DNA from: Zygnema cylindricum
Lineage: Eukaryota; Streptophyta; Zygnematophyceae; Zygnematales; Zygnemataceae
NCBI GenBank assembly: GCA_037447655.1
Contig: JBBHKE010001325.1
Coordinates: 124,001 to 188,000 of the forward strand
Length of the DNA: 64,000 bases
Reading direction: 5' to 3'
The position numbers and the translations under genes were made by a program. Below are positions 1 through 64,000 of the stretch, piece by piece. The notes under the pieces are model-generated. The model made no database searches. It was not told the DNA's origin and was given only the letters and a program-made list of their open reading frames with translations. Each line of letters opens with the position of its first letter. Position 1 is the stretch's first letter.

Positions 1-1443
1 AAGTTGACGTGTATGAAAAGTAGCCGGTAATAAACAGACGGGAACTTGGTTGTAGCGGTCAGCTTTTGGCCGTTTGCAGTCACCTGGAGTTTGTACCTTT
101 TTCTTATCGAATCAGATGTGCTTAGCTGGCTCATGTCAGAAAAACCGTACATTCCCTTCCCTCCCCAGGCATTCCGTACACATTCGTACGTTTTCTGAAA
201 AAAAAAATCTGACATCTTGGCCTATTTGTGTACGAAAAGACGTAAAAACCTGAAAATACCGTACAGTGTGGTACAGTACAGTATTGTGTACGGTAGAGTA
301 CGGTACTTAGCGTGTTTTATTCGAGTTTCTCGCATGTCGACCGGATAATCTAGTCATAGTTTTCAGCCAATCAAATTAAAGATATCTTGATTGACCTGTC
401 GGTCCGCTCCATTTTATTATTTTTTCTCTATTTGCCGCTAAGTGTTGTACGGATGGAAAGAGCGGAAAAGACTCGTCGTTTCATGCCATTTCTGTTTATT
501 TTTAGCGCGTAGCTGTACGGAATAAATGACAGCCACTGTTCTTGTCGTTTTGCCCCTTTAGATCGACATTTCTTTCTCGTGCGGCGACAAACGGATAAAA
601 GGACATGGTCAGGTGTCTGTACGGCAGGAGTGGGTGTTCGTACGGAGGTGTCTTATCCGTATGAGGGCTAGGGCTGGCGTCCGAACAAATGATCATTGTG
701 AAAGATATTTGATTTGTCCGCTCTTCCCAAAGATCCGGATTAGGGTTTGTTTGTTTGCCAGATTTTGTGTCGTTATGCGCATAAATAAAAGATGTCGCTA
801 TTCAATACAGGGGCAAAACCAGATTGCGATACCCGATACAGAAGTCGAAAAAAAACGAAAAAAAAAAAAAAAAAAACCTTAAAAATGCAGTGCATCGTAC
901 GATACAAAAATATAGCATAGAACTTGTACGGTCTCTGTATATATCCCCAACGGTCGAGATAATCTGTACAGAAGTAAGCTGTACGGTTCTTGATGCACAA
1001 TGCTTTCAGGATGAAATTTCGTCCATATAAATTCAGCCGTGGCGACTTTCTGCCCGTTGGATGATAATCCATCCGACGGCGGAAACTGGGCGTAGCTTTC
1101 CTTTCAATCGGATGAAATTCCAGCCAGCGGCGGATACCACGTGGTGATCTCCTGTCCGTTAGATGAGGGCCGATCAAGACGGGGGACGCCCAGCCGTAAC
1201 ATTTGCGCAATGCACGAGGGGAAATTGCTACAGTAAAAGTAAAGTCCGCTATACATTTTTTAGGAAAATACTGTAGTACAGCGTCCATCGTTATTAGCGT
1301 GAAGGATTTATCAATTATAGTTCGAAATTATATTAAACAATTTATTTTAGTGCGATTATGCGTGGCAGATTGTAAGCCACGTCCTTCAAGAGTGTCATCC
1401 ACACTATTTTGTGGTTTGGTAAAAAATAGTCGTGAAAGAGTTA
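1..1443. repeat. Copy I (left part) of a long dispersed repeat
   Basis: No convincing gene is seen. The stretch aligns with 9517-15080 once the insertions there are removed; shared landmarks are the opening AAGTTGACGTGTATG, an A-rich tract (848-877 here, about 10817-10840 there), the stretch around GGATACCACGTGGTGATCT, and GTGGCAGATTGTAAGCCACG. The open frames across it are short, overlap on both strands and carry no known domain. It begins at or before base 1, so its left end is unknown. It may itself be an old DNA transposon, but no transposase and no terminus can be seen. Confidence 0.7.
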
Positions 1444-2221
1444 GGGTATGTCCCCATGTGCATAAGTAAGGGAATTTTTCTGTCGTTTTCCTGTAAGACT
1501 TAGCGCCGTACTGCCTAAGTTGCACCGTACGAAGGAATCGCAAATTTGTAGAGTATAATTTGCGTCATCCTCGAACTTAGGATGTATGAAAAATTTGTCG
1601 TCTTAAGTTTTTCGACCCATTTCCACGACAAAAAACGTCATCTTCAACCTTACGTTTAAAACACATGCGCGATGTGTTTTAAAACTATGTATTTTCGATA
1701 AACAAATAGGAGCATATATTCGCACTTGCCCTAATTTTCGAAAATTTTCATACGATTTCCAAGGACAAAGAAAAGTACAAAATTCCCTATGTTTTGTCTG
1801 TTTTCGTTCAATACGACAAAGAAAGGTACACAATTTGTTTGGTTTTGCCCGTTTTCGTCCAGTACGGATATTTTTTTTGCAGGGGTCTCGAAATTCCGAT
1901 GCCATTTCACGTCGACCGTACAGGCGACGCGAAGGCAAATCGCATCTTCTTCAACCGTGAATTTGCACAGGCTGGAAGGAGGTACGTCTACAATGTCACG
2001 GTAAGACATGCCATGTCACACGCAATTCCAAAAAATAACGTGCGACCACAGATCGTAGACGTTGACAACCGTCACAGGTATTGTCGACGTATACAATCGT
2101 CACAAGCGTAAGTTACGATTTCGTCCTTACGGACGTAGGGACATTTGAAAACCGAGTCCGGCGGATCCGCTCTAAAATACAAAGTAAGTTTGCTAAGTTA
2201 CAAGTACATGGGGACATACCC
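1444..2221 (+). mobile_element. Harbinger-type MITE, copy 1 (778 bp)
   Basis: Terminal inverted repeats GGGTATGTCCCCATGT and its complement bound a 778-bp unit, flanked by TTA at 1441-1443 and 2222-2224. A TTA duplication with GGG...CCC ends is typical of PIF/Harbinger elements; with no transposase this is a non-autonomous derivative. The second large repeat copy has a single uninterrupted TTA at the matching place (near 15024), i.e. an empty site. Four relatives lie at 10954, 13223, 13245 and 7872. Confidence 0.85.
1883..2000 (+). other. Exon-like module inside the Harbinger MITE
   Basis: A pyrimidine-rich run ending in GCAG is followed by 118 bp and then G|GTAAG, which reads like an internal exon with good splice sites. 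One frame is open through the module and encodes about 39 residues around MPFHVDR and RRYVYNVT. That frame stays open in the copies near 11390 and 13685; the copy near 14450 is shifted. The donor GTAAG survives near 13803 but is lost near 11510. No family is recognised. It may be a captured host exon or a remnant of the parent element. Confidence 0.35.
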
Positions 2222-2404
2222 TTAGTGATATTATCGCTAATAACGATTGGACGGTGTACTTTTTTGAACGGCAGGGAGCCCCTTACCAGTACTAGATATG
2301 TACTTTTTTTTTCCTACCAATGGTGTGATACATTCCCGAAATATCGGTACGATATGACAATAAAATTTGTCGAGATAATTGACACGCTCTTTAAAGATTT
2401 TTGT
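2222..2404. repeat. Copy I of the dispersed repeat, middle part
   Basis: This aligns with 15024-15215 (shared CTAGATATGTACTTTTTTTT and AAGATTTTTGTA). No gene. It ends at the 10-bp target site AGATTTTTGT used by the next element. Confidence 0.7.
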
Positions 2405-3277
2405 AGTGTTGTGTTTCGGTAAGGATTTGTCGATAACCGATATGGGCCTTTTTTCGGGTATCCGATAATCGATATATTGGTACGATATATCGACATCGGT
2501 CTTATCGCCGATAAGTAGCCGATAATATCGGGTACTTATCGGCGATAATGCCGATAACGATAACTATCGGCGATAACTGTACGGACCTTACAGATAAATG
2601 TACGGCCTGTACCCTCAACTGTACGTCATATTCCCCGGTTAAGTAGCCGCCATGAGATCTGTACGGTTTTGATACGGATTCAGTAAAAACGATGTACCTT
2701 TCACATCCGACGCCATGGCTTTGTCCTTTTATTCCTTGAGATCCCCTGGGGACATGCCACGTGTCAATCGGTCGACTTTTTTGGTGTAAGCTGCCAAAAG
2801 AGCCATTCCGGGATGCCGGCGCTCACGCTGGCCCGTCCGCTCGTGTTTTCTCATTCCAAGTCGTCCGTTCGATTCCGGCGGCGCGCAGAATGTTATTTTG
2901 CGTCCGTTGTACTTTTGTGTCCGCCGTCCTTTTCCAGTTCCATGTTCACCAGTTTTTTAGTAAAATTACGTACGTCGCTGTAAAAGTTTTGTTCAGTTAA
3001 CCAGCCAACGTTTATATGCTGCGCTGTCCGTAATAAATTGCAGTTAAGCGGTAACGGAACAGATTTTTATACGTGGCCTGCCACGCCATATAAAATCAAT
3101 AAAATAATACATTATGTTATAAAGTACTATTTTATGCATACTATATATTTTTTAAGTTATCGCCGATATGGAATTTGTTGGTCCCAGACCAATATATCGG
3201 AATCTCTGACCGTTCGATAACCGATAACTATCGATATCGGTGTTATCGCGATAAGTTTTTTACCGATACACAACACT
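2405..3277. mobile_element. Mutator-like non-autonomous element (873 bp), AGTGTTGTG family
   Basis: The ends are AGTGTTGTGTTTCGGTAA and the complement of AGTGTTGTGTATCGGTAA. The 10-bp direct repeat AGATTTTTGT flanks it at 2395-2404 and 3278-3287, and the same target without an insertion occurs at about 3452. A long TSD of this size suggests a Mutator-like element; no transposase is present. Both subterminal regions are crowded with TATCG/CGATA words. Relatives lie at 6264, 4317, 45835 and 62031. Confidence 0.75.
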
Positions 3278-3960
3278 AGATTTTTGTAGGCATTCATTGG
3301 TACATTTTTTTTGTACAAAATTGTGCAGTCCGTACTAGAGTTCAATGCGTGTCGTTCTTCAAATCTCGCCTTTCAATTGCAACCGTCGGATTAGAAATCC
3401 GATATGACAATAAAATTTGTCGAGATAATTGACACGCTCATTAAAGATTTTTGTAGGCATTCATTGGTACATTTTTTTTGTACAAAATTGCACAGTCTGT
3501 ATTGGAGTTCAATGCGTGTCGTTCTTCAAATATCGCCTTTCAATTGCAACCGTCGGATTATAAATCTGACATGTGTGCACGGAGAATATATGTTTTAAGA
3601 GGCAAAAAAAAAAACATATTAGCACTAATAGCGATACACGGTGTATTGCACATACTCGCGGACGCATCATGCTACAAATAGTGTATCGTTAAAGAAAAAA
3701 AGTTGATAGAACTCTTAAATTTTTGGCGCTAAGCTATGCTGTTTGTAGTTATTAGCGTTTAAGGATTCCTTGGTGTTATTGCTAAATTAGAGTTCTGCCA
3801 AATAGACTATTTGGTTTTACTTTAATGGAAGGGGACGTCGCAATTTTTAGTCCACTCCCTTAAAAAGTGTGTGTTTGTTTCTTTCTACCTATTTTCCTTT
3901 TTTTAGATTGATTCTCTCTTTGTTCGGTTCTCCTTACAAAGACTATCACACAAGTAGCCT
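3278..3960. repeat. Copy I of the dispersed repeat, right part
   Basis: This holds a local duplication of the target sequence (GATTTTTGTAGGCATTCATTGG at 3280 and again near 3451) and then the right half of a foldback MITE ending CGATACACGGTG|TA at 3643. The whole stretch aligns with 44555-45015, which lies on the far side of the nested LTR cluster. No gene. Confidence 0.65.
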
Positions 3961-4316
3961 TTGACTATAGATGTATTAGTCTATTAGTCTACTGGCCCAC
4001 AAATGTGAAAGCAAAGTGTATCCGTTGCAAGAGGGCTTGAGTGTATGAGTTGCGTAGGTTACAAAGCGAAATAATCACTCTACTAGGCTTTTAATCTCGT
4101 GAGTTCTTGGAACATCAACATGTCGTTACTTAGTTGTAACAGAGTTTCATGTTTTCAAGCTCCATCTTTCATCTTAGGGCCACTAATTTGTGTTATAATA
4201 ATACATCGAAGCAACGTTGCAAACCCGGAGTGCCCTTGGAGACCAAGGCGCTGACTCAATGGGGATATGCCCTGTTAACAGTGTTGCGTATTGAAGCCTC
4301 TTCTCTTTCTCTCTTA
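3961..4316. other. Intergenic, no feature seen
   Basis: Short frames only; no repeat match in the window was recognised. Confidence 0.5.
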
Positions 4317-4758
4317 ATAATGTTGTGCATCAAAGGCCCCTTGCCAATATTCGATATATACCTAATTTTGAGTGTTTGATAACTGATATATCGTTACGAT
4401 ATACCGAGAAGCTCAATATCGCGATATTTAGACGATACATCGGCCGATATTTTGATGTATTTTTATTGCAATATATTGAAGTGGTCCTAGGCCATTTTTC
4501 TTTTACCAAAAGCCTCCCCCCCCCCGTCTCCCAAGTGGCGCGCCCTAAGAGGGGGGGGTAGGGGGAGGAGGGGGGGTCGGTATTCTCCGTATGTATGATC
4601 TAGTGTACTACAAATGTACGAGCGCCCACATCCCACCAAATATATCACAATATTTTTTGTTGGTCCCAGTGCGAAATATCAAACCCTTTAACTACTCAAT
4701 ATTCGATAAATCGAATGTCAAAATTATCGCGATAATTTTTTACTCGATACACAACACT
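4317..4758. mobile_element. Short relic of the AGTGTTG family
   Basis: The left end reads AATGTTGTGCATC and the right end GATACACAACACT, with inner GATATATCG-type words and the phrase GTTGGTCCCAG shared with 45835-46596. No clear target duplication is seen. Confidence 0.5.
4515..4576. other. C-run and G-run pair, possible G-quadruplex
   Basis: A run of 11 C (4515-4525) is followed 26 bp later by five or more G blocks (4551-4576). The two halves could pair as a hairpin, or the G blocks could form a quadruplex. Confidence 0.5.
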
Positions 4759-5385
4759 ATTGTTAGTACTTGTGGCTTTCGAAGTAGAAGGTTTCAATCA
4801 ATTTGTTTAATAATTTTCTTAAGGTCTCCATTAAGCTTGCTCGACGTGACATCGAATCCCTCCAAGCCCAAGATTTGAATAAAGCGCTAATTGCCTCCAA
4901 AACGCTCCAAAAGGCAAACATACGGATCTGTAACCCTATCCACATTAATTATTGTTAAGGTGAAAATAAAGCGCATATCGGAAATAACTGCTACGCATAG
5001 CCTCCCAAAATGGACTGCGCGTTGTCGTAGGTTTGGGTGCAACGTGTAAAGGATGAAATAATGAATATAATATGTATTTTTTTCCGTATAAATTCCATTA
5101 TTGTTATCCATAAAATTAGTATCTACCACTTTTATCCAAATTCCACTAATTATTTATTATCCATTATTTGTTATCCATTTCTTGTTAAGACTAAATACTT
5201 CATAAACATCCATTAAATTTGATCCTAAATTTTGAACCGAATTTCGACAATTATTACCCATTATTTGCCGCCACTATTTATCGTCCATAATTTCACACAC
5301 AAATAAAAAAGAAATACAATTATAAATCGTCACTTTCAAAGAAAAAAAAAGAAAAAAAAAGACAAAAATATACACAACTCAACCT

Positions 5386-5390
<5 letters not shown>
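4759..5390. other. AT-rich intergenic stretch
   Basis: Nothing is recognised beyond loose repeats of TTATCCATTATT near 5095-5290. Confidence 0.5.

Positions 5391-5476
<86 letters not shown>
5391..5476. repeat. (AT)n microsatellite
   Basis: Uninterrupted AT dinucleotides for about 86 bp. Confidence 0.95.
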
Positions 5477-5480
<4 letters not shown>

Positions 5481-5559
5481 CGCGTCTTCTTTCTAACTAC
5501 AATTTAAAAAACTAAAAAAAAACTATTATTATGTCCCAATTTTTTTGTGAGACCGATGA

Positions 5560-5960
5560 TGTTTTTACTCTCTCTCATCTATTCTTCTCTCGCACCCTCT
5601 TTCCCTCCTTCCCTCCCATTCCCTACTCTCCCCCTTTCCTCCCCTCCTTGTGACTTTCGTCTTCTTATCTGTCCCGTCTCTGGTTCGAGGTAAATGTAGT
5701 CCTTCACCTCCCACTCCTCCGGTTCCCCTCTCTTTTTTTTCTCCCTCTCCTCCCTCCCCCCCCATCTCTCCCCCTTCACCTCTCTCTCCTCCCACCCCCC
5801 TCTTTCATTCTCCTCATACCTTTCCTCCTCCCTCCCCTCCCTCCCCTCCGATCTTCTGTCCAACCTCGTCGTCATCCCCACCGCTCCCTTTTCCTCCTTC
5901 TCTACTTACCACCTATCCCACCACCCCTCCGTCACCTCCTCGTTTTTCCCTCTACCCTTT
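5560..5960. repeat. Pyrimidine-rich low-complexity tract
   Basis: CTCCC/TCTCC-rich plus strand for about 400 bp. The open frames here (S/P-rich one way, E/G/R-rich the other) are composition artefacts. Confidence 0.8.
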
Positions 5961-6263
5961 CTTTAAAAACTATTCATCCCTCGATTCGAAAAAGAAGTCT
6001 TGAAAGAAGATTTTAAAGAGGGGGAGAGAGAGGGAGAGTGAGAGGGCATATCTGTATTAGCGAGAACGAAGTCGAGACGAATGGTTCGAGCCAAAAGTTC
6101 GTACTTCGGAGGGATTTCATCTACACTAAATGAGGTGAGGAGGCGGTGGGCCAACTAGAAAGCCAACCGAACTTGTTGTTTTTTTTTCTTTTTTTCTTTT
6201 TTTCTTTTTTTCGATCAACAAAATTTGACCCCACAAAAACCACCGCCGTAATATTAGGTTATT
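5961..6263. other. Intergenic with (T7-8 C)n tract
   Basis: Only a short purine-rich run near 6018-6045 and a T-tract broken by C every 7-8 bases (6177-6213). Confidence 0.6.
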
Positions 6264-7107
6264 AGTGTTGTGTATCAAAAAAAAAATTATCGCGATAACG
6301 CCAATACCGATACTTATCAGTTATCGAATGGTTAGAGGTCCCGATATATCGGTTCGAAACCAACAAATTTCATATCGACGATAACTTTAAAAAAATATAG
6401 TATGCATACAATAATAATTTATAACATATTGTATTATATTATTTACTATATAACATATAGTCAACGAAACTGTTCATATAAGAAACTGTTCCGTATGTGT
6501 TTAACTAAAATTTATTACGTACAGCGCAGCACATAAACGTTGACAAATTTAAAACAATACTTTATAGTTATAAAATTATAATACCGAAATGAAAATATTA
6601 ATTTACGTTGTAAATTTGTAAATCAAACTTTTTCCGAAAGACAGATGAATAAACAAACAGAGTAGACGACCACATTAACCACACTGCGGCCATTTACTGC
6701 CACCATGGAAGTGATATAAGGGCGCGACCTTGCAAAAACAATAACAGTCAAAAGGACATTATGGACGGGTATGGGGAGCGTGGAACCTAAGTAAAACCCC
6801 CTTAAATTAAAAATAATCAAGGAAATATCGCGATTTTTTACCGAAATCGCGAAGAAGGGGGTCCGCGACGCGTCCGAGGAATAACACGTACAGTTGAGTG
6901 TACTGACTGTACATTTATCTGTACATTCTGTACAGTTATCGCCAATAGTTATCGATATCGGTGTTATCGTTGATAAACAACCGATATTATTGGTTAATTA
7001 TCGGTGATAACATTGATAACGATATATTGTACCAATATATCGATTATCGACAACCGGAAAAAAAGCCCATATCGGTTATTGACGAATCCTTGCCGATACA
7101 CAACACT
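6264..7107. mobile_element. Mutator-like non-autonomous element, second copy (844 bp)
   Basis: The ends are AGTGTTGTGTATC and GATACACAACACT; the size and inner sequence match 2405-3277 in part and 62031-62420 in inverted order (shared CCCCCTTAAATT and GTGTACTGAC-type phrases). No target duplication is visible, so the flanks may have decayed. Confidence 0.65.
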
Positions 7108-7149
7108 AGTTTTAAGGTTATATGTTTAGTACATATAAAATATATGAGC

Positions 7150-7440
<291 letters not shown>

Positions 7441-7868
7441 TGTAGATAGATATATATCTAGATTTTTCGCAAGTACTGAGATGTAAATCTTGGTCGTACG
7501 GTAAAAAATATGGTTTGTGTACGGAGATTTGGCAGGACATGTGGTCAGAAAGTGGGAGGTTTGGTCAAAGGCGGTTTGGAGTCAGACGAGGCCTACTGTA
7601 CTTTTCAATAGTAGGGAATCTACGGAGTAGTACGAAATCAAGGGAATCTACTTTTTTATTGGCGGAAAAATGTTGACTGGAAGGAAAGTTTTCAAAGGAT
7701 GAAGACGGTCAATAAAGCCTTTCAAAATTTGCCCCAGCGATTCCAGCAATCTGACACGTGGACGTTACGACTCTCAGAAACTGCAGGAGCTGGAAATCTA
7801 AATCATTATTAAAATACGACAAATTATATCTCTAGCGGATCGTCATATTTGGATTCTTTGAAAGCTAC
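7441..7868. other. Intergenic, no feature seen
   Basis: No repeat or domain recognised. Confidence 0.5.
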
Positions 7869-7871
7869 TTA

Positions 7872-8816
7872 GGGCGTGTGCCCATGTGTTCAAGTAAGGG
7901 TTTTTTCCCGTCGTTTACACAGAAAATGGGACTTCCAACGAGAAAATATTACGCCGTACGAAAAATGGGCAAAAACACAAGTACATTTTGCGTCATCTTG
8001 GAACTTGGAAGGTACGGCAATTTGGCGTTATTATCAACGCGACCCATTTCCAGCTCATCTTCACACTTGCACTGGAATCAAATCGCGACCTGATTTTAAT
8101 CAAAATAACATCCTATTGACGAATAGGAAACCTGGATTGCATGTGTCAAACGTTTTCAAAAAAAATTGCACGAAGGAAAGTACACGCTATTTTTTTCACT
8201 GCTCGTCACGAGCATGCACATAAGAAAATGACAAACTTGTACGGAAAAAAACTTGCAGGGGTCTCGAACCTCCACTTTCCTTCATGGGTCCTTTGCAAAA
8301 GTTTACGTCGTCCTCGTCTCTCTTCCTCTTTCTCACTCGATCGTTCTTATGTCTCTCTCCCCTAAATGAAATGCGGCAATGATGGTTTCAAATGAAAGAT
8401 ATATATTTTTATCTTTTTTTTGAATATCTTTGGTCGTAGTTTGACGGCATATCGAATGATAAAAGATAAATAAAAAAAATCGAAGCCATGGCGGAATGTT
8501 TACGTACTAATGACGTCATAGCGTGGCGTGACTTCGCAACGTCAAAACCCTAAACATCTACGATGTCAGAAAAACCTCGACGTCTACAACTGTCGCCGTT
8601 TTTGTGGACGTCACTTATTTTAGGAAGTTTCGCAGTAATCTACATTTCGTTTCGTAGTCTGTCGCACATATTGTAGACGTCTACGACTGTCACAAATTTG
8701 AAGTAATGAAAGAGCAAGTAATGAATGACATAGGAACATTTTGAAAAGTACACCGTAAAATCTGCGCTAAATTCCAAAGTAACGTTTCAAAATTTCGGTT
8801 ACATGGGCACACGCCC
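7872..8816 (+). mobile_element. Harbinger-type MITE, divergent copy (945 bp)
   Basis: The TIR is GGGCGTGTGCCCATGT, a variant of the 778-bp family, with TTA at 7869-7871 and 8817-8819. The GTAAGGGTTTTTT start and the TTGCAGGGGTCTCGAA splice-like point (near 8255) are shared with the other copies, but the middle is different and longer. Confidence 0.75.
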
Positions 8817-8823
8817 TTAGCTA

Positions 8824-9041
8824 CATCGGTATCGCTATTAGGGTTAATGTTTCTTTTTGCCACTTAAAACATATTTTCTCCGTACACACTTGTCAGAATC
8901 TAGATTTGACGGTTGATATTGAAAGGTAAGATTCTCAGCTTCCGATTAGCGGTCTCAAACCGAGAATCCGACAAATGTGTACGGGGAAAAGATGTTTTAT
9001 GTGGCAAAAAAATGTATTAACACTAATAGTGATACACCGTG
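8824..9041. mobile_element. Foldback MITE, uninterrupted copy (218 bp)
   Basis: Nearly the whole unit is an inverted repeat: CATCGGTATCGCTATTAG at the left pairs with the right end, and the CTCCGTACACACTTGTC arm has its complement near 8965-8985. TA flanks both ends (8822-8823, 9042-9043), as for mariner/Stowaway-type elements. Two further copies of the same length, with insertions, lie at 11829 and 13027. Confidence 0.75.
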
Positions 9042-9043
9042 TA

Positions 9044-9516
9044 CTGTAGAAATATTTCTTTTTCTGAACTATATTTCGTGACGGCGAATAGTACAGCCGT
9101 CCCGTCATATTTTTTTGTCGTCTATAAATATTGACGGTGTTCGGGACGACCGTTGACCGTTGACCGATCACTATTCCTAAATCGGAGGCTACGACTTGTT
9201 GTCGTTTCCCGGGAAGTTTCGATAAACAATTAATTCTGGCCGTCCGATTCACATCCTGCCATCGGATTCTCAAATTTTCAAAGCGACAAATTTCTCTCTC
9301 AAACTTCTTCTTCCTGGGTATGTACGAACTGACCAATCACGTTGAGGCTACGATTTGTAAAGAGTACGGCTTCAAAAAAATAAAAGATATGATTGGCGAA
9401 TCGTTGCGAGGCGACCATTTTTGGACGGATATGAGCCGTGAGGGAAATATTGGAACAAGAAATATCGCAGAGGAGGAGGTTTACCGGCCGTCTAGAATCT
9501 AACGTCCAACTTTTAA
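9044..9516. other. Stretch between repeats with one unassigned short frame
   Basis: A 60-codon plus frame (9320-9502) is open and looks less repetitive than its surroundings (contains KEYGFKKIKDMIGESLRGDH), but no family is recognised and nothing extends it. It could be a scrap of a transposon gene. Confidence 0.3.
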
Positions 9517-9830
9517 AAGTTGACGTGTATGAAAAGTAGCCGGTAAATAGTAGACGGGAAGTTGTTTGAAGCGGTCAGTTTTTGGCCGTTTGTATTTCTA
9601 CCTGGAGGCTATACTTTTGTCGTATTTAATCCGATTTGCTTAGCTGGCTTCATGTCGGTATCGGCCGCATCCTTCCCCAGGTATTTTGTACAATCATTTC
9701 GTACATATTTTTGCACGCTTACAACGACCATTCGTCTGTTGAGCTGGTATCGTACGTTTTTTTGTAAAAGTTTTTTATCTTGACATTTTGGCCCATTTGT
9801 GCACGAAAAGACCTAAAAAACTGAAAAGTA

Positions 9831-10331
9831 CACCGCGCATCGTAATTAGAGTAATGAAAAAATTAGAGTATAAAAACTGAAAAAAACAATTAGAGTAATT
9901 AACGCTAATTTATGTGATAGAGCCTTTTCAACGATGAAGTTTACTCTAATTTATTTAAGTACTCTAATTTGGCACACTAATATCCTCTACTGTAAATAAG
10001 GTATTCGTACAGAATTTGGCAAAACGTACAGTTTATCGTCACTATGACGTTTGCACTACGCGGTTTGTTATAACGCAGATACATGATAACGGCCTGTATT
10101 TAATCATTATTTGTACTTTTTTACTTAATGAAGTACAATTTTGCACGGTCTGACACCGTCCGTACTCCACACTATTTAAATCGAACCTATAATAGAATGA
10201 AAAACGCTAATTAAACTTTACCTTAAATAGAATAATGAAAAAATTAGAATCATTTACTCTATTTCATGTGAAAGAGTCGAAATTTCGAGCGACCGAATTA
10301 GAGTAATTTACTCTAATTACGATGCGCGGTG
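9831..10331. mobile_element. Mariner/Stowaway-like MITE, copy 1 (501 bp)
   Basis: The TIR is CACCGCGCATCGTAATTAGA with its complement at the right; TA lies on each side (9829-9830, 10332-10333). The interior is rich in AATTAGAGTAA. A near-identical copy is at 61530-62029. No coding capacity. Confidence 0.85.
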
Positions 10332-10953
10332 TACAGTACGTTTATGTACGGTAGTAAGCGTGTTTTAGTCGAGTTTCTCGAATGAAGACCGAAAAATCTA
10401 GTCATATTATTCAGCCAATCAAATTAAAGAGAACTTAATTGACTTGTCGGTCCGATCCATTTTGGAGCGGAAAAGACTCGTCGTTCCATGCCATTTATTT
10501 TTATTTTTAGCGCCTTATTGTACGGACTGAATGACGGGCACTGTTCTTGTCGTTTTGCTCTTGTAGATCAACATTTCTTTCCCGTGCATCGACAAACGGA
10601 TAAACGACAGGTTCAGATGGTCGTATGACCAGTGGTCGTACGGCTACAGCAGGTGGTTTACGAGTGTCGTCGGGAGGTACTACGGCCAAGCTGGCCGTAT
10701 TTGTAATCATTGCGAGAAATATTTGCAGGATTTTTTGTCGTTTTGCATCTAGAAGAAAAAATGACGCTCTTCAATACAGGGGCAGAACCAGATTGCGATA
10801 TCCGATACAGACGTCGAAAAAAAAAAAAAAAAAAAAAAACTTAAAAAATTCAGTGTCTCGTACGATACAAAAATAAAGCATGTAAGTTGTACGGTTTTTA
10901 TACATTGCCAACGGTCGAGATAATCTGTACGGAAGTATATTTCACAATTCTTA

Positions 10954-11730
10954 GGGTATGTCCCCATGTGCATAAGTAAGGGTTTTTTTCTGTCGTTTTG
11001 CTGTAAAACTTAGCGCCGTACTGCCTAAGTTCGACCGTACGAAGGAATAGAAAATTTGTAGAGTACAATTTGCGTCATCCTCGATCTTAGGATGTACGAA
11101 AATTTGTTGTCTTGTGTTTTTCGACCCACTTCGACGACAAAAAACGCCATATTCAACCTTATATTTAAAACACATGCGCGATGTGTTTTAAAATTAGGGA
11201 TTTTCTATAAACAAATAGGAACATATATTTGCACGTGCCATAATTTTCGAAAATTTACAAACGATTTCAAGCGACGTGGAAATGTACACGATTCGCTATT
11301 TTTTGTCCGTTTTTGTTTAATACGACAAAGAGATGTACACAGTTTGTTTTGTTTTGTCCGTTTCCATCATGCACATATTTTTTTTTTGCAGGGGTCTCAA
11401 GGTTCCGATGCCATTTCACGTCGACCCGACAATAGACGCAAAAGCAAACTGCATCTCCTTCAACCTTGAAACGGCACAGGCTGGAGGGCGTCAAGTGTAC
11501 AATGTCACGAAAAGTCACGTGACTTCACAAGCAGTTACGAAAAACAACGTGCGTCATTACAGATTGTAGACGTTGACACCCGTCACGGGCATTGTCAGCG
11601 TATACAATGGTCACACCCTTAAGTAACAATCTCGATGTTACGCATAGGGACATTTGGAATCCGGGTCCGCCGGATCTGCGCTAAAAAACAAAGTAAGTTC
11701 GCTAAGTTTCAAGTACATGGGGACATACCC
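10954..11730 (+). mobile_element. Harbinger-type MITE, copy 2 (777 bp)
   Basis: TIRs GGGTATGTCCCCATGT; TTA at 10951-10953 and 11731-11733. The exon-like module is present (after GCAG near 11391) with an open frame but a lost splice donor. Confidence 0.85.
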
Positions 11731-11828
11731 TTACTCAAAAGGCATCAAATTTTCAGCGTGACAGTCGTAACATATTTTTCCTTTTCACGGATGAAAATCC
11801 CTCCAACGAAAAAATTTCCCTCGCGGTA

Positions 11829-12822
11829 CACCGTGTATCGCTATTAGGGTTAATGCTATTTTCACCACTAAAACATTTTTCTCCGTACACACCTGTCTGA
11901 TTTTAGATCTGACGGTTGCGATTGAAGGCTAAGATTCTCACCTTTCGTCTGGCGGTCTCCATGTGAAAATCGCAAGTGTGTCATTGGAGAAAAGATGTTT
12001 TTTAAAGTGGCAAAAATAACACCAAGGGTAACCTTCCATCAAACGTTCCCAGTAATCGTATGGTCACGTTTACTGGCAGTAAAATTTGTATCACCTTTCC
12101 ATCAGGTCGTGTCAAGGAGGCAAAAATTGTTTACGTGTTAGATTGCGATTGGTAACACGAAGGATCCTATTTTGCCGCCCGGGATTAATGAAAGTTTTGA
12201 AAAGTACAAAATCTCGACTGCGTATCTGTTCGCGCGGACGCAAATTAAAATATCTAGTAGCGTCACGCTAATGTACAATCTATACATCCTTGTATTTGTC
12301 ATTGTTTCAACGATCACGAAAATCGTTGCAAAATGAAAATTTGTACAAATGTTCATGAATGTATCATTTGTAGGATCATGTGTTATCGCTGTACCAGCGG
12401 AGGCGTGACAGGATGTCCTACAAACAAGATTTTGTCGTCGAACAGGGTGGCTTTGATGTCAAAAGGTACACGCCATTTGCAACATGTAAGTTTATAGCTT
12501 CACGTCCGTCGTGGATCGACTCTAACTTTTACAAGTGGACCAATACACGCGTCTAGTAAGCGCAAAGTGTCCTCCTAAGGACAGTCGGAGGAGACTCGCC
12601 AGGTACTAGATAGAAGTGGCGTTTGCGTCAAAATTTCAAAATCGGATGGTGGAAGTTTTTGCCAAAAAGTCTTTAGATTCTTAACGAATTTTTGGTAAAC
12701 ATCTTTTGTAAAAAAAAAAAAAAAAACACTACGGCTTAGTACGAAAAGATAATTTCTCCAGTAAACAACCCCACTTTTCGCCTGATGGAAGGTTACCCTA
12801 GCCCTAATAACGATACACGGTG
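11829..12822. mobile_element. Foldback MITE carrying a nested element (994 bp)
   Basis: The ends CACCGTGTATCGCTATTAG and complement are flanked by TA (11827-11828, 12823-12824). Removing the nested 773-bp element and its 3-bp duplication leaves 218 bp, exactly the length of the clean copy at 8824-9041. Confidence 0.75.
12026..12798. mobile_element. Harbinger-like element nested in foldback MITE (773 bp)
   Basis: The inverted ends are GGGTAACCTTCCATCA and complement, with CAA on the left and TAG on the right, which is a worn TAA target. The interior shares nothing clear with the 778-bp family, so it is a different subfamily. No frame of note. Confidence 0.65.
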
Positions 12823-13222
12823 TAGCTTTCTGCCCGTTGGATGATTAATTTCATCTGACGGCGGAAACCAGACGTAACTTCTTTTCAATAAAATGAAATT
12901 CTAGCTGACTGCGGATGCCACGTGGTGATGTTTTGTCCGTTAAATGTAGGTTAAAATCTACGGTGGACGCCCAAGCGGTACAAAATGCGCAATATGGGAG
13001 AGGTTTTTGAAATTGGCAAATTGCTACACCGTGCATCGCTATTAGTGTTAATATTTTTTTCGCCACTTAAAACATCTTTTCTCCGTAGACACTTCACCGA
13101 TTTTCAATTTGACACCGCCAATCGGAAGCTGAGAATCTTACCTTTCGATTGCAACTGCCAGATCACAATCGGACATATGTGTACGGAGAAAATAAGTTTT
13201 TAGAGACGAACAAAAACACCAA

Positions 13223-14782
13223 GGGTATGTCCCCATGTGCATAAGGGTATGTCCCCATGTGCATAAGTAAGGGTTCTTTTTCTGTCGTTTTCTTGTAAAA
13301 CTTAGCGCCGTACTGCGTAAGTTGCAACCGTACGAAAGAATCGCAAATTTGTAGAGTACAATTTGCGTAATCCTCGAACTTATGATGAACGAAAATTTGT
13401 CATCTTGTGTTTTTCGACCCATTTCCCCGACAAAAAACGTCATCTTCAACCTTACGTTTAAAACACATGCGCGATGTGTTTTAAAACTATGTATTTTCGA
13501 TTAACAAATAGGAACATATATTCACACTTGCCCTAATTTTCGAAAAATTTCATACGATTTCCAAGGACAAAGAAAAGTACAAAATTCCCTATGTTTTGTC
13601 TGTTTGCGTTCAATACAACAAAGAAAGGTACACAATTTGTTTGGTTTTGTCCGTTTTTGTCCAATACGGATATATTTTTTTCCAGGGGTCTCGAAATTCT
13701 GATGCCATTTCACGTCGATCGGACAAGAGACGCGAAGGCAAAGAGCACCTTCGTCAACCGTAAAACGACACAGGATGGAAGACGGTACGTCTACAATGTC
13801 ACGGTAAGATATGCGAGGTCACAATCAGTTCCAAAAAATAAGGTGCGACCACAGATTATAGACGTTGATAACTATCACAGGTACTGTCGACGTATACAAT
13901 CGTCACAAGCGTAAGTTACAACTTCGTCCTTACAGACATATGGACACTTGAAATCCGGGTCCGCCGGATCTACGCTAAAAACCAAAGTAAGTTTGCTAAG
14001 TTTCAAGTACATAGGGACATACCCTAAGTAAGGGTTTTTTTCTGTCGTTTTCCTGTAAAACTTAGCGCTGTACTGCCTAAGATGCAACCATACGAAAGAA
14101 TCGCAAATTTGTAGAGTACAATTTGCGTCATCCTCGAATTTAGGATGTATGAAAATTTGTCGTCTTGTGTTTTTCGACCCACTTCCACTAAAAAAAACGT
14201 CATCTTCAACCTTACGTTTAAATCAAATAAGCGATGTGTTTTAAAACTAGGTATTTTCGATAAACAAATAGGAACATATATTCCACCGTGTCGTAATTTT
14301 CGAAATTTTTCAAACGATTTCAAAGGATAAAGAAAAGTACAAAATTCGCTATGTTTTGTCCGTTTGCGTTCAAATACGATAAAGAAAAGTACACGATTTG
14401 TTTGGTTTTGTCTGTTTTCGTCCACTACTGATTTGTTTTTTGCATGAGTCTTCAAATTACGATGCCATTTCATGTCGACCGATAAGAGACGCAAAGGCAA
14501 AGGGCCTCGTCTTCAACCGTGAAGCGACACAGGGTGGAAGGCGTTACGTTTACAATGTCACGGTAATACAAGCGACGTCACAAGCACTTCCAAAAAAAAC
14601 GTGCGACCACAGATTGTAGACGGTGACAGCCGTCACAGGTATGGTCGATGTATACAATCGTCACAAGCGTAAGTTACGATTTTGTCCTTACAGACATAGG
14701 GACACTTGAAAACCGGGTCCGGGGGATCCGCGCTAAAATTCAAAGTAAGTTCGCTAAGTTACAAGTACACGGGGACATACCC
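13223..14782 (+). mobile_element. Harbinger-type MITE, copy 4, split by copy 3
   Basis: The first 22 bp (13223-13244) carry the left TIR; the rest resumes at 14028 and ends with the right TIR at 14782, followed by TAA. The two parts add to 777 bp, the family length. The break is a TAA lying 20 bp from its own end, where copy 3 is inserted. Confidence 0.75.
13245..14024 (+). mobile_element. Harbinger-type MITE, copy 3 (780 bp)
   Basis: Complete TIRs with TAA at 13242-13244 and 14025-14027. It is inserted inside another copy of the same family. The exon-like module keeps acceptor, open frame and GTAAG donor. Confidence 0.85.
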
Positions 14783-15839
14783 TAACTTTAATAGCGACTC
14801 ACGGTGTACGGTAAAGTCCGCTACGTACATAAAGAAAAATATTGTAGTACACCTGCCATCATTATGAGCGTTCAAGATTTATCCGTTTTAGTAGGTAATT
14901 ATAATGTACGATATTATTTTAGTGCGAGGATGCGTGGCAGACTGTAGGCCACGTTGTTCAATAGTGTTTTCGTCCATACTATTTTGTGGATAGGTCAAAA
15001 AAATTAGTCGTTTGGAAATTAGTGCTATCAACGCTAATAACGGTAGGCTGTTTACTGTTGTGTACCGGTCTGTAGACACGTACGGTACAAGGTACTAGAT
15101 ATGTACTTTTTTTTACCTACCAATGATATGATATTTTACCGATACTTCGGTACGATACAACGATAAAAATTGTCGGGACAATTGACACTGTTTTTTAAGA
15201 TTTTTGTAAGCATTCATAAGCAGAGGTCGCAAACGGTCAACCGAAACCATGACCGACCGTTAACCGACATCCCGCGCCAGATCCGGAACGGATTCGGTTG
15301 CCTAATTTTGGGGGCCGGGCAGTTGCGGTTGGTTGATTCACCAGAAAAAAAAAATTGGTTACGGTCAGTTAACCAAAAAACCAAAAAAATGAAAATTTTG
15401 TACTGTCCATAAATTCCAGCATTATTGTACTTTGTACTCTTTGGTAGCGTGGAAGTACGTGACATCATGATTAACATAATTGTCTCGGGCGCATAATACG
15501 CACGAAACGAACGCGCGAATACTCTACACGATACACATTTAACGATGAAAAAAATGTTATAAAATGCGAACCTGACTATATACTAGTACATTTTCAAAAA
15601 TTTACTAACAATGTTCATACATTTCTGCACCTATTAGGGTTATTTAAGGGATTTTTATGGCTTTAGAGTACTTTTCCTTTCATTCCGTATGTTTGGGTAT
15701 AACCGCCTCACACTTTTCATACATGTACGTACTTCGTCTGTATTTAGGGTTATATATTTTAGGGTTTTTAGGGTACATTCCCGTACATTCCCGTGTATTT
15801 CAGTAGAGCTGCGCTACACTGAACGTACAGTTACGTACA

Positions 15840-16592
15840 TGTAGAAATAAAAGGTTATTTTAAGTAATTTCTAGGTTTTGTAAAATGCAGAAAAGAAGCA
15901 GAGGCAGTCTACCTCTAACTCCTCTCTCCAACTCCCACACTTGTCGCAGTCACTGATAGTTGGAGAGGGAGATAGAGCCATGGCCGCCTATGCTAACCCG
16001 ACAAGGAAATACATTAGAGTGGTAGTTTTACAGAAATAGTGATTGACGGACCCGGGATTTGAACCTGGTACTTGCCATCCGTCAAAGCAACCGTCAGCCA
16101 GTAGCCTTAGCTAATTAGACTAAAATCAAGGTTATACGATATATGGTTTGATAATTATATAAATACTTTTACATAGGCTATTTCATTTAACGAGATATTT
16201 TGGACATATATACAGTTTGTGTAGTACGGCGTACAAAACATTCGAAACGAATACCGCGCTCTTTGTTTCGAAGGCGAAACAAATATCGCGCAACTATTTA
16301 TGACAACTACGATTGAAATCCGGCTTAATCGGACGACCGTGAAGCATGTCGAGATCGCGGAATAGGTTTTCGGCGGTTTGCGGTCAACGTCATATCGATT
16401 GACACGTGGCACAATCATGTTGGATTACAACATCTCTGGGGATTACAGGAACAAATCCAAAAATGACATGTGTCAATTTGTTGGCCATGTCGTACAATGG
16501 TCGTACAGAAAGTACACCGGCACCTGTACCTTTCTATTTCTATACGACACAGTATTATGATTGGTGCCGTACTGCAGTAGATAGGGTTTGTA
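15840..16592 (+). repeat. 5' LTR, truncated
   Basis: It matches the first 750 bp of the 3' LTR; the LTR tail, primer-binding site and start of gag are lost in one deletion joining GGGTTTGTA to CGGCATTCATG. An antisense T-arm-like motif lies at 16054-16067. Confidence 0.85.
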
Positions 16593-19500
16593 CGGCATTC
16601 ATGTCACGTATTCTGAGGAACGAGGAGAATGATATCGATACCTGGGACTACAACAATATGGCGGCTAAGCACTTCATCCTCCACCATCATACTCAAGGAC
16701 TTGCATCTCCTCATTTGCAGGTAAAGAGGGCATCCGATCTTTAGGTGGCTCTCATAGAGATGTACCGAAGTGGTACAATTCAGCAACAACAGTTGGCTGA
16801 TCAGGAAATTAAGGAGTATGTATACAAAGGGGGGAAGATATTGGATTTTTGCAATGAGCTTGCTACACTTTTCATAAAACTAGAGAGTGCTGGAAAAGTA
16901 TTTAGTGAAAAGGAAAAGGTTAACTGTTTACTGATGAAGTTACCCGATGAGTTCGAGAACATAGTCAACCGTGTGCAGGACTTGGCGTACTCAAGGTGGA
17001 TTTGGAATTCAGTGGTAGGGATGATTCTCGTTAAGGAGAATACGATTGAGATCCGAAGGGGAGGAAAGAGAGGGCAAGCTTTAGCAGCTGGGACCAATTG
17101 GAGGAACAATGATTCCAGAAAACAGCTCAGAAATCCTCAAAGGGAGGGGCAAAAAAATGAGACCGAGGAGTTCGGACCAATGACTCCCAAAGGTTTGTGC
17201 CATTTTTGTAAGAAACCAGGGCACTAGATGGCTGAGTTCACTAAGTTTACCGAGCTGCGGGTAAAGGAAGGGCAGACCGATGGATCCTCAAGAGGAAAGA
17301 AAAAGGCGCTTGTGACACAGGTACATGAGGCGGAATCCGAGGACGAGGACGATGAACTCCAATTAGATGAGGAGTTGGAAGCGATAAACGAGGTCGAAAT
17401 TCCACAAAATCAAAATTGTGCTTTCGGTGGATTGAAAGGTGAAGCAGGCTAGATTGTAGATTCAGGTGCATCCATGCACATGTGTAAAGATAAACACATG
17501 TTTACTAAGATAAGAAAGATTCCCACCGTAGAGATAGAGTACGGGGATGGGAGGATAGTCACTACTACTCTTGTAGGATCGGTAGATCTAAAAGTGTTAG
17601 TAGAAGGAAGGACATCTCTAGTTACATTCTCCGATGTATTGTTTATTTCGGAGCTGAACAAAAACCTCATCTCTACGTCTTTATTAGATGATAAGGGTTT
17701 TGAAACTAGCATTAGGAAAAGAGTCTTTACTGCTAGTTTTGAGGAGGAAGTTTTTTTACAGCATGAAAAGGTAGCCAAGGGATGTTTAGGCTGATTTTAA
17801 GCAATGAAAAAAAGAAACTTTACTATGCTGGTGTTTATGATATAATGTTGTGGCATAAGAGACTTGGGCATGTGAATCTAGATAAGTTAAGAGAGATGAA
17901 AAAGATGGGAGAAGTGGAAGGGATTCAGTTTGGTGAGAGTGAGAATCTAAATGATTGTAGTGGATGTGCTCAAGGTAAAGCACACAAGTTCCCCTTCCCA
18001 AAAACTGTGACCTATAAGGGAGAAAAGATTCTAAATTTAGTACACACAAATATTTGGGGGCAAGCCAGAGTGCCATCACCCGAAGGGAAGAGATTTATGA
18101 TGACTATCACCGATGATTGGTCTCGGTATTCTAGGGTGTATTTTTTGAAAAATAAGTCCGAGGCTCAAAAATGTTTTAAACAATATAAAGCTTGGAGTGA
18201 AAAACTCCATGGAGCCTCAATCAAGAGAGTAAAGAGTGACAATGTTGGAGAGAATACCTCTAACAAGTTTGAGGATTTTTTGAGAGAAAATGGAATGGAA
18301 CACCAAAAGACGGTTCCTGAAAATCCTGAGCAGAATGGTGTAGCTGAAAGATTAAATAGAACACTGAGTGATAGTGCTAGAGTGAAAAACTCCATGGAGC
18401 CTCAATCAAGAGAGTAAAGAGTGACAATGTTGGAGAGAATACCTCTAACAAGTTTGAGGATTTTTTGAGAGAAAATGGAATGCAACACCAAAAGACGGTT
18501 CCTGAAAATCCTGAGCAGAATGGTGTAGCTGAAAGATTAAATAGAACACTGAGTGATAGTGCTAGGAGTATGCTGTCAGATAAAAAGATAGGAAAGAAGT
18601 TTTGGGCGGAAGCAATGAATTGTGGAAATTATCTCAATAATAGATTTTTTACTTCAGCAGTAAAAGGCCAAACACCCAATGAGATATGGACAAGGCGAAA
18701 ACCAGATATTTCACACTTAAAGGTTTTCGATAGTCAAGTGTTTAGTTTAAACACAAATCGGTCAAACTGAAAGTTAGACCCAAAAGGAAATCCATCATAT
18801 CTACTAGGATATGATAAATATGTAAAAAGATAAAGAGTCTTTGATCTCAAAAGAGAGGATATTATCCTAGTGAAGCATCTAGTGGTTATAAATGAAGAAA
18901 AATCTATATATAAGACAATCACAATCAGATTTGAGTCAGAAAATTCTGATGACTTTGAGCTTCCTAACTATCCAAGATTTCAAGAAGATGATGATCTTGC
19001 AAGTACAGATCAGATCGAGAAGGACCCAAATGTGGAACCCCTAGTATTAACTCCAACTGAAGCAAAAGACGTGGTGGAAATCGACCCGGAATCAAGGGAT
19101 GGGGGAGAAGTAGAAAATGTTCGGAAGAATCCAAGAGAGCAATCTATTCCTGCAATCGAGTTTGAGGGAGGAAGAAGAAGCAAAAAAAAGTGCAAGAGAG
19201 GCAAGTTAACAATAAGGTAACCAAACTGTCTCACCCCAATGAATCTCAAACTTATAATGAGGCAATGACTTGTCCTGAGAGAAACCGGTGGAAGACAGCC
19301 ATTAATGAGGAGATGGCCTCAATTATGGCGGCCGATATATGGGAATTGGTGGATTGTCCTACTGACAAGAAGCCAATTGGGTGTAAGTGGGTATTTAAGC
19401 TGAAACTCAACCCGGATATATCACCATTGAGCGTTAAAAGGCTCGGTTAGTGGCGAAGGGATTTACCCAAAAAAAGGGAATTGATTATGAGACTTTTGCT

Positions 19501-20830
19501 CCGGTGGTCAAGTTTCCTTTGGTTCGGATACTTCTCAGTATGGCGGCAACAGAAGACATGGAAGTGCATCAGATGGACATCAAGACGACCTTTCTACATG
19601 GAGAGTTGGAAGAGGAAATTTTTATGCGACAGCCCGAAGGATTTGTGGAGCAAGGGGAGGAAAGCAAGGTATGTCGATTGATCAAATCTTTGTATGGGCT
19701 TAAACAGGCGCCCCAACAATGGAACAAGAAGCTCGATGAGTTTCTTACAGGTTTGGGATATATTCAGAACAGCTCATATCACTCCATTTATTTGTTTGAA
19801 GATAAGGAAGGAATTATTTTTATTGCAATTTAAGTTGATGATTTGTTTGTTTAAAGTACAGCTATACATAAAATAAATAAGTTGAAAAATGATCTAAAAG
19901 GAAGATTTGAGATGAAGGATATGGGAGAAGCAAGGTATATTTTGGGAATTCAGGTAGACAGAGAAAGAGATAGAAAGAAAATAAGATTAACTCAAAAGGA
20001 GGCCATTGGAAACATCTTAGAAAAATTCCAAATGGACAAGGCTAATAGTTGTACCACTCCTATGGAATTAAAACAGGGAAGTGAGGGGAGTGTGTAAGAG
20101 GGAGTTATAATCTTAGATGATGAGGTAGGCCCGGAAGAGAAAAGATTTATGCAGACCATCCCTTATAGACAAGTAGTGGGCAACCTAATAAATTTCATGA
20201 ATTGTACCCGTCCAGACATAGCCGCAGCTGTAGGAGTACTAAGTAGGAGTCTGAATGCTCCCACTAAGAAAGACTGGGAGACAGCTAAGAGAGGCCTTAG
20301 ATATCTCATAGGGACTAAGGATCTATGGTTGCATTTGGGTGGGAACAATACTGACATCATCACCTCGAGTGATGTCAGCTATGGGGATGCTCCTATGTGG
20401 AGATGCACGTCTGGATATGTATTGTATGTGGGTGATGGGGCTTGCTATTGGAGCAGCAAAAGGTCATTGCTCAGTCCACCATAGAGGCTGAGTACATGGC
20501 TTTTTGCTCTGCGGTAAAAGATTTAATGTGGGTTTAATGTGGGTCAAGTCTTTCCTTGGTGAGTTTGGTCATCTTAAGAGTGGTGTCCAAAAGGTGTTTT
20601 GTGATAATCAAGCAGCCATTGCCATTTCTACCAATCCTAAACATCACTTGAAAGCCAAACACATGGACATCAAACTTACCTTTGTTAAGGAGAAGTAGAA
20701 AACAAAATAATTAGTTTGCAGTATAAACCAGATAGTGAAATGGTAGCAGATATGATGATTAAACCTGTGCCTTCTCCTAAACTAATTTTATGCAAGGAGA
20801 AGTGTGGTTTTAAAAGAAAGAGTTACTAGA
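16593..20830 (+). pseudogene. Copia gag-pol pseudogene (decayed copy)
   Basis: Remains of a Ty1/copia polyprotein in usual order. Gag middle at 16604-17226, with the zinc knuckle CHFCKKPGH cut by TAG right after its histidine (17227). The protease motif DSGAS follows another TAG at 17450. Integrase is at 17840-18750, with an HHCC part, SDN and a 185-bp internal duplication. RT is at 19270-20480; in the active-site YVDD the tyrosine codon is a stop (TAA at 19831). RNase H and the ADMM tail end at about 20830. The first part of gag is deleted. Many stops and frameshifts make it non-functional; its relatives at 29076 and 36721 are better preserved. Confidence 0.9.
18196..18565 (+). repeat. 185-bp tandem duplication in integrase region
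   Basis: Two near-identical units, 18196-18380 and 18381-18565 (one G/C difference seen near 18299 and 18483). The length is not a multiple of three, so it shifts the frame. Confidence 0.9.
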
Positions 20831-20842
20831 AAATAAAGGGAG

Positions 20843-21879
20843 TGTAGAAATTAAAGGTTAATTTAGTATTTTCTAGGTTTTGTAAAATGCAAAAAAGAAG
20901 CAGAGGCAGTCTGCCTCTAACTCCTCTCTCCAGCTCCCACACTTGTCGCAGTCACTAAAAGTTGGAGAGGGAGATAGAGCCATGGGCGCCAATGCTACCC
21001 CGACGGGGAAATACATTAGAGTGGTAGGTTTACAAAAATATTGATTAACGGACCCGGTATTTGAACCTGATACCTGCCGTCCGCCAAAGCAACCGGAAGC
21101 CGGTAGCCTTAGCTAATTAGACTAAAATCAAGGTTTTACGATATAGGCTTTGATAATTATATAAATACTTTTACGTAGGCTATTTCATTTAACGGGATAT
21201 TTTGGACATAGGCATAGTTTGTGTAGTAAGGCGTACGGAACATTTGAAACGAATACCGCGCACTTTGTTTCGAGGTCGAAACAAATATCGCGCAACTATT
21301 TATGACGACAACGATTGGAATCCGGCTTAATCGGACGACCGTGAAGCATGCTCACATCGCGGAATATGTTTTCGGTTGTTTGAAGTCGACGTCACATCGA
21401 TTGACACGTGACACAATCATATTGGTTTGCAACATCTGCGGGGATTACAGGATCGAATCCAAAAATGTCATGTGTCGACTTGTTGGCCATGTCGTACAAT
21501 GGCCGTACATAAAGTACACCGGCACCTGTACCTTTCTTTACGACACAGTATTCTGATTGGTGCCGTACTGCATTCGATAGAGTTTGTAGAGAGAGATAGG
21601 ACTTAGAAAAAATTGATAGATTTGACCCTCTCTCCCACAAAAATTCAATACAAAAGGTCAATTTTGACCCTCCATAACTTACTGCTCAAGGGAACAAATT
21701 CAAAGATTCTTTTTGCTATCGACTCACAGGAGTCTTGCCTTCACAACGGTGAAGGTGGTCAAAAATTTTGTCTGCCACGGTGGCAGTTATACTTGCTGAA
21801 ACACAAAGGGGTCAGGGTTATCCTAGAGGCTTCGTGTGAGCTGCCAACTTTGAGGACTTATGTAGGTCTCAGAGTTGCA
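20843..21879 (+). repeat. 3' LTR (1037 bp)
   Basis: Starts TGTAGAAATTAAAGG after a purine-rich AAAATAAAGGGAG, ends CAGAGTTGCA. Antisense T-arm-like motif at 21052-21070. Confidence 0.9.
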
Positions 21880-22121
21880 GTATAGTGGTCGTACATTTTC
21901 GTACATATAAGGGTAATAAAAAGGGGGTTTTTAGGGTTTCTAGGTACATTGGCGTACATTCGTTTATATTTCACTACGCAGCCAAAGATTTGCCGTACCA
22001 TTAGGTTTTGTAGAGTACACGTTCGTTATACTGTCTTACATTTCTGTTAATTTTCTGTACTTTTTAAGATTTTTTAAGGATTTTCTCTGATTACTCTTTC
22101 CGAAAATTTTCGTAAAAGTTT
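21880..22121. other. Interior of the hAT-like element between two LTR insertions
   Basis: AT-rich with repeated GTACATT phrases like those before 15840. The last five bases AGTTT are the TSD of the next element. Confidence 0.5.
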
Positions 22122-22288
22122 TGAAACTCTGAGACCTTTATTTGTCCTCAGAGTAGGGAGCTCTCAAGAAGCTTATCTAGTTGGTGCCGACTCCAAGTTG
22201 ATACAATCCCAAATGATTGACCCCTTGACGATCAAAACCCCAATACAACTTCACCCCTATGAAATAGGACTTTATGTGTGCTCATTTC
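22122..22288 (-). repeat. Terminal part of the outer element's 3' LTR
   Basis: The 167 bp match 42915-43080 of the 5' LTR (AAGCTTATCTAGTT, TCCAAGTTGATACAA). Cut off from the rest by insertion of the sister element at ATTTC. Confidence 0.85.
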
Positions 22289-22371
22289 TGTTAGATTTCC
22301 TAGAATTCCGGGATTCGGCATGTCCACACTTAGGAAAATTGAGCCGGCCAGGGTTCGAACCTGGGACCTTT
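22289..22371 (-). repeat. TRIM LTR fragment fused to the 5' LTR end
   Basis: These 83 bp are the reverse complement of the last part of the TRIM LTR at 33529-33757 (GGGATTCGGCATGTCC, T-arm CCAGG-TTCGAAC). It begins exactly at the TSD and runs straight into AATATTTGAGTATTTT of the host LTR. The 3' LTR begins TGTTAATATTTG instead, so the two LTRs differ only at this head. Confidence 0.85.
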
Positions 22372-23550
22372 TAATATTTGAGTATTTTCTAGGTCTGTAT
22401 TAGAATAGAAAAAGAGTTGAGGCAGTCTGCCTCTCACTCCCCTTCTCCAAGCCCCCACACTTGCTGTAGTCACTGAAGGCTGGAAAGGGAGCTAGAGCCA
22501 TGGCTACCTAAACTCTCTAGAGAAGACAGGAAGTGAATTAGGTAGATTTAACAAAATATACTTGACGGACCCAGGTATTGAACCTGGAACCTGCCGTCCG
22601 GCAAGTAGGAGTAGCCGTTGCCTTTAACCGTTAAACGTAGAACTAGTGTTACATTACATTAGGTTTGATTACATTATAAATTGTTACGCGTAGACTAAAT
22701 CGTTTAACGGGAAATAGATTCTTAGTACATAGATACCGTTTTAATATAGTACGGAGTACAGTACGGATACGAAACGGATACCGCGCATTTGTTTCGATAG
22801 CGAAACAAATATCGCGCGTCGAATTTCAGCGGCTAAGATTATAGCCGGTTTTTGATCGGACGGCCGCGATAGGTGCCGCGATCACGGAACATGTACTTTT
22901 GGCGTTTTTGAGCCATCGCCACTTCATGTGACACGTGGCGCAACAATGTTGGATTGCGGCGACTCCGGAGATTGCGGGAACGAATCCGTCTATGACACGT
23001 GTCGACAATTTGGCCATGTTGTACAATGGCCGTACAGAAAGTACACCGGCACCTGTACTTTTCTGTACGACACAGTAATTTGATTGGTGCCGTACTTCAG
23101 TAGATAGAGTTTTAGAGGGGAAATAGGACTTAGAAAATTTTGGGTATGTAGCTCCCTCTCCAGAGAGCACCTTGTATAAATGGCAAACTTTGGCGAGCCA
23201 TAACTATCAATTTACTTTACCATTTTCAGTGATTCTTTTTGCTGCGGACTCAGAGGAGTCCAGGCTACACAGAGGTGTAGTCCGTCTGAGTTTTTGTCTG
23301 CCAGGGTGGCTGCATTTATAAGGGAAAGTCAAAGTGGGTGAATGTGTCCAAATCTCATATTTTAACTTTGCATTCTGTGGTGGAACTGAGCACACAGAAA
23401 GTGTTATTTCACAGGGGTGAATCTATATTGGGATTGTGACTGTCAAGGGGTCAGTCATTTGGGTTTATATTAACTTGGAGTCGGCACTATCTAGATTAGC
23501 TTCTTTTGGATCTGCATACTCTGAGGGCCAATGGAGGTCTTAGAGTCTCA
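22289..23550 (+). repeat. 5' LTR of sister gag-only element (chimeric start)
   Basis: Apart from the first 83 bp it is near-identical to 25454-26635. Antisense T-arm-like motif at 22571-22587 with perfect stem CCAGG/CCTGG. Confidence 0.9.
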
Positions 23551-23566
23551 CGTTATGGGCCTACCA
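23551..23566 (+). other. Primer-binding site, anticodon half of tRNA-iMet
   Basis: CGTTATGGGCCTACCA matches, with two changes, the complement of the anticodon arm of initiator tRNA-Met (GGTTATGGGCCCACCA in the better copies). Confidence 0.65.
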
Positions 23567-25435
23567 TCTAGGGTGCCTATGTTTGATGGAACAGGCTTCA
23601 CGTATTGGGCGTTTACAATGGAGGGATTGCTTTTCGAGAAGCACTTATGGGGAATTGTTGCGGGACCAGTGAGATGTCCGCCACCTGGCTTTGGAGGAGC
23701 TTACTACGGAGAATCATCTGAGACTGCCAAGAATATCATCCGGAGTTCAGATGCAACGGAAGGTGAAGGGAAAAACCTTTCCGTGGATGGGGAAATAGGG
23801 GAGAAGGAAAAAGGGACACCTATGGTGAGGGGAGCTAGGCTCTCAGCTATGGTACCACATGTAGGGATTAAAACTGAAGAAAATGACAGGAAAATATGGG
23901 AATACAAAAACACTATAACAAAACATCTCATACTTAGATAAGTGTCTAAGTCGATAGCTATCACTCTTTTAAGTCTAACCAAGTCTTCAGAGATATGGGA
24001 AGCACTAACTCAGATTTATAAGAGTGAGACTATTCAGAGGCAGCAATTAGTAAAACAGGAAATAGATGCCTACGTTTATAATGGCGGTAGCATGATAGAG
24101 TTTTGCAATGATATTGCTGCGTTATATGTTGAGCTTACTAGTGCGGGATATGTAGAATCTGAGGAGAGTAAGATTAATACACTAATTATGAAACTCCCAG
24201 ATGAGTACGAAAACATAATTAGTCGTATGCAGGCAATGGATGGCTCCTCATGGACTTGGAGCTTTACCATGGGGATAATTCTTGTGAGGGAAAGCACTTT
24301 GGAGCTTCGTAGGGGAAGGGACAGGGTCAATGCGTTTTCAGCTGGTGGTGATTGGCGGAAGCGTGATGAGAAGAACGGTGGTGATGAGCGGAAGCGTGAT
24401 GAGAGGAACGGTGGTGACGAGCGGAAGCGTGATGAGAGAAAGAAAGACAAAGGTAAACCTTATCGGAACTTTGGTGGAAAGAGAGGGAGAGGAAAAGAAA
24501 GGGGAGCTTTGAAAAAGGGGGTTTGCTTCTTTTGTAGGGAACCGGGTCATTATATGGAGGAATGCCCTTGTTTGGAAAAACTTAGAAGTTGGAATGTGGA
24601 TGAGGAGGAAGAAGGGGAAGAAGAGGAGAAAGAGGATGAAGATATTTTAGAGCTTCTCCGGATTAGTAGTATGGGAAAGAGTGAAAAGCACACAGAAATT
24701 CCACGAAGGCAACAGTGTGCTTTTGGAGGTATAAGGGAAGTAAAGAGAGAGGAGGTACTTGAGGATGACGAGGAGTGTAAAGTGTATGACTTAGAAATGA
24801 GAAAGTCATGTCTAGGATCCATAAGTGAAAACGGGAAAGATAAAATTAACGAGGATAATTTTATAGGTATTTTGGAATTAGAAAACTGGTCGGAAAGGGA
24901 GACCTCAACGAATTCCGAGCAAAGGGGAGAAGTGAAACTAGAAGGGGTTTTTAAAGATAAGGGAGAAGAGGAATATTTAATGAAAGATTTAGGGGAGGAG
25001 AAATACTTATTTGGAATAAATTTAGAAAGAGAGAGTGGAAAGAAATCCATGGGAGAGAGTGAGGAAAGTTCAATTTTTGCGGGTAATGGGTTTGACATCG
25101 CTAAAGGGAGTGATGGTATTTATGAAGGTGTGCCTGTAAAAGGGTTAGCATCTGGGTGTATGTTGCAGATTGGAGATGGGGCTGGCTGTTTGGATCGCAA
25201 AAGGGAAATCGGTTTGTGTGTGGATGAAAGAGTGATGAAGTGGATAAAATCTTTGCTCGGATTTATGAAAAGTGGGATGTTAAATAAAATGTGTGATGCA
25301 ATTATTATTTCAGTTCATTTAATGCACTGTGTTAAATACTTAAGTTTTATAAAAAGAAAAGGAAAAAGGAAAAAGAAAAAGAAAAAGGGGAGGGGGTGTT
25401 TGTTTACTTGTTTGTGGAAGTTGAAAGAAAAATAG
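23555..25435 (+). pseudogene. Copia-type Gag with fused remnants of RT and RNase H
   Basis: The frame starts at the ATG inside the primer-binding site and runs 627 codons with a single in-frame TAA (23939-23941). The N-terminal UBN2-like Copia Gag part (EIWEALTQIYKS, MKLPDEYENII) resembles that of the gag-pol copies. A basic, KRDER-repeat linker precedes the zinc knuckle CFFCREPGHYMEEC (about residue 324). An acidic stretch follows. The last 150 residues carry worn traces of RT (DLGEEKYLFGI) and RNase H (GDGAGC, MKWIKSLLGF), all in the same frame. This points to an old deletion that removed protease, integrase and most of RT yet kept one frame. Such an element would need pol proteins in trans. 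The minus-strand copy shares this layout. Confidence 0.8.
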
Positions 25436-25453
25436 ACTAGAAAATAAGGGGAG

Positions 25454-26635
25454 TGTTAATATTTGAGTATTTTCTAGGTCTGTATTAGAATAGAAAAAGA
25501 GTTGAGGCGGTCTGCCTCGCACTCCCCTTCTCCAAGCCCCCACACTTGTTGTAGTCACTGAAGGCTAGAAAGGGAGCTAGAGCCATGGCTACCTAAACTC
25601 TCTAGAGATGACAGGAAGTGAATTAGGTAGATTTAACAAAATATACTTGACGGACCCAGGTATTGAACCTGGAACCTGCCGTCCGGCAAGTAGGGGTAGC
25701 CGTTGCCTTTAACCGTTAAACGTAGAACTAGTGTTACATTACATTAGGTTTGATTACATTATAAATTGTTACGCGTAGACTAAATCGTTTAACGGGAAAT
25801 AGATTCTTAGTACATAGATACCGTTTTAATATAGTACGGAGTACAGTACGGATACGAAACGGATACCGCGCATTTGTTTCGATAGCGAAACAAATATCGC
25901 GCGTCGAATTTCAGCGGCTAAGATTATAGCCGGTTTTTGATCGGACGGCCGCGATAGGTGCCGCGATCACGGAACATGTACTTTTGGCGTTTTTGAGCCA
26001 TCGCCACTTCATGTGACACGTGGCGCAACAATGTTGGATTGCGGCGACTCCGGAGATTGCGGGAACGAATCCGTCTATGACACGTGTCGACAATTTGGCC
26101 ATGTTGTACAATGGCCGTACAGAAAGTACACCGGCACCTGTACTTTTCTGTACGACACAGTAATTTGATTGGTGCCGTACTTCAGTAGATAGAGTTTTAG
26201 AGGGGAAATAGGACTTAGAAATTTTTGGGTAAGTAGCTGCCTCTCCAGAGAGCACCTTGTATAAATGGCAAACTTTGGCCAGCCATAACTATCAATTTAC
26301 TTGACCATTTTCAGTGATTCTTTTTGCTGCGGACTTAGGGAAGTCCAAGCTACACAGGGGTGTAGTCGGTCAGAGTTTTTGTCTGCCAGGGTGGCTGCAT
26401 TTATAAGGGAAAGTCAAAGTGGGTGAATGTGTCCAAATCTCATATTCTAACTTTGCATTCTGTGGTGGAACTGAGCACACAGAAAGTGTTATTTCACAGG
26501 GGTGAATCTATATTGGGATTGTGACTGTCAAGGGGTCAGTCATTTGGGTTTATATTAACTTGGAGTCGGCACTATCTAGATAAGCTTCTTTTGGATCTGC
26601 ATACTCTGAGGGCCAATGGAGGTCTCAGAGTTTCA
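25454..26635 (+). repeat. 3' LTR of sister gag-only element (1182 bp)
   Basis: Starts TGTTAATATTTGAG and ends GAGTTTCA. Antisense T-arm-like hairpin at 25656-25672. Confidence 0.9.
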
Positions 26636-27660
26636 ATTTCCACCACATAATGTAAAGTTAGAATATGAGTTTTGGACACATTTACCCACTTTGACTTTCC
26701 CTTAGAAATGCTGCCACTCTAGCAAGAAAAAACTCTGACCAACAACACTTTTATGTAGCTTGGACTCCCCTGAGTCCGTAGCAAAAAGAATCAGTGAAAA
26801 TGGTCCACTGAATGAGTAGTAATTAAATGGCAAAGTTTGCCCATTTCTATAGATGCTCTCTAGGAGAGAGGTGACTACCTGGCAAAATTATTCTAAGTCC
26901 TAAAACCCCTCTCTAAGCTCTCTAGTATTGAGGTACGGTCTAATCGTAAGAGTGTACCGTACAAAAAAGTACAGCCACCGTCGTACTTTCTATACGGTCA
27001 ATGTGCGACATCGCCATAATGTGACATTTGTCACATCCGGAATTATCATCTTGCGTTTCGGAAATCTCGCAATCCTCCTGGATCGTGCCACGTGTCATTC
27101 AAAGTGGCGGTGCTTGAAAACGTGAAGTCGCCCACTCCAGAATCCTGGCTCGCACCACGGCCGTTCGATTAAGACCGACATTTGAAATTGGTCGTCTAAA
27201 TAATTGCGCCATATTTGTTTCACATATGAAAAAAATGCGCGTTATCCGTTTCGAGAAAACCCGTAGTCACCACAATACAAACTGTTTCTATGTCTTACTA
27301 TTCCGTTAAATGAATTAGTCTAACTATTTATGTTTATATATTTACCGTACCCTATATATTTTAGCATAGGTCTTAGACTACACGATAAAGCTACCGGCTA
27401 CCTAATTCTTGATGGACGGCAAGTACTAGGATCAAATCTTGGGTCTGTCAAGGCAGTTTTGGTAAACCTACCAAAAACTAAAGCCTGTCTCTCTTTGTAG
27501 GTTGCATGGGCAGCCATGGCTCTAGCTGTCTCTCCAACCTTCAGTGACTGCGACAAGTGTGGGGGTTTGGAGAGTGGAGCGAGAGGCAGGCTGCTTTCGC
27601 TGACTTCCTCTTTATAAAATTTCCCTTTATTCAGACCTAGAAAATACATACATTTCAACA
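26636..27660 (-). repeat. Main part of the outer element's 3' LTR
   Basis: It matches 43078-44097 (ATTTCCACCACA..., ending TTTCAACA). The first five bases are the TSD copy of the sister insertion. T-arm-like motif at 27427-27440, here in forward sense because the element is reversed. Confidence 0.88.
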
Positions 27661-28037
27661 CTCCCCTTATTTTCTAGTCTACTTTCTTTTCAACTCCTAC
27701 TAAATATTTTTTTCTTTTCTTTTTCTTCTTTCTTTTCTTCGCATAAAACGTTAAGTAAACAACCTCATATTCAAATAGGTATATTAGATGAGCTGAAATA
27801 AAAATTGCATCTTGTTGATCACACATTTTATTTAGCATCCCACCTTTTATAAATCCGAACAAAGATTTTATCCACCTCATCTCTTTTACATCCACACAAA
27901 ATCCAATTTTCCTCTTGCAATTCAAATAGTCAGCCCCATCTCAAATCTGCAACACACACCCAGATGCTAACCCTTTTACAGGCACACCTTCATAGATGAC
28001 ATCACTCCCATGAGTGATGTCAAAACCATTACCCCTT
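27661..28037 (-). pseudogene. 3' end of the outer element's gag frame
   Basis: Polypurine complement CTCCCCTTATTTTC at the left, then a minus frame (27674-27925) whose residues WIKSLFGFIKGGMLNKMCD parallel the tail of the sister Gag. It is cut at 28037 by the next Copia copy. Confidence 0.8.
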
Positions 28038-29071
28038 TGTAGAAATTAAAGTTTATTTTAGTATTTTCTAGGTTTTGTAAAATGCAGAAAAGAAGTAGAG
28101 GCAGTTTGCCTCTAACTCCTCTCTCTAGCTCCCACACTTGTCGCAGTCACTGAAAGTTAGAGAAGGAGATAGAGCCATGGCCGCCAATGCTATCCCGACG
28201 GAAACAAATGTTAGGTTAGTAGATTTTTACAAAATAAACTTGGCGGGCAAATGATTTGAACCTCATACCTGCCGTCCGCCAAAGAAGCCGGCAACCGGTA
28301 GCCTTAGCCAACTAGTCTTACACAGAGATATATGATATAGGGTTTCATAGTTATTTAAATGTTAACACGTCGGCTATCTTCATTCAACGGGATATTTAGA
28401 CATCGATACAGTTTGTAATGTATGGCGTACGACACATCCGAAATGGATACCGCGCATTTTGTTATGAAGGCAAAACAAATATTGTGCAAGTATTTATGAC
28501 GGCCACGATTGTAATCCGGCTTAATCGGACGGCCACGAAGCATGCCGAGATCGCGCAATAGGTTTTTGGCGGTTTGCGGTCGACGTCAGATCAATCGCCA
28601 AATGACACAATCACATTGGATTACGACATCTCCGGGGTTATAGGAACGAATCCAAAAATGACATGTGTCGACTTTTTGGCCATGTCGTACAATGGCCGTA
28701 CATAAAGTATAACGGCACCTGTACCTTTATGTACGACACACTATTATGATTGGTACCCTACTTTAGTAGATAGAGTTTTAGAGAGAGATAGGACTTAGAA
28801 AAATTTGATAGATTGGACCCTCTCTCCCAAAGAGCTTTTGTACAAATGGTCAACTTTGATCCTTCATAACTTACTGTTCAAGGGATCAAATAAAGAGATT
28901 ATTTTTGCTATCTATTCACAAGAGTCTTGCCTTTATTGAGGTGTAGGTCGTCAGAGTTTTTTTCAGCCAGGGTGGCAGTTATTCTTGTTGAAACACAAAA
29001 GGGTCAGGGTTATCCTAGAGGCTTCGTGTGAGCTGCCTACTTTGAGATCCTATAGAGGTATCAGAGTTGCA
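28038..29071 (+). repeat. 5' LTR (1034 bp)
   Basis: TGTAGAAATTAAAG to GAGTTGCA. Antisense T-arm-like motif at 28252-28264, outer stem TTGGCGG/CCGCCAA. Confidence 0.9.
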
Positions 29072-29087
29072 GGTTATGGGCCCACCA
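29072..29087 (+). other. Primer-binding site, anticodon half of tRNA-iMet
   Basis: GGTTATGGGCCCACCA is the exact complement of the anticodon stem-loop region of plant initiator tRNA-Met (as I remember that sequence) and starts directly after the LTR end CA. The gag ATG (29076) is inside it. Confidence 0.75.
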
Positions 29088-32000
29088 TCTAGGGTGTCCA
29101 TATTCAATGGAGCTGGATTCATATACTCGGAAAGTATGATGACAGGAGCTCTATGTGAGAAACAGTTTTGGGGAATAGTGAGTGGACTGGTGAGGCGTCC
29201 ATCCAGTCTAGGGATACCTCCAGGGTTTACAGGAGGCATATTCACTAGAGATGCAGATCCATCTTCAACGGAGGAGACAAAGCAAGGAGAGGTGGTGGAC
29301 AAAGGAAAGGAGAATGAGACGGTCACACCAATAGAAACCGGTTCGGCATTCATGTCACCTATTCCGAGGAACGAGGAGAATGATATCGATGCCTGGAACT
29401 ACAACAATATGGCGGCTAAGCACTTCATCCTCCGCCATCTTACTCAAGGGCTTGCATCTCCCCATTTGCAGGTAGAGAGGGCATCCGATCTTTGATTGGC
29501 TCTTATAGAGATGTACCGAAGTGGTACGATTTAGCAACAACAGTTGGCTGATCAAAAATTTTAGGAGTATATATACAAAGGGGGGAAGATGTTCGATTTT
29601 CGCAATGAGCTTGCTACACTATTCATGGAACTAGAGAGTGATGGAAAAATATTTAGTGATAAGAAAAAGGTTAACTGTTTACTGATGAAGTTACCCAAGG
29701 AGTTCGAGAACATAGTCAACTGTGTGCAGGACTTGGCGGACTCAAGGTGGATTTGGAATTCAGTGGTAGGGATGATTCTCGTTGGAGAGAAAACAATTGA
29801 GATCAGAAGGGGAGGAAAGAGTGGGCAAGCTTTAGGAGATGGGACCGATTGGAGAAACAATGATTCCAGGAAACAGGCTGAAAATTATCGAGGGGAGGGG
29901 CAAAATAATCAGACTTAGGAGTTTGGACCAAGGACTCACAAGGATTTGTGCCATTTTTGTAAGAAATCGGGGAACTAAAAGTTTGAATGCACTAAGTTAA
30001 CTGAGCTGCGGTTAAACGAGGGGCAGACTGGTGGACCCTCAAGAGGAAAGAAAAAGGCCCTTGTGACACAGGTACATGAGTCGGAATCCGAGGACGAGGA
30101 CGATGAACTCCAATTAGATGAGGAGTTGGAAGCGATAAACGAGGTCGAAATTCCACAAAATCAAAATTGTGCTTTCGGTGGATTGAAAGGTGAAGCAGGC
30201 TGGATTGTAGATATAGGTGCATCCATGCACATGTGTAAAGATAAACACATGTTCACTAAGATAAGAAAGATTCCCACCGTAGAGATAGAGTACGCGGATG
30301 GGAGGATAGTCACTACTACTCTTGTAGGATCGGTAGATCTAAAAGTGTTAGTAGAACGAAGGACATCTCTAGTTACATTCTCCGATGTATTGTGTATTCC
30401 GGAGCTAAACAAAAACCTCATCTATACGTCTGTATTAGATGATAAGGGTTTTGATACTAGCACTAGGAAAGGAGAATTTACTGCTAGTTTTGAGGAGGAA
30501 GTTTATTTCACTGCTGAAAAAGGTAGCCAATGGATGTTTAGGCTGATTTTAAGCAATGAAAAAAAGAAACTTTACTATGCGGGTGTTTATGATATAATGT
30601 TGTGGCATAAGAGGCTTGGGCATGTGAATCTAGATAAGTTAAGAGAGATGAAAATGATGGGAGTAGTGGAAGGGATTTAATTCGGTGAAAGTGAGAATGT
30701 ATGTGATTGTAGTGGATGTGCTCAAGGTAAAGCACACAGGTTACCTTTCCCAAAAACTGCCACCTATAAGGGAGAAAAAATTCTAGATTTACTACACACA
30801 GATATTTGGTGGCTGGCTAGAGTGCCATCACCTGGGGGGAAGAGATTTATGATTACTATCACCGATGATTGGTCTCGATATTCCAGGGTGTATTTTTTGA
30901 GAAATAAGTCAAAGGCTCAGGAATGTTTTATACAATATAAAGCATGGAGTGAAAAACTCCATGAAACCTCAATCAAGAGAATAAGGAGTGACAATGGTGG
31001 AGAGTATACCTCTAACCAGTTTGAGGATTTTTTGAGAGAAGATGGAGTGCAACAACAAAAAACTGTTCCTGAAAATCTTGAGCAAAATGGTGTAGCTAAA
31101 AGATTAAATAGAACATTGAGTGATAGTGCTACGAGTATGTTGTCAGATAAGAAGATAAGAAAGAAGTTTTGGGCTGAAGCAATGAACTGTGCAAATTATC
31201 TCAAGAATAGAGTTCTTACTTCAGCAGTAAAAGGCCAAATACCGTATGAGAGATGGACAGGCCGAAAACCAGATATTTCACACTTAAAGGTTTTCAGTAG
31301 TCAAGTGTTTAGTTTAGACACAGATCGGTCAAACTGAAAGTTAAACCCAAAAGAAAAACCATCATATCTACTAGGATATGATAAAGATGTAAAAGGATAA
31401 AGAGTCTTTGATCTCAAAAGAGAGGATATTATCCTAGTGAAGCATCTAGAGGTTATAAATGAAGAAAAATCTATATATAAGACAATCAGAATCAAATTTG
31501 AGTCAGAAAATTCTGATGACTTTGAGCTTCCTAACTATCCAAGATTGAGCACCCTAAAAGATTTCAAGAAGATGATGATCTTGCAGGTACAGATCAGATC
31601 GAGAAGGACCCAAATGTGGAACCCATAGTATTAACTCCAACTGAAGCGGAAGACGTGGTGGAAATCGACCCGGAATCAAGGGATAGGGGAGAAGTAGAAA
31701 CTGTTCGGAAAAATCCAAGAGAGCCATCTATTCCGGCAATCGAGTTTGAGGGAGGAAGAAAAAGCAGCAAAAAACTGCAAGAGAGGCAAGTTAACAATAA
31801 GGTAACCAAACTGTCTCACCCTGATGAACCTCAAACTTATAATGAGGCAATGACTTGTCCTGAAAGAAACTGGTGGAAGACATACATTAATGAGGAGATG
31901 GCCTCAATTATGGCGGCCGATACATGGGAATTGGTGGATTGTCCTATTGACAAGAAGCCAATTGGGTGTAAGTGGGTATTTAAGCTGAAATTCAACCCGG

Positions 32001-33412
32001 ATAACACCATTGAGCGCTACAAGGCTCGGTTAGTGGCGAAGGGATTTACCCAGAAAGAGGGAATTGACTACGAGGAGACTTTTGCCCCGGTCGTCATGTT
32101 TCCTTCAGTTCGGATACTTCTCAGTATAGCGGCAACAGAAGACATAGAAGTGCATCAGATGGACATCAAGACGACCTTCCTACATGGAGAGTTGGAAGAG
32201 GAAATTTTTATGCGACAGCCCGAAGGATTTGTGGAGCAAGGGGAGGAAAGCAAGGTATGCCGATTGATCAAATTTTTCTATGGGCTGAAACAGGCGCCTC
32301 GGCAATGGAACAAGAAGCTCGATGAGTTTCTTACAAGTTTGGGATATAATTGGATCAGCTCAGATCACTCAATTTATTTGTTTGAAGATGAGGAAAGAAT
32401 TATTTTTATTGAAATTTATGTTGATGATTTGTTTGTTTTAACTAAATCCATGGATAAAATAAATAAGTTGAAAAATGATTTAAAAGGAAGATTTGAGATG
32501 AATGATATGGGAGAAGCGAGGTATATTTTTGGAATTCAGGTAGAGAGAGACAGAGACAGAAAGATAATAAGATTAACTCAAAAAGAGGTCATTGGAAACA
32601 TCTTAGAAAAATTCCAAATGGACAAGGCTAAAAGTTGTACCACTCCTATGGAATTAAAGAAGGGAAATGAGGGGAGTGAGGAAGAGGGAGTTATAATCTT
32701 AGATGGTGAGGTAGGCTCGGAAGAGAAAATATTTATGCAGACCATCCCTTATAAACAAGTAGTGGGCAGCCTAATAAATTTCATGAATTATACCCGTCCG
32801 GACATAGCCGCAGCTGTAGGAGTACTAAGTAGGAGTCTGAATGCTCCCACTAAGAAAGATTGGGTGGCAGCTAAGAGAGTCCTTAGATATCTCATAGGAA
32901 CTAGGGATCTATGGTTGCATTTGGGTGGGAACAATACTGACATCACCACTTGGAGTGATGCCACCTATGGGGATGCTCCTATGAGAATATGCACATCTAG
33001 ATATGTATTGTATGTGGGTGATGGGGCTTGCTGCTGGAGCAGCAAGCAGCAAAAAGGTCATTGCTTAGTCCACCATAGAGGCTAAGTACATGGCTTCTAG
33101 CTCTGCTGTAAAAGAATTAATGTGGGTCAAGTCTTTGCTTGGTGAGCTTGGTCATCTTAAGAGTGGTGTCCAAAAAGTGTTTTGTGATAATCAGGCTGCC
33201 ATTTCCATTTCTGCCAATCCTCAACATCATTTAAAGCCAAACACATGGACATTAGACTTAGCTTTGTTAGGGAGAAAGTAGAAAACAAGATAATCAGTTT
33301 GGAGTATAAACTAAATAGTGAAATGGTAGTAGATATGATGACTAAACGTGTTCCTTCCCTTAAACTAATTTTTCTGCCTGAGAAGTGTGGTCTTAAAATA
33401 AAGAGTGACTAG
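29076..33412 (+). pseudogene. Copia gag-pol pseudogene (second copy)
   Basis: Order: Gag (29076-29495, then 29589-29918 after stops); zinc knuckle with its histidine changed (CKKSGN then stop, near 29975); protease with D-I-G instead of DSG near 30210; integrase from about 30600 (HKRLGH, CSGC) to 31340, with SDNGGEYTSNQF intact. RT lies in one long open frame at 31616-33085, with YVDD at 32417-32428; RNase H is broken near 33085 (extra bases in the CAGCAAGCAGCAAAAAGG run) and ends near 33412. RT is the best preserved part. The element is disabled by stops in gag and between domains. Confidence 0.9.
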
Positions 33413-33528
33413 AAAATAAGGGGAGTGTAGAAATTAAAGGTTATTTTAGTATTTTCTAGGTTTTGTAAAATGCACAAAAGAAGCAGAGGCAGTCTGCCTT
33501 TAACTCCTCTCTCCAGCTCCCACACTTG

Positions 33529-33757
33529 TGTTCGATTGGCACGTGAAGCCTGTCCAATACGGGGTAGAATATGGAAATATCTATACTCGAGCCGCTCGTA
33601 ATAAATGGGTACGGACCCGCCAGTCTCAACATCGAGCTGGTGGCACAGTGGTAGTGCGTTCGCAGCTGAAGTGAAAGGTCCCAGGTTCGAACCCTGGCCG
33701 GCTCAATTTTCCCAAGTGTGGGACATGCCGAATCCCGGATTTCTAGGAAATCTAACA
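33529..33757 (+). repeat. TRIM 5' LTR
   Basis: 229 bp. Contains a tRNA-like gene at 33634-33704. Confidence 0.93.
33634..33704 (+). tRNA. tRNA-like gene inside TRIM 5' LTR
   Basis: A complete 71-nt cloverleaf can be drawn. Acceptor GAGCTGG with CCGGCTC (one T-G pair); D-stem GCAC/GTGC with loop AGTGGTA; anticodon stem TTCGC/GTGAA (one G-T pair) with a 7-nt loop; 5-nt variable loop; T-arm CCAGG-TTCGAAC-CCTGG; A at the discriminator position. A-box (TGGCACAGTGG) and B-box (GGTTCGAACCC) are good, and TTTT follows at 33707-33710 as a Pol III stop. Odd: position 33 is G where tRNAs have U; the nominal anticodon is CTG. I infer a tRNA-derived Pol III unit, not a proven working tRNA. Confidence 0.65.
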
Positions 33758-33772
33758 TGGTATCAGAGCCAG
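33758..33772 (+). other. TRIM primer-binding site (tRNA-iMet 3' end)
   Basis: TGGTATCAGAGCCAG is complementary to the 3' end of initiator tRNA-Met and directly follows the LTR. Confidence 0.9.
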
Positions 33773-33803
33773 CGGGATTGCGGATGGTTTGACCGGCTTT
33801 CCC

Positions 33804-33814
33804 GTGAGGGGGGG
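33804..33814 (+). other. TRIM polypurine tract
   Basis: GTGAGGGGGGG immediately before the 3' LTR. Confidence 0.85.
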
Positions 33815-34043
33815 TGTTCGATTGGCACGTGAAGCCGGTCCAATACGGGGTAGAATATGGAAATATCTATACTCGAGCCGCTCGTAATAAATGGGTACGG
33901 ACCCGCCAGTCTCAACATCGAGCTGGTGGCACAGTGGTAGTGCGTTCGCAGCTGAAGTGAAAGGTCCCAGGTTCGAACCCTGGCCGGCTCAATTTTCCCA
34001 AGTGTGGGACATGCCGAATCCCGGATTTCTAGGAAATCTAACA
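33815..34043 (+). repeat. TRIM 3' LTR
   Basis: 229 bp; one difference from the 5' LTR (G for T at the 24th base). Confidence 0.93.
33920..33990 (+). tRNA. tRNA-like gene inside TRIM 3' LTR
   Basis: Identical to 33634-33704, with the TTTT run at 33993-33996. If transcribed from its internal promoter, the RNA would be the small tRNA-like unit and not the element's full-length RNA. Confidence 0.65.
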
Positions 34044-34973
34044 ACTTGTCGCAGTCACTTAAAGTTAGAGAGGGAGATAAAGCCATGGCCGCCTATGCTA
34101 TCCCAACGGGGACAGATAATAGGTTAGTTTTTTTTTACAAAATTATCTTGGCGGGCCCAAGATTTGAACCTGATACCTGCCGTCCGCCAAAGTAGCCGGT
34201 AGCCTTAGCCTACTAGTCTTAACTAGAGATATATGATATAGGGTTTGATAGTTATTTAAATGTTAACACGTCGGCTATCTTCATTCAACGGGATATTTAG
34301 ACATCGATACAGTTTGTAATGTATGGCGTACGGCACATCTGAAACGGATACCGCGCATTTTGTTTCGAAGGCGAAACAAATATTGCGCAAGTATTTATGA
34401 CGGCCACGATTGTAACCCGACTTAATCGGACGGCCACGAAGCATGCTGAGATCGCGCAATAGGTATTTGGCGGTTTGCGGTCGACGTCACATCAATCGCC
34501 ATATTGCACAATCACATTGGATTACGGCATCTGCGAGGATTTCGGGAACGAATCCAAAAATGACATGTGTCGACTTTTTGGCCATGTTGTACAATGGCCG
34601 TACTTAAAGTACAACGGCACCTGTACCTTTATGTACGATACACTATTATGATTGGTGCCGTACTTCAATAGATAGAGTTTTAGAGAGAGATATGACTTTG
34701 AAAAATTTGATAGATTGGACCCACTCTCCAAGAGACCTTCTGTACAAAAGGTCAACTTTGACCCTTCATAACTTACTGCTCAGATGAGCAAATTCAAAGA
34801 TTCTTTTTGCTATCAACTCAAGGGAGTCTTGCCTTTACAGAGGTGTTGGTGGTAAGAGTTCTTATCAGCCAGGGTGGCAGTTATTCTTGCTGAAACACAA
34901 AAGGGTCAGGGTTATCCTAGAGGCTTCGTGTGAGCTGCCTATTCTGAGGTCCTATGGAGGTCTCACAGTTGCA

Positions 34974-35668
34974 CCCCCAAATTTATCCTTAAATCAAGAG
35001 TCTCCACTAAGTTCCTCATAAAATCTACATCTTTTGAACTCATATTTTTATCCATGATAATTACCCCATTTTTTGAACTTTCCTCACTCTCTCCCACATA
35101 ATTCTTTCTATTTTTATTCCCAAAATATATTTCTCCTCCCCTAAACTTTTAATCAAATATTCCTCTTCTCCCCTATCCTTTAGAGCCCCCTTTAGATTTA
35201 CTTCTCCCATTTTCTCAGAATCCGTTGAAGCCTCCCTTTCCGACGAGTTTTCTGTTTCCAAAATATGTATGAAACTATCCTCAATAATTTGAGCTCCCTC
35301 AAGTTTCTCCTCTCTCTTTAATTCCCTTATACCTCCAAAAGCACATTGTTGCTTTCGTGGAATTTCTGTGTGCTTTTCTTTCTTCCCTGTATTACCGATG
35401 CGGAGAAGCTCCCAAAAAATCTTCATCCTCGTTCTCCTCTTCCCCTTGTTCCTCTTCATCAACATTTTAACTTCTAATTTCTTCCAAACTAGGACACTCC
35501 TCTATATAGTGACCCGGCTCCCTACAAAAGATGCAAACCCCTTTTTTCAAAGCTCCCGTTGCATTTCCTCTCCCTCTCTTTCCACCAAAATTCTGATAAG
35601 GTTTACCTTTGTTTTTCTTCCTCTCATCACGCGTCCGCTCGTCACCGCCGTTCCTCCCATCACACTTC
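34974..35668 (-). pseudogene. Middle fragment of the outer element's gag frame
   Basis: On the minus strand this reads as the acidic and zinc-knuckle part of the gag-only family (KHTEIPRKQQCAFGGIRE at about 35340), followed leftward by the RT-like trace SLGEEKYILGIKIER. Several frameshifts. It is bounded by two Copia insertions. Confidence 0.8.
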
Positions 35669-36716
35669 TGTAGAAATTAATGATTTTTAAGTATTTTCTA
35701 GTTCTGAATAGAAATAAAGAAGCCGAGGCAGTCTACCTCTAACTTCTCTCTCCAACTCTCAAACTTGTCGCAGTCACTGAGAAATTGGAGAGGAAGCTAG
35801 AGCCATGGCTACCTAGGCTATCCTCAGGTTTACGGGAAATTTATATTAGTCTAGGGATTAATTACTAAAAGGTATGTGCTGTCGACAGGATTTGATCCTG
35901 GTACTTGACGGCCGTTAGAGAGTAAATAGCCGGTAGCCTTAGCCATTAAGTCTACAAGTAGTCTTACATAGTATATAGTACGATAATGATTTAAACATGT
36001 ACACGCAAGATAAATCATTTAACTATAACTGTTAACGGGATACATAGATATGGTAGTGTAAAAGTACGAATTGCGGTACAGATAAGAAATCAATACCGCA
36101 CATTGATTTCGTAAGCGAAACAAATACCGCGCATGCATTTATTACGGCTACGATCAAATGCGAGTTTAACCGGACAGCCGGAATTAGCGCCGAGATCGCG
36201 GAAGGAGAATTCGGCGGTTTGTGGGCATCGCCACATCGGATGACACGTGGCGATGTAACATTGGAGCGCGGCATCTCCGAGGATTAAAGGAGCGAATCCG
36301 GATATTCCACGTGTGGACATTTAGGCCATGTCGTACAATGTCCGTACATAAAGTACACCGGCAGCTGTACTTTTGCGTACGAAACTGTATTCTGATTGGT
36401 TCCCTACATTAGTAGATAGAGTCTGTGAGAGAGATAGGACTTAGAAAAATTAGAAGATAGGACCCTCTCTCCCAGAAAGCTTGTGTACAAAAGGTCAACT
36501 TTGACCCTCTATAACTTACTGCTCAGGGGAGCAAATTCAGAGATTCATTTTGCTATCGACTCAGGGGAGTCTTACCTTCACAGGGGTGAAGGTGGTCAGA
36601 GTTTTTGTCTGCCAAGGTGGCAGTTATTTTTGCTTAAACACAAAGGGGTCAGGATTATCCTAGAGGCTTCTTGGAAGCTGTCCACTCTGAGGACTTATGC
36701 AGGTCTCAGAGTTTCT
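35669..36716 (+). repeat. 5' LTR (1048 bp)
   Basis: TGTAGAAATTAATG to GAGTTTCT (terminal A changed to T). Antisense T-arm-like motif at 35886-35900. Confidence 0.92.
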
Positions 36717-36732
36717 GGTTATGGGCCCACAC
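36717..36732 (+). other. Primer-binding site, anticodon half of tRNA-iMet
   Basis: GGTTATGGGCCCACAC agrees with the anticodon arm complement over its first 14 bases. Confidence 0.7.
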
Positions 36733-39700
36733 TCTAGGGTACCAATCTTTAATGGAACTGGCTTCATATACTGGGAAAGTATGATGATAGGAGCTCTATG
36801 CGAAAAAAGGTTTTGGGGGATAGTGAGTGGACGATTGGGGCGTCCATCAAGTCTTGGAATTCCTCCGGGGTTTAAAGGAAGCAGATTCACTAGGAAAGAG
36901 GATTCACCTTCAACGGAGGAAACAAAGGAAGGAGAGGTGGTGGACAAAGGAAAGGAGAAGGAGGCGACCACACCAATAGCAACTGGTTTAGCATTCATGT
37001 CACCTATTCCGAGGAACGAGGAGAATGATACTGAAACCTGGGACTTCAACAATATGGCGGCAAAGCACTTCATCCTACGCCATCTCACTCAAGGACTTGC
37101 ATGTCATTATTAGCAGGTAGAAAGGGCATCCGATCTTTTGATGGCTCTCATAGAGATGTACCGAAGTGGTACGATTCAGCAACAACAGTTGGCTGATCAG
37201 AAAGTTAAGGAGTATGTATACAAAGGGGGAAATATGTTGGATTTTTGCAATGAGCTTGCTACACTCTTCATGGTGCTAGAGAGTGCGGGAAAAGTTTTTA
37301 GTGAAAAAGAAAAGCTTAACTGTTTACTGATGAAGTTACCTGATGAGTTCGAGAACATAGTCAACCGTGTGCAGGACTTGCCTAACTCAAGGTGGATATG
37401 GAACTCAGTGGTAGGGATGATTCTTGTTCGAGAGAATACGATTGAGATCCGAAGGGGAGGAAAGAGTGGCCAAGCCTTGGCAACAGCGACCAATTGGAGG
37501 AACAAGGATTCTTGGAAACCAGTCGGAAACTATGGGGGTTGGGAGCAGAAAAAACAGGTTGACGAGTTCGAACCAAGGGCTCCCAAAGGTTTATGTCATT
37601 TTTGTAAGAAACCGGGGCACTATATGGCAGAGTGCACTAAGCTAACCGAGCTTCGGTTAAAGGAGGGGCAGACCGGTGGTACCCCGAGAAGAAAGAAAAA
37701 GGCCCTTTTCACAGAGGTACTTGAGGCGGAATCCGAATACAAGGACGATGAGCTCCTTTTAGATGAGGAGTTGGAGGCGAAAACTGAGGTTGAAATTCCA
37801 CGAATGCAGAAATGTGCTTACGGTGGATTGAAAGGTGAAGCAGGCTGGATTATAGATTCAGGTGCCTCAATGCACATGTGTAAGGATAGGCACCTGTTCA
37901 CTAAGATAAGAAAGATTCCCACCGTAGAGATAGAGTACGGGGATGGGAGGATAGTCACCACTACTCTTGTAGGATCGGTAGATCTGAAAGTGTTAGTAGA
38001 AGGAAAGACATGCATATTAACATTCTCCGATGTATTGTTTATTCCGGAGCTGAACAAAAACCTTATCTCTACATCTGTATTAGATGATAAGGGTTTTTTT
38101 ACTAGCACTAGGGAAGGAGTCTTTACTGGTAGTTTTGAGGAGGATGTCTATTTCATTGTTAAGAAAGGTAGCCATGGGATGTTTAGGCTGATCTTAAGTA
38201 ATGAAACGAAGAAACTTTATTATGCTGGTGTTCATGATATTATGATGTGGCATAAGAGGCTTGGGCATGTGAATCTAGATAAGTTAAGAGAGATGAAAAA
38301 GATGGGAGTGGTGGAAGGGATTCAGTTCAGTGAGAGTGATGATATAAGTGATTGTAGTGGGTGTGCTCAAGGTAAAGCACACAGATTACCCTTTCCTAAA
38401 ACAGCCACCTACAAGGGAGAAAAACTTTTAGATCTAGTACACACAGATATTTGGGGACCGGCTAGAGTGCCCTCACCGGGGGGAAGAGATTTATGATGAC
38501 TATAACTGATGATTGGTCTCGGTATTCCCGGGTGTATTTTTTGAAAAACAAGTCAGAAGGTGAGGATTGTTTTAGACAATATAAAGCATGGAGCGAAAAA
38601 CTCCATGAAACTCCAATCAAGAGAGTAACGAGTGACAATGGTGGAGAGTATACTTCTAACCAGTTTGAGGATTTTTTGAGGGAAGATGGGGTCCAACACC
38701 AAAAGACAGTTCCAGAAAATCCGGAACAGAATTGGTAGAACACTAAGTGATAGTGCTAGAAGTATGTTGTCAGATAAAAAGATAGGAAAAAGATTTTGAG
38801 CAAAAGCAATGAACTGTGCTAATTATCTCAAGAATAGAGTTCTTACTTCAGCTATAAAAGATCAAACACCTTATGAGAGATGGATAGGCCGGAAACCAGA
38901 CATATCTCACTTAAAGGTTTTCGGCAGTCAAGTATTTAGTCTAGATACAGATCAGTCTAATTGGAAGCTAGATCCTAAAGGAAAACCGTGATACTTATTA
39001 GGATATGATGAAGATGTTATGGGATATAGAGTTTATGATCTAAAAAGGGAAGATATAATCTTAGTAAAACATCTAGTAGTTATGGATGAAGGAAAGTCTG
39101 TGGATCCCTTCAAATATACGAAGTCAGTAAAAATCAGATTTGAGTCAGAAAATTATGATGACTTTGAGCTTCCTAACTATCCAGGTTTTAGAGACGATGA
39201 CATTCTTGCAGGTACAAATCAGAATGAAAAGGACTCGGCTGTGGAAACTCCAGTGACAACTCTACCCGAAGCGGAAGACGTGGTGGAAATTGATTCGGAA
39301 TCAAGGGATAGGGGAGAAACCGAGTTTGTTCGAAAGAATCCACGAGAACCATCTATTCCGGCCTCGGATTTTGAGGGGGGAAGGAGAAGTAGTAAAAGAC
39401 TGCAAGAAAAACAGGTTAATAACAAGGTAACAAAACTATCGCATCAAGATGAACCTCAAACTTATGGAGAGGCGATGACTTGTCTAGAAAGAAATCGGTG
39501 GAAGACAGCCATCAATGAAGAGATGGCCTCAATTATGGCAGCCGATACTTGGGAGCTGGTGGATTGTCCACCTAATCGAAAACCAATCGGTTCTAAGTGG
39601 GTTTTCAAATTAAAATTGAACCCAGATAACACAATCTAGCGCTACAAGGCCCGACTAGTGGCAAAGGGATTTACACAAAAGGAGGGAATTGACTACGAGG

Positions 39701-41037
39701 AAACCTTTGCCCCGGTGGTCAGATTTCCCTCCGTCCGCATACTTCTCAGTCTGGCAGCAGCGAAAGACATGGTAGTGCACCAGATGGACATCAAAACAGC
39801 CTTTTTGCATGGAGAATTGGAAGAGGAGATCTTCATGCGACAACCCGAAGGGTTTGTGGAAGAAGGAGAGGAGAGTAAGGTATGCCGGCTGATTAAATCT
39901 CTTTATGGTTTGAAACAGGCGCCTCGACAGTGGAATAAGAAGCTTGATGAGTTTCTTATCGGTCAGGGATATATCCGGATCAGCTCAGATCACTCAATCT
40001 ATGTTTTCGAAGATGAGGAAGGTTTTATATTTATTGCAATTTATGTTGATGATTTGCTTGTTTTAAGTAAATCAATGGAAAAAATTAATAAACTGAAAAC
40101 CGATCTTAAGGGGAGATTTGAAATGAAGGATATGGGGGAAGCAAAATATATTTTGGGAATTCAAGTAGAGAGAGACCGAAAAAGAAAAATTATAATATTG
40201 ACTCAAAAGGAAGCAATAGGGAACATGCTTGAAAAATTTCAAATGGATAAAGCTAATAGTTGTACAACTCCAATGGAATTGAAGAAGGGAAGTGAGGGGA
40301 GTGAGGAAGAAGGAGTCATAGTCTTAGACGAGGAATTATCTCCTGAAGAACAGAAGTTCATGGAGACTATTCCTTACAGGCAAGTAGTGGGAAGTCTAAT
40401 CTATTTTATGAATTGTACCCGGCCGGATTTAGCTGCAGCTGTAGGAGTGCTGAGTAGAAGTCTAAATGCTCCCACTAAGAAGGATTGGGAGGCAGCTAAG
40501 AGAGTTCTTAGATACTTGATAGGAACTAGGGATCTATGGTTGCATTTGGGTGGGGAGAATACTGACATCACTACTTGGAGTGATGCTAGTTATGGTGATG
40601 CTCCGATGAGGAGATGCACTTCTGGATATGTGTTATATGTGGGTGATGGGGCTTGCTGTTGGAGTAGCAAACAGCAAAAGGTTATTGCTCAGTCCACCAT
40701 GGAGGCTGTGTATATGGCCTCTAGCTCTGCTGTAAAAGAATTGATGTGGGTCAAGTCTTTACTTGGTGAACTTGGTCATCTTAAGAGTGGTGTGCAGAAA
40801 ATATTTTGTGACAATCAAGCAGCAATCGCTATTTCTGCCAATCCTAAACATCATTTTAAAGCTAAACACATGGACATTAGACTCAGCTTTGTTAGAGAGA
40901 AAGTAGAAAATAAAATAATCAGTTTAGAGTACCGACCAGATAGTGAGATGGTAGCAGATATGATGACCAAACCTGTGCCTTCCCCTAAGCTAATTTTCTG
41001 CAGGGAGAAGTGTGGTCTGAAATTAAAGATTAACTAG
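36721..41037 (+). pseudogene. Copia gag-pol pseudogene (best-preserved copy)
   Basis: The frame opens at the ATG in the primer-binding site. Gag 36721 to about 37640 with an in-frame TAG at 37111 and zinc knuckle CHFCKKPGHYMAEC from 37594 (about residue 292). Protease DSGA at 37855-37866. Integrase: histidines at 38251 and 38266, cysteines at 38353 and 38362, catalytic Asp codons at 38446 and 38634. Breaks: a one-base loss in the G-run near 38480, a short deletion near 38735 after the catalytic Glu region, TGA at 38797, TGA at 38989. RT from about 39500 with TAG at 39637-39639 and then an intact frame (39658-41037) carrying YVDD at 40042-40053, and RNase H (SDASYGD, CDNQAAIAI) to the end. Six disabling changes in an otherwise full-length element. 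Confidence 0.92.
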
Positions 41038-41050
41038 AAAATAAGGGGAG

Positions 41051-42098
41051 TGTAGAAATTAATGGTTTTTAAGTATTTTCTAGGTCTGAATAGAAATAAA
41101 GAAGCCGAGGCTGTCTACCTCTAACTTCTCTCTCCAACTCTCAAACTTGTCGCAGTCACTGAGAAATTGGAGAGGAAGCTAGAGCCATGGCTACCTAGGC
41201 TATCCTCAGGTTTACGGGAAATTTATATTAGTCTAGGGATTAATTACTAAAAGGTATGTGCCGGCGACAGGATTTGATCCTGGTACCTGCCGGCCGTTAC
41301 AGAGATGATAGCCGGTAGCCTTAGCCGTTAAGTCTAGAAGTAGTCTTACATAGTATATAGTACGATAATGATTTAAACATGTACACGTAGGATAAATCAT
41401 TTAACTATAACTGTTAACGGGATACATAGATATGGTAGTGTAAAAGTACGAATTGCGGTACGGATAAGAAATCAATACAGCGCATTGATTTCGTAAGCGA
41501 AACAAATACCGGGCATGTAATTATTACGGCTACGATCAAATGCGAGTTTAATCGGACGGCCAGAATTAGCGTCGAGATCGCGGAAGGAGAATTCGGCGGT
41601 TTGTGGGCATCGCCACATCGGATGACACGTGGCGATGTAACATTGGAGCACGGCATCTCCGAGGATTAAAGGAGCGAATCCGGATATTCCACGTGTGGAC
41701 ATTTAGGCCATGTCGTACAATGTCCGTACATAAAGTACACCGGCAGCTGTACTTTTGCGTACGGAAATGTATTCTGATTGGTTCCGTACATCAGTAGATA
41801 GAGTCTGTGAGAGAGATAGGACTTAGAAAAATTAGAAGATAGGACCCTCTCTCCCAAAGAGCTTGTGTACAAAAGGTCAACTTTGACCCTCTATAACTTA
41901 CTGCTCAGGGGAGCAAATTCAGAGATTCTTTTTGCTATCGACTCAGGGGAGTCTTGCCTTCATTGGGGTGAAGGTGGTCAGAGTTTTTGTCTGCCAGGGT
42001 GGCAGTTATTTTTGGTTAAACACAAAGGGGTCAGGATTATCCTAGAGGCTTCTTGGAAGCTGTCCACTCTGAGGACTTATGGAGGTCTCGGAGTTTCA
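41051..42098 (+). repeat. 3' LTR (1048 bp)
   Basis: Follows polypurine AAAATAAGGGGAG (41038-41050). Ends GAGTTTCA. Antisense T-arm-like motif at 41268-41282. Confidence 0.92.
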
Positions 42099-42910
42099 GC
42101 TTCCATTAATCACCACCAGCTGTTAGTGCATTCACCATGTTACTTCCCCTACGAAGCTCTAAAGTGCTTTCCCTCACAACAATTATCTCCATGGTAGTGC
42201 TCCAAGTCCATGAGGAGCCATCAATTTCTTGCATACGGTTAATGATGTTTTCGTACTCAAATGGAGTTTCATGATTAGTGTGTTAATCTTTCTCTCCTTA
42301 GATTCTACATATCCCGCACTAGCAAGCTCAACATATAACGCAACAATATCATTGCAAAACTCTATCATGCTACCGCCTTTATAAACATAGGCCCCTGTTT
42401 CCTGTTTTACTAACTACTGCCTCTGTGTAGTCTCACTGTTATAAATCTGTGTTATTGTTTCCCAGATTTTTGAAGACTTCGATAGATTTCCAAGAGTGAT
42501 AGCTATGGACTTAGACACATTTCAAAGTATAAGATGTTTTGCTATAGTGTTCTTATACTCCCAAATTTTACTGTCGGTTTCTTCAGTTTTAGTTATAACC
42601 CCTACAAGTGGGACCGTAGCCTAAAGCCTAGCTCCCCTCATCATAGGTGTTCATTTGCCTTTCTCCCCTTTTCCCTCTTCCATGGCAATGATTTTCCCTT
42701 CACCTTCCGTTGCATCTAAAATCCGGTTGGTTTTCTGTGAAGCTCCAGATGAATCTCCGTAGTGAGCTCCACTAAAGCCCGGTGGCGGACACGTCACTTG
42801 TCCCGAAACAATTCCCCATAAGTGTTTTTGAAAAGTAATCCCTCCATCGTAAACTCCATATAAGTGAAGCCTGTTCCATCAAACATAGGCACCCTAGATG
42901 GTGGGCCCAT
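42099..42910 (-). pseudogene. N-terminal part of the outer element's gag frame
   Basis: On the minus strand the frame opens at the ATG in the primer-binding site (42908-42910) and reads the same Gag start as 23555 (GPPSRVPMFDGTGF). It is broken by a stop near 42515 and a missing stretch around 42240, then cut by the Copia copy at 42098. Confidence 0.8.
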
Positions 42911-42914
42911 AACC

Positions 42915-44097
42915 TGAAACTCTGACCTCCATTGGTTCTCAGAGTAGGCAGCTCTCAAAAAAGCTTATCTAGTTAAGGCCGACTCCAAGTTGATACAAAC
43001 CCAAATGATTGACCCTTTGACGATCAAAACCCCAATACAACTTCACCCTTGTGAAATAAGACTTTATGTGTGCTCATTTCCACCACAGAATGTAAAGTAA
43101 GAATATGAGTTTTGGACACATTCACCCACTTTGACTTTCCCTTAGAAATACAGCCACCCTAGCAAGCAGAAACTCTGACCGACAACACCCTTGTGTAGCA
43201 TGAACTCCCCTGAGTCCGCAGCAAAAAGAATCAGTGAAAATGGTCCACTGAGTGAGTAGTAATTAAATGGCAAAGTTTGCCTATTTATATAGATGCTCTC
43301 TGGGAGAGAGGTGACTACCTGGCAAAATTATTCTTAGTCCTAAAACCCCTCTCTAAGCTCCCTAGTACTGAGGTACGGTCTAATCGTAAGATTGTACCGT
43401 ACAAGAAAGTACAAGCACCGTCGTTCTTTCTGTACGGTCAATGTACGACATCGCCATAATGTGACATTTGTCACATCCGAAATTATCATTTTGCGTTTCG
43501 GAAATCCCGCAATCCTCGCGGATCCTGTCACGTGTCATTTGGCGTGGCGGTGCCTGAAAACGCGAAGTCGCCCACTCCAGAATCCCGGCTCGCACCACGG
43601 CCGTCGATTAAGACCGACATTTGAAATTGGTCGTCTAAATAATTGCGCCATATTTGTTTCACATTTGAAACAAATGCGCGATATCCGTTTTGAGATAACC
43701 CGTAGTCCGTACAATACAATGTTTCTATGTCTTACTATTCTGTTAAATGAATTAGTCTAACTATTTATGTTTATATTTTTATCGTACCCTATATATTCTA
43801 GCATAAGTCTTAGACTACACGATAAAGCTACCGGCTACCTAATTCTTGACGGACGGCAGGTATTAGGATCAAATTATGGGTCCGTCAAGACAGTTTTGGT
43901 AAACCTACCAAAAACTACAGCCTGTCTCTCTTTATAGGTAGCATGGGGAGCCATGGCTCTAACTGTCTCTCCAACCTTCAGTGACTGCGACAAGTGTGGG
44001 GGTTTGGAGAGTGGAGCGAGAGGCAGGCTGCTTTTGCTGACTTCCTCTTTATTAATTTTCCTTTTTTTCAGACCTAGAAAATACATACATTTCAACA
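42915..44097 (-). repeat. 5' LTR of the outer gag-only element (1183 bp)
   Basis: Minus-strand ends TGTTGAAATGTATG...GAGTTTCA; the complement of GGTTATGGGCCCACCA at 42899-42914 follows. T-arm-like motif at 43863-43878. Confidence 0.9.
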
Positions 44098-44554
44098 AGT
44101 TTGTACGTCGAAAATTAGACAAATTTTAAGAAAAATATAAAAGTCGCGAATACCACGTAGTTTTCGGAAAAAAAGTCCAAATCCGTACGAATAGGACAAC
44201 TAGGATGATTAGCGTCGCAAATCTGACACGGTAGTAACACTATTCATTTCGCAAATCTTAGGGAACGCGACAAATCGTAATTGTTGGCTTATTCATACGT
44301 CGTACATTATTGCAAAGTACATTAACGCTAATAACAATTAGAGTTGAAATTTTGTACTCTTTCGATTACGGGTGGGCACGGTTAGTTGCAAGAAATCGAG
44401 TTTCGGTTAACTTTAATTTTCGTAAACGCTGGTCGGTTAACGGTTAACAATTTTGGAGCGTGACATAACCCGGTCAGGCGTCGGTTAATAAGATTTTGAA
44501 AAAAAAAATACTGTCGGTTTCGGTTATGTAAAACTTTGACTTTTGCGATCTCTG
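44098..44554. other. Right part of the hAT-like element
   Basis: Contains GCGTCGCAAATCTGACACGG and TCGGTTAACGGTTAAC phrases found in the compact copy at 50491-51463, and ends in GCGATCTCTG. Confidence 0.7.
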
Positions 44555-45015
44555 TTCATTGGTACTACTTTTTTAGACATAAGTGCATTGTGTAGTCCTC
44601 AAAATTCGCCTTTCAATTCCAATCGTCGGATTAACAATCCGACAAGTGTGCACGGAGAAAAGACGTTTTAAGTGGCGAAAAAACATAGTAACAGTAATAA
44701 GAATAATATGGAGTGTTGCACATACTCGTGACCTATCGTGCCAATTTTTTTTTTTTTTTATCATGCTATAAATTGCGTATTGTAAAGGGAACAACAAGTA
44801 TTAGTGTTATATTTTTTGGCGTTGAGTTACATTGTTTACCGTTATTAACGTTTAAGGAGACATTGGTGTTAATGAGAAATTAGACTAATGCCAAATAGAC
44901 TATGTAGGAGACGTTGCAATTTTTTACTCCACTCCCTTAAATAGTGCACATGCGTGTTTGTTTCTTACGTCCTATTTCCTTCTAGTTTTATTCTCTCTTT
45001 GTTCGGTTCCCTATA
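44555..45015. repeat. Copy II of the dispersed repeat, right part
   Basis: Aligns with 3290-3935 (CGCCTTTCAATT, GCCAAATAGACTAT, TTCTCTCTTTGTTCGG). No gene. Confidence 0.65.
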
Positions 45016-45667
45016 TTTGTTTTTACCTTTCATTTTTTTTCCCATGTTCTTAAATAGTTTTACCATCGTGCTTCCTCAATAAAGTCTTTTCCTTAAATAC
45101 TGTTGTTGACAATATTTTACGATTTTATTAACAAAACAAGTCACACCCAAATCAATGTTATTAACTTTAGTAGTGGCGATGCATAGTATACAAATCTCTA
45201 TTGTATCGAAAAATATCGAGAGAAATTTTTTGTGCTACTACCTGTCCACTAATTGTTTGTATTTTGACAAACAAATATTGAGGAACAACTATAGTTGAAT
45301 TGCTATTGAGGAAACAAATAATTCTGGTACGAGGGTACAAATAATACTGTTGTTGAGGGTAAAAAATAAATTTTCAATTGTCAAATCAATTTGAACATTT
45401 AACGTTGGGATTTTCTATTATTTAGACAATCCTTCTAGAAACCCTAAAAAACTATGAAAACCCAAAAAAATCCTAAAAACCCTGAAACACCCTTAAAAAC
45501 CCAAAGGTATCCCATGATTTGAAACCCTTGAAAAGCCTGAACCCCTAGAAAAAGCCTTAAAACCCTAAAAAAAACTATAAAAAACCCCAGGAATTTCCTA
45601 TGATTCAAAACAATCGTACAAGTGATCTCAAAATTGGAAATGGTTTAGTACACAATATACTGTAAGT

Positions 45668-45668
<1 letters not shown>
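45016..45668. other. AT-rich intergenic with CCCTAAAA-like run
   Basis: 45434-45600 is rich in ACCCTAAAAA and AAACCCTTGAAA words, loosely like plant telomere repeats but irregular. A short CATCG-GCTT-AATAAAGTC phrase near 45065 resembles the 3' part of the retrotransposon near 53690. Confidence 0.5.
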
Positions 45669-45764
<96 letters not shown>

Positions 45765-45834
45765 TATGTATGTATCTATCTGTAGATATATGTATATATG
45801 TATATATATGTAGATCTATGTATATATATGTAGC
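45669..45834. repeat. (CA)n(TA)n and TATG microsatellite
   Basis: Simple repeats over about 165 bp. Confidence 0.95.
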
Positions 45835-46596
45835 AGTGTTGGGTATCGAGGACCATTTACTGATATTCGATACGTATCGAATTTTAGGTACCCGATAATC
45901 GATGTATCGCTTCGATATATCGAAAAGCTAGATATCGCGATATATCGAGGCTTTTTTAAAAAATTTAAAACTATTCTTGCTACTGATGTTAGTACTACTA
46001 GTGGTGCCGCTGCCAGTACTATTGCTACTGCAGTTGGTAGTTGTAGCTACTACTACTCCAAATTAATAAAAATAATAATATAAATTCACATTTTGTACAC
46101 TTCAAAAAATAAACCCTAAAATAAAAATAATATTAGTTGCTGGGAATGGATAAGCGGAAATGGCTACCAATCTGCCTGCAGATTGGTAGGTATTCCGGCT
46201 TGAACCCTTGAAACGATTCTGCAATTTTTTTTTTTGCAGGTCATACTTTGACTACGTAAGTGTGAACTTTTCATATGTGAAGTTCTCTACGTACTAAATA
46301 AGTTATTATATGAATTACACAATTAGTATTTTTTTGTCGGTTACGTTTTGCGGCGTCTACCTTTAAGTGACGGAACGAAAATCACGTCGTACGTGGCATA
46401 TCAGACAATTTGTCTTTTTCGCTAAAATAACACAGTATATAAAATATTAAATTTAAAATATATATATATATCGCAATATACATCGCGATAATTTATGTTG
46501 GTCCCGGTACGATGTATCGAGGAGTGTGCTCGATCGATATTCGATGTATTGAATATCGAAATTATCGCGATATGAATTTACCCAATACCCAACACT
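45835..46596. mobile_element. AGTGTTGGGTATCG element (762 bp)
   Basis: Ends AGTGTTGGGTATCG and AATACCCAACACT. The 10-bp flanks TATATGTAGC and AATATGTAGA agree at 8 of 10. It is inserted in the TATG microsatellite and related to 2405-3277. Confidence 0.7.
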
Positions 46597-46832
46597 AATA
46601 TGTAGATGAATATATATATGTATATGTATGTATATATATGTATATATATGTGTATGTATTTATATGTATGTATATATATATGTATATGTATGCATATATA
46701 TGTATATATATATGTATATGTATGTATATGTATGTATATGTATGTATATTTATGTATATTTATGTATATGTATGTATAAGTATGTATATGTATGCATATG
46801 TATGTATATGTATATGTGTATATATACCAAAC
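46597..46832. repeat. (TATG)n microsatellite, continued
   Basis: Tandem TATATGTATG units. The frames rich in Y, I, C, M here are artefacts. Confidence 0.95.
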
Positions 46833-49800
46833 AACGACACGTCAACCCTCCCCCCAATTTTCCTTTGGAATCCACTTCTTTACCCTCCCCCCTTCTTCCC
46901 TATTTGCCTTTTACCCCTCCTATACCCCTATACCACTATTTCAATCATCTTCCCTTTCCCACGCCCCCCCATTTTGGTCCCTTCCCCCATATCCCCCCTT
47001 TCTCTCCGTTTCATCCTTTCTCCCAACCTACCCATGGTTCCGTCCCACTACCATTTCCACCATTAATTTCCCATGGTTTCCTTTCCTCCTTCCCATTTCC
47101 CCCTTCTGCTCCCTCTATCACGTCCCATGCTTCTCCCTCTCATTCAATGACCATGCCCGGCCGTGCATCCTCGCCTCTTCTCCTTCGTTCACCTCCCCCA
47201 CCTAAACCTCGCACACAAGCCTCAACACGGATAGAATGTACCGGGTGTCATAACCATTTCGCGGCCGGTGCCGGTATTGCCTGACATACAAAGAGTTGTC
47301 AACAATTTTTGGCCGTGAGTGACCCTTTCTTTTAGTACACTTTCTTCCACAACACTCCCGTCCGGACCTACGAGCGAACATAAGGCATCTGTACGCGATT
47401 TAGACATGCTCGGAGCTTATGATTCGGGGGCCCCCGTCGGCGGTTATACACGCAGATTCTGATGGCTGTGCGGATTATCCTACATGACGCCCTCCACCTT
47501 CCTTTGTCCCGTATTTGTTCGGATCCCGTGGATGTTGGGCCTTGGCACCTCCTTTTTCATGATCTCACTTTGGGTTCTAGTCTTACTTGGCCGTGGCGGT
47601 GGTAGTGGGGCTTCAGAAACTATGGCTCGATGCCAACAATTTCTTCGAGGCGATTGCGAGTGCTTCTTTTACACCACGTCGTATATCTCAGACTTCTGAT
47701 GTGCCATCCTCCTATCGTCGTGCGGTACATTTGGGCCGGGTTGGTGAGCTCTCTTGAGCGATTCAGGCCCTCCGGCCATCTAATCTTGCTCCTCCGTCTG
47801 CTGTGACTGTTGAGATCCTCCGAGCTCTTCATCCGCCAGCTTCTACCCCTCAGTCCCCCTCTATTCACGCTTTCGAGCCGACATAGTGTTTTCTCTTGGA
47901 TCGAGACTCTTTAATTAAAGCCCTTACGACTTCTCCACATCTTTCAGGGGGTTCTTCGCGCACTGTTTATTAGTTGTTTCGAGAAGATTTGCCTCCGGAA
48001 TCAAGTGCTCATGGCTTTGATATGTTTTTTCGAGTATGTTCCCTTATTGCGGCTGGCAATGTCCCTTATCTTATTTGTGATCTCCTCACAGCCTGTTTCG
48101 AGAAGATTTGCCTCCGGAATCAAGTGCTCAGGGCTTTGATATGTTTTTTCGAGTATGTTCCCTTATTGCGGCTGGCAATGTCCCTTATCTTATTTGTGAT
48201 CTCCTCACAGCCTCCCGCCTCGTAGATGACACCAAACCCAATGGGGGAATCCGCCCTATTGCAGTGGGCGAGGTATTGTACCGATTGGTGGCCTGTGCAA
48301 TCTGCATCTCGCTCCAGGCCGCTTTCCATGATTATTTCTCTCCTCATCAGTTCGGAGTGGTAACCCGGGGGGTTTGTGAGGCAGTGGTCCACGGTATCCG
48401 GGCTTTGTTAGATGCCTATCCGGATTGGTCATTCAAATGGATGTTTCTAATGCCTTTAATACAGTGGATTGGAATGTCATTTTTGCGGAGCTTATGGCTA
48501 CACCTTCCCCGATTGTCCAGATATTTCCTTTTGTGAGAGCCTTTTATTCTCTGAGCAATAGCCTCTCTTTCTCCACTGATGATGATTTGGTCCCATTTTC
48601 CTGCACGACTGACACTTGTCACGGGGATCCTCTTGGGGGGGCTTTGTTTGCCCTAGCCCATTACCGCGCTCTTTGAGCTTCCGCAGCTGCTTACCCTTCT
48701 TACTTCTTCCCTTTAGTTGCGGATGACACACGCATTATTGGTCCTTCGGACCAAGCTATACCGGCCTATAACTTTTTCAAGGCTCGCTTGGCCGAACTCA
48801 ATCTTCGGTCCAACCCTCTAAGTGTGTTGTTTGGTCCCCAAGTCCTATTCCTCCTCCCTTCACCCCCCCTCCTAGTTTTCAGACTCCTCCTCCTTGCCAA
48901 GGCATTCGTGTGTTGGGTTGCCCGCTTGGGTCCGATCCATATGTCACGAAATTCCTCAATTTCACTCTTCAGACAGATTTGTCCCACGTGGACGACCTTC
49001 CTCACCTTTCTGATCCCCAAGTGGCCTTTGCTCTTCTAACACGGTGTTTCCAGCACTGGCCCTCCTACCTTACTCGCACTTCCCCTCCCACCCCATCCTT
49101 TGTGTCCTCACTTTCTGCTTTCGATGGTCGTCTTATGGATGTCCTCCACACTTTGTTGGGCCGTGGAGCTTTTGATCGCGAGTCTGTGCGCGCGGCACGC
49201 ATCCCAGCCTCTCGTCCTGTCTCGGCTGGCGGTTTGGGTTTACTCTTGACGGCGCGTGTTGCTCCTGCCGCCTATTTGGGAAGTTGGTGCCTTGTTGCTT
49301 CCACTGTTGTCTCTTGTTTTCTGGCTGGGGACACTCCTATTCTTGCGGCCGTGGTTCCTCGTGTTTCAGATGGTGAGCTCGCCTTCCAACGGTCCCTTTT
49401 GGATGCATCACGTTTTCTTAATCCGGTTGCTATCGAGGACATGCTGATTTTTTCCACTCCAGTTACGACATCAGTTGCGCGTGTTCAAGAATCCATTTCT
49501 GATCGGGTTGTCGCCGCTATTAAATCTCAGCTTCTCGAGGCGCTTCCTTCCAATTCTTCACGTGCACGCTTCTTGTCTTGTGGCGGACCTGGCTCTGGAG
49601 CTTGGCTATTGGCTGTCCCTATCTTATCCACTCTTCGTTTCACCCTGGCTCAGTTCACGACGGCCTTTAGGTTCCAGCTTGGTCTCCCTCACCCACCTTT
49701 GCTTGGCTCACTTGTTTGCTCCTGTGGCCACGTTCTCGAGCCCGACAGGGTCCATGTGCTTCGTTGCTCCCACGGGGGCGAGTTGATTCAGGCCTATGAC

Positions 49801-50235
49801 ATGATTCGAGACACCATCGCTACTATCGCTTCTGAGGGGGGATTTTTTGTTCGTCGGGAGGTCTCTCACATTATTCCTTCGCGTCGGATTGACCTTATAT
49901 TACTTGATGGTGCGCGTCGTACATTTGGTGACATTGTTTTGGCGAACACTACCTCAACTACAGTCGTCAACCAAGCGGCTCGACATGTGGGAGTGGCCGC
50001 CCGTGACGCTGCTAAAAGGAGCGTGATTATGCTCGTCGCGACACTATGGATGGCTTCATTCCGATGGCAGTCGAGATATTTGGTTGTTTAGGTGTGGCTT
50101 TGGACGAGTTTTTCCGTACTTGTGGTATGCGCTCGTTCAAGAAGCGGGGACCTGGGAGCCCTTCTGTTTCAGTCCTTACTTCTTTTTTTTGTCAACGTTT
50201 TTCAGTGGCCGGCTTCTTTATTACTTCGATCGTCT
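46833..50235 (+). pseudogene. Non-LTR retrotransposon with restriction-like endonuclease, copy 1
   Basis: Single-ORF retrotransposon of the RLE (R2-like) branch, broken. After a C-rich leader, a zinc-finger-like CTGC...HTKSC sits at 47238-47300. RT remains run from 47970 to 48830: KPNGGIRPIAVGEVLYRL, MDVSNAFNTV (48437), GDPLGGALFALA, ADD (48719-48727). A 119-bp tandem duplication and a shift near 48425 break it. A long frame at 48910-50091 holds the thumb-like region, a Cys-Cys-His-Cys motif (CSCGH from 49717) and an endonuclease motif: Asp in RRID (49891), twelve residues, then GD (49930). This fits the R/K-P-D...D pattern of R2-type endonucleases. It ends in an assembly gap. There is no apurinic-type endonuclease. 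Confidence 0.8.
47976..48213 (+). repeat. 119-bp tandem duplication within RT
   Basis: Units 47976-48094 and 48095-48213 differ by one base (CATGGC versus CAGGGC). 119 is not divisible by three. Confidence 0.9.
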
Positions 50236-50245
50236 NNNNNNNNNN
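50236..50245. other. Assembly gap (10 N)
   Basis: The gap falls inside the C-terminal region of retrotransposon copy 1; copy 2 shows what kind of sequence would follow (from 53360). Confidence 1.
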
Positions 50246-50490
50246 TTGCCAGCCAGTGCCAAAGCCAACTGGCAAACGCTGGAGACGAGGAGCTATATAG
50301 CATGGCCCTGGTTGTATTTACTAGCGCTATATATAGCGCTACGTATTATAAAATATTTAAATTATACCCTTAACGATTAGCGTCTCTGCTAAAAACAACG
50401 CGCGTCCATCAACAGTCTTTAACATGTAAGCTTCATGTTAAAACATGTTCGATGCATGGAAATTAAAGTTTAGACTGCCAGTTAGGGAGC
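50246..50490. other. Short intergenic stretch after the gap
   Basis: Local palindromes such as TAGCGCTATATATAGCGCTA (50321-50341); nothing else recognised. Confidence 0.5.
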
Positions 50491-50744
50491 TTGTTGTCGC
50501 AAACGGTCAACCGAAACCGTGACCGACCGTTAACCGACCGCCCGCGCCGGATCCGGAACGGATTCGGTTGCCAAATTTTGGGGGTCGGGCGGTTACGGTC
50601 GGTTGATTCACCAGGAAAAAAAGAACGGTCGGTTACGGTCGGTCAACCAAAAAACCAAAAAAAATGAAAATTTTGTACTGTCCCTATAATCCAACATTCT
50701 TATACTTTGTAATCTTTGGCATCGTGGAAGTACGTGACATCATG

Positions 50745-50962
50745 ATTAGCGTCGCAAATCTGACACGGTACTGTAGTAAGCTATTTATTTCACAAATCAA
50801 AGGGAACGCGACAAAGAATCGCAAATTCTGACACGGTAGTACACTATTCATTTCGAAAATCTTAGGGAACGCGAAAAAGCGTCGCAAATCTGACACGTTA
50901 GTACAATATTCATTTCGCAAATCTTAGCCAACGCGACAAAGCGTCGCAAATCTGACACAGTA
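50745..50962. repeat. Minisatellite within the hAT-like element
   Basis: About four units of 60-70 bp, each with GTCGCAAATCTGACACGGTA, ATTCATTTCGCAAATC and AACGCGAC. One unit is seen at 44204-44270 in the other copy. Confidence 0.75.
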
Positions 50963-51179
50963 CACCGCCAATCGTTATTAGCGTGTAAGTTTTTTTAGCG
51001 TATACGAATAATTAGCATGGTTTACGCTAATTGGGAATTTGAAAAATTTCGAAGAAATCGTCTATTCTAATTAGGAATTAGGGTTTTTTTTTAAATAGTG
51101 TGGATAATTCTATTTGAGTATAATAAAAAAAAAAGCGGGACGGAATTAGCGTACACAACGCTAATAACGATTGGCGGTA
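50963..51179. mobile_element. Small TA-flanked MITE (217 bp)
   Basis: Inverted ends CACCGCCAATCGTTATTAGC and complement, TA at 50961-50962 and 51180-51181. It splits a minisatellite unit; the empty form GACACGGTAGTACAC is next door. Confidence 0.8.
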
Positions 51180-51463
51180 TAGTACACTATTCATTTCGCA
51201 AATCTTAGGGAACGCGACAAATCGTAATTATTGGCTTATTCCGTCGTACATTGATTAATTTTGTACTTTTCGGTTACAGGCGGGCACGGTTAGTCGCAAA
51301 AAATCAAGATTCGGTTAATTTTTTTTTTCCTAAACGACGGTCGGTTAACGGTTAACAATTTTGGAGCGTGACAAAACTCGGTCGGGCGTTGGTTACTCAC
51401 ATTTTGAAAAACCAAAAAACGGTCGATTTCGGGTATGATTTTTTTTGACTTTTGCGACCTCTG

Positions 51464-51704
51464 TCGAGAAGTCTGTTAGATCGATGTTCGATATTAAATA
51501 TTGCAATTATCGCGATATGAATTTACTCGATACCGAATACTACTGTAAAGGACAGCAATTGAATACCCGATAATCGATATATCGCTTCAACATATAAACA
51601 TGCTCGATATTGCGATGTTTATGGATATCGCAATAATTTGATATATTTTTATCGCGATTTATTGAACTGACGTTAAGTCAATACCACAGTACTTACTGGA
51701 GTAT
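51464..51704. other. Fragments of AGTGTTG-family elements
   Basis: Contains ATTATCGCGATATGAATTTA and CCCGATAATCGATATATCGC, both phrases of the element at 45835-46596, in a rearranged order. Confidence 0.5.
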
Positions 51705-53875
51705 CACCGCGAATCGCTATTAGGGTTATTCACGCTAATTCAGCGCCCCTGGGGCCCTTTGTTTGCCCTGGCCCATTACCGCGCCCTCTGAGCTTCATCA
51801 GTTGCTTACCTTTCTTGCCTCTTCCTTTCTGTTGCGGATGACACACACATTATTGGTCCTTCAGACCAAGTTATATCGGCCTATAACTATTTCAAGGCTC
51901 GCTTGGCCGAACTCAATCTTTCGGTCCAACCATCTAAGTGTGTTGTTTGGTCCCCACGTCCTATTCCTCTTTCTTTCACTCCCCCTTATGGTTTTCAGAC
52001 TCCTCCTACCGAAGGCATTCGGGTGTTGGGTTGCCCGGTTGGTTCCGATCCCTACGTCACGAAATTCCTAGATTCCGCTCTTCAAACAGATTTCTCCCAC
52101 GTGGACGACCTTCCTCACCTTCCTGATCCCCTGGTGGCCTTTGCTCTTCTGACACGCTGTTTCCCGGCCCGACCCTCCTACCTTACTCACACTTCCCCTC
52201 CCAACCCATCCTTTGTGTCCTCACTTTCCGCATTTGATGATCGACTTATGGATGTCCTCCACACTTTGTTGGGCCGTGGAGCTTTTGATCGCGAAACTGG
52301 GCCCGCGGCACGTATCCAAGCCTCTCTTCCAGTCTCGGCCGGCGGTTTGGGTTTACTCTCGACGGCGCGTGTTGCTCCAACCGCCTATTTGGGAAGTTGG
52401 TGCCTTGTTGCTTCCACTATTGTCTCTGGTTTTGTGGCTGGGGACACTCCTATTCTTTCGGCCGTGGTTCGTTGTGTTTAGATGGTGAGCTTGCCTTCCA
52501 ACGGTCTCTTTTGGATGCATCACGTTCTCTTAATCCGTCTACTATCGAGGACATGCCGATGTTTCCCACTCTTGTTACGACATCAGTTGCCCGTGTTCAA
52601 GAATCCATTTCTGATCGGGTTGTCGCCGCTATTAAATCCCAGCTTCTTGAGGCGCCTCCTTCCAATTCTTCGCGTGCACGCTTCCTGTCTTGTGGCGGAC
52701 CTGGCTCTGGAGCTTGGCTATTGGCTGTCCCAATCTTATCCACTCTTCGTTTCACCCCGGCTCAGTTCACGACGGCCCTTAGGTTCCGGCTTGGCCTCCC
52801 TCACCCACCTTTGCTTGGCTCACTTGTTTGCTCCTGTGGCCACGTTCTCGAGCCCGACGGGGTCCATTTGCTTCGTTGCTCCCACGGGGGCGAGTTAATT
52901 CATGCGCACGACACGATTCGAGACACCATCGCTACTATCGCTTCTGAGGGGGGATTTTCTGTTCGCCGGGAGGTCTCTCACATTATTCCTTCGCGTCGGA
53001 TTGATCTTGTATTACTTGATGGTGCGCGTCGTACATTTGGTGACATTGTTGTGGCGAACCCTACCTCAACTACAGTCGTCAACCAAGCGGCTCGGCATGT
53101 GGGAGTGGCCGCCCGTGACGCGGCTAAAAGGAAGGAGCGTGATTATGCCCATCGCGATGCTATGGATGGCTTCATTCCGATGGCGGTCGAGATATTTGGT
53201 TGTTTGGGTGTGGCTTTGGATGAGTTTTTCCGTACTTGTGGTCGGCGCTCGTTTGAGAGGCGGGGACCTGGGTGCCCTTCTATTTCAGTCCTTACTTCTT
53301 TTTTTCGTCAACGTTTTTCCGTGGCCCTACAACGGGTGTTGGCTTCTATATTACATCGATCGTCTATTACCGTTATGGATCAAAGGCGTGTTCCGGAACT
53401 TCCTCCTCGTGCTCCTCCGGGATTCGGGGACCTACGTGGTTGCTTTCGGTAGATTTTTTAGTTATGTTGGGGGTCCTTTTTTTTTTTTTTTTTTTTTACG
53501 TGTTAGATTTTTCCTTTGATGTTTTGCTTGCTGGGTTTTGCTTTTTTGGGTAATTTCGATTTCCTTGCCATCCTTTCGTATTTTCGTCGGTTTTGCCTTG
53601 ATTTTCTTTTTTGTTTATTCCCTTGTCATGTGGATCTTTCAGTTTTAGAAATGCTACTTCATTTTGTTCCTATGGACTCAGATGGTTTACCATCGCGCTT
53701 TTTAATAAAGTCGCCCCCCATATCACAAATTCTTAATAGAGTGATTAAAAAAACCGTAATAAACAAATTAGAGTGACTGATTTCCTTGAAAATCCCCAAA
53801 TTCCCAATTAGCGTTAATCACACTAATTGTTTTTTAACACTAAATATTTGTTAGCGCTAATAGCGATTCGCGGTG
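51705..53875. mobile_element. TIR element enclosing retrotransposon copy 2
   Basis: Left end CACCGCGAATCGCTATTAGG, right end complement CTAATAGCGATTCGCGGTG followed by TA; the left flank reads TAT. About 45 bp on the left and 100-200 bp on the right belong to this element; the rest is the retrotransposon fragment. Confidence 0.6.
51753..53455 (+). pseudogene. Non-LTR retrotransposon (RLE type), copy 2, 5'-truncated
   Basis: Begins abruptly at TTTGTTTGCCCTGGCCC within RT and keeps ADDT (51834 on). The Cys-Cys-His-Cys motif and the endonuclease motif (Asp codons at 53002 and 53042, twelve residues apart) lie in an open frame at 52397-53452. A one-base loss at 52479 creates a stop relative to copy 1. 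The C-terminus is complete here, ending near 53452 with a proline-rich PELPPRAPPGFGD. 5' truncation is the usual outcome of target-primed reverse transcription. A T-run and AATAAAG at 53704 may belong to its 3' untranslated end. Confidence 0.8.
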
Positions 53876-55375
53876 TAGTATGCTTGGTTCATTGGGTATA
53901 ATGTTTTTGACCACCATTTGAATGTAAGTGTTTTCTTCCAGGTTTGTTGTGTTGACCTCAATTGCTCAACCCTAATTCTGTCTTTCACCTCACCCTCGTG
54001 CTCATATGGGATCTCCATCACTTTTTTTTATCTGTGAGTTAATTGTGACTATTCACTATGGGAAGGCAGGTTTTTTTCCTTTTCTTTACAAAAGTTACTT
54101 CAGGGATGGGTTACTTAGTTTATACTTGGGTGCATCGTATGAAGTTTATTTTGTGCTGCTTGTTATATTCCTTGTCCCCTGTCTGTCTGCCCTTATCTGT
54201 GTATTAATATCTTTCACAATGTTTTTCATTTTAGTTTGCTTCATCCCAAGTACTGTTCAACGGCGCTTTTGAGTACGTTTGTTCCCATTTTTTAAGATGG
54301 TTTCCCATAACACCTTTTCCAAATATAGCTCAATCTTTATTCGATAAATCATCCAGCACACTGATTTAAAGTTCAGATCCATTATTAGTTCATCGTCTCT
54401 TTCTCCAACTTTTCACCCTTTTCGTATGTACACTCAAACATATAAACATGGTTTCCTTTTGCTTACAGTCCTCTACATACATCTGACATTACAAGCCTGC
54501 TTATTCAGTGGTTAATGTACAACAATCTCTCTCCTCTGCTCATGACTGAGCCGACTGAAATTCACATTAAAAAGTAAGTCCATAATCCTACTAAGGTCAC
54601 AACAATATTTGCACAAGTTTAGAAACAACAACCCTTTCAAGGTGCTTCGTTTATCACAGTCAATGTTAAACAATCTTAGCATAGTCAGGTTTAACCACCA
54701 TTATTATGATCAACCGATGAATAGTTTCTCTGAAGCAAGCAATAGGGCAGCAATATGTTTCACTCGTGATGTCATGATTAAAAATGGGAAAACCATGTAA
54801 TAAGAAAAGTTTACTCCGAGTGACTAGAAAACGTTCGACGATAATAGCGATCAGCAATGCGATCCAATGAAAAAAAAATATCCACTGAAAAGAAAATATT
54901 CTTAAAATGAGAGTATTGGTGAATGTGCTGCCTCCAGGATCAGCAAATGCTCTTGTTGGTTTACCAAACCTTCACATCAAAATCAATTGACACTAAAAAG
55001 CTCCAAAACAAGCTACCATATTTGTTGAGCATGCAAAACGGATTTAACCACACAATAACTTTCAAACTTCCGTTGCAACTCGAAGTCCAATAGCTAACAG
55101 TAATTACACCAGTAGTTCTAAAATCCCTTTTGAAGAATAGTGGCATCATCAACATTCAGCAAATGATGACAAAGTCCAGAGGAAAAAGAGCGGCCCACCA
55201 CTCATAAGCCAACACCGCACAGATGTGCATGTCCTACCACTACGAAGCCTATCTGTAAATGATTAAACATCCATAATACCTGATCTATATAACCTACACA
55301 TTAAACCTTGGTAGATTTTCAGCCTCCAAAGCTGTGACAAAAATGGAACAACCGCAATTGGTTCAACCATACTTT
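53876..55375. other. Intergenic region downstream of beta-COP
   Basis: No long frame, repeat or RNA gene recognised. Less repetitive than the left half of the window; part may belong to the 3' flank of the beta-COP gene. Confidence 0.5.
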
Positions 55376-55399
55376 ACTGTTAATAGTGTGCTTAGGGTG

Positions 55400-55560
55400 C
55401 TCCTTCTCCCACTTTCTTTCCTTCTCTCTCTCTCCTCCCTCTCTCGCCCCCTCTCCCTCTCTACCTCTCTCCCTCTCTATCTCTCTCCCTCCCTCTCTCG
55501 CGCGCTTCAGTATCTCTCCTCTCCTCTCTCCCCTCTTCTCCCTCTCCCTCTCCCTCTTCC
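55400..55560. repeat. CTCTCC microsatellite
   Basis: Pyrimidine-rich simple repeat; on the beta-COP messenger it would be a GA-rich run just after the stop codon, if still in the 3' UTR. Confidence 0.9.
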
Positions 55561-55590
55561 TTCTGCACTTCCAAGGGGGCTTCGAATCAT

Positions 55591-58500
55591 TTACCCCTTT
55601 TGCTTAAGAGTGATCTTGTCTCCCAAACTGAGGGCAATGCCCTGTGTCTTGCTTCGGATGCGTATGTACCCAACCAGTTTACCATCCGGCTGCTGCTCCA
55701 CACTCACGTTGACCAACGCATCTTCACCAAACACACTCTTGGCATAAAGATTTGCTCCAAGAAAACCACAGTCTCCGTCAAGAGCAGACCTGCAAAAGTA
55801 AGACATGCTATGAATAATCTTCGTATTTTATAAAATTGAACTCGAGCTTATGATTTCAACAAATATGCCTGAGCTAATTCAAGTTACTGGTCGAACATGC
55901 AAAAGATGCACTAAAGTATGCTGTATTATAGGCATGATGAATGTGTCTACACAAAACATAATACAAAGAATCATTGGCATGATTTAGCTGCTCCCTCAAT
56001 TTGCTATTTTCAAAAGCGTCTCACGGCTATATCATCTATGGAAAAACAACCTTTGCAGACTCCTGAATCTCTGCAACCTGAGAAGACTTCCTCTTGACCA
56101 GTCAGGAAACAAAGTCGGTCTTAAAAGCTTTTTAGGATATGCAAAAGGGGCACAGAAAAAGGTTGCAAGAAGCCTACGGAGGTGACAAACACTTCATATT
56201 TGTAGAGGAAACAATATGGTCAAGGAATTCCTTGGTGTCTGTGATGGAAGTATTCACTGCCACCTGTTGAACACATATGAAACCAGTCAAAACATGGGAG
56301 TACAACTTGGCAAAACACATCATGACCCTAGGTTGTCCGTCAGAAACCCTACACTAGATTTCTCCCACGTTCAAGTATGTCCTGGGTCAGCGGTAATCAC
56401 CATATTCCAAAACAATGGTTCAGATACAGCCCGATTAATTGAAATTCACGGGAAACTAATGAGATATTTACAGTGAAAAATTTGTAGGCATTCTTGTATT
56501 GCATACTACATGCTTGTTGACATGGACATGTTTGCTTTTATGGCATAGTCAATGTGAATTGTGAATGAGTATAATTGGAGAAGTGACTGAAAGTGAACAC
56601 GGAGAAAAAGCAACCTCGATTTTTCTTTTCTTAACGGTGATATCATGGTTTCTGTAAGGGACCGGAGGCCTCTTGGACACCAGTGTCTATACTCAAAAAC
56701 ATTTAGTAAGCAAATTCAATGCATTTAGAACAAATAAAAATCAATTACTAGACCGTGTCCATGGATCAACGGTGCGACTGGGATGATGCATTTGCCACGG
56801 GTTTTTCATAGAAACGAAGGCCATCTTTACACAGGCAGAACAGGAACAGAAAAAAACAAAGATTGTTGAAACATCTCAATCTAGACAGAAAGACACGTGA
56901 CCCAAGCCTTAATCTTAAAAACTCCCTGGATGTGAACATTACTAGGGTGTAGGACTGATTGTCCTCCCACTTCATGCAAGCTAATGGTCCAAATCATCCC
57001 AACGTACAGGCTGTATTGAAAAGGAAAAGAAATATTGTGCCTTGCTGTACCTTATTTTCCCATTCAAACTCCGCCCACATATTTCGGAAGGCCACATCAG
57101 CACAACTGGCCGGTGAGATGTAGTCCATGATGTCGATGTGAATGTCGTTCAACACTACTACATTCCTGTCCAGAACACTGGTCGTTTCATAAACTATGTT
57201 ACCAAAGATTACACCTGTTTCAGTGGACGACACCTGGGACATGAAAATGACAAGATGTCAGCATCAGAGTAACAAGGTTTTTTTCCTGAGAAATAGCACT
57301 TAACACAAAGGTCATCTTTACAGCAGCCATAACCGACAATTAAAGCTATATACACTTTCCCATGCCTGCTATCATACGTGGAGCCCAAAATGTACCTCAA
57401 AATCAACATCAGACAGTGCTCATGCAGATCAACGATGAAAAGGTCGGCCCACCTTAATGTTGGCCCTAATCTGTTTGCTCTTCTCAGGAGCCAGGGTGTA
57501 GTTCTGTGGTCTCTCAACAAGTTTCAAATCTCCCATCGTTGCAAGTTCCAAACACAGGTTTTGCAGGGTCTCATTCGTCCGGTTTACTACTGTCACGTCA
57601 AGAACAATGTCATACTGATGCACTGTCACATATGCCTCTGCGTAAACTGGGTCACTAAAACCGGTAAGTTGTAACACACGGTTTAGTTTGCGATTGCTGT
57701 CACTCTCTTTAGAAAATTCTCCTGTGGCTCGTTTAAGATCATTCTGAACTTCATCTTCCAGCTCAAGCTGGCTCATGCCCTGCAAAAAAGGCACCATTGT
57801 ACAAGAACCTTGTTCGAAATAATCAGGTCTCTCAAGTACAAAAGAAAGGCATGCATATTATGAAAATTTTCTTCAACTGTAAACGCAAACAGTGCTGTCT
57901 ACGGCTAGCAAAGTTAAGCTTAGTCCTCACCTTTCTGCTTTTTAAATGGTAAAAATCGATAAGATCATCCGGCTGCGCCACAGAAACTTGAGCTTTCGCC
58001 TTTGTATCCTCGAGCTCCCTGTGCTGTTTTTCGGTAATCATCTTAACAAAAGATTCTCGACAAGACTTGAGCCAGACGATGCGCATCACATCCGAAGGTG
58101 AAGATAAAATGCGCAAACAGAGAGTGATTCGGTCTGAGGAGTCATCGTCTATAGGATGTTGCAATGCAGAAGACTGTCCCAGACGAAGCATTGAAACTAA
58201 ATACAGCATCACTTCTGCGGTTACCTGTTCCACATTCCCAAAATAAATAGTGAGAAGTACTCTGCAAGTACACGGGGTGACTAGGCCCGTGAGTCCTTCA
58301 TTCCAGAAGAGAGGGCTTCCAAAAAAAAAACTCCCAGTCACAGCAAGAAATTCAAGAAGGAACATTCATAAGGCAAGAGTCAAATTCCTTTCCTATGAAA
58401 TTACAAACATATAACAACTATTCTATGGAAAAAGTTACCAGATGACCCAAGGAACCAGCAATAAACCTAAAAATAAAAAATCTGGGTAAAAACCACCCCG

Positions 58501-61161
58501 CTAATGCTACAGCCCCTAAAAAATAGAACACCCCAGCATGCACAAGCTACATCCTGAATAAAGGCGAATTATATACTATTGTGGCTGCATTGTGCATACA
58601 ACTGCTCCTTGCTAGCAGCTTTTGTTTCATAACCGTCAAACAAAAAAAATGACGACAAATCCTTAAATAAACAAAAAACTGATTCCTCTGGTTTGTTCAA
58701 TTGTAACTGAGACAGGGGTTCCACAACTCCATCAAGAACTCATCCATTTCTCATACACCATAGAACCAAGTGTAGTCAAATGGATACGCGGCAGACATTT
58801 CTTCCAGTGCATCTAAGAGGATCTGAATGAAAGATGGATCAAACACCTCCTTTACCATTGTGTTTGATACAACAAAAACTGACAAATAATGAAGCACAAT
58901 GAGTGTCACCAACTACATTGTGAAAAAACCTCTGAAATGTAAAAATACTCACAGCATTGACAGCTGTTCTGTCACTCTGAAGTTCATCCAATCGAAGCAC
59001 AAGCTTTGTCCATGTGGTGGCCACCACAGAGCCAAGAAAGAAATCGCCCGTGAGGAGCAGCGCCCTTAGGTTAGCAGCTGAGCCAGCACCAGCAATGACA
59101 GTCGGAGCAGCAATTGCTGTCTCAGATGCTGCACTTTGTGTTGCATAAGTTCCATCCGCAAGAACAGCCGGTCGTTTGGACGCCACAACTGGCGCAGGAA
59201 CTGAGGAAACACCAGGAACTGATGGTTTTGCCTCAAGTAACTCAGGCGCCTCTTCCACTGCTACATAGAAAGGGAGCTCGCCTAACGACTGTTTGACAAT
59301 TCCAATACCCTGTTCCACTTCTGATAAACTTTCGCAGTACTCACCAATAATCCAAAGTGCACAAGAGCAAACTCGGGAAGATCTGATCTGATAAAATGTA
59401 TCCAAAAGGCGAGTAATGATAGATTCTCGAAGCTTAGGGTTGGTTTCAATGATCTCACGCACGAAGAACACAACGTCAAGAGCAGACGCAACATTCTGAT
59501 ATTAAGCACCCAACCCATATCAGCTCAGAATGATTAGAAATAACACAAGCAAGGCATTTGCAAAACAAAATTAAAAGCTGACATAAAAGCAAATACTTGC
59601 AAAGCAATTGTATGCCTGGAGGTAAATTATGGAAAATTTCACAAGGTCATGCAGAGAGTAAACTTCACTTTCAGTCCAGTGAGAAACCCGTATCTAGAAC
59701 AAAGCATCTAACATGGAGACTAAAAATTGCATGTGTGTCTCATGCACAGCCTCCATAACAGACACATAAGGAACATGTTGTCTGCTCATAACTCTAAGCA
59801 ATCGTATACACCTGTTTGGTTGCATCGCAAGTTAATATCAAATGTTCCTCCTTTTCAGATTGTCACAAAAGCCATTACGGGGGACACATAATGTGATTCA
59901 TTATGTAGAAGACAGCAGCAAAGAAAACATAGATCCATACCTGATCCCCGAGAAAGTCCATCAGAAGATGGACAACAGAGCTTGCAACATCGGGGAATTT
60001 TATTGCACAAGAATGAATTGCCTGAACCAACATTTGTCGATATTCTCCATTCTTCTCCAGCTCCTTATTCTGGGTTTTAACCACCTCCTTCTTTAGCGTT
60101 AATACTACTTCATCAATATTTCTAGGGGTTATAAGATCCAGGGCAATATCGAGTGTTTTCCTTCTTATGTCCATGTTAGGGCTGGACAATGCTCGTAAGA
60201 CATCCATAATCATTTCCACCATAACTTCTCGGTGATTAACCTTCAACTCTTGTAGGCGGTCAAGCACTATGAGCTTGACATTGTTATCACTTTGCGATTG
60301 GAGGAGCTGGCAATAGCAGTTTGCAGCTGCACGGATGGCCGTAGGGGCAGAAGATAGGGCTGTCAAAGTGCTTGCGCACTCATAAACAACAGCAGTTGAG
60401 GTTGATGCCAACAGAGAAAGAATAATCTTAATATACTTTCCTTTTTCTGCAGGATTAGTCCGGCACACCTTCCGAATTAGCTCTAACACTACCATCTGCA
60501 TAATGTCACCCCAAAGAGCGACATTTTCCAAATTTGTGAGCAGATAATGAACTGCACGGTCCTGAGCACAGTTATATAGCATCAAAAATGCATTTCGCTG
60601 AGCAGAAAGATCCTGTTCAGTGCTTAAAAACTTCTCAATCATCTCAGGGGAATCCTGAAGGAGGTGCTCTCCTTGTGGAAGCTTGAAAATAGACATAACA
60701 GCTAAAACAGCATTTCTTCGCACAAAAGGATGGCGATGTTCAATGTTCAAAAGAATGGAAGGAATAAGAGGTTCGATGAGCTCAGTTTCTTGAAGCCTGC
60801 ATAAAAAGCGCAGCGTTACACCTCGAAGATACTCATTTGGATGCTGTAAGTTATTCCTCAGGTTTTGACAAATAAGAATCATCTCAGGAAGGATCTTGCC
60901 CTGAGAGTCTGTTTTGTCAATGATCTCAAGATAAAGTAGCAATAGTTTCTGAACAGTGTGGTCCTCTGAAGGTAGGACATATCGCACAATGGTGATGAAA
61001 AGCTGAGGGATCTGCTCGTTGTTAAGCAAAAGCATAATAGCTTTTTTCATCGCATCTTGCTTCCTGATTGTATCACTTCCTTCAAGAGCCTCCTTGATCT
61101 CATTAGCAAGAGCGGGTGTGCCCTTATCAAAGTGCACCAAAAGGGTAGATGACTTCTCCAT
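55591..61161 (-). CDS. COPB: Coatomer subunit beta (beta-COP), seven coding exons
   Basis: Beta subunit of the COPI coat, which buds vesicles at the Golgi and returns cargo to the endoplasmic reticulum. Exons (minus): 61161-59941, 59495-58953, 58224-57931, 57779-57453, 57233-57051, 56263-56178, 55789-55591; all introns are GT-AG. They join in frame to 950 codons, close to the plant protein (about 948). Residues 1-407 (exon 1) start [19 protein letters not shown] and form HEAT-type adaptin N-terminal repeats, continuing to about 540. Next come a Pro/Ala/Val linker (about 480-510), [14 protein letters not shown], the coatomer beta C-terminal part ([20 protein letters not shown] across exons 3-4) and the appendage platform to the end ([19 protein letters not shown]). 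Exon 6 was placed by hand, since it is too short for a clear frame: [16 protein letters not shown] to KCLSPPSALDG across the last junction. No break found. Confidence 0.95.
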
Positions 61162-61529
61162 CTTTAAAACTTAGCAATAGTCTAGCATCCAATCTCTGCA
61201 CACTAGATTACGAATGCCCCTCTTTTGATTTTCAGTTTTCTTTTTTATCTTCTCCAAAAAGCTAGTAAATGTTTCTACAAGAGTAAACCGCCTCAAAAAG
61301 TAGACCGACAAATGCAGCACGTTACCGGCTGCTTTCTATCAGATTAGGCTTCCTTATTCCTCCGCCATCTTGCCTTTGTGCCAACATCCGCGCTGATCGC
61401 ACGTACAAGCCGTCCGACCAATCCTAATTTGTGTGTTTGGTTGGAACATTGCTGCGTAGACCCCTGAATTCCCAAGCAGTCAAGCACAATACAGAACTGT
61501 GGGTTACTTGCCAGATAACCGTAAAAGTA
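61162..61529 (-). promoter_or_regulatory. Upstream region of beta-COP
   Basis: The messenger leader should lie here; a TGTGCAG near 61201 could be an acceptor of an intron in the 5' UTR, but no TATA box or start site can be fixed. It is limited upstream by a MITE. Confidence 0.4.
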
Positions 61530-62029
61530 CACCGCGAATCGTAATTAGAGTAATGAAAAAATTAGAGTACAAAAACTAAAAAAAACAATTAGAGTAAGAA
61601 CGCTAATTTATGTGATAGAGCTGTTTCAACTATGAAGTTTACTCTAATTTATTTAAGTATTCTAATTTGGCACGCTAATATCCTCTATTGTAAATAAGGT
61701 ATTCAAACAGAATTTGACAAAACGTACAGTTTATCGTCACTATGACGTTTGCACTACGCGGTTTGTTAAAACGCAGTTACATGATAACGGCCTGTATTAA
61801 ATCATTATTTGTACTTTTTTACTTAATAAAGTACAATTTTGCACGGTCGGAGGTCGTCCGTACTCCACACTATCTAAAACGAATCTATATTAGAATTAAA
61901 AACGCTAATTAAACTTTACCTTCAATAGAATAATGAAAAAATTAGAATCATTTACTCTATTTCATGTGATAGAGTCGAAATTTCGAGCGACCGAATTAGA
62001 GTAATTTACTCTAATTACGATTCGCGGTG
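61530..62029. mobile_element. Mariner/Stowaway-like MITE, copy 2 (500 bp)
   Basis: TIR CACCGCGAATCGTAATTAGA and complement; TA at 61528-61529 and 62030-62031. Very similar to 9831-10331 throughout. Confidence 0.85.
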
Positions 62030-62030
62030 T

Positions 62031-62420
62031 AGTGTTGTGTATCGGTAAGGATTTGCCGATAACCGATATAGGCCTTTTTTCGGGTAGCCGATAGTCGATA
62101 TATTGGTACGATATATCGTTTTCGGTGTTATCGCAAATAAATAACCGATATTAATGCCGATTTATCGGTATTTATCGACGATAACACCGATATGCAATAT
62201 ATGTACGGACCGTACAAATAAATGTACGGTCAGTACACTCAACTGTACATGATATTCCCCGGACGCGCCGCGAACCCCCTTCCCCCCGATTTCGGTAAAA
62301 AAATCGCGATTTTTCCTTGATTATATATAATTTAAGGGGGTTTTACTCGGGTTCCACGCTCCCATACCCTTCATAAATGACCTTTTGACTATTGCTTTTT
62401 AAGTTAATGTATTTTCATTC
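62031..62420. mobile_element. Partial AGTGTTG-family (Mutator-like) element
   Basis: Starts AGTGTTGTGTATCGGTAAGG, as at 2405, and continues into the part matching 6760-6900 in reverse (CCCCGGACGCG, TTTAAGGGGGTTTTA). The other terminus is not seen. Confidence 0.6.
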
Positions 62421-62983
62421 CATTTTACAAACGATCTGAAATACGGTCGGGCAAAATGCATGCATAACTTGCAATTAGGACGATTATGAGCTATTTTCGC
62501 AGATTCCATGTACATTAATTCGGTATATGGCATTATTTAAGACATATTTGACATTTTTCTTAGTCCTATTTCTAGTCCAACTTAGAGGTGTTAACGTACA
62601 AGTCTCCGATGCCTCAATTCACAAACATGCATAATGAATTAAATGTCAAAATGTTAAAAATTGAATTCCCAAATTCTCAATACTTCACATCTTGCCTAAT
62701 CCAATTTTTAAGTTATCAATGTTTTAAATTTCCAAATCCACCATAATCAAAACCTCCAAATTCTACAATTCCTACCTTTTAAAATCCGAATTTATAAAAT
62801 CTCAATGACAACATTCTCAAAATCCAATTTTTAAATTATCAATGTTTTAAATTTCCAAATCCACCATATTCAAAATCTCATAATTTTGCAATTCCTACCT
62901 TTTAAAATCTCAATCGCCAAAAAATTGCAATATTTCAACCGTACATTCTAAAAATGTACCCAAAAATAAAAAATTCCACTTTA
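62421..62983. repeat. AT-rich stretch with 123-bp duplication
   Basis: Units starting TCCAATTTTTAA at 62700 and 62823 share ATCAATGTTTTAAATTTCC and CCTACCTTTTAAAATC. No gene. Confidence 0.7.
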
Positions 62984-63570
62984 TTAATTTATTTTGGATG
63001 AATATTTCCACCAATCTCCAAGTACTTTTCCTGATTCAATTGGTCGTTTTCCATTACGAAATACAGTATTTCCCACATTATCATCATTTCTTCTTTCTCT
63101 TTTAATTGCCTTCCCTTTTTCATCACGAACATTTATGACGGACTCTGTTGCTTTCCACGATCCTTTTAAAAAAACCAGATTTTCAACGGACTCCGGACTA
63201 CGCCGGTTTCGTTTCCCCGCGGCAATTTGACCAACCGTTGAAAATACCCACTCCGAAGGAGCCGAAGTAGTGGATATTGCAAAAACTATTTGAGCTAATG
63301 AGCTCAATGCGAGAAAAAAGTGACAATTTCCAGCACACCATTTCAAAGGGTTCCGGGCTCACTCTCGCAGTGATCTTAAATATTACGTTTTTTGTAAACT
63401 TGAATTTTATAGAGCAACTGGTCCTTAAACTCATCTCGAGTGCGGTGTAGGGGAACCTTCTACTCTAGACGTCGAAGTCATCAGTAGATCTGTTTTAAGG
63501 GTCATAAAATTATCGTCATCATCTTTATTTTCAATAGCCACATCTTTCACGATAGACATGTTTTCACTTT
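62984..63570 (-). pseudogene. hAT transposase C-terminal fragment
   Basis: The minus frame 63346-62984 carries the hAT dimerisation signature (TTSAPSEWVFSTVGQIAAGKRNR, then SPESVENLVFLKGSW; the first is 23 residues in the protein and only quoted in part here: SAPSEWVFSTVG). The usual DPLEWW stretch just before it is frameshifted (about 63350). Further upstream to 63570 only an acidic DDDD-rich scrap remains. A relic, possibly from the source of the hAT-like elements, but no link can be shown. Confidence 0.7.
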
Positions 63571-63576
63571 CCAAAC

Positions 63577-64000
63577 TGTTGATATTTGAGTATTTTCTAG
63601 GTCTTTTTTAGGAAAGAAAATGAGTAGAGGCAGTCTGCCTCTGACTCCCTTTTCCAAGCCCCCACACTTGTTGTAGTCACTGAAGGCTGGTTAGGGCGTT
63701 AGAGCTATGGCTGCCTAAGCTCTTCAGAGAGACAAAAGTAGATAAAGGAAGTTTTACTAAAAAGGCGTTTGACGAACCAAGGATTTGATCCTGGTATCTA
63801 TCGTCCGTCAACCAACCCGTAGCAGTTCGCTCTATCCGTTAAGTCAACGATTAGAGTTAAGGTATATAAGGTTTGATAAATATTTATACAGTTATACGTA
63901 GAGATTTTCATTTAACTAGGTTAACAACATTTAGAACATAAAACCAGCTGCGAAACATATGGTACGGACATTTGTTTCGACGGCCTAGATACAATTTGGA
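63577..64000 (+). repeat. Start of another Copia-type LTR (runs off the window)
   Basis: TGTTGATATTTGAGTATTTT begins as the gag-only family LTR does (25454). The AGGCAGTCTGCCTCTGACTC and TTGTAGTCACTGAAGGCTGG phrases are shared. Antisense T-arm-like motif at 63779-63793. Confidence 0.8.

Follow-up and report, generated by a model that had tools for sequence, protein, structure and literature searches.

A Helenus-like miniature LTR element with tRNA-like units in both LTRs in the zygnematophyte Zygnema cylindricum

Described TRIMs with Pol III promoters

The closest described counterparts of the element reported here are the Helenus elements, TRIMs (miniature LTR elements) that carry tRNA-derived sequence in their LTRs together with a primer-binding site (PBS) and a polypurine tract (PPT) (Kojima 2024, PMC10886601). 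The same paper proposes the name TRIMp3 for TRIMs carrying Pol III promoters, and it describes well over 100 Helenus families from fungi and animals, 113 of them from rust fungi, plus a single plant family. Its Table 1 of hosts names fungi, animals and, among green plants, only Selaginella moellendorffii, and the published elements are given as 311-1263 bp long with target-site duplications (TSDs) of 4-5 bp, 5 bp in the fungal and plant families. Most fungal Helenus families are described with a primer site that corresponds to the anticodon region of initiator tRNA-Met (iMet), and a minority with one that corresponds to the iMet 3' end (PMC10886601). Among TRIMp3 elements, Pol III transcription is stated there to have been validated for Cassandra only, in which it reportedly begins within the 5S sequence of the 5' LTR and ends within its counterpart in the 3' LTR (PMC10886601); tandem Cassandra arrays are described as giving multi-unit transcripts, presumably by read-through of the LTRs (PMC7215508).

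We analysed a 64-kb stretch of Z. cylindricum DNA (hereafter the window) that contains a 515-bp TRIM at 33529-34043 (+). In all four structural features tested, the element agrees with Helenus, the match being to the published description and not to consensus sequences: it is a TRIM of <1000 bp without recognised proteins, its length falling inside the published range; both LTRs carry tRNA-derived sequence with A and B boxes; a PBS follows the 5' LTR and a PPT precedes the 3' LTR; and the TSD (ACTTG) has the 5 bp given for fungal and plant Helenus (PMC10886601). The box B motif GGTTC is the same as in Helenus as published, whereas the box A core, TGGCA...TGG, departs at a single base from TRGCY...YGG, the form that most Helenus have. 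In Helenus-1_SMo, the sole published plant family, LTRs of 120 bp flank an interior of 85 bp, compared with 229 and 57 bp in the Zygnema element, which uses the iMet 3' end as primer like the minority of fungal families (PMC10886601).

The element shares with Cassandra a Pol III-type unit within the LTRs of a TRIM, as well as a PBS and a PPT, but its unit is tRNA-like where Cassandra LTRs carry 5S rRNA. An earlier note on this DNA had cast a TRIM with a tRNA-type unit as the counterpart of Cassandra and was right to do so, each LTR having such a unit; its remark that it knew of no described TRIM of this type is overtaken by the 2024 publication of Helenus (PMC10886601). The Ajax TRIM of nemerteans, which has the same TRIMp3 architecture, is described as carrying a partial 5S unit in place of the tRNA, and retrozymes are described as small non-autonomous LTR elements that likewise have structured RNA in their LTRs, in their case a hammerhead ribozyme. 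Searches of the TRIM LTR with Rfam gave no match to 5S rRNA and none to a ribozyme, either at gathering score or in a lax scan to E 5. A tRNA-type SINE, which would have a 5' tRNA head, no LTRs and a non-LTR mover, is ruled out by the LTRs, PBS, PPT and 5-bp TSD.

The kind of element is thus already described, and it is the zygnematophyte host group that looks new. Zygnematophytes are absent from the published Helenus Table 1 (PMC10886601), and neither this TRIM family nor a zygnematophyte host of such elements was found in print in open-licence PubMed Central, where the titles and abstract openings listed yielded no further report of tRNA-bearing TRIMs. The main text of an earlier TRIM survey, which covered 48 genomes of plants and algae, contains no word starting with tRNA (PMC4717578), and that of a brown-alga transposon survey contains no "tRNA" and has "trim" only in other senses (PMC12477816). 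If the assignment holds, the Helenus range now reaches what seems to be the group of algae most closely allied to land plants, their sister group, and, given a 2024 table with one plant species, a wide unnoticed distribution in plants or repeated origins become testable. TRIMs bearing tRNA sequence also inflate tRNA gene counts in annotation, an effect shown for Helenus-type elements in rust fungi (PMC10886601).

The element and its insertion into a Copia LTR

The two LTRs (33529-33757 and 33815-34043, both +) are direct repeats of 229 bp, each of the form TG...CA, that differ at a single site (LTR position 23, T/G). They enclose an interior of 57 bp (33758-33814, +), which opens immediately 3' of the 5' LTR with a PBS (33758-33772, +; core TGGTATCAGAGC) whose 15 nt are complementary to the 3' end of a plant iMet sequence. 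TGGTATCAGAGC is the usual plant iMet primer site. The PPT, GAGGGGGGG (33806-33814, +), closes the interior directly before the 3' LTR, and the remainder (33773-33805, +) contains no recognised coding sequence. Only one stop-to-stop frame of 120 aa or more overlaps the TRIM (33456-33866, -), and it had no Pfam match; nothing similar to the interior was found elsewhere in the 64-kb window. Copies of ACTTG flank the element at 33524-33528 and 34044-34048, forming a TSD recognised from the sequence and from empty sites.

The landing site is the 3' LTR of a Copia element (33426-34973, +), which the TRIM splits and which we delimited by comparison with the LTR at 28038-29071 and by an alignment of 10 Copia LTR copies; upstream of this interrupted LTR, a frame at 31535-33085 contains RVT_2. 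When the two flanks joined by one ACTTG were used as query, 10 matches were obtained besides the element's own site, and all 10 cross the joint. The TRIM insert is also absent from each of the nine other copies in the Copia LTR alignment, from which the tenth other copy, a fragment at 63583, was omitted. The TRIM insertion is proven by these empty sites. The dimensions of the element and its LTRs, the 5-bp TSD, the iMet primer site and the PPT are all as the earlier note had read them, as is the one-base LTR difference from which it had concluded a recent move. The Copia LTR at 28038 and the interrupted Copia LTR are 89.4% identical over 937 columns and, since the TRIM LTRs differ at 1 of 229 positions, the TRIM appears to have arrived much later than the divergence of those Copia copies, an order of events that involves no rate and gives no date.

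Part of a second TRIM LTR, corresponding to LTR positions 146-229, lies at 22289-22371 (-) and was identified by BLASTN, alignment and flank comparison, with 96.4% identity over 84 columns. It comprises the 3' half of the tRNA-like unit with the B box, the T4 run beyond it and the LTR end, while the A box lies outside it. All 32 bases of the tRNA part match, and three differences (two substitutions and one gap) fall in the other 52 columns, which is too few to conclude from. The partial copy is cut by a further Copia LTR that adjoins it at about 22372. Its 3' end adjoins GAAATGAGC; another Copia LTR copy reads an unbroken GGAAATGAGC at that point, so that the partial copy is apparently an independent insertion, likewise in a Copia LTR, and two more Copia LTR copies have GGAACTGAGC at the junction. 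The 64-kb window therefore holds one full TRIM and one partial LTR, both located in Copia LTRs. Exact patterns of 40 and 26 bases from the tRNA-like unit had no matches in a prokaryotic and a viral contig collection, respectively, results that are uninformative on algae.

The tRNA-like unit and its possible roles

Each LTR contains a tRNA-like unit of 72 nt, at 33634-33705 in the 5' LTR and 33920-33991 in the 3' LTR (both +). Both units were identified by ARAGORN and Rfam RF00005, and that of the 5' LTR also by its motifs, an A box region TGGCACAGTGG and a B box GGTTCGAAC. ARAGORN called tRNA-Gln(CTG) in each LTR and no tRNA in the rest of the 64 kb. The covariance search of the LTR that the earlier note had suggested gave 53.6 bits against RF00005 in both units (cut-off 29, E 9.9e-9), and a lax Rfam scan of the window found no additional tRNA. 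All 21 cloverleaf pairs are standard, two of them G-U. A run of four T (T4), a candidate Pol III terminator, starts 2 nt beyond the 3' end of the unit in each LTR (33707-33710 and 33993-33996, both +). The earlier note's account of a cloverleaf with all stems paired, A and B boxes and a T4 stands, but its lengths do not: it had given 71 nt for the cloverleaf and three bases to the T4, having omitted the discriminator base.

Chance is a poor explanation for the unit, with none of 5,000 dinucleotide-shuffled LTRs yielding an ARAGORN call in a test whose parsing of the output was verified on the real LTR. The cloverleaf was the minimum-energy fold in all three stretches containing the unit that were folded (z -0.66, -0.60 and 0.17). 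The stability of the fold is ordinary when set against its own shuffles, 48 of 200 of which fold equally well (z -0.66).

A tRNA anticodon loop usually has U at position 33 and a pyrimidine at 32. The loop of the unit reads AGCUGAA, which places A at 32 and G at 33; the G, which the earlier note had held against a working tRNA, is confirmed and is accompanied by the equally unusual A. Of 16 near-invariant tRNA positions, our own choice made after the fact and counted by hand, only 32 and 33 are lost, the two that lie in the anticodon loop; the other 14 are all retained. Judged by its bases, such a loop is unfit for decoding, which suggests that the unit, should it be maintained at all, serves as a promoter or an RNA fold and not as a tRNA. 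The combination of intact pairing and a dead anticodon loop makes this a clean case in which to ask whether selection acts on the promoter, the fold or both.

Upstream of the unit lie CAA at -7, AATAAA at -34 (LTR 72-77) and TATA at -52, with the TATA-like TATCTATA at LTR 50-57. The elements described for plant tRNA genes are an upstream TATA and CAA, the A and B boxes and a downstream poly(T) (PMC11700998). The CAA is weak evidence because, according to the same source, it occurs within 10 bases upstream of only ~36-45% of angiosperm tRNA genes (PMC11700998).

We consider it likely that the locus is a young insertion of a non-coding Helenus-type TRIM (the tRNA class of TRIMp3) that has a captured tRNA-like gene in its LTRs and would replicate through a Pol III-driven cycle. 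We count in favour of this reading the intact cloverleaf, the A and B boxes, the upstream CAA, the T4, the LTRs, the PBS, the PPT, the TSD and the empty sites. By analogy with Cassandra, Pol III would initiate in the 5' LTR at the CAA that precedes the tRNA-like unit by 7 bases, or close to it, pass the weak T4 of that LTR in a fraction of rounds and end at the T4 of the 3' LTR. The product would be an RNA of ~370 nt, both ends of which would share the tRNA-like segment (~80 nt) as the R region. Given the T4 in the 5' LTR, most transcripts would be tRNA-sized, and genomic RNA would come from read-through alone. The first strand would be primed at the PBS by iMet, the shared segment would permit strand transfer, and the second strand would be primed by the PPT.

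Integration would depend on the integrase of a Copia-type helper outside the window, which may act in trans to insert the copy with a 5-bp duplication. The helper would probably be of Copia type and share the iMet 3'-end primer site. A search of the window for a helper with a matching PBS found, on either strand, just one TGGTATCAGAGC, the TRIM's own. The Copia family of the window is judged an unlikely helper. The Copia copy with its 5' LTR at 28038 has an interior that starts with GGTTATGGGCCCACCA (29072-29087), 16 nt that match the anticodon region of iMet and not its 3' end, and the TRIM interior is unmatched in the window. This suggests half-tRNA priming in that Copia copy, as described for the majority of fungal Helenus (PMC10886601) and unlike the 3'-end primer site of the TRIM.

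Several observations count against the Pol III cycle. The T4 of the 5' LTR should stop a large share of Pol III short of a complete transcript, and a well-formed cloverleaf is liable to be cut by RNase P and RNase Z, by which the R regions would be lost. The fold is no stabler than its shuffles, the box A core is TGGCA in place of the TRGCY found in most Helenus, and one full copy and one partial LTR are the sole examples in the window. In addition, TATCTATA and AATAAA upstream of the unit would suit Pol II too. They could be the promoter and poly(A) signal of a conventional Pol II TRIM whose LTR carries a tRNA gene, or the head of a tRNA-type SINE, as an idle passenger, a reading that would also avoid the awkwardness of a T4 in the 5' LTR for a Pol III genomic RNA. 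We regard this alternative as unlikely. A passenger carried for long would not be expected to retain all of its pairs and both boxes when its anticodon loop has changed, and the unit accounts for 72 of the 229 LTR bases, with its CAA and T4 placed as is usual in plant tRNA genes.

The ARAGORN call and an Rfam score well above the cut-off would also fit a working tRNA gene (Gln-CTG) spread by the element, but this seems to us very improbable with G33 and A32 standing in place of the usual U33 and pyrimidine 32. Speaking for such a gene, a few fungal and bivalve Helenus families are described as able to encode a tRNA (PMC10886601). The window contains only a single full copy, as would be expected of a lone dead curiosity, whether a tRNA pseudogene in one LTR lineage that never amplified or an assembly artefact. 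We find this scarcely credible: both LTRs carry the unit, as would follow from one or more rounds of reverse transcription since its capture; the B-box half of the unit recurs in another insertion that is apparently independent; and the 5-bp TSD is exact, with all 10 other target copies crossing the joint.

Within the Pol III-driven cycle of a Helenus-type TRIM, the cloverleaf might be kept for more than its promoter, as an RNA part of retrotransposition. The fold with its dead anticodon would then serve as the R region, and tRNA-end processing, or protection by a tRNA-like cap, would set the ends of the genomic RNA. We hold this extension to be quite doubtful. An antisense, covarying tRNA-like hairpin in the host Copia LTRs would be a related theme.

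Antisense hairpins of the Copia LTRs and other features of the window

Copia LTR copies crowd the window at 15840-44038 and 63583-63721; they occur in both orientations, and some of them split others. A Copia reverse-transcriptase frame has a best identity of 48% among the 120 matches listed, which is uninformative on the host. On their minus strand, the Copia LTRs contain a truncated tRNA-like hairpin that consists of an acceptor-like stem and a T-arm, without D and anticodon arms, and that includes a B-box-like GGTTCAAATC or GGATCAAATC, or near variants of these. Such hairpins lie in LTR copies at 34145-34191, 28237-28287, 21042-21092, 16040-16090 and 22559-22607 (all -), with further copies at 35873-35922 and 41255-41304 (-) and at 27405-27454 and 43842-43891 (+).

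We tested the pairing of this hairpin on nine distinct copies, a tenth that is identical to one of them being omitted. Pairing is possible in 84.1% of cells compared with 78.4% in shuffles, and none of 500 shuffles reached 84.1%. Four of the 14 pairs are changed on both sides, a number reached by 22 of 500 shuffles, and six cells have two-sided changes, as in 1 of 500 shuffles. Neither any of the 500 shuffles nor any slid version equalled the covariation score. The test favours the structure in that it was derived from the same sequences, and the shuffles ignore the kinship of the copies. Rfam gave no tRNA match for the hairpin. The best Rfam hit for one copy was a sub-threshold mascRNA-menRNA (15.1 bits, cut-off 42.5, E 1.5), and another copy had no Rfam match.

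A coatomer beta gene occupies 57.4-61.2 kb (-). One of its exons searched by itself, under a length limit that shut out full-length coatomer proteins, had a clubmoss as its best named match (86%), a reading that was abandoned when a longer query and a tree pointed to zygnematophyte algae; for this query four exon pieces were joined. Among the best 120 of 1821 matches, two transcriptome proteins are 89% and 86% identical to it, followed by Mesotaenium (85%), Spirogloea (83%) and Closterium (80%); land plants in the same set comprise liverworts at 81-82%, ferns at 77-79% and seed plants at no more than 79%. Ranked by bit score, Lupinus comes first within these 120 (1633 bits, 76% identity) and is outside the tree. 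The rows for Mesotaenium, Spirogloea and Ginkgo carry names that we presume from gene-name prefixes. In a tree of 30 rows, 29 of them hand-picked relatives, the window sequence groups with the 89% relative (support 94/84) inside a ten-row group that includes Mesotaenium, Spirogloea and Closterium (94/90) and is separated from a land-plant group of 18 rows (99/95). By this tree the host is zygnematophyte-like.

Two further repeats were observed. A long inverted hairpin at 8849-9013 (-) resembles the plant MIR7993 precursor below threshold (47.4 bits, cut-off 100, E 9.2e-6) and may be a small inverted-repeat transposon. At 48081-53519 (+), repeated open frames appear by eye to be LINE-like reverse transcriptases.
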